From contig JAHEGO010000005.1 in assembly GCA_024645045.1 (NCBI GenBank), positions 1-44,535 on the forward strand: a stretch of DNA of 44,535 bases. Direction: 5' to 3'. The position numbers and the translations under genes were made by a program. Positions 1-44,535 of this stretch are shown here, piece after piece (position 1 is the first letter of the stretch; every line of letters begins with the position of its first letter). Source of the DNA: Sphingobacteriaceae bacterium (GTDB taxonomy: Bacteria; Bacteroidota; Bacteroidia; Sphingobacteriales; Sphingobacteriaceae). The notes beneath the pieces are model-generated. The model saw only the letters and a program-made list of their open reading frames with translations, was not told the origin of the DNA and made no database searches.

Positions 1-51
1 AAACCAAGTTTTAAGCGTAAAGGAAGCTTTAAAAGGAAACCTTCAAATTAA
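1..51 (+). CDS. C-terminal tail of an unidentified protein (partial)
   Basis: Reading from base 1, an open frame encodes 16 residues rich in Lys, Arg, Ser and Phe (KPSFKRKGSFKRKPSN) and ends in TAA at 49-51. A terminator-like hairpin begins eight bases later, which supports a real gene end. Basic, low-complexity tails like this occur on Bacteroidota RNA-binding enzymes such as helicases and pseudouridine synthases, but the tail does not identify the product. A second open frame (2-70) would run into the hairpin, so it is less likely. Confidence 0.35.
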   Translation, partial: KPSFKRKGSFKRKPSN

Positions 52-58
52 TATGATT

Positions 59-79
59 AAGGCCATTTAATGGCTTTTT
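59..79 (+). terminator. Rho-independent terminator after the left-edge gene
   Basis: An eight-pair stem (59-66 with 70-77, one G-U pair) closes a TTA loop and runs into a T tract at 75-79. It lies just after the stop codon at 49-51, as expected for a plus-strand transcript end. Confidence 0.5.
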
Positions 80-160
80 CAATTATATATTTTGTCTTAT
101 AATTAATATTATGTTAAATAGGTATTTCGAAGCTATACTCTTTAAGAAGCATTTAACCAT

Positions 161-193
161 AAAAAAAGGGAAACTAATTGTTTCCCTTTTTTT
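161..193 (-). terminator. Terminator of the gyrA-TPR transcript
   Basis: A perfect 14-bp inverted repeat (161-174 and 180-193) with a five-base loop has A7 and T7 tracts at its outer edges, so it could work in both directions. It sits 17 bases beyond the stop of the minus-strand TPR gene and is the natural end of that operon. Confidence 0.75.
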
Positions 194-209
194 ATAATAT
201 GATTTGGAA

Positions 210-1370
210 TTACTTCTTCTTTACTTTTAAAGATTCAATTCGCTTTTTGATTTCTGTAACCTTTGTAAAGTTATTTGTCTTTGCATAAATCTCTTTTAAT
301 GATATTAATGTATTCATATCATTTGGTTGTAATTTATTTGCACGTTCTAAATACGGTAATGATTTATTGAACAAATTGGTATATTTTAATTTACCAGCAT
401 TATACTCCTTTTCTTTGCTCATTGGCAAGTCATTGGTTTTGTTAAATACTTCTACTGCAGTATTATAGTGCATAGCACCTAAATTGTATAATGCATCAAA
501 ATAATTAGAATCAATGGCTATTGCTTTTAAGTATGCTGTTTCTGCATTACTTTTCTTATTCATATTGTCATATGTTGCTCCAAGTGCAAAATATAGTGTT
601 TTATTGGTTGGATCAGCAGCTGCAGCAGCTTCCATTTTCTCAATCATCACTTTACTTTGACCTCTTGACATATACACATTTAATTCGTCAATCGTTAATG
701 CATTGTAATTAGGATACGCCGTTCTACCCATTGAAATGTATTCTAATCCTTTAGTGGTATCTTTTTCTGCAAAGTACACTCCTGCTAAAGATCTGTAAAT
801 TTCTGGTTCTGGATACTTTAAGGTAATTAACCTAGCCAAAAGTTCCTTTTGTTTACCAACTAATTTTGCATTTTGAGCAGCAATTGCTGCATTATATATT
901 AAACCAGTATCTAATTTATTAAAGTATTTTTCCCCAATTGCTACTGCTGTTTCGAAGTTTGTAGCTGCCGAAGCGAAATCTTTATCCTTATAATTAGCTA
1001 TACCGTTGTTGGCAAATCTATTTTGGACATATCTTAATCTATTGATAATATCACTGTAATATTGCTTTTTAAGGTCTAATTCTATTGCTTTAGAATAAGA
1101 TTCATAAGATTTTAACAAAGCATCTGGATCTAATCTGAAAATCAAGGTATCTTGACTTTCCATGATATCCATATAGATATTTCCTCTATAGTACCAAGTT
1201 TTAGGTTTAATACTTGTTTCTTCATTCAAAGCTGCTTTGTCAATTGCAATTTTAGCTTTGGCAAATTCCTTATTTCTTTGGTAATTGAATGCATTCACAA
1301 CTTCTGCATTCTGTCCAAAACTCTGGTAATAACCCATTATTCCCAAAGCCAGTATGAGGATTTTTTTCAT
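210..1370 (-). CDS. Exported tetratricopeptide-repeat protein
   Basis: The 386-residue product begins with an uncleaved-looking signal peptide (about residues 1-20, ending SFGQ) and is followed by helical repeats of TPR type. The clearest are around residues 255-300, with alternating small and aromatic positions (for example LYFALGATYDNMNKKSNAE), and around 335-375. It is therefore probably a periplasmic or outer-membrane-attached scaffold. No enzymatic motif is visible. It starts ten bases after the gyrA stop and is very likely cotranscribed with it, with a strong hairpin after its own stop. TPR proteins behind gyrA are common in Bacteroidota, but the partner is not known to me. Confidence 0.85.
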   Translation of the reverse strand: MKKILILALGIMGYYQSFGQNAEVVNAFNYQRNKEFAKAKIAIDKAALNEETSIKPKTWYYRGNIYMDIMESQDTLIFRLDPDALLKSYESYSKAIELDLKKQYYSDIINRLRYVQNRFANNGIANYKDKDFASAATNFETAVAIGEKYFNKLDTGLIYNAAIAAQNAKLVGKQKELLARLITLKYPEPEIYRSLAGVYFAEKDTTKGLEYISMGRTAYPNYNALTIDELNVYMSRGQSKVMIEKMEAAAAADPTNKTLYFALGATYDNMNKKSNAETAYLKAIAIDSNYFDALYNLGAMHYNTAVEVFNKTNDLPMSKEKEYNAGKLKYTNLFNKSLPYLERANKLQPNDMNTLISLKEIYAKTNNFTKVTEIKKRIESLKVKKK

Positions 1371-1380
1371 AAAAATCGAT

Positions 1381-3933
1381 TTATTCTTCGTTTTCAGTTT
1401 CTATATTATCTTGATTATCTGTATTTTCAATTGGTTCAATTGAATCAGTAGTTGAACTATCGGTTTCTTCAGAAATCACTAATTCATCTTCTTTTACTTC
1501 AGCAATTTTAGCCAATGAAGCTATCTCATCATCCTCATTTAACTTAATTAACCTCACTCCTTGTGTTGCTCTACCCATTACCCTTAAATCAGCAACTTCC
1601 ATACGAATTGTTAAGCCAGATTTATTAATAATCATTAATTGATCTGTTTCGTTAACTGCTTTAATTCCAATTAAATTACCTGTTTTATCGGTAATGTTAA
1701 TTGTTTTAACACCTTTACCGCCTCTGTTAGTAACTCTATAATCATCAATATCAGAGCGTTTTCCGTATCCTTTTTCAGAAACAACTAATACAGTAGTTGC
1801 CGGATCGTTGATTCCAATCATTCCAATTACTTCGTCAGAAGCACCACCTAGCGTAATTCCTCTTACTCCAGCTGCAGTTCTACCCATTGGACGAACGGTA
1901 CTTTCATTGAAACGAATTGCACGACCAGATTTCAATGCCATAACGATTTCGGCTTGACCATTGGTTAATAACACTTCTAATAATTGATCACCTTCGTTAA
2001 TGGTAATTGCATTGATACCAGTTACCCTTGGATTAGAATAAGCATCTAATAATGTTTTCTTAATGGTACCGTTTTTAGTACACATTATGATGTAATTATT
2101 AGTTAGATAGTCTTCATCAGTTAAATTATCAACATTGATAAACGCTTTAACTTTATCTTCTTTTGAAATGTTAATTAAATTCTGAATTGCTCTACCTTTA
2201 GAAGTTCTGGTTCCTTCTGGAATTTCATAAACCTTTAACCAATAACAACGACCTTGTTCTGTAAAGAATAATAGGTAATTATGGGTCGATGCGATGAATA
2301 AGTGCTCAATAAAGTCTTCATCACGAGAATTACTTCCCATGGATCCTTTTCCGCCTCTGCCTTGAACTCTATATTCAGAAAGTGGTGTTCTTTTGATATA
2401 ACCAGCATGTGAAACAGTAATTACAACTTCTTCATTCTCGATCATGTCTTCCATACGGAAAGTACCACCAGCATAAACTATTTCAGTTCTTCTTTCATCA
2501 CCGTACTTTTCACGCATCTCAGCTAATTCGTCTTTGATAATTTGCATTCTCAAGCCTTCATCAGCTAAAATATTATTCAAGAATGCAATTAATTTCATCA
2601 ATTCATCGTATTCAGCTTTGATCTTATCTCTCTCTAAACCAGTTAATACTCTTAATCTCATCTCAAGTATTGCTTTAGCTTGAATTTCAGATAAACCGAA
2701 TTTCTCCATTAAGCCATCTTTAGCTTCTTCTGGTGTTTTTGAGTTCCTGATTAAACTAATTACTTCATCTAAATGATCTAAAGCAATTAATAAACCTTGT
2801 AAGATATGAGCTCTTTTTTCTGCTTCATCTAATTCAAATTTTGTTCTACGAACAACTACTTCATGTCTATGTTCTACGAAATGTTGAATGAGTTCTTTTA
2901 AACTCAAAAGCATCGGACGACCTTTAACTAAAGCGATATTATTAAATGAAAATGAGGTTTGTAGCGCTGTGTATTTAAACAAATTGTTTAAGACAACTCC
3001 GGCATTCGCATCACGTTTAATTTCATAAACGATGCGCATTCCTTCTCTATCTGATTCATCTCTGATATCTGAAATACCTTCTATTTTTTTCTCATTTACT
3101 AACTCTGCAGTTCTTTCAATCATGTTAGCCTTATTTACCTGATAAGGTATTTCGGTTACCACAATTCTTTCACGGTCGTTACCAACTGTTTCAATTTCTG
3201 CTTTACCACGCATGATCACACGACCTCTACCCGACTCATATCCTTCTTTTACGCCATCATATCCATAAATGATACCACCGGTAGGGAAATCTGGTGCTTT
3301 TACGAATTTCATTAATTCGTCTATGGTTATTTCTTTGTTATCAATATAAGCTACAACGCCATCAATAACCTCTCTAAGGTTATGTGGAGCCATATTGGTT
3401 GCCATACCTACTGCAATACCAGAAGTACCGTTAATTAGTAAATTTGGAACCTTAGCAGGTAAAACGGTTGGCTCTTGTAGGGAATCGTCAAAGTTAAATT
3501 GAAAATCTACGGTGTTTTTGTTGATATCGGCTAACATCTCATCTGCAATTTTTTGCAAACGTGCTTCTGTATAACGCATAGCTGCTGGGCTATCTCCGTC
3601 AACAGAACCAAAGTTACCTTGTCCATCTACCATTGGGTAACGCAATGACCATTCTTGGGCCATACGAACCATGGTATCGTATACAGAGGAGTCGCCATGA
3701 GGGTGATACTTACCCAAAACTTCCCCGACAATTCTTGCTGATTTTTTAAATGGTTTACCGCTGGTTACTCCCAAATCTAACATACCGTATAAAACCCTAC
3801 GGTGAACTGGTTTAAAACCATCTCTTACATCTGGTAAAGCTCTTGAAACAATAACCGACATCGAGTAATCGATGTAGGCTGCTTTCATTTCCTCTTCAAT
3901 ATTAATTGGAATAATTCTCTCGTTCTCTGCCAT
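1381..3933 (-). CDS. gyrA: DNA gyrase subunit A
   Basis: This is the ATP-independent breakage-reunion subunit of DNA gyrase, which together with GyrB introduces negative supercoils in the cytoplasm. The 850-residue protein has the N-terminal winged-helix/tower region with the active-site Tyr121 (motif [10 protein letters not shown]). The quinolone-contact positions are the unmodified Ser82 and Asp86 ([10 protein letters not shown]), equivalent to E. coli Ser83 and Asp87. The C-terminal beta-pinwheel carries the GyrA box (QGRGGKG), followed by a second RGGKG repeat and an acidic Asp/Glu/Thr-rich tail of about 45 residues. Length and order match full-length GyrA, and the GyrA box argues for gyrase over ParC. 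It is first in an operon with the TPR gene. Confidence 0.98.
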
Positions 3934-4052
3934 TCTATTTTATGCTATTTTTTTGAATCGCTAATCTACGAAAATTAGCCCTTACAATGGTAGTCTTATG
4001 GAAATATTTTGGCTCAATTTTTCCATATTTTTATCCACATTTTAGCATAAAA

Positions 4053-5267
4053 TTAAGCTTCGTTTTTTTCAATATAATTCAAGTCTTTTCCAAAAGTTTC
4101 TTTGAGATGAAAAGCAGATAGCAAAGCGATTGCAATACTGATACTTCCAACTAGAAAAGCTGCGTTTATAGCTCCCATAGACTGTTTTGCAACTGCAAAT
4201 CCTAAAGTTAAAGGTACAACTGCAGCTCTTACAAAATTGGGAACCGTAGTGGTTACAGTTGACCTAATATTCGTTCCGAATTGTTCCGCAGCTATAGTGA
4301 CAAATAATGCCCAATAGCCAGCACTAAACCCTAAGATAAATGCAATTTTATAAAGCGCCGTTGCAGTACTTAAACCACTGTATAAAAACCAGCAACTACT
4401 CATTAAAATCATCACTAAAAAAAGGAAAACTACTTTCTTTCTAGATTTTAAAATTTGACTTAATACACCGCTTGCAATGTCTCCAATTGCTGTACCTAAA
4501 TAACAAAACATAATACCTTTACCAACACTTATGGTTTCTGTTATTCCTATTTCTTTAGCAATTTCAGGAGAAAATGTAATGAGAATACCAACAACAAACC
4601 AAACAGGAAGACCAATTAAAATACAATTTAAGTAAGTGAAAAAACGATGTTTATTGTTAAATAGTAATTTAAAATCAGCTAATTGATGCGCTCTTGACTT
4701 GGCATTTTCAAACATGTTTGACTCTGTCACACTTACCCTCATCAACAATAATAAAAAACCTAAAATTCCTCCAATTAAATAAGCTGTTCTCCACGTAAAA
4801 TGATCACCAATAAAAGCAGCAAAAACAGCGCCTAATAAACCAATACTTGCAACTATCATGGTACCATAACCTCTTTTCTCTTTACTCATGCTCTCGGTAA
4901 TTAAAGTAATTCCTGCGCCTAGTTCACCTGCTAAACCAACTCCAGCAATGAACCTAATGATGGCATAAGTTTGAATATCATGAACATAAGAATTGGCAAG
5001 ATTAGCTAATGAATAAACTAAAATAGAGCCAAAAAGTACGGTTAGTCTTCCGCGTTTATCGCCCAATATTCCCCAAATTACGCCTCCGACAAGCATTCCA
5101 ATCATTTGAGCATTAATTAAATAAACACCAATATTCATTAATTGATCATTTGCAACACCGAGTTCTGTTAAACTTTGTACTCTTACTATACTGAAAAGTA
5201 TTAAATCATAGATATCGACAAAATACCCTAATGCTGTCACGATTAATAGAGACTTAATGTTTTTCAT
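4053..5267 (-). CDS. Major facilitator superfamily transporter
   Basis: The 404-residue integral membrane protein has about 12 hydrophobic segments. MFS motif A is seen between TM2 and TM3 (GDKRGRLTV), and a charged motif occurs in TM4-5 (RFIAGVGLAGELGAG). TM1 carries acidic residues (DIYDL). The pattern resembles the metabolite:proton symporter branch (ProP/ShiA/aromatic acid types), which imports organic acids or osmolytes using the proton gradient. The substrate cannot be read from sequence. It stands alone upstream of gyrA, with a 119-base gap and no convincing terminator between them, and is divergent from the lipoprotein gene. Confidence 0.85.
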   Translation of the reverse strand: MKNIKSLLIVTALGYFVDIYDLILFSIVRVQSLTELGVANDQLMNIGVYLINAQMIGMLVGGVIWGILGDKRGRLTVLFGSILVYSLANLANSYVHDIQTYAIIRFIAGVGLAGELGAGITLITESMSKEKRGYGTMIVASIGLLGAVFAAFIGDHFTWRTAYLIGGILGFLLLLMRVSVTESNMFENAKSRAHQLADFKLLFNNKHRFFTYLNCILIGLPVWFVVGILITFSPEIAKEIGITETISVGKGIMFCYLGTAIGDIASGVLSQILKSRKKVVFLFLVMILMSSCWFLYSGLSTATALYKIAFILGFSAGYWALFVTIAAEQFGTNIRSTVTTTVPNFVRAAVVPLTLGFAVAKQSMGAINAAFLVGSISIAIALLSAFHLKETFGKDLNYIEKNEA

Positions 5268-5330
5268 AAAATTTTAATGTTTCAAATTTGTTCTCAAAGA
5301 TTTTTCTATTTTAGAGAAAAAACCCGACAA

Positions 5331-5744
5331 ATGAAAGAATTTGTAGTTAAATTATCTTCTATATTTTTGTTTATTTCTTGTTTAAGTGCTTGTAAAATAA
5401 AGAATAAGCAGTTAAATCCTTTAGAAGGTAAATGGAACTGGAATAACAGTGTTTGTTGTGGCGATGATGCATTACAATACAGATCAGATAGCAATCATTT
5501 ACAAATACAATTGAATTTTAAAAAATATACAATTGATTATATTTCCAATGGTACATATTCAAAATCTGAAATTTATCACATAAGAAAAGGTTTAAATGAC
5601 TTTCAATTTACTTCTGGCGATACACTTTCAGTTGTTGAATTTGGACAATCAGCACCGGCATATTTTTACATCAAAAAAGACACATTGATTCTTTCTAGGA
5701 GTTATGTAGAAGGAAGTATAGACACTTATATCAGAAAAAAATAA
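5331..5744 (+). CDS. Small putative lipoprotein
   Basis: The frame opens further upstream at 5277, but the ATG at 5331 is preferred because it places a normal lipoprotein signal peptide at the N terminus: a Lys-containing n-region, a hydrophobic core and the lipobox LSAC with the Cys near residue 20. The mature part of about 115 residues is polar and beta-rich, with a motif like lipocalin-type folds (NPLEGKWNWNNS). Small 'lipocalin-like' lipoproteins with this start are frequent in Bacteroidota. No function is recognised. Lys follows the Cys and there is no acidic export signal, so a periplasmic location is more likely than a surface one. Confidence 0.7.
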   Translation: MKEFVVKLSSIFLFISCLSACKIKNKQLNPLEGKWNWNNSVCCGDDALQYRSDSNHLQIQLNFKKYTIDYISNGTYSKSEIYHIRKGLNDFQFTSGDTLSVVEFGQSAPAYFYIKKDTLILSRSYVEGSIDTYIRKK

Positions 5745-5788
5745 AACAATTTGCACTTTTTAATTGTTAAATGAACATAAAAAATCAT

Positions 5789-6949
5789 ATGGAGAACTTT
5801 ACGCATTATAATCCCACTAAAATTTTATTTGGTAAAAATGAAATTGAAAAAGTAGCAGTTGAATGTTTACCATATGGACAAACAGCTATTATACTACTTG
5901 GAAAAGGATCAGCAAAAAAGCATGGAATTTATGCTAGATTAATTTCATTGTTGAACATGCATCAGATTAAATTTATTACTTATGAAGGAATTAAATCTAA
6001 TCCAACATTCCAGGATGCAGACGCTGCAATAAAATTAGCCAAAGACAATAAAGTAGATTTTATTATTGCATTGGGTGGCGGTTCGGTTATTGATACTGCA
6101 AAAGCAGTAGCAATGGGATATTATGTTGATCATTCTGTATGGGATTTTTACATGCAAAAAGTAGATAGGCCTAGTAAAGCATTACCCATTATTTCAATTC
6201 TAACTTTAGCTGCGACAGGAACAGAAATGAATTCTTCTACTGTTATTCAAGATACAGATGGTGGAATGAAAAAAGGATATGGTTCACCCCTATTATTTCC
6301 TAAGGTTTCCATTTTAGATCCAGAACTTACCTACTCCGTACCTGCAAATTATACTGCTTATGGTATCGCAGATTTAATGGCACATGCTTTAGAAGTATTC
6401 TTTGGATTGGGAGATGCTCCTTTATCAGATCATTATATCGCGAGTATTTTAAAATTAGCTATTCAATTTGGTCCAACAACTATTGAAGAACCTGAAAATT
6501 ACGATGCCCGTGCAAATATCATGTGGTTAGCTAGTAATGCGCTCAATGGAACTATTTTAAATGGTAGAGGTACCGGTGACTGGGGTTGCCACGGATTAGA
6601 ACATACTTTAAGTGTGCTTTATGATATTCCACATGGTGCTGGCCTTTCCATTGTTTATCCTGCTTGGTTAAAATATCATTTTTCTAAAATTAAAAGCAGG
6701 TTAGCTTTTTTAGCTAAAAATGTATTTGAATTACATACAGGTTCAGAAGAAGAATTGGCTTTACAATTCATTGAAATGCTAGAAAATTACTTCAACACAT
6801 TAAAAACGCCTATCAGGTTATCTGAATATCAAATACCAGCTACAGATCATCAAAAAATCATTGATAATTTAATACTAAACAATATAACAGGTCGCGTTTA
6901 TCCACTAAATTCGAATGATTACGATGGAATTGTTAAATTAATGTGGTAA
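5789..6949 (+). CDS. Iron-containing alcohol dehydrogenase (butanol dehydrogenase type)
   Basis: The product is a cytoplasmic NAD(P)H-dependent oxidoreductase for alcohols and aldehydes, of the group III metal-dependent ADH family (YqhD/BDH branch). Visible features are the N-terminal YNPTKILFG motif, the dinucleotide-binding loop GGGSVIDTAKA near residue 95, the substrate loop TLAATGTEMNSS, and the metal ligands DLMAHALE (Asp and His), HGLEHTLS and IPHGAGLS. The ATG at 5789 starts MENFTHYNP as in relatives; an in-frame ATG six codons earlier (5771) is possible. The 386-residue length is normal. It leads a rightward group with the AlbA_2 and MATE genes (gap of 25 bases), suggesting a detoxification role, but this is inference. 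Confidence 0.9.
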   Translation: MENFTHYNPTKILFGKNEIEKVAVECLPYGQTAIILLGKGSAKKHGIYARLISLLNMHQIKFITYEGIKSNPTFQDADAAIKLAKDNKVDFIIALGGGSVIDTAKAVAMGYYVDHSVWDFYMQKVDRPSKALPIISILTLAATGTEMNSSTVIQDTDGGMKKGYGSPLLFPKVSILDPELTYSVPANYTAYGIADLMAHALEVFFGLGDAPLSDHYIASILKLAIQFGPTTIEEPENYDARANIMWLASNALNGTILNGRGTGDWGCHGLEHTLSVLYDIPHGAGLSIVYPAWLKYHFSKIKSRLAFLAKNVFELHTGSEEELALQFIEMLENYFNTLKTPIRLSEYQIPATDHQKIIDNLILNNITGRVYPLNSNDYDGIVKLMW

Positions 6950-6974
6950 TTTCCATTATTAATATTTTAATGTT

Positions 6975-7598
6975 TTGAACCTAAAAAAACTCATTTTAGC
7001 TGGTGAAGGTTTCGACATCGATTTTAAAAAAACGATTACCTTTCATCATAAAATTGCTAAAACAATGGTTGCTTTTGCTAACAATAAAGGTGGCAAAATT
7101 CTCATTGGTGTAATGGATGACGGTTCCATTAAAGGTGTGAAAAATGAAGAAGAAGAACGCTTCATGTTGCTCAAAGCTGGTACCCATTTTTGCAAACCCC
7201 AAATCATTCCAAAGTTCTCAGAATATATAGTTGACGGGCAATTGGTCCTTGTAGCAGAAATTGAAGAAAGCGATGTAAAACCACATTATGCACTCGATGA
7301 AGAAAATAAATGGAGAGTATATATTCGAGTAAAAGATCAGTGTGTATTAGCTAGCAAAATTGTTGTTGATGTATTACAAAAAGCAAATCAGAAGGAACCT
7401 GTTATTATCAATTTTACCGAAAAGGAAAAAGCACTCTTAGCTTTTCTTGAAGTAAATGAAAAAATCACTTTAAGAGAATATTGCGACTTAATTAAATGCC
7501 ATCGCAGACAAGGTTCAAAAATTTTAGTAAATTTGATTTTGTCTGGAATTATTAGGGTGCATTACTCAGATAAAACAGAGTATTACACCGCCGCATAA
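6975..7598 (+). CDS. AlbA_2/Schlafen-like domain protein with C-terminal winged helix
   Basis: The 207-residue protein has an AlbA_2 (divergent AAA_4/Schlafen-like) domain over roughly residues 10-125, including the characteristic block FANNKGGKILIGVMDDG. A C-terminal segment of about 70 residues looks like a winged-helix DNA-binding domain (LREYCDLIKCHRRQGSKIL). Such proteins are putative transcriptional regulators or nucleic-acid-binding enzymes. The start is TTG at 6975: an in-frame stop at 6960-6962 leaves no upstream ATG, and the next ATG (7065) would delete the first strand of the domain. The stop overlaps the MATE start (TAATG), so the two are translationally coupled and it may regulate or accompany the exporter. 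Confidence 0.8.
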   Translation: MNLKKLILAGEGFDIDFKKTITFHHKIAKTMVAFANNKGGKILIGVMDDGSIKGVKNEEEERFMLLKAGTHFCKPQIIPKFSEYIVDGQLVLVAEIEESDVKPHYALDEENKWRVYIRVKDQCVLASKIVVDVLQKANQKEPVIINFTEKEKALLAFLEVNEKITLREYCDLIKCHRRQGSKILVNLILSGIIRVHYSDKTEYYTAA

Positions 7599-8947
7599 TG
7601 AATTCAAATTCCTTTTCATCCCATTTTAAAAGTACATTTTTACTAGCATATCCGGTTGTGATAAGCCAGGTTGGTCACATGGTGGTGAATATCACCGATA
7701 CCGTTTTCATCGGACATTTAGGTGCTGTAAAATTAGCTGCATGCTCTTTAGGGATCAGTATTTTTGCAGTTTTCATGGTTTTAGGGATTGGAATTTCATA
7801 TGGACTAACACCATTAATTGCACAAGCATTTGGCGCAAAAGATGACACACATTGTGGAAAGTATTTGATCAATGCATTAGGTTTGAATTTATTGACTGGA
7901 ATTTTAATTGCATCAGGTATTTTTATCATGTCAAATCATTTGGATTTACTTGGTCAAGAAACAATTGTCATTGAGCAAACCAAACCTTTTCTGCAAATTA
8001 TTGGTGCATCTATGATTCCTTTGATGCTTTTTTTAACATTCAAACAATTCGCTGAAGGCCTTAGTTTCACTAAACAAGCCATGGTTATTACTTTATTCTC
8101 AGATGGTTTTAATGTGTTACTTACTTATGGATTAATTAATGGTGAATTTGGATTACCAAGAATGGAATTAGTTGGAGCTGGTATTGCTAATTTTATTTCA
8201 CGATTGTTAATGGCTACGTTAATGATGACTTACGTGTTGAAGTCTAAAAACCTCAAACCATATATTAAACAATTTACCTTGAAGTATTTAAATTTTGGTG
8301 ATTTTTCTGCCATTTTTAAATTAGGTATTCCATCGGCATTTCAATATTTATTTGAAGTAGGTGCTTTCTCTGTTGCAGCTATTATGATGGGTTGGTTAGG
8401 TTCTGCCTATCAATCTGCTCATCAAATTGCAATCAATATTGCAGCAACAACTTATATGGCTGCAAGTGGTATTGCCGCTGCAACATCGGTAAGGGTTGGA
8501 AATTCTTTAGGTGAAAAAAACTATTCAAAATTATGGCGAGCTGGATTAACAGGCTATTTTATGGTATTGATATTTATGGGAACAACTGCCCTATTGTTAT
8601 TACTCACTAGAAATATATTACCTGGCTTTTATATTTCAGATATTAACGTTTCTCAAATTGCCTCGCAATTATTGATTATTGCTGCATTTTTTCAATTATC
8701 AGATGGAGTACAAGTAATTGGATTAAATGCATTGAGAGGAATGACAGATGTAAAAATACCAACATTGATTACTTTTGTTTCTTATTGGGTAATTGCCATT
8801 CCTTTGAGTTATTATCTTGGCTTTTTTACTCCTTTAAAAGCCAATGGGATTTGGGTTGGATTATCAGTGGGATTAACTATTTCAGCTATTTTTCTTTATT
8901 TTAGATTTCAGAAATCTGCAAAGAAATTAATATTGGTTAACGCTTAA
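7598..8947 (+). CDS. MATE family multidrug/metabolite efflux protein
   Basis: The 449-residue protein has 12 hydrophobic segments in two six-helix halves and belongs to the NorM/DinF-like MATE family, which exports cationic drugs or metabolites in exchange for sodium or protons. Typical family blocks are PVVISQVGHMVVNITDTVFIG at the N terminus and the central QSAHQIAINIA plus AAATSVRVGNSLG segments. The start codon overlaps the upstream AlbA_2 stop by one base. Its stop shares the four bases TTAA with the stop of the opposing small gene, and no hairpin follows. The substrate is not predictable. Confidence 0.93.
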   Translation: MNSNSFSSHFKSTFLLAYPVVISQVGHMVVNITDTVFIGHLGAVKLAACSLGISIFAVFMVLGIGISYGLTPLIAQAFGAKDDTHCGKYLINALGLNLLTGILIASGIFIMSNHLDLLGQETIVIEQTKPFLQIIGASMIPLMLFLTFKQFAEGLSFTKQAMVITLFSDGFNVLLTYGLINGEFGLPRMELVGAGIANFISRLLMATLMMTYVLKSKNLKPYIKQFTLKYLNFGDFSAIFKLGIPSAFQYLFEVGAFSVAAIMMGWLGSAYQSAHQIAINIAATTYMAASGIAAATSVRVGNSLGEKNYSKLWRAGLTGYFMVLIFMGTTALLLLLTRNILPGFYISDINVSQIASQLLIIAAFFQLSDGVQVIGLNALRGMTDVKIPTLITFVSYWVIAIPLSYYLGFFTPLKANGIWVGLSVGLTISAIFLYFRFQKSAKKLILVNA

Positions 8948-9177
8948 CCCAAACAGCTCATTAAATCTTTGTTCATTTCTTCAAAGCGAATTAAAGCATT
9001 GGGAATTATTTTTTCAATTACATCTGTTTTCAAAATTTCTAAATTGATAATTTCTAATTCTGAAAATTTGAATGATTGCTCCATTGCGCCTAACTCTAAT
9101 TTTACAATGTATTTTTGATTCATTTGAAAAATGGAAATTCTTATTTGCGGGTGTGCGATCGTATCTATAATTCTCAT
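8944..9177 (-). CDS. Conserved small protein of unknown function
   Basis: This 77-residue protein begins MRIIDTIAHPQIRISIFQMN and has a beta-rich first half followed by an amphipathic helix (residues about 45-72). It has no signal peptide and no membrane segment. Small Bacteroidota proteins of this shape and start are familiar to me as conserved hypotheticals, but no function is known. The ATG at 9177 is favoured over an overlapping frame that opens at 9208 because only this frame shows a protein-like composition. Its stop shares TTAA (8944-8947) with the MATE stop. Confidence 0.65.
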   Translation of the reverse strand: MRIIDTIAHPQIRISIFQMNQKYIVKLELGAMEQSFKFSELEIINLEILKTDVIEKIIPNALIRFEEMNKDLMSCLG

Positions 9178-9230
9178 AATATTCTTTAAGAAAATCGAAA
9201 TTAATCAATTATCATTTATCATGCTAATTT

Positions 9231-9536
9231 TTATTTTAGGTTCATTTTTTTAGGATTAAGTTGAATGATTGCGTAACAAATACCTACAAACATTAAAATC
9301 CATATTCCATCATTTATTGGTACATCTCCTACATCATCGCCAAATCCGGGCGAATTCACTGTTTCCTGTCCGTTTGAATTTATTTCAGGCAAGTAATTCT
9401 CAGAAAAGTCAATTTTTGGTAATTCGGTTGAAGGCAATTCATTATTTAATACTTGTTGATTTGCATTAGCATTATTAACTGAAAAAATGATAAATGCAAT
9501 TAATATGGAAAGGTTTATTCTGTTTAGAAAAATCAT
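9231..9536 (-). CDS. Small exported protein with a possible C-terminal sorting tail
   Basis: The 101-residue protein has an N-terminal signal peptide (about residues 1-25, ending NANA), a polar Asn/Glu/Pro-rich middle, and then a short motif VPINDGIW followed by one hydrophobic segment and a Lys-containing end (NPKKMNLK). A 'P-I-x-D-G' motif, a TM segment and a basic tail resemble the PID-CTERM sorting signal annotated on small Bacteroidota proteins, though the match is loose. It starts nine bases after the T9SS cargo gene stop and is presumably cotranscribed. The alternative is a simple single-pass membrane protein. Confidence 0.65.
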   Translation of the reverse strand: MIFLNRINLSILIAFIIFSVNNANANQQVLNNELPSTELPKIDFSENYLPEINSNGQETVNSPGFGDDVGDVPINDGIWILMFVGICYAIIQLNPKKMNLK

Positions 9537-9545
9537 AGTACTTAT

Positions 9546-11903
9546 TTACTTAATGAATCTGATGGTTTGATTATGGAATTCATTTTGAATTTTTATAAAA
9601 TAAATTCCCTTTGGAAAATTAGTAACATCAATTTCCTCACTTTCTTCAAACGAAAATTCAAGTTTATCTTTTCGCAAAAGCAATCCAAAATCATTATATA
9701 TTTCATATTTTAAAATGGAATTTTTAGCAAGCATTTGACTATTTTTAAGTTTAATTTGATCTATCACTGGATTTGGAAATACAGCCCATTGATTCGCTAA
9801 TTTTCTAGTATTTATTGAAGTTGTTGTGGGTAGAAAAAACAATTTAAACCTTTGATCATTAAAAGATGCTGAATCCATGTTTGTATGAACGTTGTAATGG
9901 TATTTGTCACTTAAAAGGAAAGTTTTATTTAAGTAAAAATCTACTAAATAAACATGGTATTGTTCGAAACTTGATACATCCTCAAAAATTAGATCAAAAT
10001 TCGTAAAACAGGTGCCTAAAATGCTCAATGCTACTGCTCTATCTCCTTCTATTTTTGCAAGCGAATTAATTGCAAATCTTTCGAATTCTTTTCCAATACT
10101 GGCAATATTTACTAATGAATTAGTAAACTTTAAGCCATCATATAAATCAAAATGGTCGTTGGCATTTTCATTAAAGTGAATAAATGTAGCATCGCAATTT
10201 AAACTATCCACTTTCAAACTAATTTTTAAATGGTTATTCAATTTATTTTTGAAATAATTACCTCCCTTATTTTGTGACTTATCACCCTCGTCTATTTGTA
10301 ATCCACCAGCCAATCCTGTTTGTTGAACAAAAAATGCTTGGCCAGCACTAATATATCTTGACGCATCTCCAGTTAAGCCATTCCAAGATTGAAAACTATT
10401 TGTAGAAGGATTGTATATGGTGTATGTATTTGAAATATCAATTCCCTTTGAAATGCAATTCCAGTCTATGCTTGAAGGATACGGGTTCCCAATTAAATTA
10501 AAACCACTATTTAAGTTACTGTTTGTTTTGGTTGTGTTAATGTTTATCGTGTGTCCTGGATAGGTTCCATTGACAGTTAAAATAGTTGAAGTCGGAACAA
10601 CACTTCCTGTGCCATCTAGGCTAATTGTTCTGTCTCCCCTTATTAAAATTCTAAACCCTTTGCCATTAGTCAAAGCCTCTGTATTTCCATTTGTAAAGGC
10701 TGTCCAGCCAATATCGCTTGTTGCACCAGAACCAATTGTAATATCACTTCCCGCAAGTAGTTCGTTATACCAAAATGCACTCGCTGCATTTGTAATAGAA
10801 GGATCGAAATTATTTAAAGCACCTCCTACTCCAGTAATATGTGTACCTTTTCTAACTATATCATTTCCTAAGTTTCGCCATTGTGCAGCAATTGCTCCAT
10901 TTACAGGGGATGCTAAAAACCTGAATTTTCTCAATGGAGGTATATAAGTTTCAACTGAAATACTGCCAATAATTTGACCATCCGAATATCCAATACTTGC
11001 AGAATTATTTGAATCGGCAAGTAGTTTAAAAATTCCATTTGTTTGGATATGGATTGTTTTAGAATATGGAATTTGAATGTTTTTTCCTGGTAATATATTT
11101 AATGAAGCATCATTATTTATATTGATACTTGGTAAGGCTAAACTAGAATCCAAGTTGATTGTATTACCAGTTAAAATGTTTACTCCACTTGCATTTGAAT
11201 CTGGGATACGTGTTGCATCAATCCAGTTTAAGTTATTATTAGTGGATTCCCAGCTTGACAATGCTGTCCATAATCCAGAAGTTTTTGACCGAAAAAAATC
11301 AGTATTTTGGGTATTTGTTAATTTGTACAGTGTAATGTTTTGTTGAGTTCCAATATAACATGCAAACCTTGGAGAGGAAGTATTATATTGTAATTGTCGA
11401 CTATTATTAAATAAATTACTGATAATAAAATTAGAATTTAAAATTGAAAATTGCCATCTTCCAGAAGCATTACTGATAGTTGTTGCTTCAGAAATACTAT
11501 TTCCTGTACCATTATAATAAATGTATTTCTGACTTAATTCATTGAAAATAGTATATCCGCCTTCATCATTTGAAGTTATTTTCCAAACCAACATTCCATT
11601 TGGGTGAATGATATTATTATTAATTGACGAAATTGTAGTATTTGCAAAATAATTATTGATTCCATTTATATTATTCATTGCATAGACGCTGCCATCTTGT
11701 TGCTTGAAGTAGGTAATCAAATAATAGCCATCTGTTAAATTGGCCAAATTATTAATTTTAGAAAAAGTACCAAGGTTGTTGTATTGACCTATCGATTTCT
11801 CTGAAACAAAAATCAAATAAATAAATACAGCAATAACTTTAAAAAATGATATTTTAGGATTAGAAATCTTATAAATCCAGCTTTTTATCCATTGTATAAC
11901 CAT
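9546..11903 (-). CDS. Large secreted protein with type IX secretion (type A) sorting domain
   Basis: The 785-residue protein has an N-terminal hydrophobic export signal (about residues 20-40) and a beta-rich Asn/Ser/Thr-rich body. From about residue 705 onward there is a Por-type C-terminal domain: WAVFPNPVIDQI, then EIYNDFGLLL, then the FPKGIYFIKI and TIRFIK strands. This domain directs cargo through the T9SS to the cell surface, where it is attached or released. A repeat-like segment around residues 205-280 (SGLWTALSSWES... LPGKNIQI) resembles the beta-helical stretches of other Bacteroidota surface proteins. No catalytic motif is recognised. Adhesion or surface-layer roles are only guesses. 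Confidence 0.88.
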   Translation of the reverse strand: MVIQWIKSWIYKISNPKISFFKVIAVFIYLIFVSEKSIGQYNNLGTFSKINNLANLTDGYYLITYFKQQDGSVYAMNNINGINNYFANTTISSINNNIIHPNGMLVWKITSNDEGGYTIFNELSQKYIYYNGTGNSISEATTISNASGRWQFSILNSNFIISNLFNNSRQLQYNTSSPRFACYIGTQQNITLYKLTNTQNTDFFRSKTSGLWTALSSWESTNNNLNWIDATRIPDSNASGVNILTGNTINLDSSLALPSININNDASLNILPGKNIQIPYSKTIHIQTNGIFKLLADSNNSASIGYSDGQIIGSISVETYIPPLRKFRFLASPVNGAIAAQWRNLGNDIVRKGTHITGVGGALNNFDPSITNAASAFWYNELLAGSDITIGSGATSDIGWTAFTNGNTEALTNGKGFRILIRGDRTISLDGTGSVVPTSTILTVNGTYPGHTININTTKTNSNLNSGFNLIGNPYPSSIDWNCISKGIDISNTYTIYNPSTNSFQSWNGLTGDASRYISAGQAFFVQQTGLAGGLQIDEGDKSQNKGGNYFKNKLNNHLKISLKVDSLNCDATFIHFNENANDHFDLYDGLKFTNSLVNIASIGKEFERFAINSLAKIEGDRAVALSILGTCFTNFDLIFEDVSSFEQYHVYLVDFYLNKTFLLSDKYHYNVHTNMDSASFNDQRFKLFFLPTTTSINTRKLANQWAVFPNPVIDQIKLKNSQMLAKNSILKYEIYNDFGLLLRKDKLEFSFEESEEIDVTNFPKGIYFIKIQNEFHNQTIRFIK

Positions 11904-11927
11904 TGTTTTATGCTATAATTAAAAATC

Positions 11928-11958
11928 TAAAATTATTTTATAATCAATTAGTTTTCAA
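11928..11958 (-). promoter_or_regulatory. Candidate promoter of the T9SS cargo gene
   Basis: On the minus strand, TTG (11958-11956), a 20-base spacer and TAATTTTA (11935-11928) match the Bacteroidota TTG-N19/20-TAnnTTTG pattern except for the last base. The predicted start of transcription would lie about 20 bases before the ATG at 11903. Confidence 0.35.
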
Positions 11959-12112
11959 CTGCTTATATAGTAGATTAAATAATAAATAAATCGGATTATA
12001 TAGAATAAAGAATTGTTTACTGTTTTAGCGTTAATAATTACCCAATTTTGTGAATAAATTATTTAGGGCTAAAGGTCTTAATTGCTTATTTTTGAAAACA
12101 TTAATTTGGAAT

Positions 12113-12625
12113 ATGAATACAAATAAAAACCAGCTGATAACGGTATCTACAATGGTTGCAATTGCAGCAGCTACCCGTTTTTTACCTCATCCTCCTAATT
12201 TTACTGCAATTGGTGGTATGGCATTATTTGGTGCCGCAACTTTAAATAATAAGAAATTAGCACTTATGGTACCAGTTATGGCCATGGTTATTTCAGATTT
12301 ATTTATCCCTAACGGTTTCGATTTTGCGGTATATGCAGCTTTTATTGCAATTGCAGCATTGGGTCTATACATAAGAAATAAAAAAGGAGTTTTGCCTGTT
12401 ATTGCAGGTTCTTTAACAGCATCTGTAATTTTCTTTGTGATTAGCAACTTTGCAGTTTGGGTAAGCCAAGCGATGTATGCTAAAAATGCAATTGGTTTAA
12501 TGACTTGCTTCGGAGCAGCCATTCCATTTTTTCCAAATACCATTGCAGGTGATTTATTTTTCAGCTCATTGTTATTTGCTTCATATGCAATGATTAAAAA
12601 AACCAATCTTGTTATTGTAAAATAA
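12113..12625 (+). CDS. DUF6580-type putative membrane transport protein
   Basis: The 170-residue protein has five to six hydrophobic segments, beginning with a conserved-looking block (AAATRFLPHPPNFTAIGGMA) that I associate with the DUF6580 putative transport family. The overall shape resembles the substrate-binding S component of ECF transporters. The frame also opens from GTG at 12050, but ATG 12113 is preferred: the extra 21 residues are unlike a membrane-protein N terminus, and a TATTTTTG -7-like box lies at 12087-12094, inside that extension. It is convergent with the B12 uptake genes, which hints at cobalamin transport, but no riboswitch precedes it and the link is inference. Confidence 0.7.
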   Translation: MNTNKNQLITVSTMVAIAAATRFLPHPPNFTAIGGMALFGAATLNNKKLALMVPVMAMVISDLFIPNGFDFAVYAAFIAIAALGLYIRNKKGVLPVIAGSLTASVIFFVISNFAVWVSQAMYAKNAIGLMTCFGAAIPFFPNTIAGDLFFSSLLFASYAMIKKTNLVIVK

Positions 12626-12652
12626 TTACAAAATATATTTCCAATAAAAAAA

Positions 12653-12674
12653 GACCAAATAATTTTATTTGGTC
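12653..12674. terminator. Bidirectional terminator between the DUF6580 and btuG-like genes
   Basis: A perfect 10-bp stem (12653-12662 with 12665-12674) is flanked by A7 on the left and T7 on the right, so it can terminate both converging transcripts. It lies 27 bases after the plus-strand stop and 27 bases after the minus-strand stop. Confidence 0.8.
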
Positions 12675-12701
12675 TTTTTTTATGTCTTTGGTTTTAGCTT
12701 T

Positions 12702-13775
12702 TTATTGAAGGTGAATTCCATTGGGTACTTTGCCAACTCTTATAGAATCAATGAGTATTCCACTGTTACTATTGTATCTCCACATTAATCCATCTTGACT
12801 GAAATCCAAAGGATCTGCGGCGTAAATTTTATCATCTAATGGATCAATACCAATACCATAAAAATAACCTGATACAAATGGGCTCATCGGTATGGTGTTT
12901 TCGTATATACCTATTTTATAAATACCATTATTTGCACCGTCTATAGCCGTATTGATTAATAAATTCAATTTATCATTCGTTATTGCCAATTTGTCTGGAT
13001 GGTCACCTTGCACTCCTATAACGATTTTAGATGCAATGGTTTGTGAATACTTATTTAATTTAACCAATGCTCCTTTAGTGTCATCTTCTTTCATACCAAA
13101 ATCTTTGTAATCTCCTCGACAAAGCACCCAAACATCTTTATTCGCGTCTTGTGCAAAAGCAATTGGTGCATCACCAACAATAACATTTTTGATAACTTGA
13201 TTGGTATTGATATTAATAATACTAATTGTGCTGTCATTAATGTAACCACCAGAATTTGCTACATATAAAAAACTATCTACTAAAATTAAGGCTTCTGGAC
13301 CTTCACCAACTGGTATGCTAGCAACAATAGTATTAGTTTTTAAGTTGACTTCTTTAACAGTATTACTTACCCAATCTGCAACAAAACCCCTAGTTTCATT
13401 TACACCTAAGAAACATCTTGGTGATGAAAAACCATTGATACTTGCTACTGATTTAAAAGTTTTAGCATCAATAACCTCTACTTTCGCAGAACCATTTAAA
13501 ACGATATAACCTTTGTTTTTAAATATTGTCATAGATTGTGCCACATCTCCCAATGGTCTGCCATTAACTGTTTCAAAAACATTTTTAATTAATCGATTTG
13601 AATCTCTTTGGTAAAAATCGATACTGGCATTTCCTACACCAAAATTTCCTTCATTGATGATGAAAACCCCTTTGTCAAATGCTAAATTCGGGTCAATGGG
13701 TGTTGGTGTTGGTTCTTCTGTGCAAGCTTGCAGAGAAATAGCAAGAATGGCTAATAATCCTAATTTAATTTTCAT
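12702..13775 (-). CDS. btuG: BtuG-like surface beta-propeller lipoprotein (DUF5074 type)
   Basis: The 357-residue protein starts with a lipoprotein signal whose lipobox is LQAC. The Cys is followed by Thr-Glu-Glu, an acidic stretch like the surface-export signal of Bacteroidota lipoproteins. The body consists of repeated YncE-like blades (for example DAKTFKSVASINGF, NLKTNTIVASIPVGEGPEAL, NINTNQVIKNVIVGDAPIAF), predicting a seven-bladed propeller. In Bacteroides, BtuG is such a lipoprotein, sits on BtuB and captures B12 with extreme affinity. Here the gene begins three bases after the btuB-like stop, under a cobalamin riboswitch, so the same role is proposed. Direct ligand specificity is inferred. 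Confidence 0.75.
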   Translation of the reverse strand: MKIKLGLLAILAISLQACTEEPTPTPIDPNLAFDKGVFIINEGNFGVGNASIDFYQRDSNRLIKNVFETVNGRPLGDVAQSMTIFKNKGYIVLNGSAKVEVIDAKTFKSVASINGFSSPRCFLGVNETRGFVADWVSNTVKEVNLKTNTIVASIPVGEGPEALILVDSFLYVANSGGYINDSTISIININTNQVIKNVIVGDAPIAFAQDANKDVWVLCRGDYKDFGMKEDDTKGALVKLNKYSQTIASKIVIGVQGDHPDKLAITNDKLNLLINTAIDGANNGIYKIGIYENTIPMSPFVSGYFYGIGIDPLDDKIYAADPLDFSQDGLMWRYNSNSGILIDSIRVGKVPNGIHLQ

Positions 13776-13778
13776 GTG

Positions 13779-15686
13779 TTATTTGTTTAAGTATAATTGA
13801 AGGTTAATGCTGTAAACCCTTCCTGGTAATGGTCTGAAGGGTATAGATTCTATGTTTTTATTTCCTATATTTTCAATTCTGAATAAAATTTGATATTGGT
13901 TTTGTTGGTGTAAAAACAAATGTCCCAATGCGATATCATGTAATAAATAAGTTGGTAAAAACTGTTTATTATCAGAGCTGGTATACCTAAATCCATTGTA
14001 ATTGAAGCTATATTGAAACCATGTGTTTTGATGACTTAATTTCAACAGTAAACTACTCTTATTGATGGGTACATATATCAATTGTTTGCCTACACTTTGA
14101 TCATTTAAACTCATCGATTTAGAATTGATTGCATGGTTAATTGAAAAATTATAATTTGTATGGAAATAAAATGCACCCAATTTTCTATTCATAGTTGCAA
14201 TTAATTCCAAACCATAAATATTGACTTGCCTTAAATTTTGAGGTGTCCAAATGCCATTTTCAATTGCAGCAGGTTGCCAAAGAATCCAATTATTGATCAT
14301 TCCATAATAGGTGTTCAATGAAATTATATCGCTTTTGTTTTTATATTTAACATTTAGATCTAATTCTAATCCTTGCTCTGCAAGTAAGCTAGGATTACCT
14401 CCTGGTTGCCAATACAAATCATTTAAACTTGGTAGGTTATAGTTTTTACTCAACCATAAACCAATTGCAAGGTCTTTTTTCAGTAGGTTTTTTTTATTAA
14501 AAGAAATTTGAGATGCAAATAAATTTTTACGAAGCGCATATTCATATCGGTTAATGAAATCGATTGTCCAATTATTTTTTAATATGAATTCTTCGTTAAT
14601 AGCAAGTGAATTTCTGAATCGATATTGATACTTTCCATAATCGGCAATACTTGCGCCCTCATAAATACTGGAAAGATTAATTTGTTCATTTCTTTTTACA
14701 AAATTTCTGCCATATGAAAATTCAAAATTGATGGCATCAAATGTGCTTTTAGAATTTAACAATTCTAAATTTGTAGCTCCAGCCTTTATTCTATTGACAT
14801 ATCGAATATATTCTCTATTATGCCCTAAAGTCCATTTATAGCGGTGAAAGCTATTTTTAATGGTTGAATAAGTCGCGATGTTTCTCAACGCATGGTCTAA
14901 TTGGTAGGCTGTTTGGTTTCTGTTAAATATCGGCGGCCCTATATTTCGATCACTTTCTTGATACCATGAATGTAAGGTGAATAATGACCTCGAATTTAGT
15001 TGATAATATATTTGGTGAATGATTCCTCCTGATTTGACTTCAGCATTTATTTGATTTTGCTTAGGATTATTGAATTGAGTGTAATTCGAAAAGCGATAAT
15101 GATTCTGATTGTTTAAATAATTTAATGTAAATATTGAACGTATTTTTTCCTTTCCAAATTTTAAGTTTAACTGACTAATAGCAGCGTCCGTACTTGCATA
15201 AGTTTGAGAAAAAGAGATCTTGTTGCTATTATTTTCGAATGGATTGTTTGTATTTAATAAGATAACACCTCCCATTGCAGCAGATCCGTATTCTGCTGAT
15301 GCTGCTCCATATTGAATTTCAATTTTATCACTGCTGTTAGTTGGAATGGTTGAAAAATCTAACAGTCCTAACATTGAAGAGCCAATACTTAAACCGTTCC
15401 ATAATACTTTGGTATGGTTTGCGTTGGTACCTCTAAAGCTAATGGTACTTGAACCTCCAGCACCATAATTCTTAAAACTAATGGTACTGGCATTTGTCAG
15501 TAAATCACTTAAAGAAGTATAATTTGATTTTAAAAAATTTGAAATATATAATGCATTTAGCTTTTTGGGCTCATCGGTTTTGATTACAATCAAAACCTGA
15601 TTCACTTTTACGGTATCAGTTAAAGGATGTGACCATCCGTTAAAGAAAACTAATAAAAAAGAAATTGTCCAAATATATTGCTTCAT
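13779..15686 (-). CDS. btuB: TonB-dependent outer-membrane receptor for cobalamin (BtuB-like)
   Basis: The 635-residue outer-membrane beta-barrel imports corrinoids with TonB-ExbBD energy. It has a signal peptide (about 1-19) and a plug domain around residues 45-150 with the typical blocks FKNYGAGGSSTISFRGTNAN and YGAASAEYGSAAMGGVILLN. Alternating aromatic barrel strands follow to a C terminus of PLPGRVYSINLQLYLNK. It lacks the N-terminal carboxypeptidase-like domain of SusC proteins. Substrate assignment rests on the cobalamin riboswitch in its leader (about 110 bases from aptamer end to ATG) and on the adjacent BtuG-like gene. Confidence 0.88.
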   Translation of the reverse strand: MKQYIWTISFLLVFFNGWSHPLTDTVKVNQVLIVIKTDEPKKLNALYISNFLKSNYTSLSDLLTNASTISFKNYGAGGSSTISFRGTNANHTKVLWNGLSIGSSMLGLLDFSTIPTNSSDKIEIQYGAASAEYGSAAMGGVILLNTNNPFENNSNKISFSQTYASTDAAISQLNLKFGKEKIRSIFTLNYLNNQNHYRFSNYTQFNNPKQNQINAEVKSGGIIHQIYYQLNSRSLFTLHSWYQESDRNIGPPIFNRNQTAYQLDHALRNIATYSTIKNSFHRYKWTLGHNREYIRYVNRIKAGATNLELLNSKSTFDAINFEFSYGRNFVKRNEQINLSSIYEGASIADYGKYQYRFRNSLAINEEFILKNNWTIDFINRYEYALRKNLFASQISFNKKNLLKKDLAIGLWLSKNYNLPSLNDLYWQPGGNPSLLAEQGLELDLNVKYKNKSDIISLNTYYGMINNWILWQPAAIENGIWTPQNLRQVNIYGLELIATMNRKLGAFYFHTNYNFSINHAINSKSMSLNDQSVGKQLIYVPINKSSLLLKLSHQNTWFQYSFNYNGFRYTSSDNKQFLPTYLLHDIALGHLFLHQQNQYQILFRIENIGNKNIESIPFRPLPGRVYSINLQLYLNK

Positions 15687-15796
15687 TGTTGCATTAAAAA
15701 TGCTTTCAAAATGGAGAGAATATAAAGATAAATACCGTTGTAATAACGTGAATCATATCTCATGCTTCTATCCCCGAAAGCTGTGATTTAAAATTA

Positions 15797-15950
15797 CAAG
15801 GCAGGTCTTCTGACTTACTCTTTATCATTCGCCTTCCCAATTTCTCAGTGGCTTAGAATGAATGATAATCAATAGAGCTTACAGCAGCGGGTCTGTCTCG
15901 GATTTACACCGAATTCCCTTTTAATTCCGATAAAATCGGAAACCATTGCA
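15797..15950 (-). promoter_or_regulatory. Cobalamin (AdoCbl-type) riboswitch
   Basis: On the minus strand the leader carries the B12 box AGTCAGAAGACCTGCC (15815-15800), the upstream conserved run GGGAATTCGGTGTAAATCCG, then ACCCGCTGCTGTAAGC and AGCCACTGAG, in the order of the cobalamin aptamer. It begins near 15950 and ends near 15797, leaving about 110 bases before the btuB-like ATG that should hold the expression platform; no clear U-tract terminator is visible there, so control is more likely at translation initiation. Binding of adenosylcobalamin should turn off btuB-btuG. The rest of the 332-base gap (15687-16018) holds nothing else I recognise. Confidence 0.93.
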
Positions 15951-15953
15951 CTG

Positions 15954-15961
15954 CAAAAGTA
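15954..15961 (-). promoter_or_regulatory. -7 box of the riboswitch-btuB transcript
   Basis: TACTTTTG on the minus strand matches the Bacteroidota -7 consensus exactly and would place the transcription start at about 15949, right where the aptamer begins. No TTG is seen at the usual -33 spacing, so support is partial. Confidence 0.45.
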
Positions 15962-16018
15962 ATATATTTAAAACTGGAAAGATTTTAATTTAATAAACAA
16001 CCTGTGGAAAATTAGTAA

Positions 16019-16786
16019 TTAATTGTTTTGGGCTTCTTTAATGAGCTTTTCTGATAGTTCTTTACCTAAATAACCATCTATTACTTTGTGTACTATATAT
16101 AAAATTGGTGTCATTGCTATTGCAACAATGAATTTATAGATATATCCTACCAATCCCACAGCAAATATTTGTTTTAAAGTCCAATTTCCGCCAATATAAA
16201 AGGCTATAAATATTACTACGAAACTATCTACTAGTTGAGAAACAACGGTTGATCCTGTAGCCCTTAACCATAAACCTTTTTCACCGGTTCTATCTTTTAT
16301 CCAATGAAATATTGTAACATCAATTATTTGTCCAACCATAAATGCAGTGATAGAACCAATGATAATCCAAAGCCCCTGCCCTAGTACAGAATTATATGCC
16401 GAATTCATGTCAATGGTTAAGCCATTTGTTAATTGTTTATTAATCCAAAAATCAGCAGGAACTAATTGTATAGATGAATAAACGGTCAAAAATCCATATG
16501 CAATCATGGTTACAGCAATATAAGATAGTGTTTTTACACCTTTTGTGCCAAAATATTCATTGATTAAATCGGTCATTATGAAAACAATAGGCCAATTTAA
16601 AACCCCAGCAGACATGTTTAAGGAAAGGTGGTCAATTCCAAATAAACTTAAGTCTAGCGGTTTCCATCCAAGGGTGCCTTCAACTGAAAAAATTTTCACA
16701 CCAATGAATTCTGCAATAATTGCATTGGCAATAAAAAAACAAGATAAAATGATAAACAGTTTCGTTTCTTTTGTTTTAAAAATCAT
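16019..16786 (-). CDS. yhhQ: Queuosine precursor transporter (YhhQ/VUT family)
   Basis: The 255-residue inner-membrane protein has six or more hydrophobic segments. It has family features such as the N-terminal NAIIAEFIGVKIF helix, the FIMTDLINEYFG block and the VSQLVDSFVVIFIAF segment with a conserved Asp. YhhQ proteins (formerly DUF165, 'vitamin uptake-like') import queuosine precursors for tRNA modification. Length is usual for the Bacteroidota form. The ATG at 16786 lies ten bases from the start of the divergent omega-amidase gene, so at least one of their promoters must lie inside the other coding region. No PreQ1 riboswitch is seen. Confidence 0.9.
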   Translation of the reverse strand: MIFKTKETKLFIILSCFFIANAIIAEFIGVKIFSVEGTLGWKPLDLSLFGIDHLSLNMSAGVLNWPIVFIMTDLINEYFGTKGVKTLSYIAVTMIAYGFLTVYSSIQLVPADFWINKQLTNGLTIDMNSAYNSVLGQGLWIIIGSITAFMVGQIIDVTIFHWIKDRTGEKGLWLRATGSTVVSQLVDSFVVIFIAFYIGGNWTLKQIFAVGLVGYIYKFIVAIAMTPILYIVHKVIDGYLGKELSEKLIKEAQNN

Positions 16787-16796
16787 AATTTTGAAT

Positions 16797-17552
16797 ATGG
16801 ATCAATTAAAGGTAACAATTATTCAAAGTAATTTATACTGGGAAGATAAGTTGAAAAATCGGAAAATGTTTGCCGAAAAGATCAATAAATTCGCCGAAAA
16901 CGCTCATATTTTCCTATTACCTGAAATGTTTACTACTGGTTTTACCATGAATGCTGCTGCTTTTGCAGAAGAAATGAATGGAGAAACAGTTTCTTGGATG
17001 CGTGAATTAGCGACTACTAAAAATGCAGTCATCGCAGGAAGTGTTATTATCAAAGAAAACAACCAATATTTGAATCGATTTATTTGGATGCAACCCGATG
17101 GAAAATGCATTACATATGATAAAAAGCATTTGTTTGGAATGGCAGATGAACCTAAAAATTATGCTGCAGGAAAAGAAGCTATTTTAATAGATTATTTAGG
17201 TTGGAAAATTAAACCCATTATATGTTATGATTTAAGATTTCCAACTTGGTGCAGAAATAAAGAAGATTATGATGTGTTATTAGTTGTCGCCAATTGGCCT
17301 TCAAAAAGAATTTCTCATTGGGATGCATTATTAAAAGCAAGGGCAATTGAGAACCAAACATATGTAGTTGCTTGTAATCGTGTAGGCCTAGACGTCAATG
17401 AAATCGAGCATAACGGCCATTCGGCAATATTTGACCCTTATGGTGAAGAGTTGTATTTTTCAGATGAAGCTAGTATTGAAAATATCGATTTAAGTAAATC
17501 TCATTTACAATTAATTCGCCGTCAATATCCATTTTTAAGAGATAGAGATTAG
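16797..17552 (+). CDS. yafV: Nitrilase-family omega-amidase (YafV type)
   Basis: The 251-residue cytoplasmic hydrolase probably deaminates alpha-ketoglutaramate or alpha-ketosuccinamate, a metabolite-repair and methionine-salvage side reaction known for YafV/Nit2. The Glu-Lys-Cys triad is visible as Glu43 (LLPEMFTTGF), Lys109 (YDKKHLFGMA) and Cys143 (PIICYDLRFPTW). The frame is open far upstream to 16545, but that stretch is antisense to yhhQ; the ATG at 16797 gives the family-typical start MDQLKVTIIQ. The gene converges with the acyltransferase gene, with nine bases between stops. Confidence 0.92.
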   Translation: MDQLKVTIIQSNLYWEDKLKNRKMFAEKINKFAENAHIFLLPEMFTTGFTMNAAAFAEEMNGETVSWMRELATTKNAVIAGSVIIKENNQYLNRFIWMQPDGKCITYDKKHLFGMADEPKNYAAGKEAILIDYLGWKIKPIICYDLRFPTWCRNKEDYDVLLVVANWPSKRISHWDALLKARAIENQTYVVACNRVGLDVNEIEHNGHSAIFDPYGEELYFSDEASIENIDLSKSHLQLIRRQYPFLRDRD

Positions 17553-17561
17553 AAAAGCTCT

Positions 17562-18182
17562 TTAATTAATTCTTACTGCTTTTTTTTTAGCTGCGCTATA
17601 ATGTAGATTAATTATTGCTGATAGATTTTCAAAATTGATTTTTTTATTGGTACCGCAATCCAACAAATTCATAGTAATACTTGGTTTAAAAGATTCGAAA
17701 TAGTCCATTATGTTAACACAAAATATTATTTGACAATCGCCTTTGATTTGTTTAATCAAGTATTCATATCCTTTTTCGAGATGAATTTGTTCGCAATGCA
17801 TTGATTCCAGTGCACCTTGAGGAAATAATACCAATGCGTTTTTGGGGTCATTTAACAGTGAAGCTGCATATTGTAAACTATTCAAGCTTTCTCTTGATGA
17901 TTTTTTAATCGAAAAACCACCTAAATATTTTATCCATTTTCTTTTTTGTAAATGATCTTCTTGCATCATAATATGAAAATGCTTTTTAAAATGACTGTCA
18001 ATTAAATGTCCTGCTAAAAATCCATCCCACCACGAAAAATGATTGCATAAAAGTAATACTGAATGATTTTCTAGAATTGGTATTTCATTCACAATTATCT
18101 TATTGAACTTTTTTGCAAAAACCCTATTTAAGATGAATGCAAAAAATCGAGAAAATAATTTATTCCTTTTTGCTTTGATCAT
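17562..18182 (-). CDS. PlsC-like lysophospholipid acyltransferase
   Basis: The 206-residue protein carries the acyltransferase signatures NHFSWWDGF (the HX4D box, with Trp substitutions common in this clade) and FPQGALES (the glycerophosphate-binding motif). A small N-terminal amphipathic stretch suggests peripheral membrane attachment. It should transfer an acyl chain to a lysophospholipid or similar lipid at the inner membrane. At about 206 residues it is shorter than classical PlsC (about 245) but near the size of the small LPLAT subfamily. Its start overlaps the hydrolase stop by four bases (ATGA at 18179-18182), so the two are translationally coupled. Confidence 0.82.
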   Translation of the reverse strand: MIKAKRNKLFSRFFAFILNRVFAKKFNKIIVNEIPILENHSVLLLCNHFSWWDGFLAGHLIDSHFKKHFHIMMQEDHLQKRKWIKYLGGFSIKKSSRESLNSLQYAASLLNDPKNALVLFPQGALESMHCEQIHLEKGYEYLIKQIKGDCQIIFCVNIMDYFESFKPSITMNLLDCGTNKKINFENLSAIINLHYSAAKKKAVRIN

Positions 18183-18994
18183 TTCAATTTAATTAATTCT
18201 TCGTCTAAGCTAGGCAATAACAGATAATGACCAAAATTAAATTCAAAAACAGCCTTTTTATGGTAATTGACTAAGAAATTAAGCGCAACTGTCTTTGGAA
18301 ATAATTGATCATTTTTACCGAAAATTAATACGGTAGGAATTTCAAATTTTCTAATATTTGACTCAACATTTTTTATATTGGGCACAATATTTTTTTGATA
18401 GGTTAAGCAATTATAAACTTGTTTTCTTTTTTCTAAAGTATCAATTTCAGCATATGCAATTCCAAACAATTCATCATTTAAAAATTTTAACCTATTTGTA
18501 ATTTTTAAAAGATTTGGTAAAAAGCTATTGTGAAAAGTAATTTTTCTGAATAAATAATTCGCAAAATTATTAGATGCGATGGCTTTTAGAAAAGAATTTG
18601 ATTGAATGCCATCTGGTGCAAATAAATATATTTGGTTGATTCTTTCTGCGTAAAATTCGACTAAACTTAAAGCGAAATTACTTCCAATAGAATAACCTGC
18701 TACTGCAAATTTATCTAATGAAAACTTTAGGATTAATGGATCTATGAGCTTTTTTAGGTCGTTTTTCAATAAACCTTTTTGGATATTTTTTAAGCTAGGA
18801 TTGACAATTGTTGAGCCTTCATGAAAAAAAAGATTGATGCCAATAACTTTATATTTCGAAAGTAGGTAATTCGGTAAGTTTTGAAATTGCATACCATTCA
18901 TACCATAACCATGAAATGCAAAAAGGTATTGATCTCCATCACCATATTCATGGTATACGATGGTTCCAATACCTTCTACTTCATAGCTGTTCAT
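18179..18994 (-). CDS. Alpha/beta hydrolase
   Basis: The 271-residue cytoplasmic hydrolase has the canonical fold markers: an oxyanion region FAFHGYGMNG near residue 28, the nucleophile elbow GYSIGS (Ser near residue 99), an acidic residue in FGKNDQLFP near 225 and a catalytic His in FNFGHYLLLP near 256. The substrate is not predictable. It follows the RidA gene with five bases between and precedes the acyltransferase with an ATGA overlap, so it lies in the kynurenine-side operon. A formamidase role would fill a pathway gap, but pairing with an acyltransferase equally suggests lipid hydrolysis. Confidence 0.82.
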   Translation of the reverse strand: MNSYEVEGIGTIVYHEYGDGDQYLFAFHGYGMNGMQFQNLPNYLLSKYKVIGINLFFHEGSTIVNPSLKNIQKGLLKNDLKKLIDPLILKFSLDKFAVAGYSIGSNFALSLVEFYAERINQIYLFAPDGIQSNSFLKAIASNNFANYLFRKITFHNSFLPNLLKITNRLKFLNDELFGIAYAEIDTLEKRKQVYNCLTYQKNIVPNIKNVESNIRKFEIPTVLIFGKNDQLFPKTVALNFLVNYHKKAVFEFNFGHYLLLPSLDEELIKLK

Positions 18995-18999
18995 TTAAA

Positions 19000-19416
19000 T
19001 TAGTCTATGGTTGCAATACACTTTAATTCAATTGCAATTGGTGTAGGTAAGCAATTTATTTCGCAGGTTGTTCTACAAGGTAAATTATCTTTAAAATATT
19101 CGGCATATATTTCGTTGTATTTTTTGAAATCATCTTTCATATTGGTAAGGAAGACGGTCACATCTACTAAGTTTGCCCATGAAGAACCAGCTTCTTCTAA
19201 AATCAATTTAACATTGTTAAACACTGATCTGCATTGAATTTCAATGTCGTAAGCGGTAATTTCTCCTTGTTCATTTAATTCTACACCTGGAATTTTTTTG
19301 GTGCCTTTTTCACGAGGGCCAACGCCAGATAAAAATAATAGGTTTCCTACTCTTCTTGCATGTGGATACAAACCAACTGGTTCTGGCGCTTTTGATGAAT
19401 TGATAATTTCTGACAT
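19000..19416 (-). CDS. RidA-family protein, probable 2-aminomuconate deaminase
   Basis: The 138-residue protein belongs to the RidA/YjgF/Rid family of trimeric imine/enamine deaminases. Conserved blocks are LFLSGVGPRE, NVKLILEEAG and the C-terminal PCRTTCEINCLP with the carboxylate-binding Arg, followed by IAIELKCIA. In bacterial kynurenine clusters the RidA member that accompanies the semialdehyde dehydrogenase converts 2-aminomuconate to 2-oxo-3-hexenedioate (4-oxalocrotonate) with release of ammonia. The assignment here depends on that context: it starts eight bases after the dehydrogenase stop. A general enamine-repair RidA remains possible. Confidence 0.85.
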   Translation of the reverse strand: MSEIINSSKAPEPVGLYPHARRVGNLLFLSGVGPREKGTKKIPGVELNEQGEITAYDIEIQCRSVFNNVKLILEEAGSSWANLVDVTVFLTNMKDDFKKYNEIYAEYFKDNLPCRTTCEINCLPTPIAIELKCIATID

Positions 19417-19424
19417 ATTCTTTT

Positions 19425-20864
19425 TTAATATTTAATACAAATGTTTTTGGGTTCTGTAAAGAAGCGTAATGCCTCCCAACCACCTTCCCTGCCTACTCCT
19501 GAGCTTTTCATTCCACCAAAAGGCGTACGTAAATCTCTTAATAACCAACAGTTCACCCAAATAATTCCACATTGAATGGCATCTGCCATTTGATGCGCAT
19601 TATTCAAATTCTCAGTCCAAATACTACAAGCTAAACCATACTCGGTTGCGTTAGCATATTGAATTACTTCTTCTTTTTGATCGAATGGCATGATGGTTAC
19701 CACAGGTCCAAAAATTTCTTCCATATTGGTTCTGCAATTATAGCTCAAACCTTCAATTACAGTAGGTTCTATGAAATATCCATTTTCACATCTACCGCTT
19801 GGATTTATTGCATTTCCTCCTGCTAATATTTTGCCACCTTCTTGTTTCGCTAGCTCGATATAGGAAAGTATTTTTTCAAAATGATTTTTAGAAACAATAG
19901 CTCCTAAGTTCACTTCCTCATTAGGATCTCCTACTTTTAATGCTTTTACTTTTTCTACAAAAGCGGTTTTGAATTTTTCGTAAATGGGTCTTTCAACCAT
20001 AATTCTAGAACCACATAAACAAATTTGTCCTTGGTTTTCAAATGATGATCTTAACACTGTTTTAAGCATTTTATCAAAATTGCAATCTGCAAAAATGATG
20101 GTAGGGTTTTTACCACCTAATTCTAAAGACAATTTCTTAAACATAGGTGCAGCAAGGCTTGCAATGCGTTTACCAGTACTCGTTCCACCAGTAAATGAAA
20201 TGGCTTTAATGCTTGGATGTAATGAAATAACGTCACCAATTTTCGAACCTAAACCATGAACAATATTTAATACTCCTTTTGGTAAACCTGCTTCAATACA
20301 GACCTCAGATAAAAGGTAAGCAGTATAAGGTGTAACCTCTGTAGGCTTTGCAACTACACAATTTCCAGCAACCAATGCAGGAGCAATTTTCCAAGAAAAT
20401 AAATATAAAGGTAAGTTCCAAGGAGAAATACATGCAACTACGCCTATCGGTCTTCTAGTGGTATAATTTACTCCTAAACCCTCCATATAATGAGATTCAG
20501 AGTTAAAATGTTGAATGCCTGTTGCAAAAAATCTAAAATTATGAATCGCTCTTGGAATATCTACTTGTCTTGCCAACCATTGTGGCTTACCATTATCCAA
20601 AGATTCAGCAATCACAAACTCTTCCATCCTAGCTTCAATTCCAGCAGCTATTTTTTCAATAATTGCTGCTCTTTTTTCAAAATGCATATTAGCCCAACCA
20701 TTGCATGCTTCGTTAGCAGCAGCAACAGCCAATTCAATATCTTCTGATTCAGAATCTGGTATGTATGAATAAACTTTACCTGTTGCTGGTTCAATATTTT
20801 CGAGGTATTTACCAGCTTTTGGTGCAATTAATTCCCCGTTTATATAATTTAGAATTTTCTTCAT
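19425..20864 (-). CDS. 2-aminomuconate 6-semialdehyde dehydrogenase (ALDH8-like)
   Basis: This NAD-dependent aldehyde dehydrogenase should oxidise 2-aminomuconate semialdehyde to 2-aminomuconate, the step after ACMS decarboxylation. Counting from the ATG at 20864 (MKKILNYINGEL), the visible residues are Asn150 (SPWNLPLY), the NAD loop FTGGTSTGK, Glu248 (SLELGGKN) and nucleophile Cys282 in QGQICLCGSR, a motif typical of the muconic-semialdehyde branch. The protein is 479 residues, normal for the family. An in-frame extension to 20909 would overlap the SDR stop and is not conserved-looking. It lies ten bases after the SDR gene in the leftward kynurenine operon. Confidence 0.9.
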   Translation of the reverse strand: MKKILNYINGELIAPKAGKYLENIEPATGKVYSYIPDSESEDIELAVAAANEACNGWANMHFEKRAAIIEKIAAGIEARMEEFVIAESLDNGKPQWLARQVDIPRAIHNFRFFATGIQHFNSESHYMEGLGVNYTTRRPIGVVACISPWNLPLYLFSWKIAPALVAGNCVVAKPTEVTPYTAYLLSEVCIEAGLPKGVLNIVHGLGSKIGDVISLHPSIKAISFTGGTSTGKRIASLAAPMFKKLSLELGGKNPTIIFADCNFDKMLKTVLRSSFENQGQICLCGSRIMVERPIYEKFKTAFVEKVKALKVGDPNEEVNLGAIVSKNHFEKILSYIELAKQEGGKILAGGNAINPSGRCENGYFIEPTVIEGLSYNCRTNMEEIFGPVVTIMPFDQKEEVIQYANATEYGLACSIWTENLNNAHQMADAIQCGIIWVNCWLLRDLRTPFGGMKSSGVGREGGWEALRFFTEPKNICIKY

Positions 20865-20874
20865 TGGAAATGAA

Positions 20875-21663
20875 TTAAAAGGCCATCGTTCTTCCACCAT
20901 CAACAGCAATGCTTTGGCCGTTAATATAGGCAGCTGCAGGACTAGCTAAAAATGCTGTTAGCGCAGCTACTTCCTCTGGATTACCAAATCTACCAGCGGG
21001 AATTTCAGCTAACATTTCTGCTTCTATTTCTGCAATTTGATGATTGGTTTTACTTGCTTTATTTTGAATGATACTTTCTAATCTAATGGTTTTAGTTGCG
21101 CCTGGTAAAACATTATTTACTGTTATGCCAAAAGGTGCAACTTCAAAACTTAATGTTTTTGCCCAGCCTGCAACAGCTGCTCTTGTTGCATTTGAAACAC
21201 CTAGACCTTTTAATGGTTGTTTAACTGATGTAGAAATAATATTGATAATTCTACCCCAATTATTCTTTTTCATACCAGGTAAAAATGCTTGAACCAATGC
21301 ATGGTTACATAATAAATGACTTTGGTAAGCAGCCATAAATGAATTGATTTCAGCTTCAACAATGGCACCAGCTGGAGGTCCACCAGTATTATTTACAAGT
21401 ATATCGATGTTGTTTTGTAAGGCATATTCATTGGCTTTGTACTTTACATGCAACGAATCTGAAAAATCAGCTACCAAGTATTGATGTTTTTGGTTTTTAC
21501 TTAAATCTAATTCAGCTAAAACTATTTTTAAAGCTTCCTCATTTCTAGCTACTAAGGTAACATTGGCCCCTAATTCGGCTAATTCCATAGCAATGGATTT
21601 TCCAATTCCCTGTGTACTTCCACAAACAATTGCGTTTTTATTTATTAAAGATAGGTCGATCAT
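20875..21663 (-). CDS. Atypical short-chain dehydrogenase of the kynurenine cluster
   Basis: The 262-residue Rossmann protein has a nucleotide loop (CGSTQGIGKS, residues 14-23), the NNTGGPPAG block and the C-terminal ASPAAAYINGQSIAVDGGR typical of 3-oxoacyl-ACP-reductase-like SDRs. The catalytic YxxxK is replaced by Ser157-x-x-x-Arg161 (VSNATRAAVAGW), while Ser144/Ser146 remain. This matches the BKR-like SDR subgroup known to lack the classical tetrad (cd05344). It is the first gene of the leftward operon, next to the dehydrogenase and deaminase genes. Its reaction is unknown; a role on a muconate-semialdehyde or oxo-acid intermediate is inference from position. Confidence 0.85.
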   Translation of the reverse strand: MIDLSLINKNAIVCGSTQGIGKSIAMELAELGANVTLVARNEEALKIVLAELDLSKNQKHQYLVADFSDSLHVKYKANEYALQNNIDILVNNTGGPPAGAIVEAEINSFMAAYQSHLLCNHALVQAFLPGMKKNNWGRIINIISTSVKQPLKGLGVSNATRAAVAGWAKTLSFEVAPFGITVNNVLPGATKTIRLESIIQNKASKTNHQIAEIEAEMLAEIPAGRFGNPEEVAALTAFLASPAAAYINGQSIAVDGGRTMAF

Positions 21664-21668
21664 AAAGG

Positions 21669-21698
21669 CAAATATAAATGTATTGTAGTGGTTTTCAG
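21669..21698 (-). promoter_or_regulatory. Candidate promoter of the leftward kynurenine operon
   Basis: On the minus strand CTG (21698-21696), a 19-base spacer and TATATTTG (21676-21669, exact -7 consensus) precede the SDR ATG at 21663 by only five bases, which suggests a very short or absent leader. Confidence 0.4.
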
Positions 21699-21723
21699 AA
21701 TAAAACTAAAAAAGCTATATTTA
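21694..21723 (+). promoter_or_regulatory. Candidate promoter of the rightward kynurenine operon
   Basis: TTC (21694-21696), 19 bases and TATATTTA (21716-21723) fit the Bacteroidota promoter with one mismatch in each box. Its -33 region overlaps the -33 region of the opposite promoter at base 21696. A leader of about 34 bases would precede the dioxygenase ATG. Confidence 0.35.
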
Positions 21724-21762
21724 CTGCATTAAACCCATTTTATTTACCTTAATTTAAAGATC

Positions 21763-22287
21763 ATGGCTATTCAAAAACCCTTCAATTTTAAAGCTTGGAT
21801 TGACAACAATCGTCATTTACTGAAACCACCAGTTGGCAATCAATGTGTTTACAAAGACGCAGAAAATTTTATTGTAATGGTTGTAGGCGGGCCAAATTCA
21901 AGAAAGGATTTTCATTACAATGAAAGTGAAGAATTGTATTTGCAAATTGAAGGTAATATGGTATTGAGAATTATTGATGAAGGTAAACAAGTTGATATTC
22001 CTATCAATGAAGGTGATATGTTTTTATTACCACCTAAGACACCTCATTCTCCTCAAAGACCCGAAAACACAGTGGGTTTAGTAATAGAAAAGGTTAGAGA
22101 AAATAAAGAAATTGATGGGTTTTTATGGTTTTGTGAAAACTGTAATGAAAAATTATACGAAGAGTATTTTGAACTAACTGATATCGTGAAGCAATTACCA
22201 CCAGTAATGGAAAAGTTTTATTCATCTGAAACTAACCGAGTTTGTAACCATTGCGGTACTGTAATGCAACCACCAGTTAAAAAATAA
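21763..22287 (+). CDS. nbaC: 3-hydroxyanthranilate 3,4-dioxygenase
   Basis: This cupin dioxygenase opens the ring of 3-hydroxyanthranilate to 2-amino-3-carboxymuconate semialdehyde. Iron ligands His51, Glu57 and His95 (HYNESEELYL, PPKTPHSPQRP) and the substrate residues Arg47, Arg99 and Glu110 are all present at the numbering of the Cupriavidus enzyme. The C terminus keeps the rubredoxin-like CxxC pair (Cys124/127 and Cys161/164) of bacterial forms. Length 174 is standard. It is the first gene of the rightward operon, with three bases to the next start. The symbol follows Pseudomonas nba naming; haaO is an equivalent. Confidence 0.96.
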   Translation: MAIQKPFNFKAWIDNNRHLLKPPVGNQCVYKDAENFIVMVVGGPNSRKDFHYNESEELYLQIEGNMVLRIIDEGKQVDIPINEGDMFLLPPKTPHSPQRPENTVGLVIEKVRENKEIDGFLWFCENCNEKLYEEYFELTDIVKQLPPVMEKFYSSETNRVCNHCGTVMQPPVKK

Positions 22288-22290
22288 TTC

Positions 22291-23301
22291 ATGTTAAAAA
22301 TAGATATCCATACCCATATTATTCCAGAAAAAATGCCTAATTGGGCAGAACGCTTTGGTTACGGTGGGTTCATAAGTTTACATCATCATCAACCATGTTG
22401 TGCAAAAATGATGATTGATGATAAATTTTTCAGAGAAATTCAAAGTAATTGTTGGGATCCTGTAGTTAGAATTTCAGAATGCAATCACCATCATATTGAT
22501 GTTCAAGTATTATCAACTATTCCAGTATTATTTTCTTATTGGGCAAAAGCAAAAGACGCATTAGAATTATCAAAATTCTTAAATGACCATATAGCAGATG
22601 TAGTTAATCGTTATCCAAAAAGATTTGTTGGTTTAGCTACCATACCTTTACAAGATATTGATTTAGCAATTTTAGAATTACAAAGATGTGTGAAAGAGCA
22701 AGGTTTTGCTGGCGTTCAAATTGGCTCACATGTAAATGATTTAAACTTAAACGATCCTCATTTTTTCCCTTTTTATGAAGAAGCGGAAAAATTAGGTGCT
22801 GCTATATTTGTTCACCCTTGGGACATGATGGCCAAAGATAAAATGGCAAAATACTGGCTTCCGTGGTTGGTGGGTATGCCAGCCGAATCATCATTGGCTA
22901 TTTGTTCAATGATTTTTGGAGGTGTATTTGAAAAATTCCCTAAACTAAGAGTAGCATTTGCTCATGGTGGCGGTTCTTTTCCTGCAACTATTGGTAGAAT
23001 AGAACATGGTTTTAATGTTAGACCAGATTTAGTTGCAATAGATAATCCAATTAATCCAAGAAATTATTTAAATAAAATATATTTTGATACGCTTGTACAC
23101 GATCCGTTAATGATGAATTATTTATTGGATTTAGTAGGTCCGAATCAATTGGCTTTAGGAACAGATTACCCATTTCCTTTGGGCGAATTAAGCCCTGGAA
23201 AATTAATTGATAGCATGCCATTTAATAATACCATCAAAGAAAGACTTTTCCATGGAACTGCACTGGAATGGTTAGGTTTGAAAAAAGAACAATTCTTATA
23301 A
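22291..23301 (+). CDS. nbaD: 2-amino-3-carboxymuconate-6-semialdehyde decarboxylase (ACMSD)
   Basis: This zinc amidohydrolase-superfamily decarboxylase turns ACMS into 2-aminomuconate semialdehyde, steering flux away from quinolinate/NAD. The 336-residue protein has zinc ligands His7 and His9 (IDIHTHI), His175 (FVHPWD) and Asp292 (GTDYPFPLGE), the catalytic His225 (AFAHGGGSF) and Arg236 (IGRIEHG), each two or three positions from the Pseudomonas fluorescens numbering. It lies between the dioxygenase (three-base gap) and kynureninase (one-base gap), so translation is probably coupled. Confidence 0.96.
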   Translation: MLKIDIHTHIIPEKMPNWAERFGYGGFISLHHHQPCCAKMMIDDKFFREIQSNCWDPVVRISECNHHHIDVQVLSTIPVLFSYWAKAKDALELSKFLNDHIADVVNRYPKRFVGLATIPLQDIDLAILELQRCVKEQGFAGVQIGSHVNDLNLNDPHFFPFYEEAEKLGAAIFVHPWDMMAKDKMAKYWLPWLVGMPAESSLAICSMIFGGVFEKFPKLRVAFAHGGGSFPATIGRIEHGFNVRPDLVAIDNPINPRNYLNKIYFDTLVHDPLMMNYLLDLVGPNQLALGTDYPFPLGELSPGKLIDSMPFNNTIKERLFHGTALEWLGLKKEQFL

Positions 23302-23302
23302 A

Positions 23303-24562
23303 ATGCAACACGAAAACAATTTATCATACGCTCAAAAATTAGATCAAGAAGACTCTTTAAAAGAATTTAGAAAAGAATTTTTATTTCCACAACACAATGG
23401 AAAAGATGTAATTTATTTATGTGGAAATTCGCTCGGATTACAACCTAAAAATGTAGAAAAATACCTTTTAGATCAACTTAAAAACTGGTCAACTTTTGGT
23501 GTGGAAGGGCATTTTAAGTCTGCTACTCCTTGGATGTATTACCAAAAAACAACACAAGAAAGTTTAGCTAAAATTGTAGGTGCAAAACCAATTGAGGTTG
23601 TAGCCATGAATCAATTAACAGTAAACCTACATTTGTTAATGGTGAGTTTTTATAGACCAACTGAAAAGCGATATAAAATCATTATGGAAGGTACTGCTTT
23701 TCCTTCTGATCAATATGCCATGGAGTCTCAAGTATTACACCATGGTTTTCGTCCGGAAGATGCCATTATTGAATTAACACCACGTAGTGGTGAATACACT
23801 TTAAGAAAAGAAGATATTCTAGCTGCTATTTCGGAACATGCAGATTCATTGGCTTTGGTAATGATGGGTGGTGTAAATTATTACAGTGGACAATTTTTTC
23901 CATTAGCAGAAATAACCAAAGCTGCTCATGCTGCAGGTGCACTTTGTGGTTTTGATTTAGCACATACCTGTGGAAATATTCCATTACAATTACACGATTG
24001 GGATGTTGATTTTGCAGCTTGGTGTTCTTATAAATATTTAAATTCTAGTCCAGGTGGCATTGCGGGTATTTACATTCATGAAAAACATGCATTAAACCCT
24101 GAAACACCTCGTTTTGCTGGCTGGTGGGGATACCAAGAATCTACCAGATTTATCATGAAGAAAGGTTTTATTCCAGAACCAGGAGCAGAAGGTTGGCAAC
24201 TAAGTAATGTGCCTGTATTACAAATGGCAGCTCATAGAGCAGCGTTAGATTTATTTGATGCTGCTGGAATTGAAAATTTAAGAACAAAAAGTTTAGCATT
24301 AACAAGCTATATGCAATTTGTTATTCAAGAAAAAAATAAATCTTTGGGTTATGAAAAATATAAAATAATAACACCGCTCAATCCAGCTGAACGTGGTGCT
24401 CAAATTTCAATTATATGTAAAGAAGGTGGAAAAGAAAGCTTCGATAAACTGGTAGAACAAGGAATTATAGGTGATTGGCGAGAACCAGAGGTATTAAGGT
24501 TCGCTCCTGTTCCTTTGTATAATTCGTTTGAGGATGTATTTCAATTTGGTCAAATTATTTAA
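23303..24562 (+). CDS. kynU: Kynureninase
   Basis: This PLP-dependent fold-type I enzyme cleaves kynurenine or 3-hydroxykynurenine to anthranilate or 3-hydroxyanthranilate plus alanine. The 419-residue protein has the Schiff-base Lys244 (WCSYKYLNSSPGG), the PLP-ring Asp218 (GFDLAHTCGN) and the N-terminal LCGNSLGLQP and TPWMYYQ substrate motifs. Length and motifs match bacterial and animal KynU. It sits in the middle of the rightward operon directly before the monooxygenase, which makes 3-hydroxykynurenine its likely main substrate. Confidence 0.97.
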   Translation: MQHENNLSYAQKLDQEDSLKEFRKEFLFPQHNGKDVIYLCGNSLGLQPKNVEKYLLDQLKNWSTFGVEGHFKSATPWMYYQKTTQESLAKIVGAKPIEVVAMNQLTVNLHLLMVSFYRPTEKRYKIIMEGTAFPSDQYAMESQVLHHGFRPEDAIIELTPRSGEYTLRKEDILAAISEHADSLALVMMGGVNYYSGQFFPLAEITKAAHAAGALCGFDLAHTCGNIPLQLHDWDVDFAAWCSYKYLNSSPGGIAGIYIHEKHALNPETPRFAGWWGYQESTRFIMKKGFIPEPGAEGWQLSNVPVLQMAAHRAALDLFDAAGIENLRTKSLALTSYMQFVIQEKNKSLGYEKYKIITPLNPAERGAQISIICKEGGKESFDKLVEQGIIGDWREPEVLRFAPVPLYNSFEDVFQFGQII

Positions 24563-24575
24563 TTAACAATATTTT

Positions 24576-25946
24576 ATGTCAACAGATAAAAAAGTAACAT
24601 TGATTGGTGCAGGTTTAGTTGGTTCTTTACTTTCAATGTATTTAGCGAAAAGAGGTTATCAAGTTTCTATATTTGAAAAAAGAGCTGACATGCGAAAAGC
24701 TGGTTATGTAGGTGGACGTTCTATCAATTTAGCCTTAAGTCATAGAGGTTTCAATGGCTTAGAAGCAATCGGTTTAGCTGAAGAAATAAGAAAAGTTGGT
24801 ATTCCAATGTATGGTCGCGTATTACACCAAGCGAATGGCGATATTCAATATCAAGCATATGGAAAAGAAGGAGAAGCGATCTATTCCGTTTCTAGAGGTG
24901 GATTAAATAAAAAACTAATGGAATTGGCAGATGAAAATCCAAATATCCATATCACCTTTGAAAAAAATTGCATAGATGTTGACATAAAAAATGGCATCTG
25001 TCATTTTGAAGACATGCAAACGCATGAAAAAACAACAGTAAATTCAGATTTAATTTTATCTGCTGATGGTGCATTTTCTGCAGCCAGACTTGCATTACAG
25101 ACAAAATCAGAAAGATTCGAATATCATCAAACTTATTTAGATCAAGGATATAAAGAGCTTACAATTCCTGCTGGACCTAACGGAACTTTTTTATTAGAAA
25201 AAGAAGCTTTACACATTTGGCCAAGGAACAAATACATGATGATTGCTTTACCCAATCTTGATGGATCGTTTACTTGTACTTTGTTTTTTCCATTTGAAGG
25301 TGAAGTATCATTTAATGCATTGAAAACTAGAGAGCAGGTTACCGCTTTCTTAACAAAAGATTTTCCAGATGTTGTAGCATTAGCACCTAATGTAGTGGAT
25401 GAATACATGGCTAATCCGAATGGTTCATTAGTTACTGTAAGAGCCTATCCATGGTCGTTTGAAGGCAAGGTTGGTTTACTTGGTGATGCATCACATGCAA
25501 TTGTTCCATTCTTTGGACAAGGAATGAATGCGGGTTTTGAAGATTGTTTTGAATTGGGTAAATTAATGGATTTACACCAAGATGATTGGAAAACAATATT
25601 ATCAGAATTTCAAATTAGTAGAAAACCAAATGCAGATGCAATTGCTGATATGGCCTTAGAAAATTTCATTGAGATGCGAGATAAAGTAGCAGATCAAAAA
25701 TTCTTGTTACGTAAAAAGATTGAGCAAAAAATCAGTAAAAAATATCCTGAAAATTATATTTCAAAGTATGCATTAGTCAGTTTTGGAACTGCACCTTATA
25801 AAGATGCATTGGCTACTGGTTTTAAGCAAGATGCTTTATTTGAAAAGGTTTTAGCCATTCCATCAATAGAGCAAAACTGGGATAGTCCAGAAACTGAAAC
25901 GAAAATTGAACATTTATTAAAAGAATTTGGATTCATTAATGGATAA
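24576..25946 (+). CDS. kmo: Kynurenine 3-monooxygenase
   Basis: This FAD-dependent aromatic hydroxylase makes 3-hydroxykynurenine from kynurenine with NADPH and oxygen. The 456-residue protein shows the FAD GxGxxG (LIGAGLVGSLLS, residues 9-20), the substrate-side GGRSINLALSHRG block and the second FAD motif GLLGDASHAIVPFFGQGMNA. As usual for bacterial forms there is no strong C-terminal membrane anchor. Thirteen bases separate it from kynU, and its stop overlaps the start of the penicillin-binding protein gene by eight bases. Confidence 0.96.
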   Translation: MSTDKKVTLIGAGLVGSLLSMYLAKRGYQVSIFEKRADMRKAGYVGGRSINLALSHRGFNGLEAIGLAEEIRKVGIPMYGRVLHQANGDIQYQAYGKEGEAIYSVSRGGLNKKLMELADENPNIHITFEKNCIDVDIKNGICHFEDMQTHEKTTVNSDLILSADGAFSAARLALQTKSERFEYHQTYLDQGYKELTIPAGPNGTFLLEKEALHIWPRNKYMMIALPNLDGSFTCTLFFPFEGEVSFNALKTREQVTAFLTKDFPDVVALAPNVVDEYMANPNGSLVTVRAYPWSFEGKVGLLGDASHAIVPFFGQGMNAGFEDCFELGKLMDLHQDDWKTILSEFQISRKPNADAIADMALENFIEMRDKVADQKFLLRKKIEQKISKKYPENYISKYALVSFGTAPYKDALATGFKQDALFEKVLAIPSIEQNWDSPETETKIEHLLKEFGFING

Positions 25947-28215
25947 GCGCTGGGTTAAAATTCTTTACCAAACAGTAAGGGTAATTGCAATATATTTTAT
26001 CGCAATGGAACTTAATTTTTTGTGGTTGTTTGGATATTCTCCTACTATTAATGAATTAAGAAATCCTCCCTATTCAATTGCATCAGAAGTTTACTCTTCT
26101 GACAGTGTTTTAATTGGTAGGTATTTCAAAGAAAATAGAATTCCTGTAGTATATGATAGCATCGCTCCTATTGTATTTAAAGCATTAGTAGCCACTGAGG
26201 ATGTTCGTTTTTACCAACACCATGGCATTGATTTTTATTCTATTGGATCTAGTATTTGGTCTACAGCCAATGGAGATAAACGTGGTGCAAGTACCATTAC
26301 CCAACAATTAGCAAAGAATTTATTCAGAACAAGAAGCCGTACATCGCAAGGGTTGATAAGGTTTATTCCAGTAGTAAAAACAATAGTTTATAAGACGAAG
26401 GAATGGATAACTGCATTGAAATTAGAATACTTGTATGATAAAAAAGATATTCTAGAAATGTATTTAAATACGGTAAGTTTTGGGAATAATTCATTCGGTA
26501 TTAAAGTTGCAGCAAAAAAATACTTCAATAAATTACCAATAGAATTAAATACAGAGGAAGCGGCTTTGTTGGTTGGTATGTTAAAAGCTACATCCACTTA
26601 CAACCCTATTACTAAGCCAGAGAAAGCACTAGAAAGAAGAAATGTGGTGTTGGCTCAAATGGCCAAAGATGGCGTAATTTCTGAGGGTAAATACAAACAA
26701 ATTGTTCTTAAGCCAATAAAGCTGTCTCTTTCAGAAGATGATGAAAAGGATAAAACTAAAGATTCATATTTAAGAACTGCTGTTGCTAATTATTTAGAAA
26801 AGTGGTGCGATGACAATGGATTTGATTTATATGCTGATGGTTTAAAAATTTACACCACAATTGATTCAAGAATGCAAAAACATGCAGAAGATGCGATGCA
26901 AGATTGGATGAAAACATTACAAAAAAGATTTAGAAATACATGGCAAAATGAAGCACCATGGCGCGATGAAAATGGCGTTGAAATTCCAAATTTCTTAAAC
27001 ATGCTTGCACAAAGACTTCCATTGTACAATGCTTTACAAGATAAATATGGCGAGCAAACCGATTCTATTGAAGCAAAGCTGAACGAAAAGAAACGCATGA
27101 AAATTTTCACTTGGAAAGGTGAAAAAGACACCACCTTTTCTACCTATGATTCGTTAGCCTATTATGCAAGTATGTTACAATCAGGGTTGATGACACTTGA
27201 CCCATTCAATGGCCATATTAAAACATGGGTTGGCGGAATCAATTATAAATACTTTAAATATGATCACATCAATCAAGCTAAAAGACAAGCAGGATCTACA
27301 TTTAAGCCATTTGTATATTTAGCAGCAATTGACAATGGCTACTCTCCTTGTGATAAATTTACTGATAAACCTATCACCATTAATTATACAGAAGACGGAG
27401 AACAAAAATCATGGTCACCAAAAAATTCTGATTGGAAATTTTCTGGAAAAGAAATGTCTTTAAGATGGGCTATGGGAAAATCTTGTAACTCTGTAACAGC
27501 GCAATTAACACAAGCAATTGGTTGGGACAAAGTGGTAGAATATGCTAAAAAGTTAGGTATTGAAAGTCCATTAAAATCTGTGCCTTCCGTTGGTTTAGGC
27601 TCAAATGATGTAACACTTTATGAAATGGTTCGTGCCTATGGTGTATTTTTAAATACTGGTGTTAAATCTGAGCCAATATTAGTAACTAAAATTAACGACC
27701 AAGATGGTAAGGTATTAGCTGAATTTAAATCAAAACAAGAAAGAGTTATATCTGAAGAAACAGCTTGGTTGATGATACATATGTTCAAAGGCGGAATGGA
27801 AGAGCCTGGAGGTACCTCTCAAGCCCTTTGGGAATATGATATATGGAGTAAAGGAAATGAAATTGGCGGAAAAACAGGAACTACATCAAATCATTCAGAT
27901 GGTTGGTATATTGGAATTACTAAAGACTTAGTTACTGGAGTTTGGGTTGGAGCTGATGAAAGAAGCATTCACTTTAAAACATCAGATTATGGCGAAGGCT
28001 CTAAAACCGCTTTACCAATTTATGGTAAGTTTATGGAAAAATTGTACCACGATCCTTTATCTGGTATTACTTATGGTAAATTTCCTAAACCAACCGTTAA
28101 AATAACTAAAGATTATTATTGTCCTACACCACGTCAACGTAATGATTCAAGTGCAGTTGATTCAACAGGTGTTATAATGAGCGATTCTTTAAATATTATA
28201 GAAGCAGAACAATAA
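25939..28215 (+). CDS. Class A penicillin-binding protein (PBP1A type)
   Basis: This bifunctional peptidoglycan synthase is anchored by one N-terminal membrane helix (about residues 9-30). The glycosyltransferase GT51 domain shows ATEDVRFYQHHGID and GASTITQQLAKNL. The transpeptidase domain has SxxK (GSTFKPFVYLAA), SxN (KSCNSVTAQL) and KTGT (GGKTGTTSNHSDGW). The 758-residue length is normal. ATG 25939 (MDKRWVKI) is preferred to an in-frame TTG at 25927. The start overlaps the kmo stop (ATGGATAA), so it can be translated from the kynurenine mRNA, although the functions are unrelated. Confidence 0.95.
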   Translation: MDKRWVKILYQTVRVIAIYFIAMELNFLWLFGYSPTINELRNPPYSIASEVYSSDSVLIGRYFKENRIPVVYDSIAPIVFKALVATEDVRFYQHHGIDFYSIGSSIWSTANGDKRGASTITQQLAKNLFRTRSRTSQGLIRFIPVVKTIVYKTKEWITALKLEYLYDKKDILEMYLNTVSFGNNSFGIKVAAKKYFNKLPIELNTEEAALLVGMLKATSTYNPITKPEKALERRNVVLAQMAKDGVISEGKYKQIVLKPIKLSLSEDDEKDKTKDSYLRTAVANYLEKWCDDNGFDLYADGLKIYTTIDSRMQKHAEDAMQDWMKTLQKRFRNTWQNEAPWRDENGVEIPNFLNMLAQRLPLYNALQDKYGEQTDSIEAKLNEKKRMKIFTWKGEKDTTFSTYDSLAYYASMLQSGLMTLDPFNGHIKTWVGGINYKYFKYDHINQAKRQAGSTFKPFVYLAAIDNGYSPCDKFTDKPITINYTEDGEQKSWSPKNSDWKFSGKEMSLRWAMGKSCNSVTAQLTQAIGWDKVVEYAKKLGIESPLKSVPSVGLGSNDVTLYEMVRAYGVFLNTGVKSEPILVTKINDQDGKVLAEFKSKQERVISEETAWLMIHMFKGGMEEPGGTSQALWEYDIWSKGNEIGGKTGTTSNHSDGWYIGITKDLVTGVWVGADERSIHFKTSDYGEGSKTALPIYGKFMEKLYHDPLSGITYGKFPKPTVKITKDYYCPTPRQRNDSSAVDSTGVIMSDSLNIIEAEQ

Positions 28216-28222
28216 AAAAAAT

Positions 28223-28240
28223 CCCGATGATTTCATCGGG
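28223..28240. terminator. Terminator between the PBP and M16 peptidase genes
   Basis: A GC-rich 8-bp stem (28223-28230 with 28233-28240) is extended by A-T pairs between an A8 run and a T8 run. It ends the plus-strand kynurenine-PBP transcript and can also serve the leftward M16 transcript, whose stop lies ten bases away. Confidence 0.85.
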
Positions 28241-28250
28241 ATTTTTTTTG

Positions 28251-29558
28251 TTATAATTTTTGAAGAAATATTTCAGAATTAACTTTGCTTAAATCGCCTA
28301 AGTAAGACCACCTAATTCCTTGAATGTATTTATTAAATACAATATTTACATCTTTTGGGTTTACTTTATTAATATTCTCAATAAAGCTATTGAAGTTCTT
28401 CCAATTACCCTTTACTTCAGCCATTCCTAGGCCTTGTGTTTGAGCAGAATTGGTTTCTAATCCCATATAATAGGAAGTTACATAACCACTTTTTTGATCT
28501 TTAATTTCTTTTTCAGAAAATCCTTCCTTTTTAAGTTTCTTTAATTCATCAATCATTACTGAAACTGCTTGTTTAGGATCAGTTGTACTTACATAAATAT
28601 TAGTGTATGGATTAATGTTTGTACTATAACTTGCAGAAGGTGCATAAGATAAACTTCTCTTGGTTCTTATTTCATCAAATAAACGATCTGCTAAAATTCC
28701 AAAGGCAATTTGCATAGCATAAGTTTCAGCTGTTCCGTAAGCTGGAGCATTCATTATCCCTCTTATGTAATTTGTAGCCAATTTTCTATCTTCTACTTTA
28801 ATAGTTGACTGAGCAATACTTAAAAGTTTAGTTTTGGGAGCTACAAAATTACCTTCTGGCATTTTTTCAGTTAATTTTTTAACTTTTTCGATTAAATCTT
28901 GACGATCAATTTTACCAATTACAACTAAAAAACATTGTTTCTTAGAAATAATTTTTTCATAATGTTTCTTAACTAAATCAAGGGTTAATTTATTAATACT
29001 TTCTTCAGATCCTGATGGCTTTTTATCATAATTCAAATTTGCAAATGCATCAGTCATTGCCATTTCAGTTAAATAAGCATCTGGATTCGAAATAGATTGT
29101 TTAACATTAGATATAGCCGATTCTTTGATTTTTTGAAACTCTTCATCGGGCATTAATGGTGCATTAATCACATCTTGAAAAATTGCCCAAGTAGCATTGA
29201 AATTTCTTTGGATACAACTCATCGAAATATTTGCAGCATCTAAACCAGCATTACTTTCTATACTACTTCCCATTTTATCTAATTGACGATTCAATTCATC
29301 TTTGGAATAGTTTGCAGAACCGCCACTAGTCACTAAATCTAATGCAATAGATTCAATTCCTTCTTGTTCTTTTAGGTAATTGGCTGTTCCACCTTTAACA
29401 AATAACCTAGCACTTACTATTTGGTTACTTGTAGGCTTATACAGCACTTTAAACCCATTTACCATTATCTCTTCGGTTGTTGATTTTGATTGAGCCGAAG
29501 CATTATTTACAACTAAAAATCCAATAGCAATAAATAAATATTTTAATATCTTTTTCAT
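28251..29558 (-). CDS. M16-family peptidase homologue lacking the zinc site
   Basis: The 435-residue exported protein has a signal peptide (about 1-22) and two M16 (insulinase/PqqL-like) homology halves, including DEIRTKRSLSYAPSASYS, the R-Y-type motif region of the C-terminal M16 domain. The zinc motif HxxEH is missing: the matching stretch is GIESIALDLV, with Ser70, Leu73 and Asp74 at the three positions. It therefore looks like the non-catalytic partner of the M16 protein encoded seven bases upstream, as in M16B heterodimers. Together they probably act in the periplasm or at the outer membrane as a clamshell peptidase. Confidence 0.9.
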   Translation of the reverse strand: MKKILKYLFIAIGFLVVNNASAQSKSTTEEIMVNGFKVLYKPTSNQIVSARLFVKGGTANYLKEQEGIESIALDLVTSGGSANYSKDELNRQLDKMGSSIESNAGLDAANISMSCIQRNFNATWAIFQDVINAPLMPDEEFQKIKESAISNVKQSISNPDAYLTEMAMTDAFANLNYDKKPSGSEESINKLTLDLVKKHYEKIISKKQCFLVVIGKIDRQDLIEKVKKLTEKMPEGNFVAPKTKLLSIAQSTIKVEDRKLATNYIRGIMNAPAYGTAETYAMQIAFGILADRLFDEIRTKRSLSYAPSASYSTNINPYTNIYVSTTDPKQAVSVMIDELKKLKKEGFSEKEIKDQKSGYVTSYYMGLETNSAQTQGLGMAEVKGNWKNFNSFIENINKVNPKDVNIVFNKYIQGIRWSYLGDLSKVNSEIFLQKL

Positions 29559-29565
29559 GTTCTAA

Positions 29566-31266
29566 TTATTTTTTAACGATGCTGAAGGTAATATTTCTAG
29601 CAGCTGTTTTTTCATCATCTGTATTTACTTTAGCTTGTTTAATTTGGAATTTTTTATTGTTTGTTCCAATAATTCTTGCTGGTGAAATACCTGCATCTGC
29701 TAAGGCTTTTAATATGTTTTCATATCGATCATTACCGGTAGATTTTTTTTCACCATCGTGCCACGAAGCGGTAACATCAATATTTGCATTAGGGTTAATG
29801 GTTAACCATTGAATTAAGCTGTTTAATTTAGCAGCATTTGCTTCTGAAGCTAAAGTTGTTTCATTTAATTCAAAGTTTAATGTGTATTCATTCATGCTTA
29901 AAGTAGTCGCAAAAAATTGATCCATTTTTAGGGCTTTCTGCATGCCTGTTCTAACCATTGCTCCCATTACATAAGGTTGAGATTTGATGTATTTTCTTAC
30001 ATAATTTTTGATGTCTTCACGGGTAATTTTCTGCAAATTGTCTTGGTAATTGGTATAATAACCAATAGTTGCAGAACACCACCAGAAGGTTACTCCATGT
30101 ATAAATTGAGATGGTTTTTCCATACTGTATGCTTCTGAAACAGCCATTTGGTCTTTTGCAGTTTGTAATTGCTCATCTGTGAAGTAATCATCAGCATCCC
30201 AAGCATTGATATTTTTCCATAGTACATCATATGCTTCTTTAATTTTTCTTGGATTTGGTACCATGAAAATTTGAATTGGACCTACATATTTAGCAGATTG
30301 ATAGCCAACTTGAACTTGAAAAGCTAAACCTGTTTCAACTAATTCTTTATACAACTTCACATTTTTTTGTTGAAGAATTGTAGAAAAAATGTCTGCAGCG
30401 TAAGTAGATTTAATATCGTTTCTTGTATCTGGACCTTGGTAAGTCAGCATAAACACTGGTACTTGTGCGTTTGGCGATTCAACTACAAATTGTTTAGCAT
30501 ATTCAATAGGCTTAAATGACGGAATTGGATATTTTTCAAAAGGATCAAATCCAGATGGTTGCCAATCTCCCATTTTCTTTTCAATTTCATCAAAAACTTT
30601 TTGATGATCTACATCACCACATACGGCTAACAATGAGTTATTAGGCCAGTAATATTTATTTTTAATGACATTCATTTTTTCAGTAGTTGCTGAATAAATA
30701 ATTTTATAATCACCAATTGGGTTTTTTCTGCTGTAATTATCTTGCCAAACCTCTCTGTTACTTCTATCCATTAAAGCAAAAAACGGATTCGATTCTGCTC
30801 TTTGAAACTCACCTGCAACTACAGGATTTTCTCTTCTCATTTCGGCTGTATCAAATAGTGGATAACGTATTGCGCTATTCATAAAATCAATTCCTTCCGA
30901 TAATTTATCTTTACTTAAAGTGAAGAAATAATTTACTCTTTCATCAGAAGTAGTACCATTAAAAGAAATTCCTAGTTCATTCACACGATCTAAAAATGCT
31001 TTTTGAGAAGGATATGTTTTATTGGCTTTGAAAAACATATGTTCATATAAATGGCTCAAACCATTGTATTCAGGATCTTCAGTATAAGCTCCATTTTTAA
31101 CACATATTTCAATGGTTGCTAATGGTACATTTGCATCTTCGATGACTAAAATTTCCATACCATTGTTCAACTTTTTCATAAAAAAGTTATCTGGTAACTT
31201 TTCTTGGGCTTTTGCTACTAATCCAATTCCAGATACAGTAAGCAATACAATTAGTTTTTTCAACAT
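29566..31266 (-). CDS. M16 zinc metallopeptidase with an OmpA-like C-terminal segment
   Basis: The 566-residue exported protein has a signal peptide (about 1-20) and the active-site HxxEH at residues 72-76 (GLSHLYEHMFF), with the third ligand Glu153 (VVAGEFQRAES) at the usual distance. After the M16 part (to about residue 455), about 100 residues follow a pattern like the OmpA/Pal fold: an initial FELNETTL strand, NPNANIDVTASWHDG, ADAGISPARI and a final TAARNITFSI strand. The peptidoglycan-contact Asp/Arg pair of true OmpA domains is not clearly kept. It is the first gene of a two-gene operon with the inactive partner. Confidence 0.92.
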   Translation of the reverse strand: MLKKLIVLLTVSGIGLVAKAQEKLPDNFFMKKLNNGMEILVIEDANVPLATIEICVKNGAYTEDPEYNGLSHLYEHMFFKANKTYPSQKAFLDRVNELGISFNGTTSDERVNYFFTLSKDKLSEGIDFMNSAIRYPLFDTAEMRRENPVVAGEFQRAESNPFFALMDRSNREVWQDNYSRKNPIGDYKIIYSATTEKMNVIKNKYYWPNNSLLAVCGDVDHQKVFDEIEKKMGDWQPSGFDPFEKYPIPSFKPIEYAKQFVVESPNAQVPVFMLTYQGPDTRNDIKSTYAADIFSTILQQKNVKLYKELVETGLAFQVQVGYQSAKYVGPIQIFMVPNPRKIKEAYDVLWKNINAWDADDYFTDEQLQTAKDQMAVSEAYSMEKPSQFIHGVTFWWCSATIGYYTNYQDNLQKITREDIKNYVRKYIKSQPYVMGAMVRTGMQKALKMDQFFATTLSMNEYTLNFELNETTLASEANAAKLNSLIQWLTINPNANIDVTASWHDGEKKSTGNDRYENILKALADAGISPARIIGTNNKKFQIKQAKVNTDDEKTAARNITFSIVKK

Positions 31267-31423
31267 AAATATAATTTGATATATGCTGCTAATATATTGC
31301 TATTTCAGGATAAATGAAGGTAATAATTGTTTTACATTTCTATTTAATCTTACTTATAAAGCCAAAATGTGTTTATAATCTATCTAAATAAGGTTTTTAA
31401 GCGCAAGAAATGAAGCGATTTTT

Positions 31424-31453
31424 TTGATTTTTAATTCAGCTTGAGTATATTTA
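31424..31453 (+). promoter_or_regulatory. Candidate promoter of the solute-binding protein gene
   Basis: TTG (31424-31426), exactly 19 bases, and TATATTTA (31446-31453) match the Bacteroidota -33/-7 pattern apart from the last base. Transcription would begin near 31459, 12-21 bases before the two candidate start codons. The remaining 31267-31423 stretch shows nothing recognisable. Confidence 0.5.
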
Positions 31454-31479
31454 AATGATCCATAAAATCAATGTCAATT

Positions 31480-32328
31480 ATGAAAAAAATACTCTTTTTA
31501 TGTGCTATATTTTTGTTCTCGAATATAGTTGCAAATGCACAAGTTGAAACCTATGCTAATGCATGGTCAAGTAAAAAAGGCAATTTAACCGTAGCCTATT
31601 TCAACAATTACCCATATTCATATACTAATGATAAAGGTGAATTAACAGGTATCGAAATTGATTTAATTAAAGCTTTTTCAGATTGGTTATACAATAAAAA
31701 AGGTATCGAATTAACAATTAAATACGAGGCTTACGATGATTTTGCTAAGTTTTATGAAAATGTAAAGAATAAGAAAACTACTTCTATTGGGGCTGGTTCA
31801 GTAACGGTTAGTTCAGATAGAGCTAGAGATGTTAAATTTTCATCACCTTATTTAAAGAATAAACCCATTTTAATTTCTGGTGTTTCAAGATTAAGTTTAA
31901 CTGATGTAAGAAGTATTTCTAAAGAATTTGCTGGTTTAACCGCTGTTATTGTTAAGAATTCTAATCACGAAAAATTAATTAGTCAGATCAAAGAAAATTA
32001 TTGGACAGACTTGAAAATTGAATTAGTAGAATCACCTCAAGTAGTAATTGATAAAATAAGTAGTGGAGAGAAATATTTCGGATATGTAGACCTCATTACT
32101 TATTGGGCTTCTTTACAAAAAGACAGCAAACCATTAAAAATGCACAGAATTCCAGGTTCAAATTCTGAAAATTTTGCTTTTATTTTCAATAAAAATAGTG
32201 ATTGGCAAAGTGCTTTTAATGAATTTTTTGATAGTGGTTTAGGTTTTCCTAGTACAGATGATTACAAAGAAATTTTAAGAAAACACGTTGGTTCTGATAT
32301 TACAAACGCTGTTGCAATAGGTTATTAA
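31480..32328 (+). CDS. Periplasmic solute-binding protein, family 3 (amino-acid type)
   Basis: The 282-residue protein has a signal peptide (ending near ANA-QVETY) and then the SBP_bac_3 fold. Characteristic stretches are LTVAYFNNYPYSYTNDKGEL with TGIEIDLIKAFSDWL, then VTVSSDRARDVKFSSPYL and the hinge VKNSNHEKLI. It should bind a small polar ligand such as an amino acid. No ABC permease or ATPase gene is next to it, so it may be an orphan receptor or serve a distant transporter. The start at 31480 (MKK) is preferred because it gives a compact signal peptide; an in-frame ATG three codons upstream is possible. Confidence 0.87.
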   Translation: MKKILFLCAIFLFSNIVANAQVETYANAWSSKKGNLTVAYFNNYPYSYTNDKGELTGIEIDLIKAFSDWLYNKKGIELTIKYEAYDDFAKFYENVKNKKTTSIGAGSVTVSSDRARDVKFSSPYLKNKPILISGVSRLSLTDVRSISKEFAGLTAVIVKNSNHEKLISQIKENYWTDLKIELVESPQVVIDKISSGEKYFGYVDLITYWASLQKDSKPLKMHRIPGSNSENFAFIFNKNSDWQSAFNEFFDSGLGFPSTDDYKEILRKHVGSDITNAVAIGY

Positions 32329-32330
32329 AC

Positions 32331-32382
32331 AAAATTTCCTACCCTTATTTTTTTAAAATAAATTGTAAGGGTAGGAAATTTT
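32331..32382. terminator. Long inverted repeat at the converging gene ends
   Basis: Two perfect 17-base arms (32331-32347 and 32366-32382) are separated by an 18-base A/T loop. The right arm lies in the last codons of cdd and the left arm starts three bases after the solute-binding protein stop. It probably stabilises or terminates both transcripts, but the T-rich part is within the arms and not after them, so terminator activity is uncertain. Confidence 0.5.
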
Positions 32383-32824
32383 CAATCCCCACTCCTAACA
32401 TTACTTCTTCGTCAGCTCGGTATAGCAATACTTTTATTTTTTCTTTCTGTTTCATTTGAAATTCACTCATTACCTGTAAACATCCGCCACAAGGAACTAT
32501 AAAATCATCTGTAAATTTTCCATTTGAATTTTGAGCACAAATAGCAATTGCCTTAATTGATTTATTTGAATTTCTTGACCCGAAATGAAATAATGCAACA
32601 CGTTCTGCGCATAATCCACTAGGAAATGCTGCATTTTCTTGATTGTTACCCAATATAATCTCTCCATCTTCTATTAATAAACTTGCCCCAACATGAAAGT
32701 TCGAATAAGGTGCATATGCATTAATTGAAGCTTCTTTGCAGGCTTTTATTAATATTTGTTCTTGTTCACTTAGTTCAGATAAATGAATAGATGTAAATAG
32801 AGTATCTATTTTTATTTGTTTCAT
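32345..32824 (-). CDS. cdd: Cytidine deaminase
   Basis: This pyrimidine-salvage enzyme deaminates cytidine and deoxycytidine to uridine forms as a homotetramer. Zinc and catalytic residues are visible in GLCAERVALFHFG (Cys-Ala-Glu) and PCGGCLQVMSEF (two Cys). The SPYSNFxVG-like entry motif appears as APYSNFHVGASLL. The chosen start MKQIKID (32824) follows the alkB stop by seven bases; an adjacent Met codon at 32827 or an extended start at 32854, overlapping alkB, are alternatives. The 159-residue length is slightly above the usual 130-140. The end of the gene is part of a perfect inverted repeat. Confidence 0.93.
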   Translation of the reverse strand: MKQIKIDTLFTSIHLSELSEQEQILIKACKEASINAYAPYSNFHVGASLLIEDGEIILGNNQENAAFPSGLCAERVALFHFGSRNSNKSIKAIAICAQNSNGKFTDDFIVPCGGCLQVMSEFQMKQKEKIKVLLYRADEEVMLGVGIENFLPLQFILKK

Positions 32825-32831
32825 CATTTTA

Positions 32832-33905
32832 TTAATTTGACGTTTTCCAGTCATTTAATTTGCTGTTCATTAACTTAAACCATAAAGAAGGAATTAGTGC
32901 AAGTAAAATCATTCCTGGATATCCATTCGGTAATTGTGGGCTATCTTCATATTGATTCAATAATTGATAAGGCTTGCTGGCTGTCATATGATGGTCAGAA
33001 TGTCTTTGCAATTGAAATAATAAAAAATTACTAATGATGTGATTTGTATTCCAACTATGTGTTGGATTTACTTTTTCATATTTTCCATCGGGCAATAATT
33101 TTCGTTCAATGCCATAATGTTCAATGTAATTTACACCTTCTAAAATCAATATAGATAAGAGGCTACTAGTAATGATATATAATAATATGCTATAGTTGAA
33201 ATAACCTATATATATTGATGAAACGCCTGTGATGGTAATTAATAGCAACAAACTCCAAATCCATAACCTAATGGCTTCATTATGAATTGAAAAAACAGCT
33301 TGTTTCTTGATCGCCAATCTTTGACATTCTAAATGCCATGCACTTTTAATTCCACCGAAAATTGCTTGAGGTAAAAAGGCATACAAAGATTGATTTTTCT
33401 TAGCGGATGAAGGGTCTGATGGAGTTGAAACATATACATGGTGGCCTCTATTGTGTTCAATATAAAAGTGACCATAACATACTTGAACTAATAAAAATTT
33501 ACCCAGTATGCGTTCTAAATTATTCTTCTTATGACCAAGTTCATGCGCTACGGTAATACCTATTCCACCGTTTAAAATCATAGTAGAGAGGGTAATTCCT
33601 ATCCACTCAAATTTGCTCAATTGATTTACAGTTATAAAATAGCAGATGTAAATAAAAACACCAGTTTGAACCAATACCCATGCAAAAGTGATGAACTTAA
33701 AATAATGATTATGTAAATATTGATTAACAAATTCTTTGTCAATATTACTTGAATCTGTTCCAACTAAATAATCTAATATTGGTAATCCTATAAAAACTAA
33801 AATTGTTGGAAGAAAAAAATAGTAACCACCTAAATTTATTGAAATAATAACAATGAAGGGTATCACAAAAGCTAATAAATAACCTAGAGAAGAAGTATTT
33901 CTCAT
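32832..33905 (-). CDS. alkB: Alkane 1-monooxygenase (AlkB-type membrane di-iron hydroxylase)
   Basis: This integral membrane hydroxylase oxidises terminal carbons of n-alkanes or fatty-acyl-like chains using rubredoxin electrons. All four AlkB signatures are present: HELGHK (121-126), EHNRGHH (150-156), NYIEHYGI (259-266) and LQRHSDHH (299-306). Several hydrophobic helices surround them. Length 357 is a little short beside the 400-residue Pseudomonas enzyme but usual for Bacteroidota. No rubredoxin or rubredoxin reductase gene is in the window. It lies two bases after the small membrane gene and before cdd, in one operon. Confidence 0.95.
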   Translation of the reverse strand: MRNTSSLGYLLAFVIPFIVIISINLGGYYFFLPTILVFIGLPILDYLVGTDSSNIDKEFVNQYLHNHYFKFITFAWVLVQTGVFIYICYFITVNQLSKFEWIGITLSTMILNGGIGITVAHELGHKKNNLERILGKFLLVQVCYGHFYIEHNRGHHVYVSTPSDPSSAKKNQSLYAFLPQAIFGGIKSAWHLECQRLAIKKQAVFSIHNEAIRLWIWSLLLLITITGVSSIYIGYFNYSILLYIITSSLLSILILEGVNYIEHYGIERKLLPDGKYEKVNPTHSWNTNHIISNFLLFQLQRHSDHHMTASKPYQLLNQYEDSPQLPNGYPGMILLALIPSLWFKLMNSKLNDWKTSN

Positions 33906-33907
33906 AT

Positions 33908-34255
33908 TTAGTCTTCAATTAAATGGAAATGATGAAATACCCTATGAAAAAGTGGTGCAGCCAGCAAAGAGAAAGATGCAATCGCTATTAAGCCACTATA
34001 AATTGCATAAAATGAAGCAAAAATTTTAGCTGCATTTGAATTTAATGCATCAACTGGCCCCATTCCACCCAATAACATTGATGCATTTAATAAAGCATCT
34101 ATCCAATTCAAATGTGCAATAAATTTATAGCCTAATACTCCAATTAAAAGCGAAAACATCAACAAACTAAATGCGTATAAAAAGAAAAGTAATTGTCTTT
34201 TATAAAAAGCATTTAAAGAAATTAATTGATCTGATTTTTTTTCAAATACCTTCAT
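33908..34255 (-). CDS. Small membrane protein with a pore-like loop
   Basis: The 115-residue protein has an N-terminal polar stretch, a long hydrophobic helix (about 22-48), a loop with LNASMLLGGMGPVDALNSN, a second helix (about 72-100) and a His-rich tail (FHRVFHHFH). Helix, short re-entrant-like Gly-rich loop, helix is reminiscent of two-TM ion channels, but there is no TVGYG filter. I do not recognise the family. Its stop is two bases from the alkB ATG, so the genes are cotranscribed and possibly coupled; the His-rich tail could bind metal, which is a guess. Confidence 0.7.
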   Translation of the reverse strand: MKVFEKKSDQLISLNAFYKRQLLFFLYAFSLLMFSLLIGVLGYKFIAHLNWIDALLNASMLLGGMGPVDALNSNAAKIFASFYAIYSGLIAIASFSLLAAPLFHRVFHHFHLIED

Positions 34256-34319
34256 TAATTAAATTGTATCTATTTTAAATATACAAATTCAAAATTGTAA
34301 TGAAGAAAATGCGCTTTTT

Positions 34320-34721
34320 TTAATTGTATAAAAAATGATTATTTTTAATAATTGGCGTTTTTAACAAAGAAACACCTAAAATGGGTTCTTTTAAAATCGT
34401 ATTAGCTAAATCAACCCAATCTGGATTGATAGCCCTTATTAATTTCTCTTTTTGAGCTCTTGTCCAGTTTTTGATAGTTAATAGACGGTCTTTGGCTTGA
34501 AATGTATTATGGTATGCTTCAAAATAAACTAATCGGCTATTGGTTTCTGTAAATCCTTCAAACAAATCGGGTTTGATTTTGTGGTTTTTAGAAAATTGAA
34601 TGATATCTTCTGTAATACCTATTTCTATTGATGTTCTATTCGCATTAGTAATAAAATACAAATATTTAACTTCTTGTTGAATGTTTGTTTTTTGAGTAGA
34701 AATTTCTTGATTTAAGACCAT
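34320..34721 (-). CDS. GIY-YIG-like protein lacking nuclease residues
   Basis: The 133-residue protein aligns by eye with short GIY-YIG (YhbQ/UvrC-N-like) proteins: VKYLYFITNAN, IEIGIT in place of YIG.T, RLVYFEAY, and the hallmark IKNWTRAQKEKLIRAINPDW end block. The catalytic Arg position after the YIG strand is occupied by Gln/Phe (IIQF), and the catalytic Glu of the following helix is Leu (AKDRLLTIKNW). It is therefore probably a non-cleaving relative. It is divergent from the XRE/S24 regulator, and a palindromic site overlaps its leader, so the regulator may control it. Confidence 0.75.
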   Translation of the reverse strand: MVLNQEISTQKTNIQQEVKYLYFITNANRTSIEIGITEDIIQFSKNHKIKPDLFEGFTETNSRLVYFEAYHNTFQAKDRLLTIKNWTRAQKEKLIRAINPDWVDLANTILKEPILGVSLLKTPIIKNNHFLYN

Positions 34722-34723
34722 AG

Positions 34724-34736
34724 CTAAAAATTTTAG
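34724..34736. promoter_or_regulatory. Palindromic operator candidate 1
   Basis: CTAAAAATTTTAG is a 13-base palindrome with six-base arms around a central A. It abuts the -33 TTG of the rightward promoter and lies two bases upstream of the GIY-YIG start codon. It matches the second copy at 34779-34791 in 11 of 13 positions. Confidence 0.5.
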
Positions 34737-34766
34737 TTGTTTTTTAAATATTTATTACTAATTTTA
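34737..34766 (+). promoter_or_regulatory. Candidate promoter of the XRE/S24 regulator
   Basis: TTG (34737-34739), 19 bases and TAATTTTA (34759-34766) fit the Bacteroidota promoter with one mismatch. It is bracketed by the two palindromic sites. Confidence 0.45.
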
Positions 34767-34770
34767 TAAG

Positions 34771-34800
34771 CAATAATACTAACATTTTTAGCAATTGCAA
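34771..34800 (-). promoter_or_regulatory. Candidate promoter of the GIY-YIG-like gene
   Basis: On the minus strand TTG (34800-34798), 19 bases and TATTATTG (34778-34771) fit with one mismatch. Palindrome 2 fills most of the spacer, so a bound repressor would block this promoter. Confidence 0.4.
34779..34791. promoter_or_regulatory. Palindromic operator candidate 2
   Basis: CTAACATTTTTAG repeats operator candidate 1 with two differences, 55 bases centre to centre. It lies just downstream of the predicted rightward transcription start and inside the spacer of the leftward promoter, the expected place for an autoregulating repressor. Confidence 0.5.
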
Positions 34801-34807
34801 AATAATT

Positions 34808-35602
34808 ATGAAAAAAATTAGCGCAAACATCAAATTCTTAAGGAAAAACAAAGGATTAACTCAAGAGCAATTTGCCACAGAAATAGGCATTAAAAGGTCT
34901 ATGGTTGGTGCATATGAAGAAGATAGGGCTAGTCCAAAAATGGAAAATATCAAAGAAATTGCTAATTTTTTTGGTATTTCAGTAGATGAATTGGTAAGTG
35001 AGCGAATAACAGCAAAATGGTTAGAAGAAAAAGCCAAACGTGTTCAAAATGAAAATGAACTAAAAGCAGGAAATTTAAGAGTATTAAGTATTACGGTAGA
35101 TTCAGATAATAATGAAAATATTGAACTTGTTCCTGTTAAAGCAAGTGCCGGTTATTTAAATGGATATGCAGATCCTGAATTTGTAAAGGAGTTACCAAAA
35201 TTTCATTTACCTATTTTACAAAATGGTACTTTCAGGGCATTTGAAATTAAAGGAGATTCAATGTTACCCCTTTTTCCAGGAAGTATTGTAGTAGGTGAAT
35301 TTATTGATGATTGGAAATCTATTAAATCAAATGAAACCTATGTGGTCGTTTCTAAAAATGATGGCATCGTTTATAAAAGAGTAATCAATAAATTAAAAGA
35401 TCAAAAACAACTCTTATTAAAATCTGACAACAAAGTATATGATCCATATACCATTTCTGCTGATGAAGTTATTGAAATATGGAAAGCTAAAGCATATATT
35501 AGTTTGAACTTCCCAGAGCCTGATAACGATACCAGCATTGAAAAATTAACAGGAATGATGATGGAAATGCAAAAGAAAATTAATGCTATTCAAAAAGATT
35601 AA
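34808..35602 (+). CDS. XRE-family repressor with S24 (LexA/CI-like) self-cleaving domain
   Basis: The 264-residue regulator has an N-terminal helix-turn-helix (about residues 4-62, IKFLRKNKGLTQEQFATEIG) and a C-terminal S24 peptidase domain. The autocleavage site is Ala114-Gly115 (KASAGYLNG), the nucleophile is Ser151 (IKGDSMLPL) and the general base Lys190 (DGIVYKRV), at the expected spacing. A short coiled-coil-like helix ends the protein (about 243-262). It should bind as a dimer and could be inactivated by RecA-stimulated cleavage. Two palindromes in its own promoter region suggest autoregulation and control of the divergent GIY-YIG gene. No prophage genes are nearby. Confidence 0.92.
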   Translation: MKKISANIKFLRKNKGLTQEQFATEIGIKRSMVGAYEEDRASPKMENIKEIANFFGISVDELVSERITAKWLEEKAKRVQNENELKAGNLRVLSITVDSDNNENIELVPVKASAGYLNGYADPEFVKELPKFHLPILQNGTFRAFEIKGDSMLPLFPGSIVVGEFIDDWKSIKSNETYVVVSKNDGIVYKRVINKLKDQKQLLLKSDNKVYDPYTISADEVIEIWKAKAYISLNFPEPDNDTSIEKLTGMMMEMQKKINAIQKD

Positions 35603-35607
35603 TTCTT

Positions 35608-36957
35608 CTATAATAGAAAATAAGATCCTAAACCAAGAATCAATAAGAAACCAATTGTATCTGTAAAAGTAGTTAATACAATGGAAGATGCTACTGCAGG
35701 ATCAAAGCCCAGTTTTTCTAATAAAATTGGAACAGATGCGCCTGTAATACCCGCAACAATTAAGTTTCCTAGCATTGCAAGAAACACAACTAAACCTAAC
35801 ATTGCAGAGTGGTTATTTAAAACTGCTACTATTGCAACCATAATTCCAAAAAATAAACCATTGAATACACCAACAATTAATTCTTTACTAATGGTTTGAA
35901 ATATTTTTGAATCTGGTAAGGTATTTAAGGAAATGCGTCGAATAGTTACCGCCAGTGCTTGTGTACCTGCATTCCCTCCCATTCCAGCTATAATAGGCAT
36001 GAATGTAGCTAACAATGTAATTTTTGCAATGGTATTTTGAAACATAAATACTACAGAACTTGCCAAAAAAGCAGTAGCCATATTGACTACTAACCAAGGT
36101 AAACGACTTCTGATAGCGGCTTTCCAATTACCACTCAACTCCTCTTCATCCGAAACGTTAGCAATCTTTAAGATATCCTCAGTTGTTTCTTCTTCTAATA
36201 CGTCGATTACATCATCAAAAGAAACTACACCCAATAACACACGATTCTTATCTACTACAGGAATACCTGGTAAATTATATTGTGAAAGCATTTGGGCAAC
36301 TTCTTCTTGATCAGTGTCTGTTTCAACGTAAATTAATTCTTCATCATATAGTGCGTCTATGCGAATAAGTGCTTTTGCTTTGATTAAGTTTTTAAGGGAA
36401 ACTGTTCCAACTAATCGATCAGCATCATCCACAACATAAATAGAATAAAATGCTTCAATCTCTTCAGATTGAAGTGCTACTTCTTCTAATGCTTCTTTTT
36501 TTGTTAACGAAAAATGAATTTTAACAATTTCGGTGGTCATCAAACCACCAGCTGTATCTTCTGGGTAAATTAACAGCTTGCGAATTTCAGCTGCATCCTC
36601 TTCATCAATTCTATCTAAAATTTCATCACGTTTAGATTCAGATAATTGACTTACAATATCGGTTGCATCGTCATATGACAATTCTTCTACAATATTGGTG
36701 ACCAAATCTGAATGCAGACTTTCCAGTAGTTTTTCTGGATGTGATTCGGGATCCATTTCTGATATGGCTTCTGATGCAATATCAATGGGTAATAAATGAA
36801 TGATCCGATGACGCTTTTCTTCTTTTAAGAGCTCTAATATATTTGCAATTTCAGTTGGATGTAATTCTTCTAAGAAGGCTTGTAATTCAGCTACAGGCCC
36901 TTCAAAAAGAACTTCAATCTTTTCTAAATCTAATAATATGTCGTCTCTTTGTTTCAA
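35608..36957 (-). CDS. mgtE: Magnesium transporter MgtE
   Basis: This gated inner-membrane Mg2+ channel has 449 residues. Its order is an N-terminal superhelical MgtE_N domain (about 20-125), two CBS domains (about 130-255, for example FYSIYVVDDADRLVGTVSL and LPGIPVVDKNRVLLGVVS) and a five-helix C-terminal pore with the signature GMGGNAGTQALAVTIRR. CBS and N domains close the pore at high Mg2+. The start appears to be TTG (36957): the frame remains open upstream but contains no ATG or GTG, and the first internal Met would remove half of the N domain. Its 3' end converges with the XRE gene, five bases between stops. Confidence 0.95.
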   Translation of the reverse strand: MKQRDDILLDLEKIEVLFEGPVAELQAFLEELHPTEIANILELLKEEKRHRIIHLLPIDIASEAISEMDPESHPEKLLESLHSDLVTNIVEELSYDDATDIVSQLSESKRDEILDRIDEEDAAEIRKLLIYPEDTAGGLMTTEIVKIHFSLTKKEALEEVALQSEEIEAFYSIYVVDDADRLVGTVSLKNLIKAKALIRIDALYDEELIYVETDTDQEEVAQMLSQYNLPGIPVVDKNRVLLGVVSFDDVIDVLEEETTEDILKIANVSDEEELSGNWKAAIRSRLPWLVVNMATAFLASSVVFMFQNTIAKITLLATFMPIIAGMGGNAGTQALAVTIRRISLNTLPDSKIFQTISKELIVGVFNGLFFGIMVAIVAVLNNHSAMLGLVVFLAMLGNLIVAGITGASVPILLEKLGFDPAVASSIVLTTFTDTIGFLLILGLGSYFLL

Positions 36958-37009
36958 GCCACTAAAATACTCTTGATTATTGAGAATTCCGTATTTTATG
37001 GTAAAAAAA

Positions 37010-37035
37010 AATCCTTATTGTTTACAATAAGGATT
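37010..37035 (-). terminator. Terminator of the WbqC-lipoprotein transcript
   Basis: A perfect 12-bp stem (37010-37021 with 37024-37035) is followed on the minus strand by a T-rich run (complement of A9 at 37003-37011). It lies 21 bases after the stop of the leftward lipoprotein gene and separates it from mgtE. Confidence 0.8.
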
Positions 37036-37055
37036 TTTGAATAATTGAATGCTAA

Positions 37056-37673
37056 TTATTGTTGAACAATCATCGCAATGGTAATCGCTCGAGTAATTGC
37101 ATTGGTACCTTCAATATTTTCAACAACAAATATTCCTTTTTTACCTTTAATGGTTTCAAATGCAATAATTGAACCTATTTTAAGCTTATTAATTTTAGTT
37201 TCAGTAAGGTTTACAGCATATTTTTGCAAAATTGAATCATTTGCTACCATATCCACTAATTCATGTGTTACAGAATCTGAAACATTTTTGAATTTTGTTG
37301 CATTTCTTACTGTCCAATCAATTACTTCTGGCCAAGGATTATCTGTAGTGATGGTATTTGAAAACACAGAAGAAGCTGGTGATGCCATGGTATTAGAATC
37401 ACTTAATATATTTCCTTTTCCAAAATAATATATGATATCAACGCTATCTTGTCTCTTTTTTGCAGTATCTAAAATATATGTTAATCCTGTTATAGTATTG
37501 ATAAAAGGATGACCAGCTAATGCTCTAGGCGTATTTCTATCTGTTAAATAAATAGAACCATAACGATTGATCGCTTTGTATTTTGGGCCATTGTCAACTT
37601 GTTCTTTTGAACATGCAAAAAATGTAATGGTACATGCTAAAAGAAATAACAACAATTTTTGATTTGTTTTCAT
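37056..37673 (-). CDS. Putative lipoprotein of unknown function
   Basis: The 205-residue protein has a lipoprotein signal (Lys-rich start, hydrophobic core, lipobox FFAC with Cys near residue 21) followed by Ser-Lys-Glu. The mature part mixes strands and helices and ends in a repeated pattern LKIGSIIAFETIKGKKGIFVVENIEG that looks like a small beta-barrel. No known domain is recognised. It follows the WbqC gene by four bases and ends at a strong terminator, so the pair is one transcript. Confidence 0.78.
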   Translation of the reverse strand: MKTNQKLLLFLLACTITFFACSKEQVDNGPKYKAINRYGSIYLTDRNTPRALAGHPFINTITGLTYILDTAKKRQDSVDIIYYFGKGNILSDSNTMASPASSVFSNTITTDNPWPEVIDWTVRNATKFKNVSDSVTHELVDMVANDSILQKYAVNLTETKINKLKIGSIIAFETIKGKKGIFVVENIEGTNAITRAITIAMIVQQ

Positions 37674-37677
37674 AGTG

Positions 37678-38235
37678 TTATAATTGGGATTTTAAGTAAT
37701 TTGTGCTTTCAGGACCTTTATTAGCTATTAAATCAAAAATACTTAAATTTTCAATAAAACCATTTTTGGATTCAAAAACCTGAGTATATGGTGTAATGTG
37801 CTTAGGAATATTAGTTATTTCTGCTACCGGATCTAAAATAATAGTAGGCTTTATCTTTATCAATTGGTTAATTGTTTCCAATAATGCTAAATTATATTGC
37901 CATAAATATTCGAACTTTTGACCTTCATAAAAAGGGTGAAAATGATGTTCGTAAAATTCAAAATAAGGTGATCTTCTATAACCTGCTTCTAAACTTTTCC
38001 AATGTCTTTTTTGCCAAGGTTCTTCATATGCTATTTTAATATCTTTATAAAACCTTACTTCTGGTGCTAATTTTGCAGTTGGAATTACCAATAATAATGG
38101 GCCGTTAGCCGAAGCAATAAGTGTTCTATTTCTATCGGTCCTTCTATCATAATATTCTTCAATATTTAAATTAATAGTATCTTTTTTAGCAAAAACACAA
38201 TATTGTTGAATACTTGGCAAATAATTTAATTGCAT
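37678..38235 (-). CDS. WbqC-family protein
   Basis: The 185-residue protein has the WbqC signature: an N-terminal QYCVFAKKDTIN-like segment, RTDRNRTLIASANGPLLLVIP, the block PWQKRHWKSLEAGYRRSPYFEFY, and the FEYLWQYNLALLETI helix. WbqC proteins occur in O-antigen and glycolipid loci and are probably sugar-modifying or acyl-transfer-like enzymes, but their reaction is not well defined. It is the first gene of a two-gene leftward unit and is divergent from the envelope operon beginning at 38345. Confidence 0.88.
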   Translation of the reverse strand: MQLNYLPSIQQYCVFAKKDTINLNIEEYYDRRTDRNRTLIASANGPLLLVIPTAKLAPEVRFYKDIKIAYEEPWQKRHWKSLEAGYRRSPYFEFYEHHFHPFYEGQKFEYLWQYNLALLETINQLIKIKPTIILDPVAEITNIPKHITPYTQVFESKNGFIENLSIFDLIANKGPESTNYLKSQL

Positions 38236-38344
38236 GATTTTTACTTAATTTATTGTATTTAAATTGAAAAATCGAAAATAATGCATTTTTTTAGGATTTA
38301 TAGAGAAATCTTGGCTAATTTCAGGCTTTATTCTTTATTAATTT

Positions 38345-39805
38345 ATGAAAGCAATTACGCGATTACTCTTATTTATATTCATATTAACATTGGCAAATTC
38401 AGGCTATGCTAAAAAGTTAAAAGCCAATTTTTCATATTATACATTCAATACGCCAGACGGTAAACCCTATATTGAAACAAATATTTCCATTCTTGCCAGT
38501 TCTGTTAATTTCACTAAGTTAAGCTCTGGTAAATATCAAGCCAGTGTTAAAGTTCAAGTCCGTTTTTATTTAATGGAAAATGAATTAAAAAGTGAAGAAA
38601 ATTACAACTTGCTTTCTACTTTGGTAACCGATACCAATCAAACACAATTTCAATTTATAGATCAAAGGAGATATCCTTTAGCAAACGGTAATTATACCAT
38701 AAGTTTATCGCTGCAGGACAACAATGATGTTCAAAATAAAGTTTCATTAAAGGAAAATTTTAATATAGATTTCCCAGATGCGCTTATTAATTTCTCAGAT
38801 ATTGCTTTGTTAGAATCTTACTCAAAAGACCAAAGTAATAGTGTTTATAATAGGAATGGCTATACCCTAATTCCAATGGTTGACAACTTCTATCCTACAA
38901 ATATTCACCAATTAAAATTTTATAATGAAATATATAATACACAGAAATTAGCTCCAAATGAGCAGTTTTTGCTGTCTTATTATATCGAATTTGATGGTGG
39001 CGCTAAACTTAATTCATTCATTCAACAACAAAAAGTAACAGCAAAAAATGTCATTGTAAATTTAGGCGAATTTGATATAACAGATTTACAAAGTGGAAAC
39101 TATAACCTTGTGATTGAATTGAGAAATAAGATGAATGAAGTGATCGCTTCAAAAAAATGTTATTTTCAAAGAAGTAATAAATCGTTAGGTAAAGATTTAG
39201 AAAAGGTTACCAGTTTAGAAATTAATAATTCATTTGCTGCAAATTATAATTTGTCACAAATGAAAGAACATATTGCTTGTTTGAAACCAATTTCAACACA
39301 AAATGAATTGGCTTATGAAAGAACATTGATGGCGAATTTAGAGTTGAACCAAATGAAGCAATTTTTAGTTTATTTTTGGACTAAAAGAAACCCTGCAGAT
39401 GCTGTGAATGCTTGGTCTAAATATGAAAATGAAGTAAAAAAGGTTAATAATACTTATTCTTCAAAAATTACCAAAGGATACGATACAGACAGAGGTTACG
39501 TTTACTTAAAATATGGAGCGCCTAATGTAATTAGGAATAGTGATATGAATGTAAAAGCATATCCATATGAAATTTGGCATTATTATAAAATAGGAAATTT
39601 TACTAACAAGCGATTCGTGTTTTTTAGTCCAGATAATTTAAAAAATGAAATGGTATTGCTTCACTCTGATTTATATGGTGAAAGATATGATCCACAATGG
39701 AAATACAAAATTTTATCTAGGTCTATGAAAAACAATCCAGATGAAGTAGAACCTAACTCTAATGATAGTTTCGGAGACAAATTAGATGCTGATTACAATG
39801 ACTAA
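38345..39805 (+). CDS. GWxTD-domain exported protein
   Basis: The 486-residue protein has a signal peptide (about 1-22, ending NSGYA), a beta-rich middle and a C-terminal GWxTD domain. The domain is recognised from YFWTKRNPADAVNAW, the motif KGYDTDRGYVYLKYGAPN (GYDTD in place of GWxTD), and the APY/EIWHYY block. GWxTD proteins are widespread in Bacteroidota and Acidobacteriota and have no established function; a periplasmic or outer-membrane role is likely. Its stop overlaps the start of the acyltransferase gene by eight bases (ATGACTAA), tying it to lipid A and surface-glycan genes. Confidence 0.9.
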   Translation: MKAITRLLLFIFILTLANSGYAKKLKANFSYYTFNTPDGKPYIETNISILASSVNFTKLSSGKYQASVKVQVRFYLMENELKSEENYNLLSTLVTDTNQTQFQFIDQRRYPLANGNYTISLSLQDNNDVQNKVSLKENFNIDFPDALINFSDIALLESYSKDQSNSVYNRNGYTLIPMVDNFYPTNIHQLKFYNEIYNTQKLAPNEQFLLSYYIEFDGGAKLNSFIQQQKVTAKNVIVNLGEFDITDLQSGNYNLVIELRNKMNEVIASKKCYFQRSNKSLGKDLEKVTSLEINNSFAANYNLSQMKEHIACLKPISTQNELAYERTLMANLELNQMKQFLVYFWTKRNPADAVNAWSKYENEVKKVNNTYSSKITKGYDTDRGYVYLKYGAPNVIRNSDMNVKAYPYEIWHYYKIGNFTNKRFVFFSPDNLKNEMVLLHSDLYGERYDPQWKYKILSRSMKNNPDEVEPNSNDSFGDKLDADYND

Positions 39806-40697
39806 ATTTTTTTCAAATTTTGCTATACTCCTATTAAAAGTAATTGCAAAATTACCTTTTTGGTTTTTGTATTGGATTTCAGATATTTTGTATTTATTGG
39901 TTTATAAGCTTTTAGGATATCGCAAAAAAGTTGTCAGACAAAATTTAATCAAATCATTTCCAGATAAATCTGCAAGTGAATTAAAGGTAATAGAGCAAGA
40001 TTTTTACAGAAATCTATGTGATACAATTATCGAAACTATTAAATCTACCAGTATTACAGCAAAAGATATAAAAGAGCATGTTCAAATTATTAATTCGGAA
40101 TATGTTGATCAATTATATGCAAGCAATAAAAAGATTTTTGCAATGCAAGGTCATTATGCTAACTGGGAATGGCCTGCATTTGCTTGGTGTTTAATGTACC
40201 CAGGTCAATCAATTGGAATTTATAAGCCATTAACAAATCCTCAATTCGATCAATATTATTTTCAATTCAGGTCGAAATTTGGCATGTTGCCTTTGGCTAT
40301 GAATGATGTTGCTCGAACTTTAATTTCCAAAAGAAATGATACCTACACTTTGGGTATAATTTCTGATCAAACACCTGCAGATACTGATTCTGCTTACTGG
40401 ACTAAATTCCTTAATCAACCCACAGCTGTATTTTTAGGGACAGAAAAATTAGCTAAACAATTTGATGCAGTTGTATTATTTTTAAAAGTAAATAGAGTTA
40501 AAAGAGGTTATTACCAAATGGAAATTGTACCCATTTGTGAGCATACAAAGGAAACAGCATTATACGAGATTACTGAAAAACATGTGAGATTTTTAGAAGA
40601 TATCATCAACGAAAATCCAGCAGATTGGTTGTGGTCTCATAGGCGATGGAAACACCAACCATCCATAGAAAATATAGAAAAATTTAAGCTATCATGA
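39798..40697 (+). CDS. LpxL/HtrB-family lipid A acyltransferase
   Basis: This inner-membrane acyltransferase adds a secondary acyl chain to lipid A. The 299-residue protein has an N-terminal membrane helix (about 5-35), the HxxxxE catalytic motif in MQGHYANWEWPAF, and the family segment SDQTPADTDSAYWTKFLNQPT with further GTEKLAKQF. ATG 39798 (MTKFFSNFAIL) is preferred over an in-frame ATG four codons earlier. It overlaps the GWxTD stop by eight bases and the glycosyltransferase start by four (ATGA), so the three genes form a coupled envelope operon. Confidence 0.92.
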   Translation: MTKFFSNFAILLLKVIAKLPFWFLYWISDILYLLVYKLLGYRKKVVRQNLIKSFPDKSASELKVIEQDFYRNLCDTIIETIKSTSITAKDIKEHVQIINSEYVDQLYASNKKIFAMQGHYANWEWPAFAWCLMYPGQSIGIYKPLTNPQFDQYYFQFRSKFGMLPLAMNDVARTLISKRNDTYTLGIISDQTPADTDSAYWTKFLNQPTAVFLGTEKLAKQFDAVVLFLKVNRVKRGYYQMEIVPICEHTKETALYEITEKHVRFLEDIINENPADWLWSHRRWKHQPSIENIEKFKLS

Positions 40698-41737
40698 ACA
40701 ATAGACCCTCTGTTGCTGTAGTCATTTTGAATTGGAATGGACAAAAATTATTAAGTGAATTTTTGCCTAATGTGGTCAAACATACACCTGCTCCAACAAC
40801 TATTATACTTGCTGATAATGCTTCAACTGATGAATCTATAGCTTGGACAAATACGCATTTTCCTCAAGTACAAATTATCAAAAATCAAGAAAATTTAGGA
40901 TTTGCTGCGGGTTATAATACTGCGTTAGCTAATTTAAATTACGAGTATTTTGTGTTATTAAACTCAGATGTTGCAGTTACCGATAATTGGATTGATCCAA
41001 TTATTCAATTAATGGAAAATGACCGTCAAATTGCTGTGTGCCAACCTAAATTATTAAGTTTTAAATCTCCTGAAAGTTACGAATATGCTGGAGCTGCAGG
41101 TGGTTATATAGATGTTTTAGGTTACCCATTTTGTAGAGGTAGAATATTTGAAACATTGGAAAAAGATGAACTTCAATATGAAAAAACAGAAGAAGTATTT
41201 TGGGCTTCTGGTGCGGCATTCTTTATTCGTGCTGATTTGTTTAAACTAGCCGGAGGATTTGATAAAGATTTCTTTGCACACATGGAAGAAATAGATTTGT
41301 GTTGGAGATTAAAAAATATGGGCTATAAAATTATGGCTTCTCATGAATCTACTGTTTATCATTTAGGTGGTGGTACATTAACAGAAACTAGTCCGCAAAA
41401 AACCTTTCTAAACTTCCGCAATAGTCTATATACACTAAGAAAAAACATTCCACTTCACACTGCATTTGGACTGTTATTTATTAGACATGTATTAGATTTA
41501 GTGGCATTACTTAAGTTCCTATTATCTGGCAAATTCAAACATGCTTTTGCAATAAATAGGGCACACTATGATTTCTTGATCAATCAAGGAAAGTGTATTC
41601 AGAAGAGAAAAGAATTACTTAAATTATTTAAGAAAAGCAATAAATCGGGTCAATACAAAAGAAGTATTGTATATGATTATTACATTTTAAAGAAGAAAAA
41701 ATTTTCAGATTTATCAGTCAGAAATTTTTTCAGATAA
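40694..41737 (+). CDS. Family 2 glycosyltransferase (rhamnosyltransferase-like)
   Basis: This GT-A fold inverting glycosyltransferase has the nucleotide-binding start VAVVILNWNGQKLL, the DNASTDES block, the NLGFAAGYNTAL segment, a DxD-like NSDVAV and the catalytic-side motif FDKDFFAHMEEIDLCWRLKNMGYK. The 347 residues end in a hydrophobic segment (about 255-280, LLFIRHVLDLVALLKFLL) that probably anchors it to the membrane. WbbL-type relatives add rhamnose or similar sugars in glycan assembly. It is last in the acyltransferase operon, and its end overlaps the opposing aroQ end by 24 bases. Confidence 0.92.
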   Translation: MNNRPSVAVVILNWNGQKLLSEFLPNVVKHTPAPTTIILADNASTDESIAWTNTHFPQVQIIKNQENLGFAAGYNTALANLNYEYFVLLNSDVAVTDNWIDPIIQLMENDRQIAVCQPKLLSFKSPESYEYAGAAGGYIDVLGYPFCRGRIFETLEKDELQYEKTEEVFWASGAAFFIRADLFKLAGGFDKDFFAHMEEIDLCWRLKNMGYKIMASHESTVYHLGGGTLTETSPQKTFLNFRNSLYTLRKNIPLHTAFGLLFIRHVLDLVALLKFLLSGKFKHAFAINRAHYDFLINQGKCIQKRKELLKLFKKSNKSGQYKRSIVYDYYILKKKKFSDLSVRNFFR

Positions 41738-42145
41738 TAAATATTCAATTGCTAAAGTGTAACTTTTAAACCCAAAACCTGCGATAATTCCAATACATTT
41801 TTTTGCAGTTAAAGACTCATGTCTATATGCTTCTCTAGCATATATATTGCTAATATGAACTTCAATAACTGGTGTTTCTATTGCTGATATAGTATCAGCA
41901 AGGGCAACAGATGTATGCGTATAACCACCTGCATTCAAAATAATTCCATCGACTTGATAGCCTACTTCTTGAATTTTGTTGATCAACTCTCCTTCTACAT
42001 TACTTTGAAAATAGTCGAATTCAATTGCCGGAAAATCAATTTTTATTTGTTCGTAATAATCTTCAAAAGGTTTTTCTCCGTATATTGTGGTTTCTCTTTT
42101 ACCAAGAAGATTTAAATTGGGTCCGTTGATGATGCAAATTTTCAT
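41714..42145 (-). CDS. aroQ: Type II 3-dehydroquinate dehydratase
   Basis: This shikimate-pathway enzyme converts 3-dehydroquinate to 3-dehydroshikimate, as a dodecamer. The 143-residue protein has the N-terminal NGPNLNLLGKRETTIYG with catalytic Arg17 and Tyr22, NAGGYTHTSVALAD (Asn71, His77) and EVHISNIYAREAYRHES (His97, Arg108). All family residues are kept. It is divergent from xerD with only five bases between start codons, so each promoter must lie in the other's coding sequence, and its 3' end overlaps the glycosyltransferase. Confidence 0.97.
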   Translation of the reverse strand: MKICIINGPNLNLLGKRETTIYGEKPFEDYYEQIKIDFPAIEFDYFQSNVEGELINKIQEVGYQVDGIILNAGGYTHTSVALADTISAIETPVIEVHISNIYAREAYRHESLTAKKCIGIIAGFGFKSYTLAIEYLLSEKISD

Positions 42146-42150
42146 AAATT

Positions 42151-43071
42151 ATGGATTGGAATTCTGCTAAAAAAAGTTTTAAATCATACCTACAATTAGA
42201 GCGGTCTCTTTCTGTAAATTCTATTGATGCATACATTCATGATATTGATAAATTAACGCAATATTTTGATGCAAACAACCAAAAAACAAGTCCGATCGCT
42301 GTTACCAGCAAAGATATAAAAGATTTTTTGGTATGGATCAACGAATTAGGCATGACTGCAAGTTCACAATCTCGTATTTTATCAGGAATTAAAGCATTTT
42401 ATAAGTTTTTAAATTTAGAAGACATCATTTCTATAGATCCAGCTGCTTTAGTTGAAGCCCCTAAAATAGGCCGAAAGCTCCCCGATACGCTTTCAATAGA
42501 AGAAATTAACACACTTATAGACGCAATAGACTTAAGTAAGCCTGAAGGGGCTAGAAACAAGGCAATGATGGAAACATTATATGCATGTGGTTTACGTGTT
42601 TCTGAATTAATTAATTTAAAAATATCAAACTTACAATTGAACATTGATTTTCTAAAAGTTACTGGTAAAGGTGATAAAGAAAGATATGTTCCGATTGGGC
42701 CACAAGCTAAAAAGATGATTGATATTTATAGAAATGAAATTCGAAATCATTTGACCATAAAAAAAGGACAAGAAGATTATTTATTCTTGAATAGACGCGG
42801 AAGTAAATTAAGCAGAGTAATGGTGTTTAATATTATCAAAGCATTGGTTATTAAAGCTGGTATTCATAAAACCATTAGCCCACATACTTTTAGACATTCA
42901 TTTGCCACGCATTTAGTGGAAGGTGGAGCCGATTTAAGGGCTGTTCAAGAAATGTTAGGGCATGAATCCATTACTACAACTGAAATTTACACCCATTTAG
43001 ATCGAAGTTATTTAAGAGAAACCATAGTGGAATTTCACCCTAGAAATAAACGAAAACGTGGAGAAAATTAA
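42151..43071 (+). CDS. xerD: Tyrosine recombinase XerD
   Basis: This site-specific recombinase resolves chromosome dimers at dif with XerC. The 306-residue protein has an N-terminal SAM-like core-binding domain (about 1-95) and a catalytic domain with Arg149 (CGLRVSELI), Lys173 (TGKGDKERYVPIG), His245 and Arg248 (SPHTFRHSFATHL), His271 (MLGHESITTTEIY) and nucleophile Tyr280. Size and HxFRH context match XerC/D; XerD is preferred but XerC cannot be excluded. No attachment site or mobile-element genes are adjacent, so it is a housekeeping copy. Its stop shares TTAA with prmC. Confidence 0.9.
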   Translation: MDWNSAKKSFKSYLQLERSLSVNSIDAYIHDIDKLTQYFDANNQKTSPIAVTSKDIKDFLVWINELGMTASSQSRILSGIKAFYKFLNLEDIISIDPAALVEAPKIGRKLPDTLSIEEINTLIDAIDLSKPEGARNKAMMETLYACGLRVSELINLKISNLQLNIDFLKVTGKGDKERYVPIGPQAKKMIDIYRNEIRNHLTIKKGQEDYLFLNRRGSKLSRVMVFNIIKALVIKAGIHKTISPHTFRHSFATHLVEGGADLRAVQEMLGHESITTTEIYTHLDRSYLRETIVEFHPRNKRKRGEN

Positions 43072-43925
43072 TTTTTTGTTCCTAAAACTAAACGATTTTT
43101 ACCTTTAAAATCTTGAATTATTTGAATGTTTTCAAAAGTAAATTGTGCTAATAATTGAGCAGTTTCTGTTGCAAAAGATTCATTAATTTCTAAATACAAC
43201 TTTCCATTTGCATTTAAATGTTGCGCTGCAATGGAAACAATTCTTTCGTAATATTTCAATGGCTTTTGATCAGGGACAAACAATGCAAGAGCTGGTTCAA
43301 AAGCTAATACATTTTGTTGCATTTGCAATTTTTCTGATTCCAAAACATATGGTGGATTACTAACAATAAGATCAAACTTACCGTTTGGTTGAAATTCAAA
43401 AACATCCGCTAATATAAATTCCATTTGTAGATTGTATTTTTTAGCATTGGATTGAGCTGTTTTTAAGGCTTCAGCTGAAATATCGATGGCGGAAATGCTC
43501 CAGTTTGCTCGTTGGTGTTTTAATGCAATTGGAATACATCCAGATCCTGTTCCAATGTCTAAAACATCCATTATTCGATTATCATGATTAGCTAAAATGT
43601 AATCAATGATCTCTTCAGTTTCAGGTCGAGGAATCAATACATGTTCATTTACTGATATTTTTAAATCATGGAAATAGGTATAACCTAAAATATATTGAAT
43701 GGGTTTATGTTGAATTAATTGAAAAGCAATGAAATCTATTTGTTCAAAAAGAGCAGCGGATAATAATTCAGTTTCATTTAAAATTAGTTTGATACGGTCA
43801 TAACCTAATATTTCTTTAAAAACCATGGCAGTAATGGATTCAGCTTCTGTTGGTTCATATACCTTGGAAATGAATAATTTGAAGTTTTGATAGGCTTCTT
43901 TGACTGTTCTTATCTTTGAAAACAT
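43068..43925 (-). CDS. prmC: Peptide chain release factor N5-glutamine methyltransferase
   Basis: This SAM-dependent enzyme methylates the GGQ glutamine of release factors RF1 and RF2. The N-terminal helical domain (about 1-85) includes the family block QYILGYTYFHDLKISVNEHV and LIPRPETEE. The Rossmann domain shows VLDIGTGSGCIPIAL and the catalytic NPPY (IVSNPPYVLE). The 285-residue form starts at ATG 43925 (MFSKIRTV); the frame also begins at a TTG at 43931. An exact TAGTTTTG -7-like box lies three bases before the ATG. Only 34 bases separate it from the divergent ribD start. Confidence 0.95.
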   Translation of the reverse strand: MFSKIRTVKEAYQNFKLFISKVYEPTEAESITAMVFKEILGYDRIKLILNETELLSAALFEQIDFIAFQLIQHKPIQYILGYTYFHDLKISVNEHVLIPRPETEEIIDYILANHDNRIMDVLDIGTGSGCIPIALKHQRANWSISAIDISAEALKTAQSNAKKYNLQMEFILADVFEFQPNGKFDLIVSNPPYVLESEKLQMQQNVLAFEPALALFVPDQKPLKYYERIVSIAAQHLNANGKLYLEINESFATETAQLLAQFTFENIQIIQDFKGKNRLVLGTKN

Positions 43926-43959
43926 ATTCAAAACTAATAAAAAAAGCTATTTTTACAGG

Positions 43960-44535
43960 ATGATTCCTGAAAGTAAATTTATGGAACGCGCTTTGGCGTT
44001 AGCTGCCATGGGTTTAGGTAAAACAAGTCCTAACCCAATGGTTGGTGCTGTAATTGTTTATAATGGAGAAATTATAGCAGAAGGTTTTCACGAAGCATAT
44101 GGCCAAGCGCATGCAGAAGTCAACGCCATCAATCAAGTAATTGCAAAATACCCTCTAAATGTAAACGAGATATTAGCTGAATCCACAATTTATGTGAGCC
44201 TAGAGCCTTGTAGCCATTTTGGTAAAACACCACCATGTGTGGATTTATTGATTAAATACCAATTGAAACACGTTGTAATTGGTTGTCAAGATCCATTTGA
44301 TGCCGTCAATGGTAAAGGAATTCAAAAATTAAAAGATGCGGGTATAACTGTTCATTATCCATTTCTAGAAAAGGAATGTCTTTCAATAAATAAAAGATTC
44401 TTTACATATCATCTGAAACAGAGACCTTATATTATTTTAAAATGGGCGCAAAGTGCTGATGGATTTATGGGACTAAAAAATGAAAGAACAGCAATTAGCA
44501 ACGAGGAGAGTTTACGTATTTCACATCAATGGAGA
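43960..44535 (+). CDS. ribD: Riboflavin biosynthesis deaminase/reductase RibD (partial, cut by window end)
   Basis: The frame from ATG 43960 (MIPESKFMERALALA) stays open to the last base and gives 192 residues. The deaminase domain is complete: zinc ligands are in QAHAEVNAIN (His-Ala-Glu) and SLEPCSHFGKTPPCVDLL (two Cys), and the SPNPMVGAVIV entry motif is present. The following YIILKWAQSADGFMG is the start of the NADPH-dependent reductase domain. It carries out the second and third steps of riboflavin synthesis. The rest of the reductase lies beyond the window. Confidence 0.95.
   Translation, partial: MIPESKFMERALALAAMGLGKTSPNPMVGAVIVYNGEIIAEGFHEAYGQAHAEVNAINQVIAKYPLNVNEILAESTIYVSLEPCSHFGKTPPCVDLLIKYQLKHVVIGCQDPFDAVNGKGIQKLKDAGITVHYPFLEKECLSINKRFFTYHLKQRPYIILKWAQSADGFMGLKNERTAISNEESLRISHQWR

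Follow-up and report, generated by a model that had tools for sequence, protein, structure and literature searches.

In gut Bacteroides, the TonB-dependent receptor BtuB and the propeller lipoprotein BtuG are encoded together behind a cobalamin riboswitch, and the B. thetaiotaomicron loci also contain an ABC transporter, as part of one report describes (PMC10404256). A different arrangement surrounds BtuM of Thiobacillus denitrificans, a six-helix protein with the fold of the S-components of ECF transporters. BtuM adjoins btuB in genomes that have neither BtuCDF nor an ECF module. Members of its family are mostly proteobacterial and carry an invariant cobalt-binding cysteine, Cys80, in loop 3 (portions of PMC6072759). 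Here, we compare these systems with a locus from a bacterium that has a small genome and belongs to a Sphingobacteriaceae-like family, in which a BtuB-BtuG-type pair faces a gene for a DUF6580 membrane protein. The locus lies in a 44,535-nucleotide stretch of DNA (contig JAHEGO010000005.1, hereafter the window).

A cobalamin riboswitch aptamer occupies positions 15783..15963 of the minus strand (RF00174, E = 1.7e-26; 108.9 bits, gathering score 31.5). The model is matched end to end, and this was the sole match at the gathering threshold in a window-wide Rfam search. It was also the one cobalamin riboswitch found in the window genome (1.83 Mb, 95.6% complete). As the original prediction had it, the riboswitch precedes a TonB receptor gene, lying 96 nt upstream of its start codon. 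A gene for a Vut_1/queuosine-precursor transporter (16786-16019, minus strand) ends upstream of the riboswitch and is therefore not downstream of it. The receptor gene (13779..15686, minus strand) encodes a btuB-type TonB-dependent cobamide receptor of 635 aa with a TonB plug domain. Its best NCBIfam match is TonB-B12 (8.3e-25), yet this falls under that model's cut-off; its closest solved relatives are the Bacteroides BtuB chains 8bmx_C (4e-52) and 8p98_A (4e-49). The next gene, 3 bp away (12702..13775, minus strand), encodes a btuG-type seven-bladed-propeller surface lipoprotein of 357 aa that matches DUF5074 (2.1e-26) and whose closest solved relatives are 8p97_B, 8okv_B, and 3dsm_A (1e-37 to 1e-35); a BtuB partner is also present in structures 8p97 and 8bmx. 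The predicted propeller lipoprotein with acidic residues after the lipid cysteine was borne out: the N terminus has the lipobox LQAC and then TEEP, with its two acidic residues. Homology thus strongly implies that the two proteins form a BtuB-BtuG-type cobamide uptake pair, with predicted cobamide binding and complex formation, and it equally implies that the riboswitch controls btuB-btuG. This pairing is biology already known, from another host.

The DUF6580 gene (12113..12625, plus strand) encodes a six-helix membrane protein of 170 aa (PF20221, 167.4 bits against a cut-off of 27). It is convergent with btuG, with 76 bp from stop codon to stop codon, and the Rfam search of the window found no riboswitch of its own. 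Because DUF6580 is convergent with both genes, the claim of riboswitch control in the window stops at btuB-btuG. The predicted structure, a confident one (pLDDT 92.3, pTM 0.86), has six helices, within the earlier estimate of five or six. When the model was compared with aligned chains, ranks 1-20 were all ECF-type S-components (Z 9.7-13.7), with alignments covering 151-163 of the 170 residues. Scores against BtuM were 13.1 for the hydroxycobalamin-bound and 13.0 for the cyanocobalamin-bound structure, although a Z of ~13 in helical bundles may reflect common architecture; the best family outside the S-components reached 6.5. A Foldseek search with the same model returned nothing at E <=0.001, its best match being FolT (E = 0.032). 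The resemblance to ECF S-components proposed at the outset therefore holds in near-full-length structural alignment, with weak Foldseek E-values, and the model points to a six-helix S-component fold across most of the protein, in common with FolT, ThiT, RibU, BioY, PanT, and CbrT.

DUF6580 resembles BtuM in length (~170-200 residues), helix number, fold, and proposed role, but we rejected its membership of the BtuM family. A profile of 42 DUF6580 proteins had zero matches at E <=10 among solved chains, BtuM entries included, and we detected no sequence relation between the two families; DUF6580 is found mostly in Bacteroidota. Nor does DUF6580 have a conserved cysteine in loop 3, which reads LFIPNGFD in the window protein. 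In an alignment of 145 sequences, which omits ORFs of >=260 aa and loci without a called DUF6580 ORF (L128, L142, L192, L197, L224, L226, and L235), the most frequent cysteine column, at residue 132, reaches 54%, and the most frequent histidine column, at residue 26, reaches 72%. Of the conserved polar and aromatic residues, the majority are found around loops 1, 3, and 5. A cobalt ligand in DUF6580, if there is one, would thus differ from the cysteine of BtuM.

We consider it likely that DUF6580 acts alone as a cobamide importer of the S-component type and substitutes for BtuCDF. The riboswitch, BtuB, BtuG, and DUF6580 would then make up one cobamide scavenging route. At the cell surface, BtuG would capture cobamide and pass it to BtuB, which would draw on TonB energy to move it to the periplasm; both steps are strongly implied by homology. 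Judging from its topology and conserved positions, DUF6580 may bind cobamide on its periplasmic side, around loops 1, 3, and 5, and move it into the cytoplasm, working, as BtuM does, without a recognizable ECF module. The proposed step is identical to that of the BtuCDF ABC transporter, from periplasm to cytoplasm, but DUF6580 is a single small protein of a different fold. The original prediction had raised DUF6580 as a possible inner-membrane step, and its fold, its linkage to riboswitches, and the absence of FecCD permeases support this, with transport itself as the inferred part.

No BtuCDF had been in view at the locus, and we found no match to the FecCD (BtuC-family) permease model, PF01032, anywhere in the window genome; since this genome is 95.6% complete, a btuC gene could have been missed. 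Across a phylum sample of 148 genomes, 8 had both DUF6580 and a clear FecCD permease, 51 had DUF6580 only, 88 had FecCD only, and 1 had neither, among the matches listed (Fisher 6e-30). Among the same listed matches, the split was 8/33/42/0 by genus (6e-16) and 1/15/17/0 by family majority (1.5e-8), and these p values overstate independence because the genomes are related. Put differently, a clear FecCD was absent from 52 sampled genomes, and 51 of these carry DUF6580; among the 59 genomes with DUF6580, a clear FecCD was found as well in 8 (15/59 with weak matches), again among the matches listed. Seven weak FecCD matches (G221, G236, G263, G295, G301, G309, and G319; E 2e-7 to 2e-10) were scored as absent; scoring weak matches as present gives 15/44/88/1 (p = 1.7e-23; among the matches listed). 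One genome (G261) was excluded with a DUF6580 match under the cut-off, and another (G040) lay outside one FecCD search. The single genome with neither protein among the matches listed (G332) nevertheless has a riboswitch and B12-binding domains. In another search, 48 genomes were without DUF6580, and the 20 of them listed all belong to genus g2.

This near one-for-one replacement of FecCD by DUF6580, among the matches listed, argues against a role as an accessory of B12 metabolism, such as a membrane cobamide sensor or chaperone, with another protein doing the import. Patterns of association and exclusion would fit a transporter and an obligatory partner of another transporter alike, and the S-component fold occurs in receptors too, according to part of a published account (PMC11109136). 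However, DUF6580 genes immediately follow btuB or btuG, the mapped operons share no other recurring candidate permease, and the proteins, at ~170-200 aa, have no fused signaling domain. We regard an accessory role as unlikely.

A cobamide importer of this fold might instead be served by an ATP-driven module that the CbiQ/EcfT model missed. Every well-studied S-component other than BtuM and some BioY proteins works with such a module, as stated in parts of two articles (PMC6072759 and PMC11109136). In contrast to the ECF transporters, however, CbiQ/EcfT was found neither in the window genome nor in 56 of the 59 DUF6580 genomes (3/59 have one), and the mapped operons have no recurring gene for an ATPase or EcfT. 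A missed module is therefore quite improbable, and solitary function remains the reading that we prefer.

Some S-component-fold proteins of B12 regulons carry other cargo: CbiM carries cobalt, and CblT carries lower-ligand precursors. DUF6580 might likewise import cobalt or a lower-ligand base (dimethylbenzimidazole or alpha-ribazole), and in some genomes it shares an operon with cobU, cobT, cobS, and cobC. Set against this, CbiC, for corrin-ring synthesis, was found in 0/59 DUF6580 genomes and CobS, for lower-ligand attachment, in 5/59; the window genome has neither, but it has four B12-binding-domain matches. Genomes that lack both would gain nothing from cobalt or free bases for cobamide synthesis, yet they have B12-binding domains, so that both the cobalt and the lower-ligand readings are disfavored and, in our judgment, highly improbable.

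The association of cobamide genes with DUF6580 extends well beyond the window. Of 36 genomes in the family, 26 have DUF6580 <=6 kb from a cobalamin riboswitch, compared with 0.2 expected (G025, whose DUF6580 position is unlisted, was omitted), and in 18 of these 26 it is downstream on the riboswitch's strand, which answers the question of whether DUF6580 genes elsewhere lie under cobalamin riboswitches. In the phylum sample, DUF6580 lies <=5 kb from a riboswitch in at least 15/59 DUF6580 genomes (0.18 expected), and 44/59 show no riboswitch at that distance among the matches listed. At least two of these 44 (G335 and G291) nevertheless have DUF6580 near a riboswitch, and in G312 DUF6580 is present with no riboswitch detected among the matches listed. 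For riboswitch detection, a covariance model, R1, replaced a regular expression that recovered only 14/30 known sites; R1 under-detects distant riboswitches because it was trained on 22 riboswitches of the window's family. An Rfam search of 14 distant loci found a cobalamin riboswitch in 8 (L118, L119, L142, L143, L145, L147, L176, and L197), and one of L002-L011 found none within 1.5-kb flanks, which are shorter than a receptor gene.

Mapped operons include the order riboswitch-btuB-(btuG)-DUF6580. Relatives of the gene are present in Daejeonella lutea DSM 22385 (L178), a cultured host in which it is convergent, as in the window, and in Flavihumibacter soli R14 (L177). At three loci (L176, L217, and L225), DUF6580 is directly behind the riboswitch; by family models it is beside metH at L155 and L182, and it follows nrdJ-cobO-DUF4430 at L149. 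In a tree, the window clade (n = 29, support 0.92) has 21 B12-linked members, 18 of them with a riboswitch; L188 and L158 are labeled "metH" and "nrdJ/cobO", respectively, by analogy. In family f21, the majority of fetched DUF6580 copies belong to a cluster that includes YceI and DUF4956 genes and shows no evident connection to B12. A B12-unrelated DUF6580 that neighbors these genes by chance would fit its convergent orientation in the window, the lack of its own riboswitch there, and the 65 of 145 examined loci without a recognized B12 neighbor, but we rejected chance association on the observed and expected counts above and on the recurrence of the riboswitch-receptor-DUF6580 order in metagenome-assembled genomes of other phyla (labeled Ignavibacteria and Deltaproteobacteria), and such a reading is very unlikely. 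A complete btuCDF elsewhere under the same control, with DUF6580 unlinked to B12 genes, would have spoken against the original prediction; we found no FecCD permease, and DUF6580 is B12-associated.

Some DUF6580 operons retain one element of the BtuCDF system. A BtuF-like gene follows DUF6580 in G030, G062, G104, and G096 (its family was identified on the G104 copy), and a FecCD search of these four genomes found none. In such relatives, the BtuF-like periplasmic protein probably feeds DUF6580. To our knowledge, a binding protein paired with an S-component-fold carrier has no parallel. We tentatively extend the proposal to a broader one, possible though somewhat doubtful as a whole, in which DUF6580 proteins are widespread, ATPase-free, single-protein cobamide importers that have taken over from the ATP-driven BtuCDF in a sizeable fraction of Bacteroidota and are also present in further phyla, with a BtuF-like hand-over in several lineages and a hold on cobalt other than by cysteine.

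Within the literature covered, which leaves most subscription journals outside, a full-text search did not find the word DUF6580, and no title or abstract on B12 uptake, BtuM, or BtuG assigned it an importer role. DUF6580 is a concrete candidate for the B12 inner-membrane importer of much of Bacteroidota. If this is true, B12-uptake predictions would be corrected for numerous environmental bacteria, of which several are in culture, and DUF6580 would provide a second, independent solitary carrier of S-component fold in which to study ATP-free function.

A cobalamin riboswitch in the window (15963-15783, minus strand; RF00174, 108.9 bits, E 1.7e-26) lies 96 nt upstream of a btuB-type TonB receptor gene (15686-13779, minus), which is followed 3 bp later by a btuG-type propeller lipoprotein gene (13775-12702, minus). 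Among solved structures, the receptor is closest to the BtuB chains in the Bacteroides BtuB-BtuG complexes 8bmx, 8p98, and 8p97. The propeller protein, classed as a lipoprotein on its lipobox LQAC (the cysteine is followed by TEEP), is closest to the BtuG chains in 8p97, 8okv, and 3dsm. Judged from sequence, the pair is a further example of an already known system. A DUF6580 gene (12113-12625, plus; 170-residue membrane protein; Pfam match, 167.4 bits) converges with the lipoprotein gene, 76 bp away, and is divergent from a gene (9546-11903, minus) whose large product carries a type IX secretion sorting domain. On the other side, the gene for a queuosine-precursor transporter, Vut_1 (TIGR00697; 16786-16019, minus), ends upstream of the riboswitch; this is a second small vitamin-type carrier, adjoining the B12 locus. 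Further along (19000-25946) are kynurenine and aminomuconate breakdown genes, encoding a RidA family protein, aldehyde dehydrogenase, 3-hydroxyanthranilate dioxygenase, amidohydrolase, kynureninase, and FAD monooxygenase.

One cobalamin riboswitch was detected in the window's genome (1.83 Mb, 95.6% complete), in which the B12-binding domain is matched four times and the BtuF-type binding-protein family twice. Searches of this genome for the FecCD permease, CbiQ/EcfT, CobS, and CbiC detected none of them. Given these four absences and the four B12-binding domains, it looks like the genome of a cobamide user without ring synthesis, lower-ligand attachment, or a textbook inner-membrane importer.

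Across the phylum, DUF6580 and FecCD are largely complementary. Among 148 genomes, 147 of which have B12-binding domains, DUF6580 scored above the cut-off in 59 and FecCD was clear in 96: 8 have both, 51 DUF6580 only, 88 FecCD only, and 1 neither (15/44/88/1 with seven weak FecCD matches counted as real). The split is 8/33/42/0 per genus and 1/15/17/0 per family majority, and kinship among genomes inflates the significance of this exclusion and of the riboswitch linkage. At least 34 of the 88 genomes with FecCD only have it less than 10 kb from a cobalamin riboswitch, as do, among the matches listed, none of the eight with both (one is at 15 kb). Within the window's family, FecCD was not found in 30 of 36 DUF6580 genomes examined. 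The four genomes examined from genus g2 have neither DUF6580 nor a cobalamin riboswitch, and in the only one of them in the phylum sample (G001) no B12-binding domain was found either; the FecCD of G001 therefore presumably serves another ligand.

Among about 40 fetched loci, the commonest layout is riboswitch-btuB-(btuG)-DUF6580. Some genomes then continue with cobU, a gene resembling diphthamide synthase, cobT, cobS, cobC, and a SIR2 gene. In Daejeonella-type genomes, as in the window, DUF6580 instead lies convergently at the riboswitch operon's end. A riboswitch lies within 6 kb of DUF6580 in 26 of 36 family-sample genomes with known positions (0.2 expected by chance), with DUF6580 downstream on the same strand in 18 of the 26; in 9 of the 36 none was found within 10 kb. 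In the phylum sample, at least 15 of 59 DUF6580 genomes have a riboswitch within 5 kb (0.18 expected), to which a covariance model trained on the window's family adds G335 and G291. Two genomes (G317 and G291; loci L217 and L225) have one riboswitch directly before DUF6580 and a second before the receptor. Among 80 named loci, riboswitch-receptor-DUF6580 recurs in MAGs labelled Ignavibacteria/Ignavibacteriales (L118, L119, L130, L140, L169, and L175) and Deltaproteobacteria (L147, and L145, where one gene intervenes). A Kordiimonadales MAG (L176) has riboswitch-DUF6580. For a single contig, such a label may be in error. Overall, 80 of 145 unique DUF6580 sequences have a recognised B12 neighbour or riboswitch (two labels unchecked), 63 of them a riboswitch; in the window's clade (29 members, support 0.92) 21 are B12-linked, 18 with a riboswitch. 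The fetched flanks of the other 65 hold no recognised B12 link, notably in family f21. There (L198-L223), most fetched DUF6580 copies belong to a conserved cluster that also holds YceI and DUF4956 genes and has no evident B12 link; they may be paralogues that handle a different substrate. Two genomes, G276 and G268, carry one copy in such a cluster and one behind a riboswitch.

Other neighbours of DUF6580 are also informative. In loci of Flavobacteriaceae type it has a split metH beside it: L155 and L182 (checked), and L170, L174, and L187 (by translation). L203 has a gene cluster for a microcompartment shell and an aldehyde dehydrogenase, and L149 encodes a ribonucleotide reductase dependent on adenosylcobalamin, a corrinoid adenosyltransferase, and a DUF4430 protein. 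The last (7309-7950) lies between the adenosyltransferase and DUF6580, with a similar layout in L153 (7312-7950); DUF4430 is a transcobalamin-related domain, so these proteins may be surface or periplasmic cobamide binders. A BtuF-like gene lies in the DUF6580 operon of four genomes in which FecCD was not found (G030, G062, G104, and G096). Loci that keep a BtuF-like gene with DUF6580, from genomes without detected FecCD, are L041, L058, L059, L061, L212, and L231. Two further genes recur in these B12 operons: a Diphthami_syn_2 (PF01902) PP-loop protein encoded next to btuB and DUF6580, with MAGs from several phyla among its carriers (L143, L154, L176, L183, L200, and L212, plus 16 of 40 order-level loci; cluster c4), and a SIR2-family gene, often just after DUF6580 (24 of 40 order-level loci; cluster c2).

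An AlphaFold model built from 42 family members has six helices (mean pLDDT 92.3, pTM 0.86). In a Foldseek search of the PDB, S-components fill the top eight chains, with weak E-values (best 0.032, FolT). With VIA-align 2, ECF-type S-components hold ranks 1-20 (Z 9.7-13.7; 151-163 of 170 residues covered), B12-bound BtuM scores 13.1 and 13.0, and the first other family, methane monooxygenase, 6.5, although common architecture alone can give helical bundles such values. The full coverage and the clean Z gap speak for a genuine match of the modelled fold to S-components. Among the positions best conserved across 145 sequences are R22, N29, F30, D62, Y74, Y122, G128, P138, and F139; 72% have His26 and 54% have Cys132. 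With loops 2 and 4, rich in lysine and arginine, placed inside, most best-conserved positions lie at the predicted periplasmic end. S-components bind their substrate at this end. A profile search with DUF6580 matched no solved protein by sequence. BtuM has an invariant loop-3 cysteine (PMC6072759), of which no counterpart was found in the 145 DUF6580 sequences. On these two features, sequence match and loop-3 cysteine, DUF6580 was ruled out as a BtuM family member.

We propose that BtuG would capture the cobamide, BtuB would bring it into the periplasm, and DUF6580 alone would carry it inward. The first two steps most likely hold, by homology to studied proteins; fold, linkage, and exclusion make the third the most likely role of DUF6580. 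Counting against that role are the many copies distant from B12 genes, the eight genomes with both systems, the one with neither, and two DUF6580 genomes, G312 and G074, in which no cobalamin riboswitch was detected. None of the papers searched uses the name DUF6580. If it is an importer, DUF6580 would be a new variety of the solitary S-component B12 carriers for which BtuM is the model.
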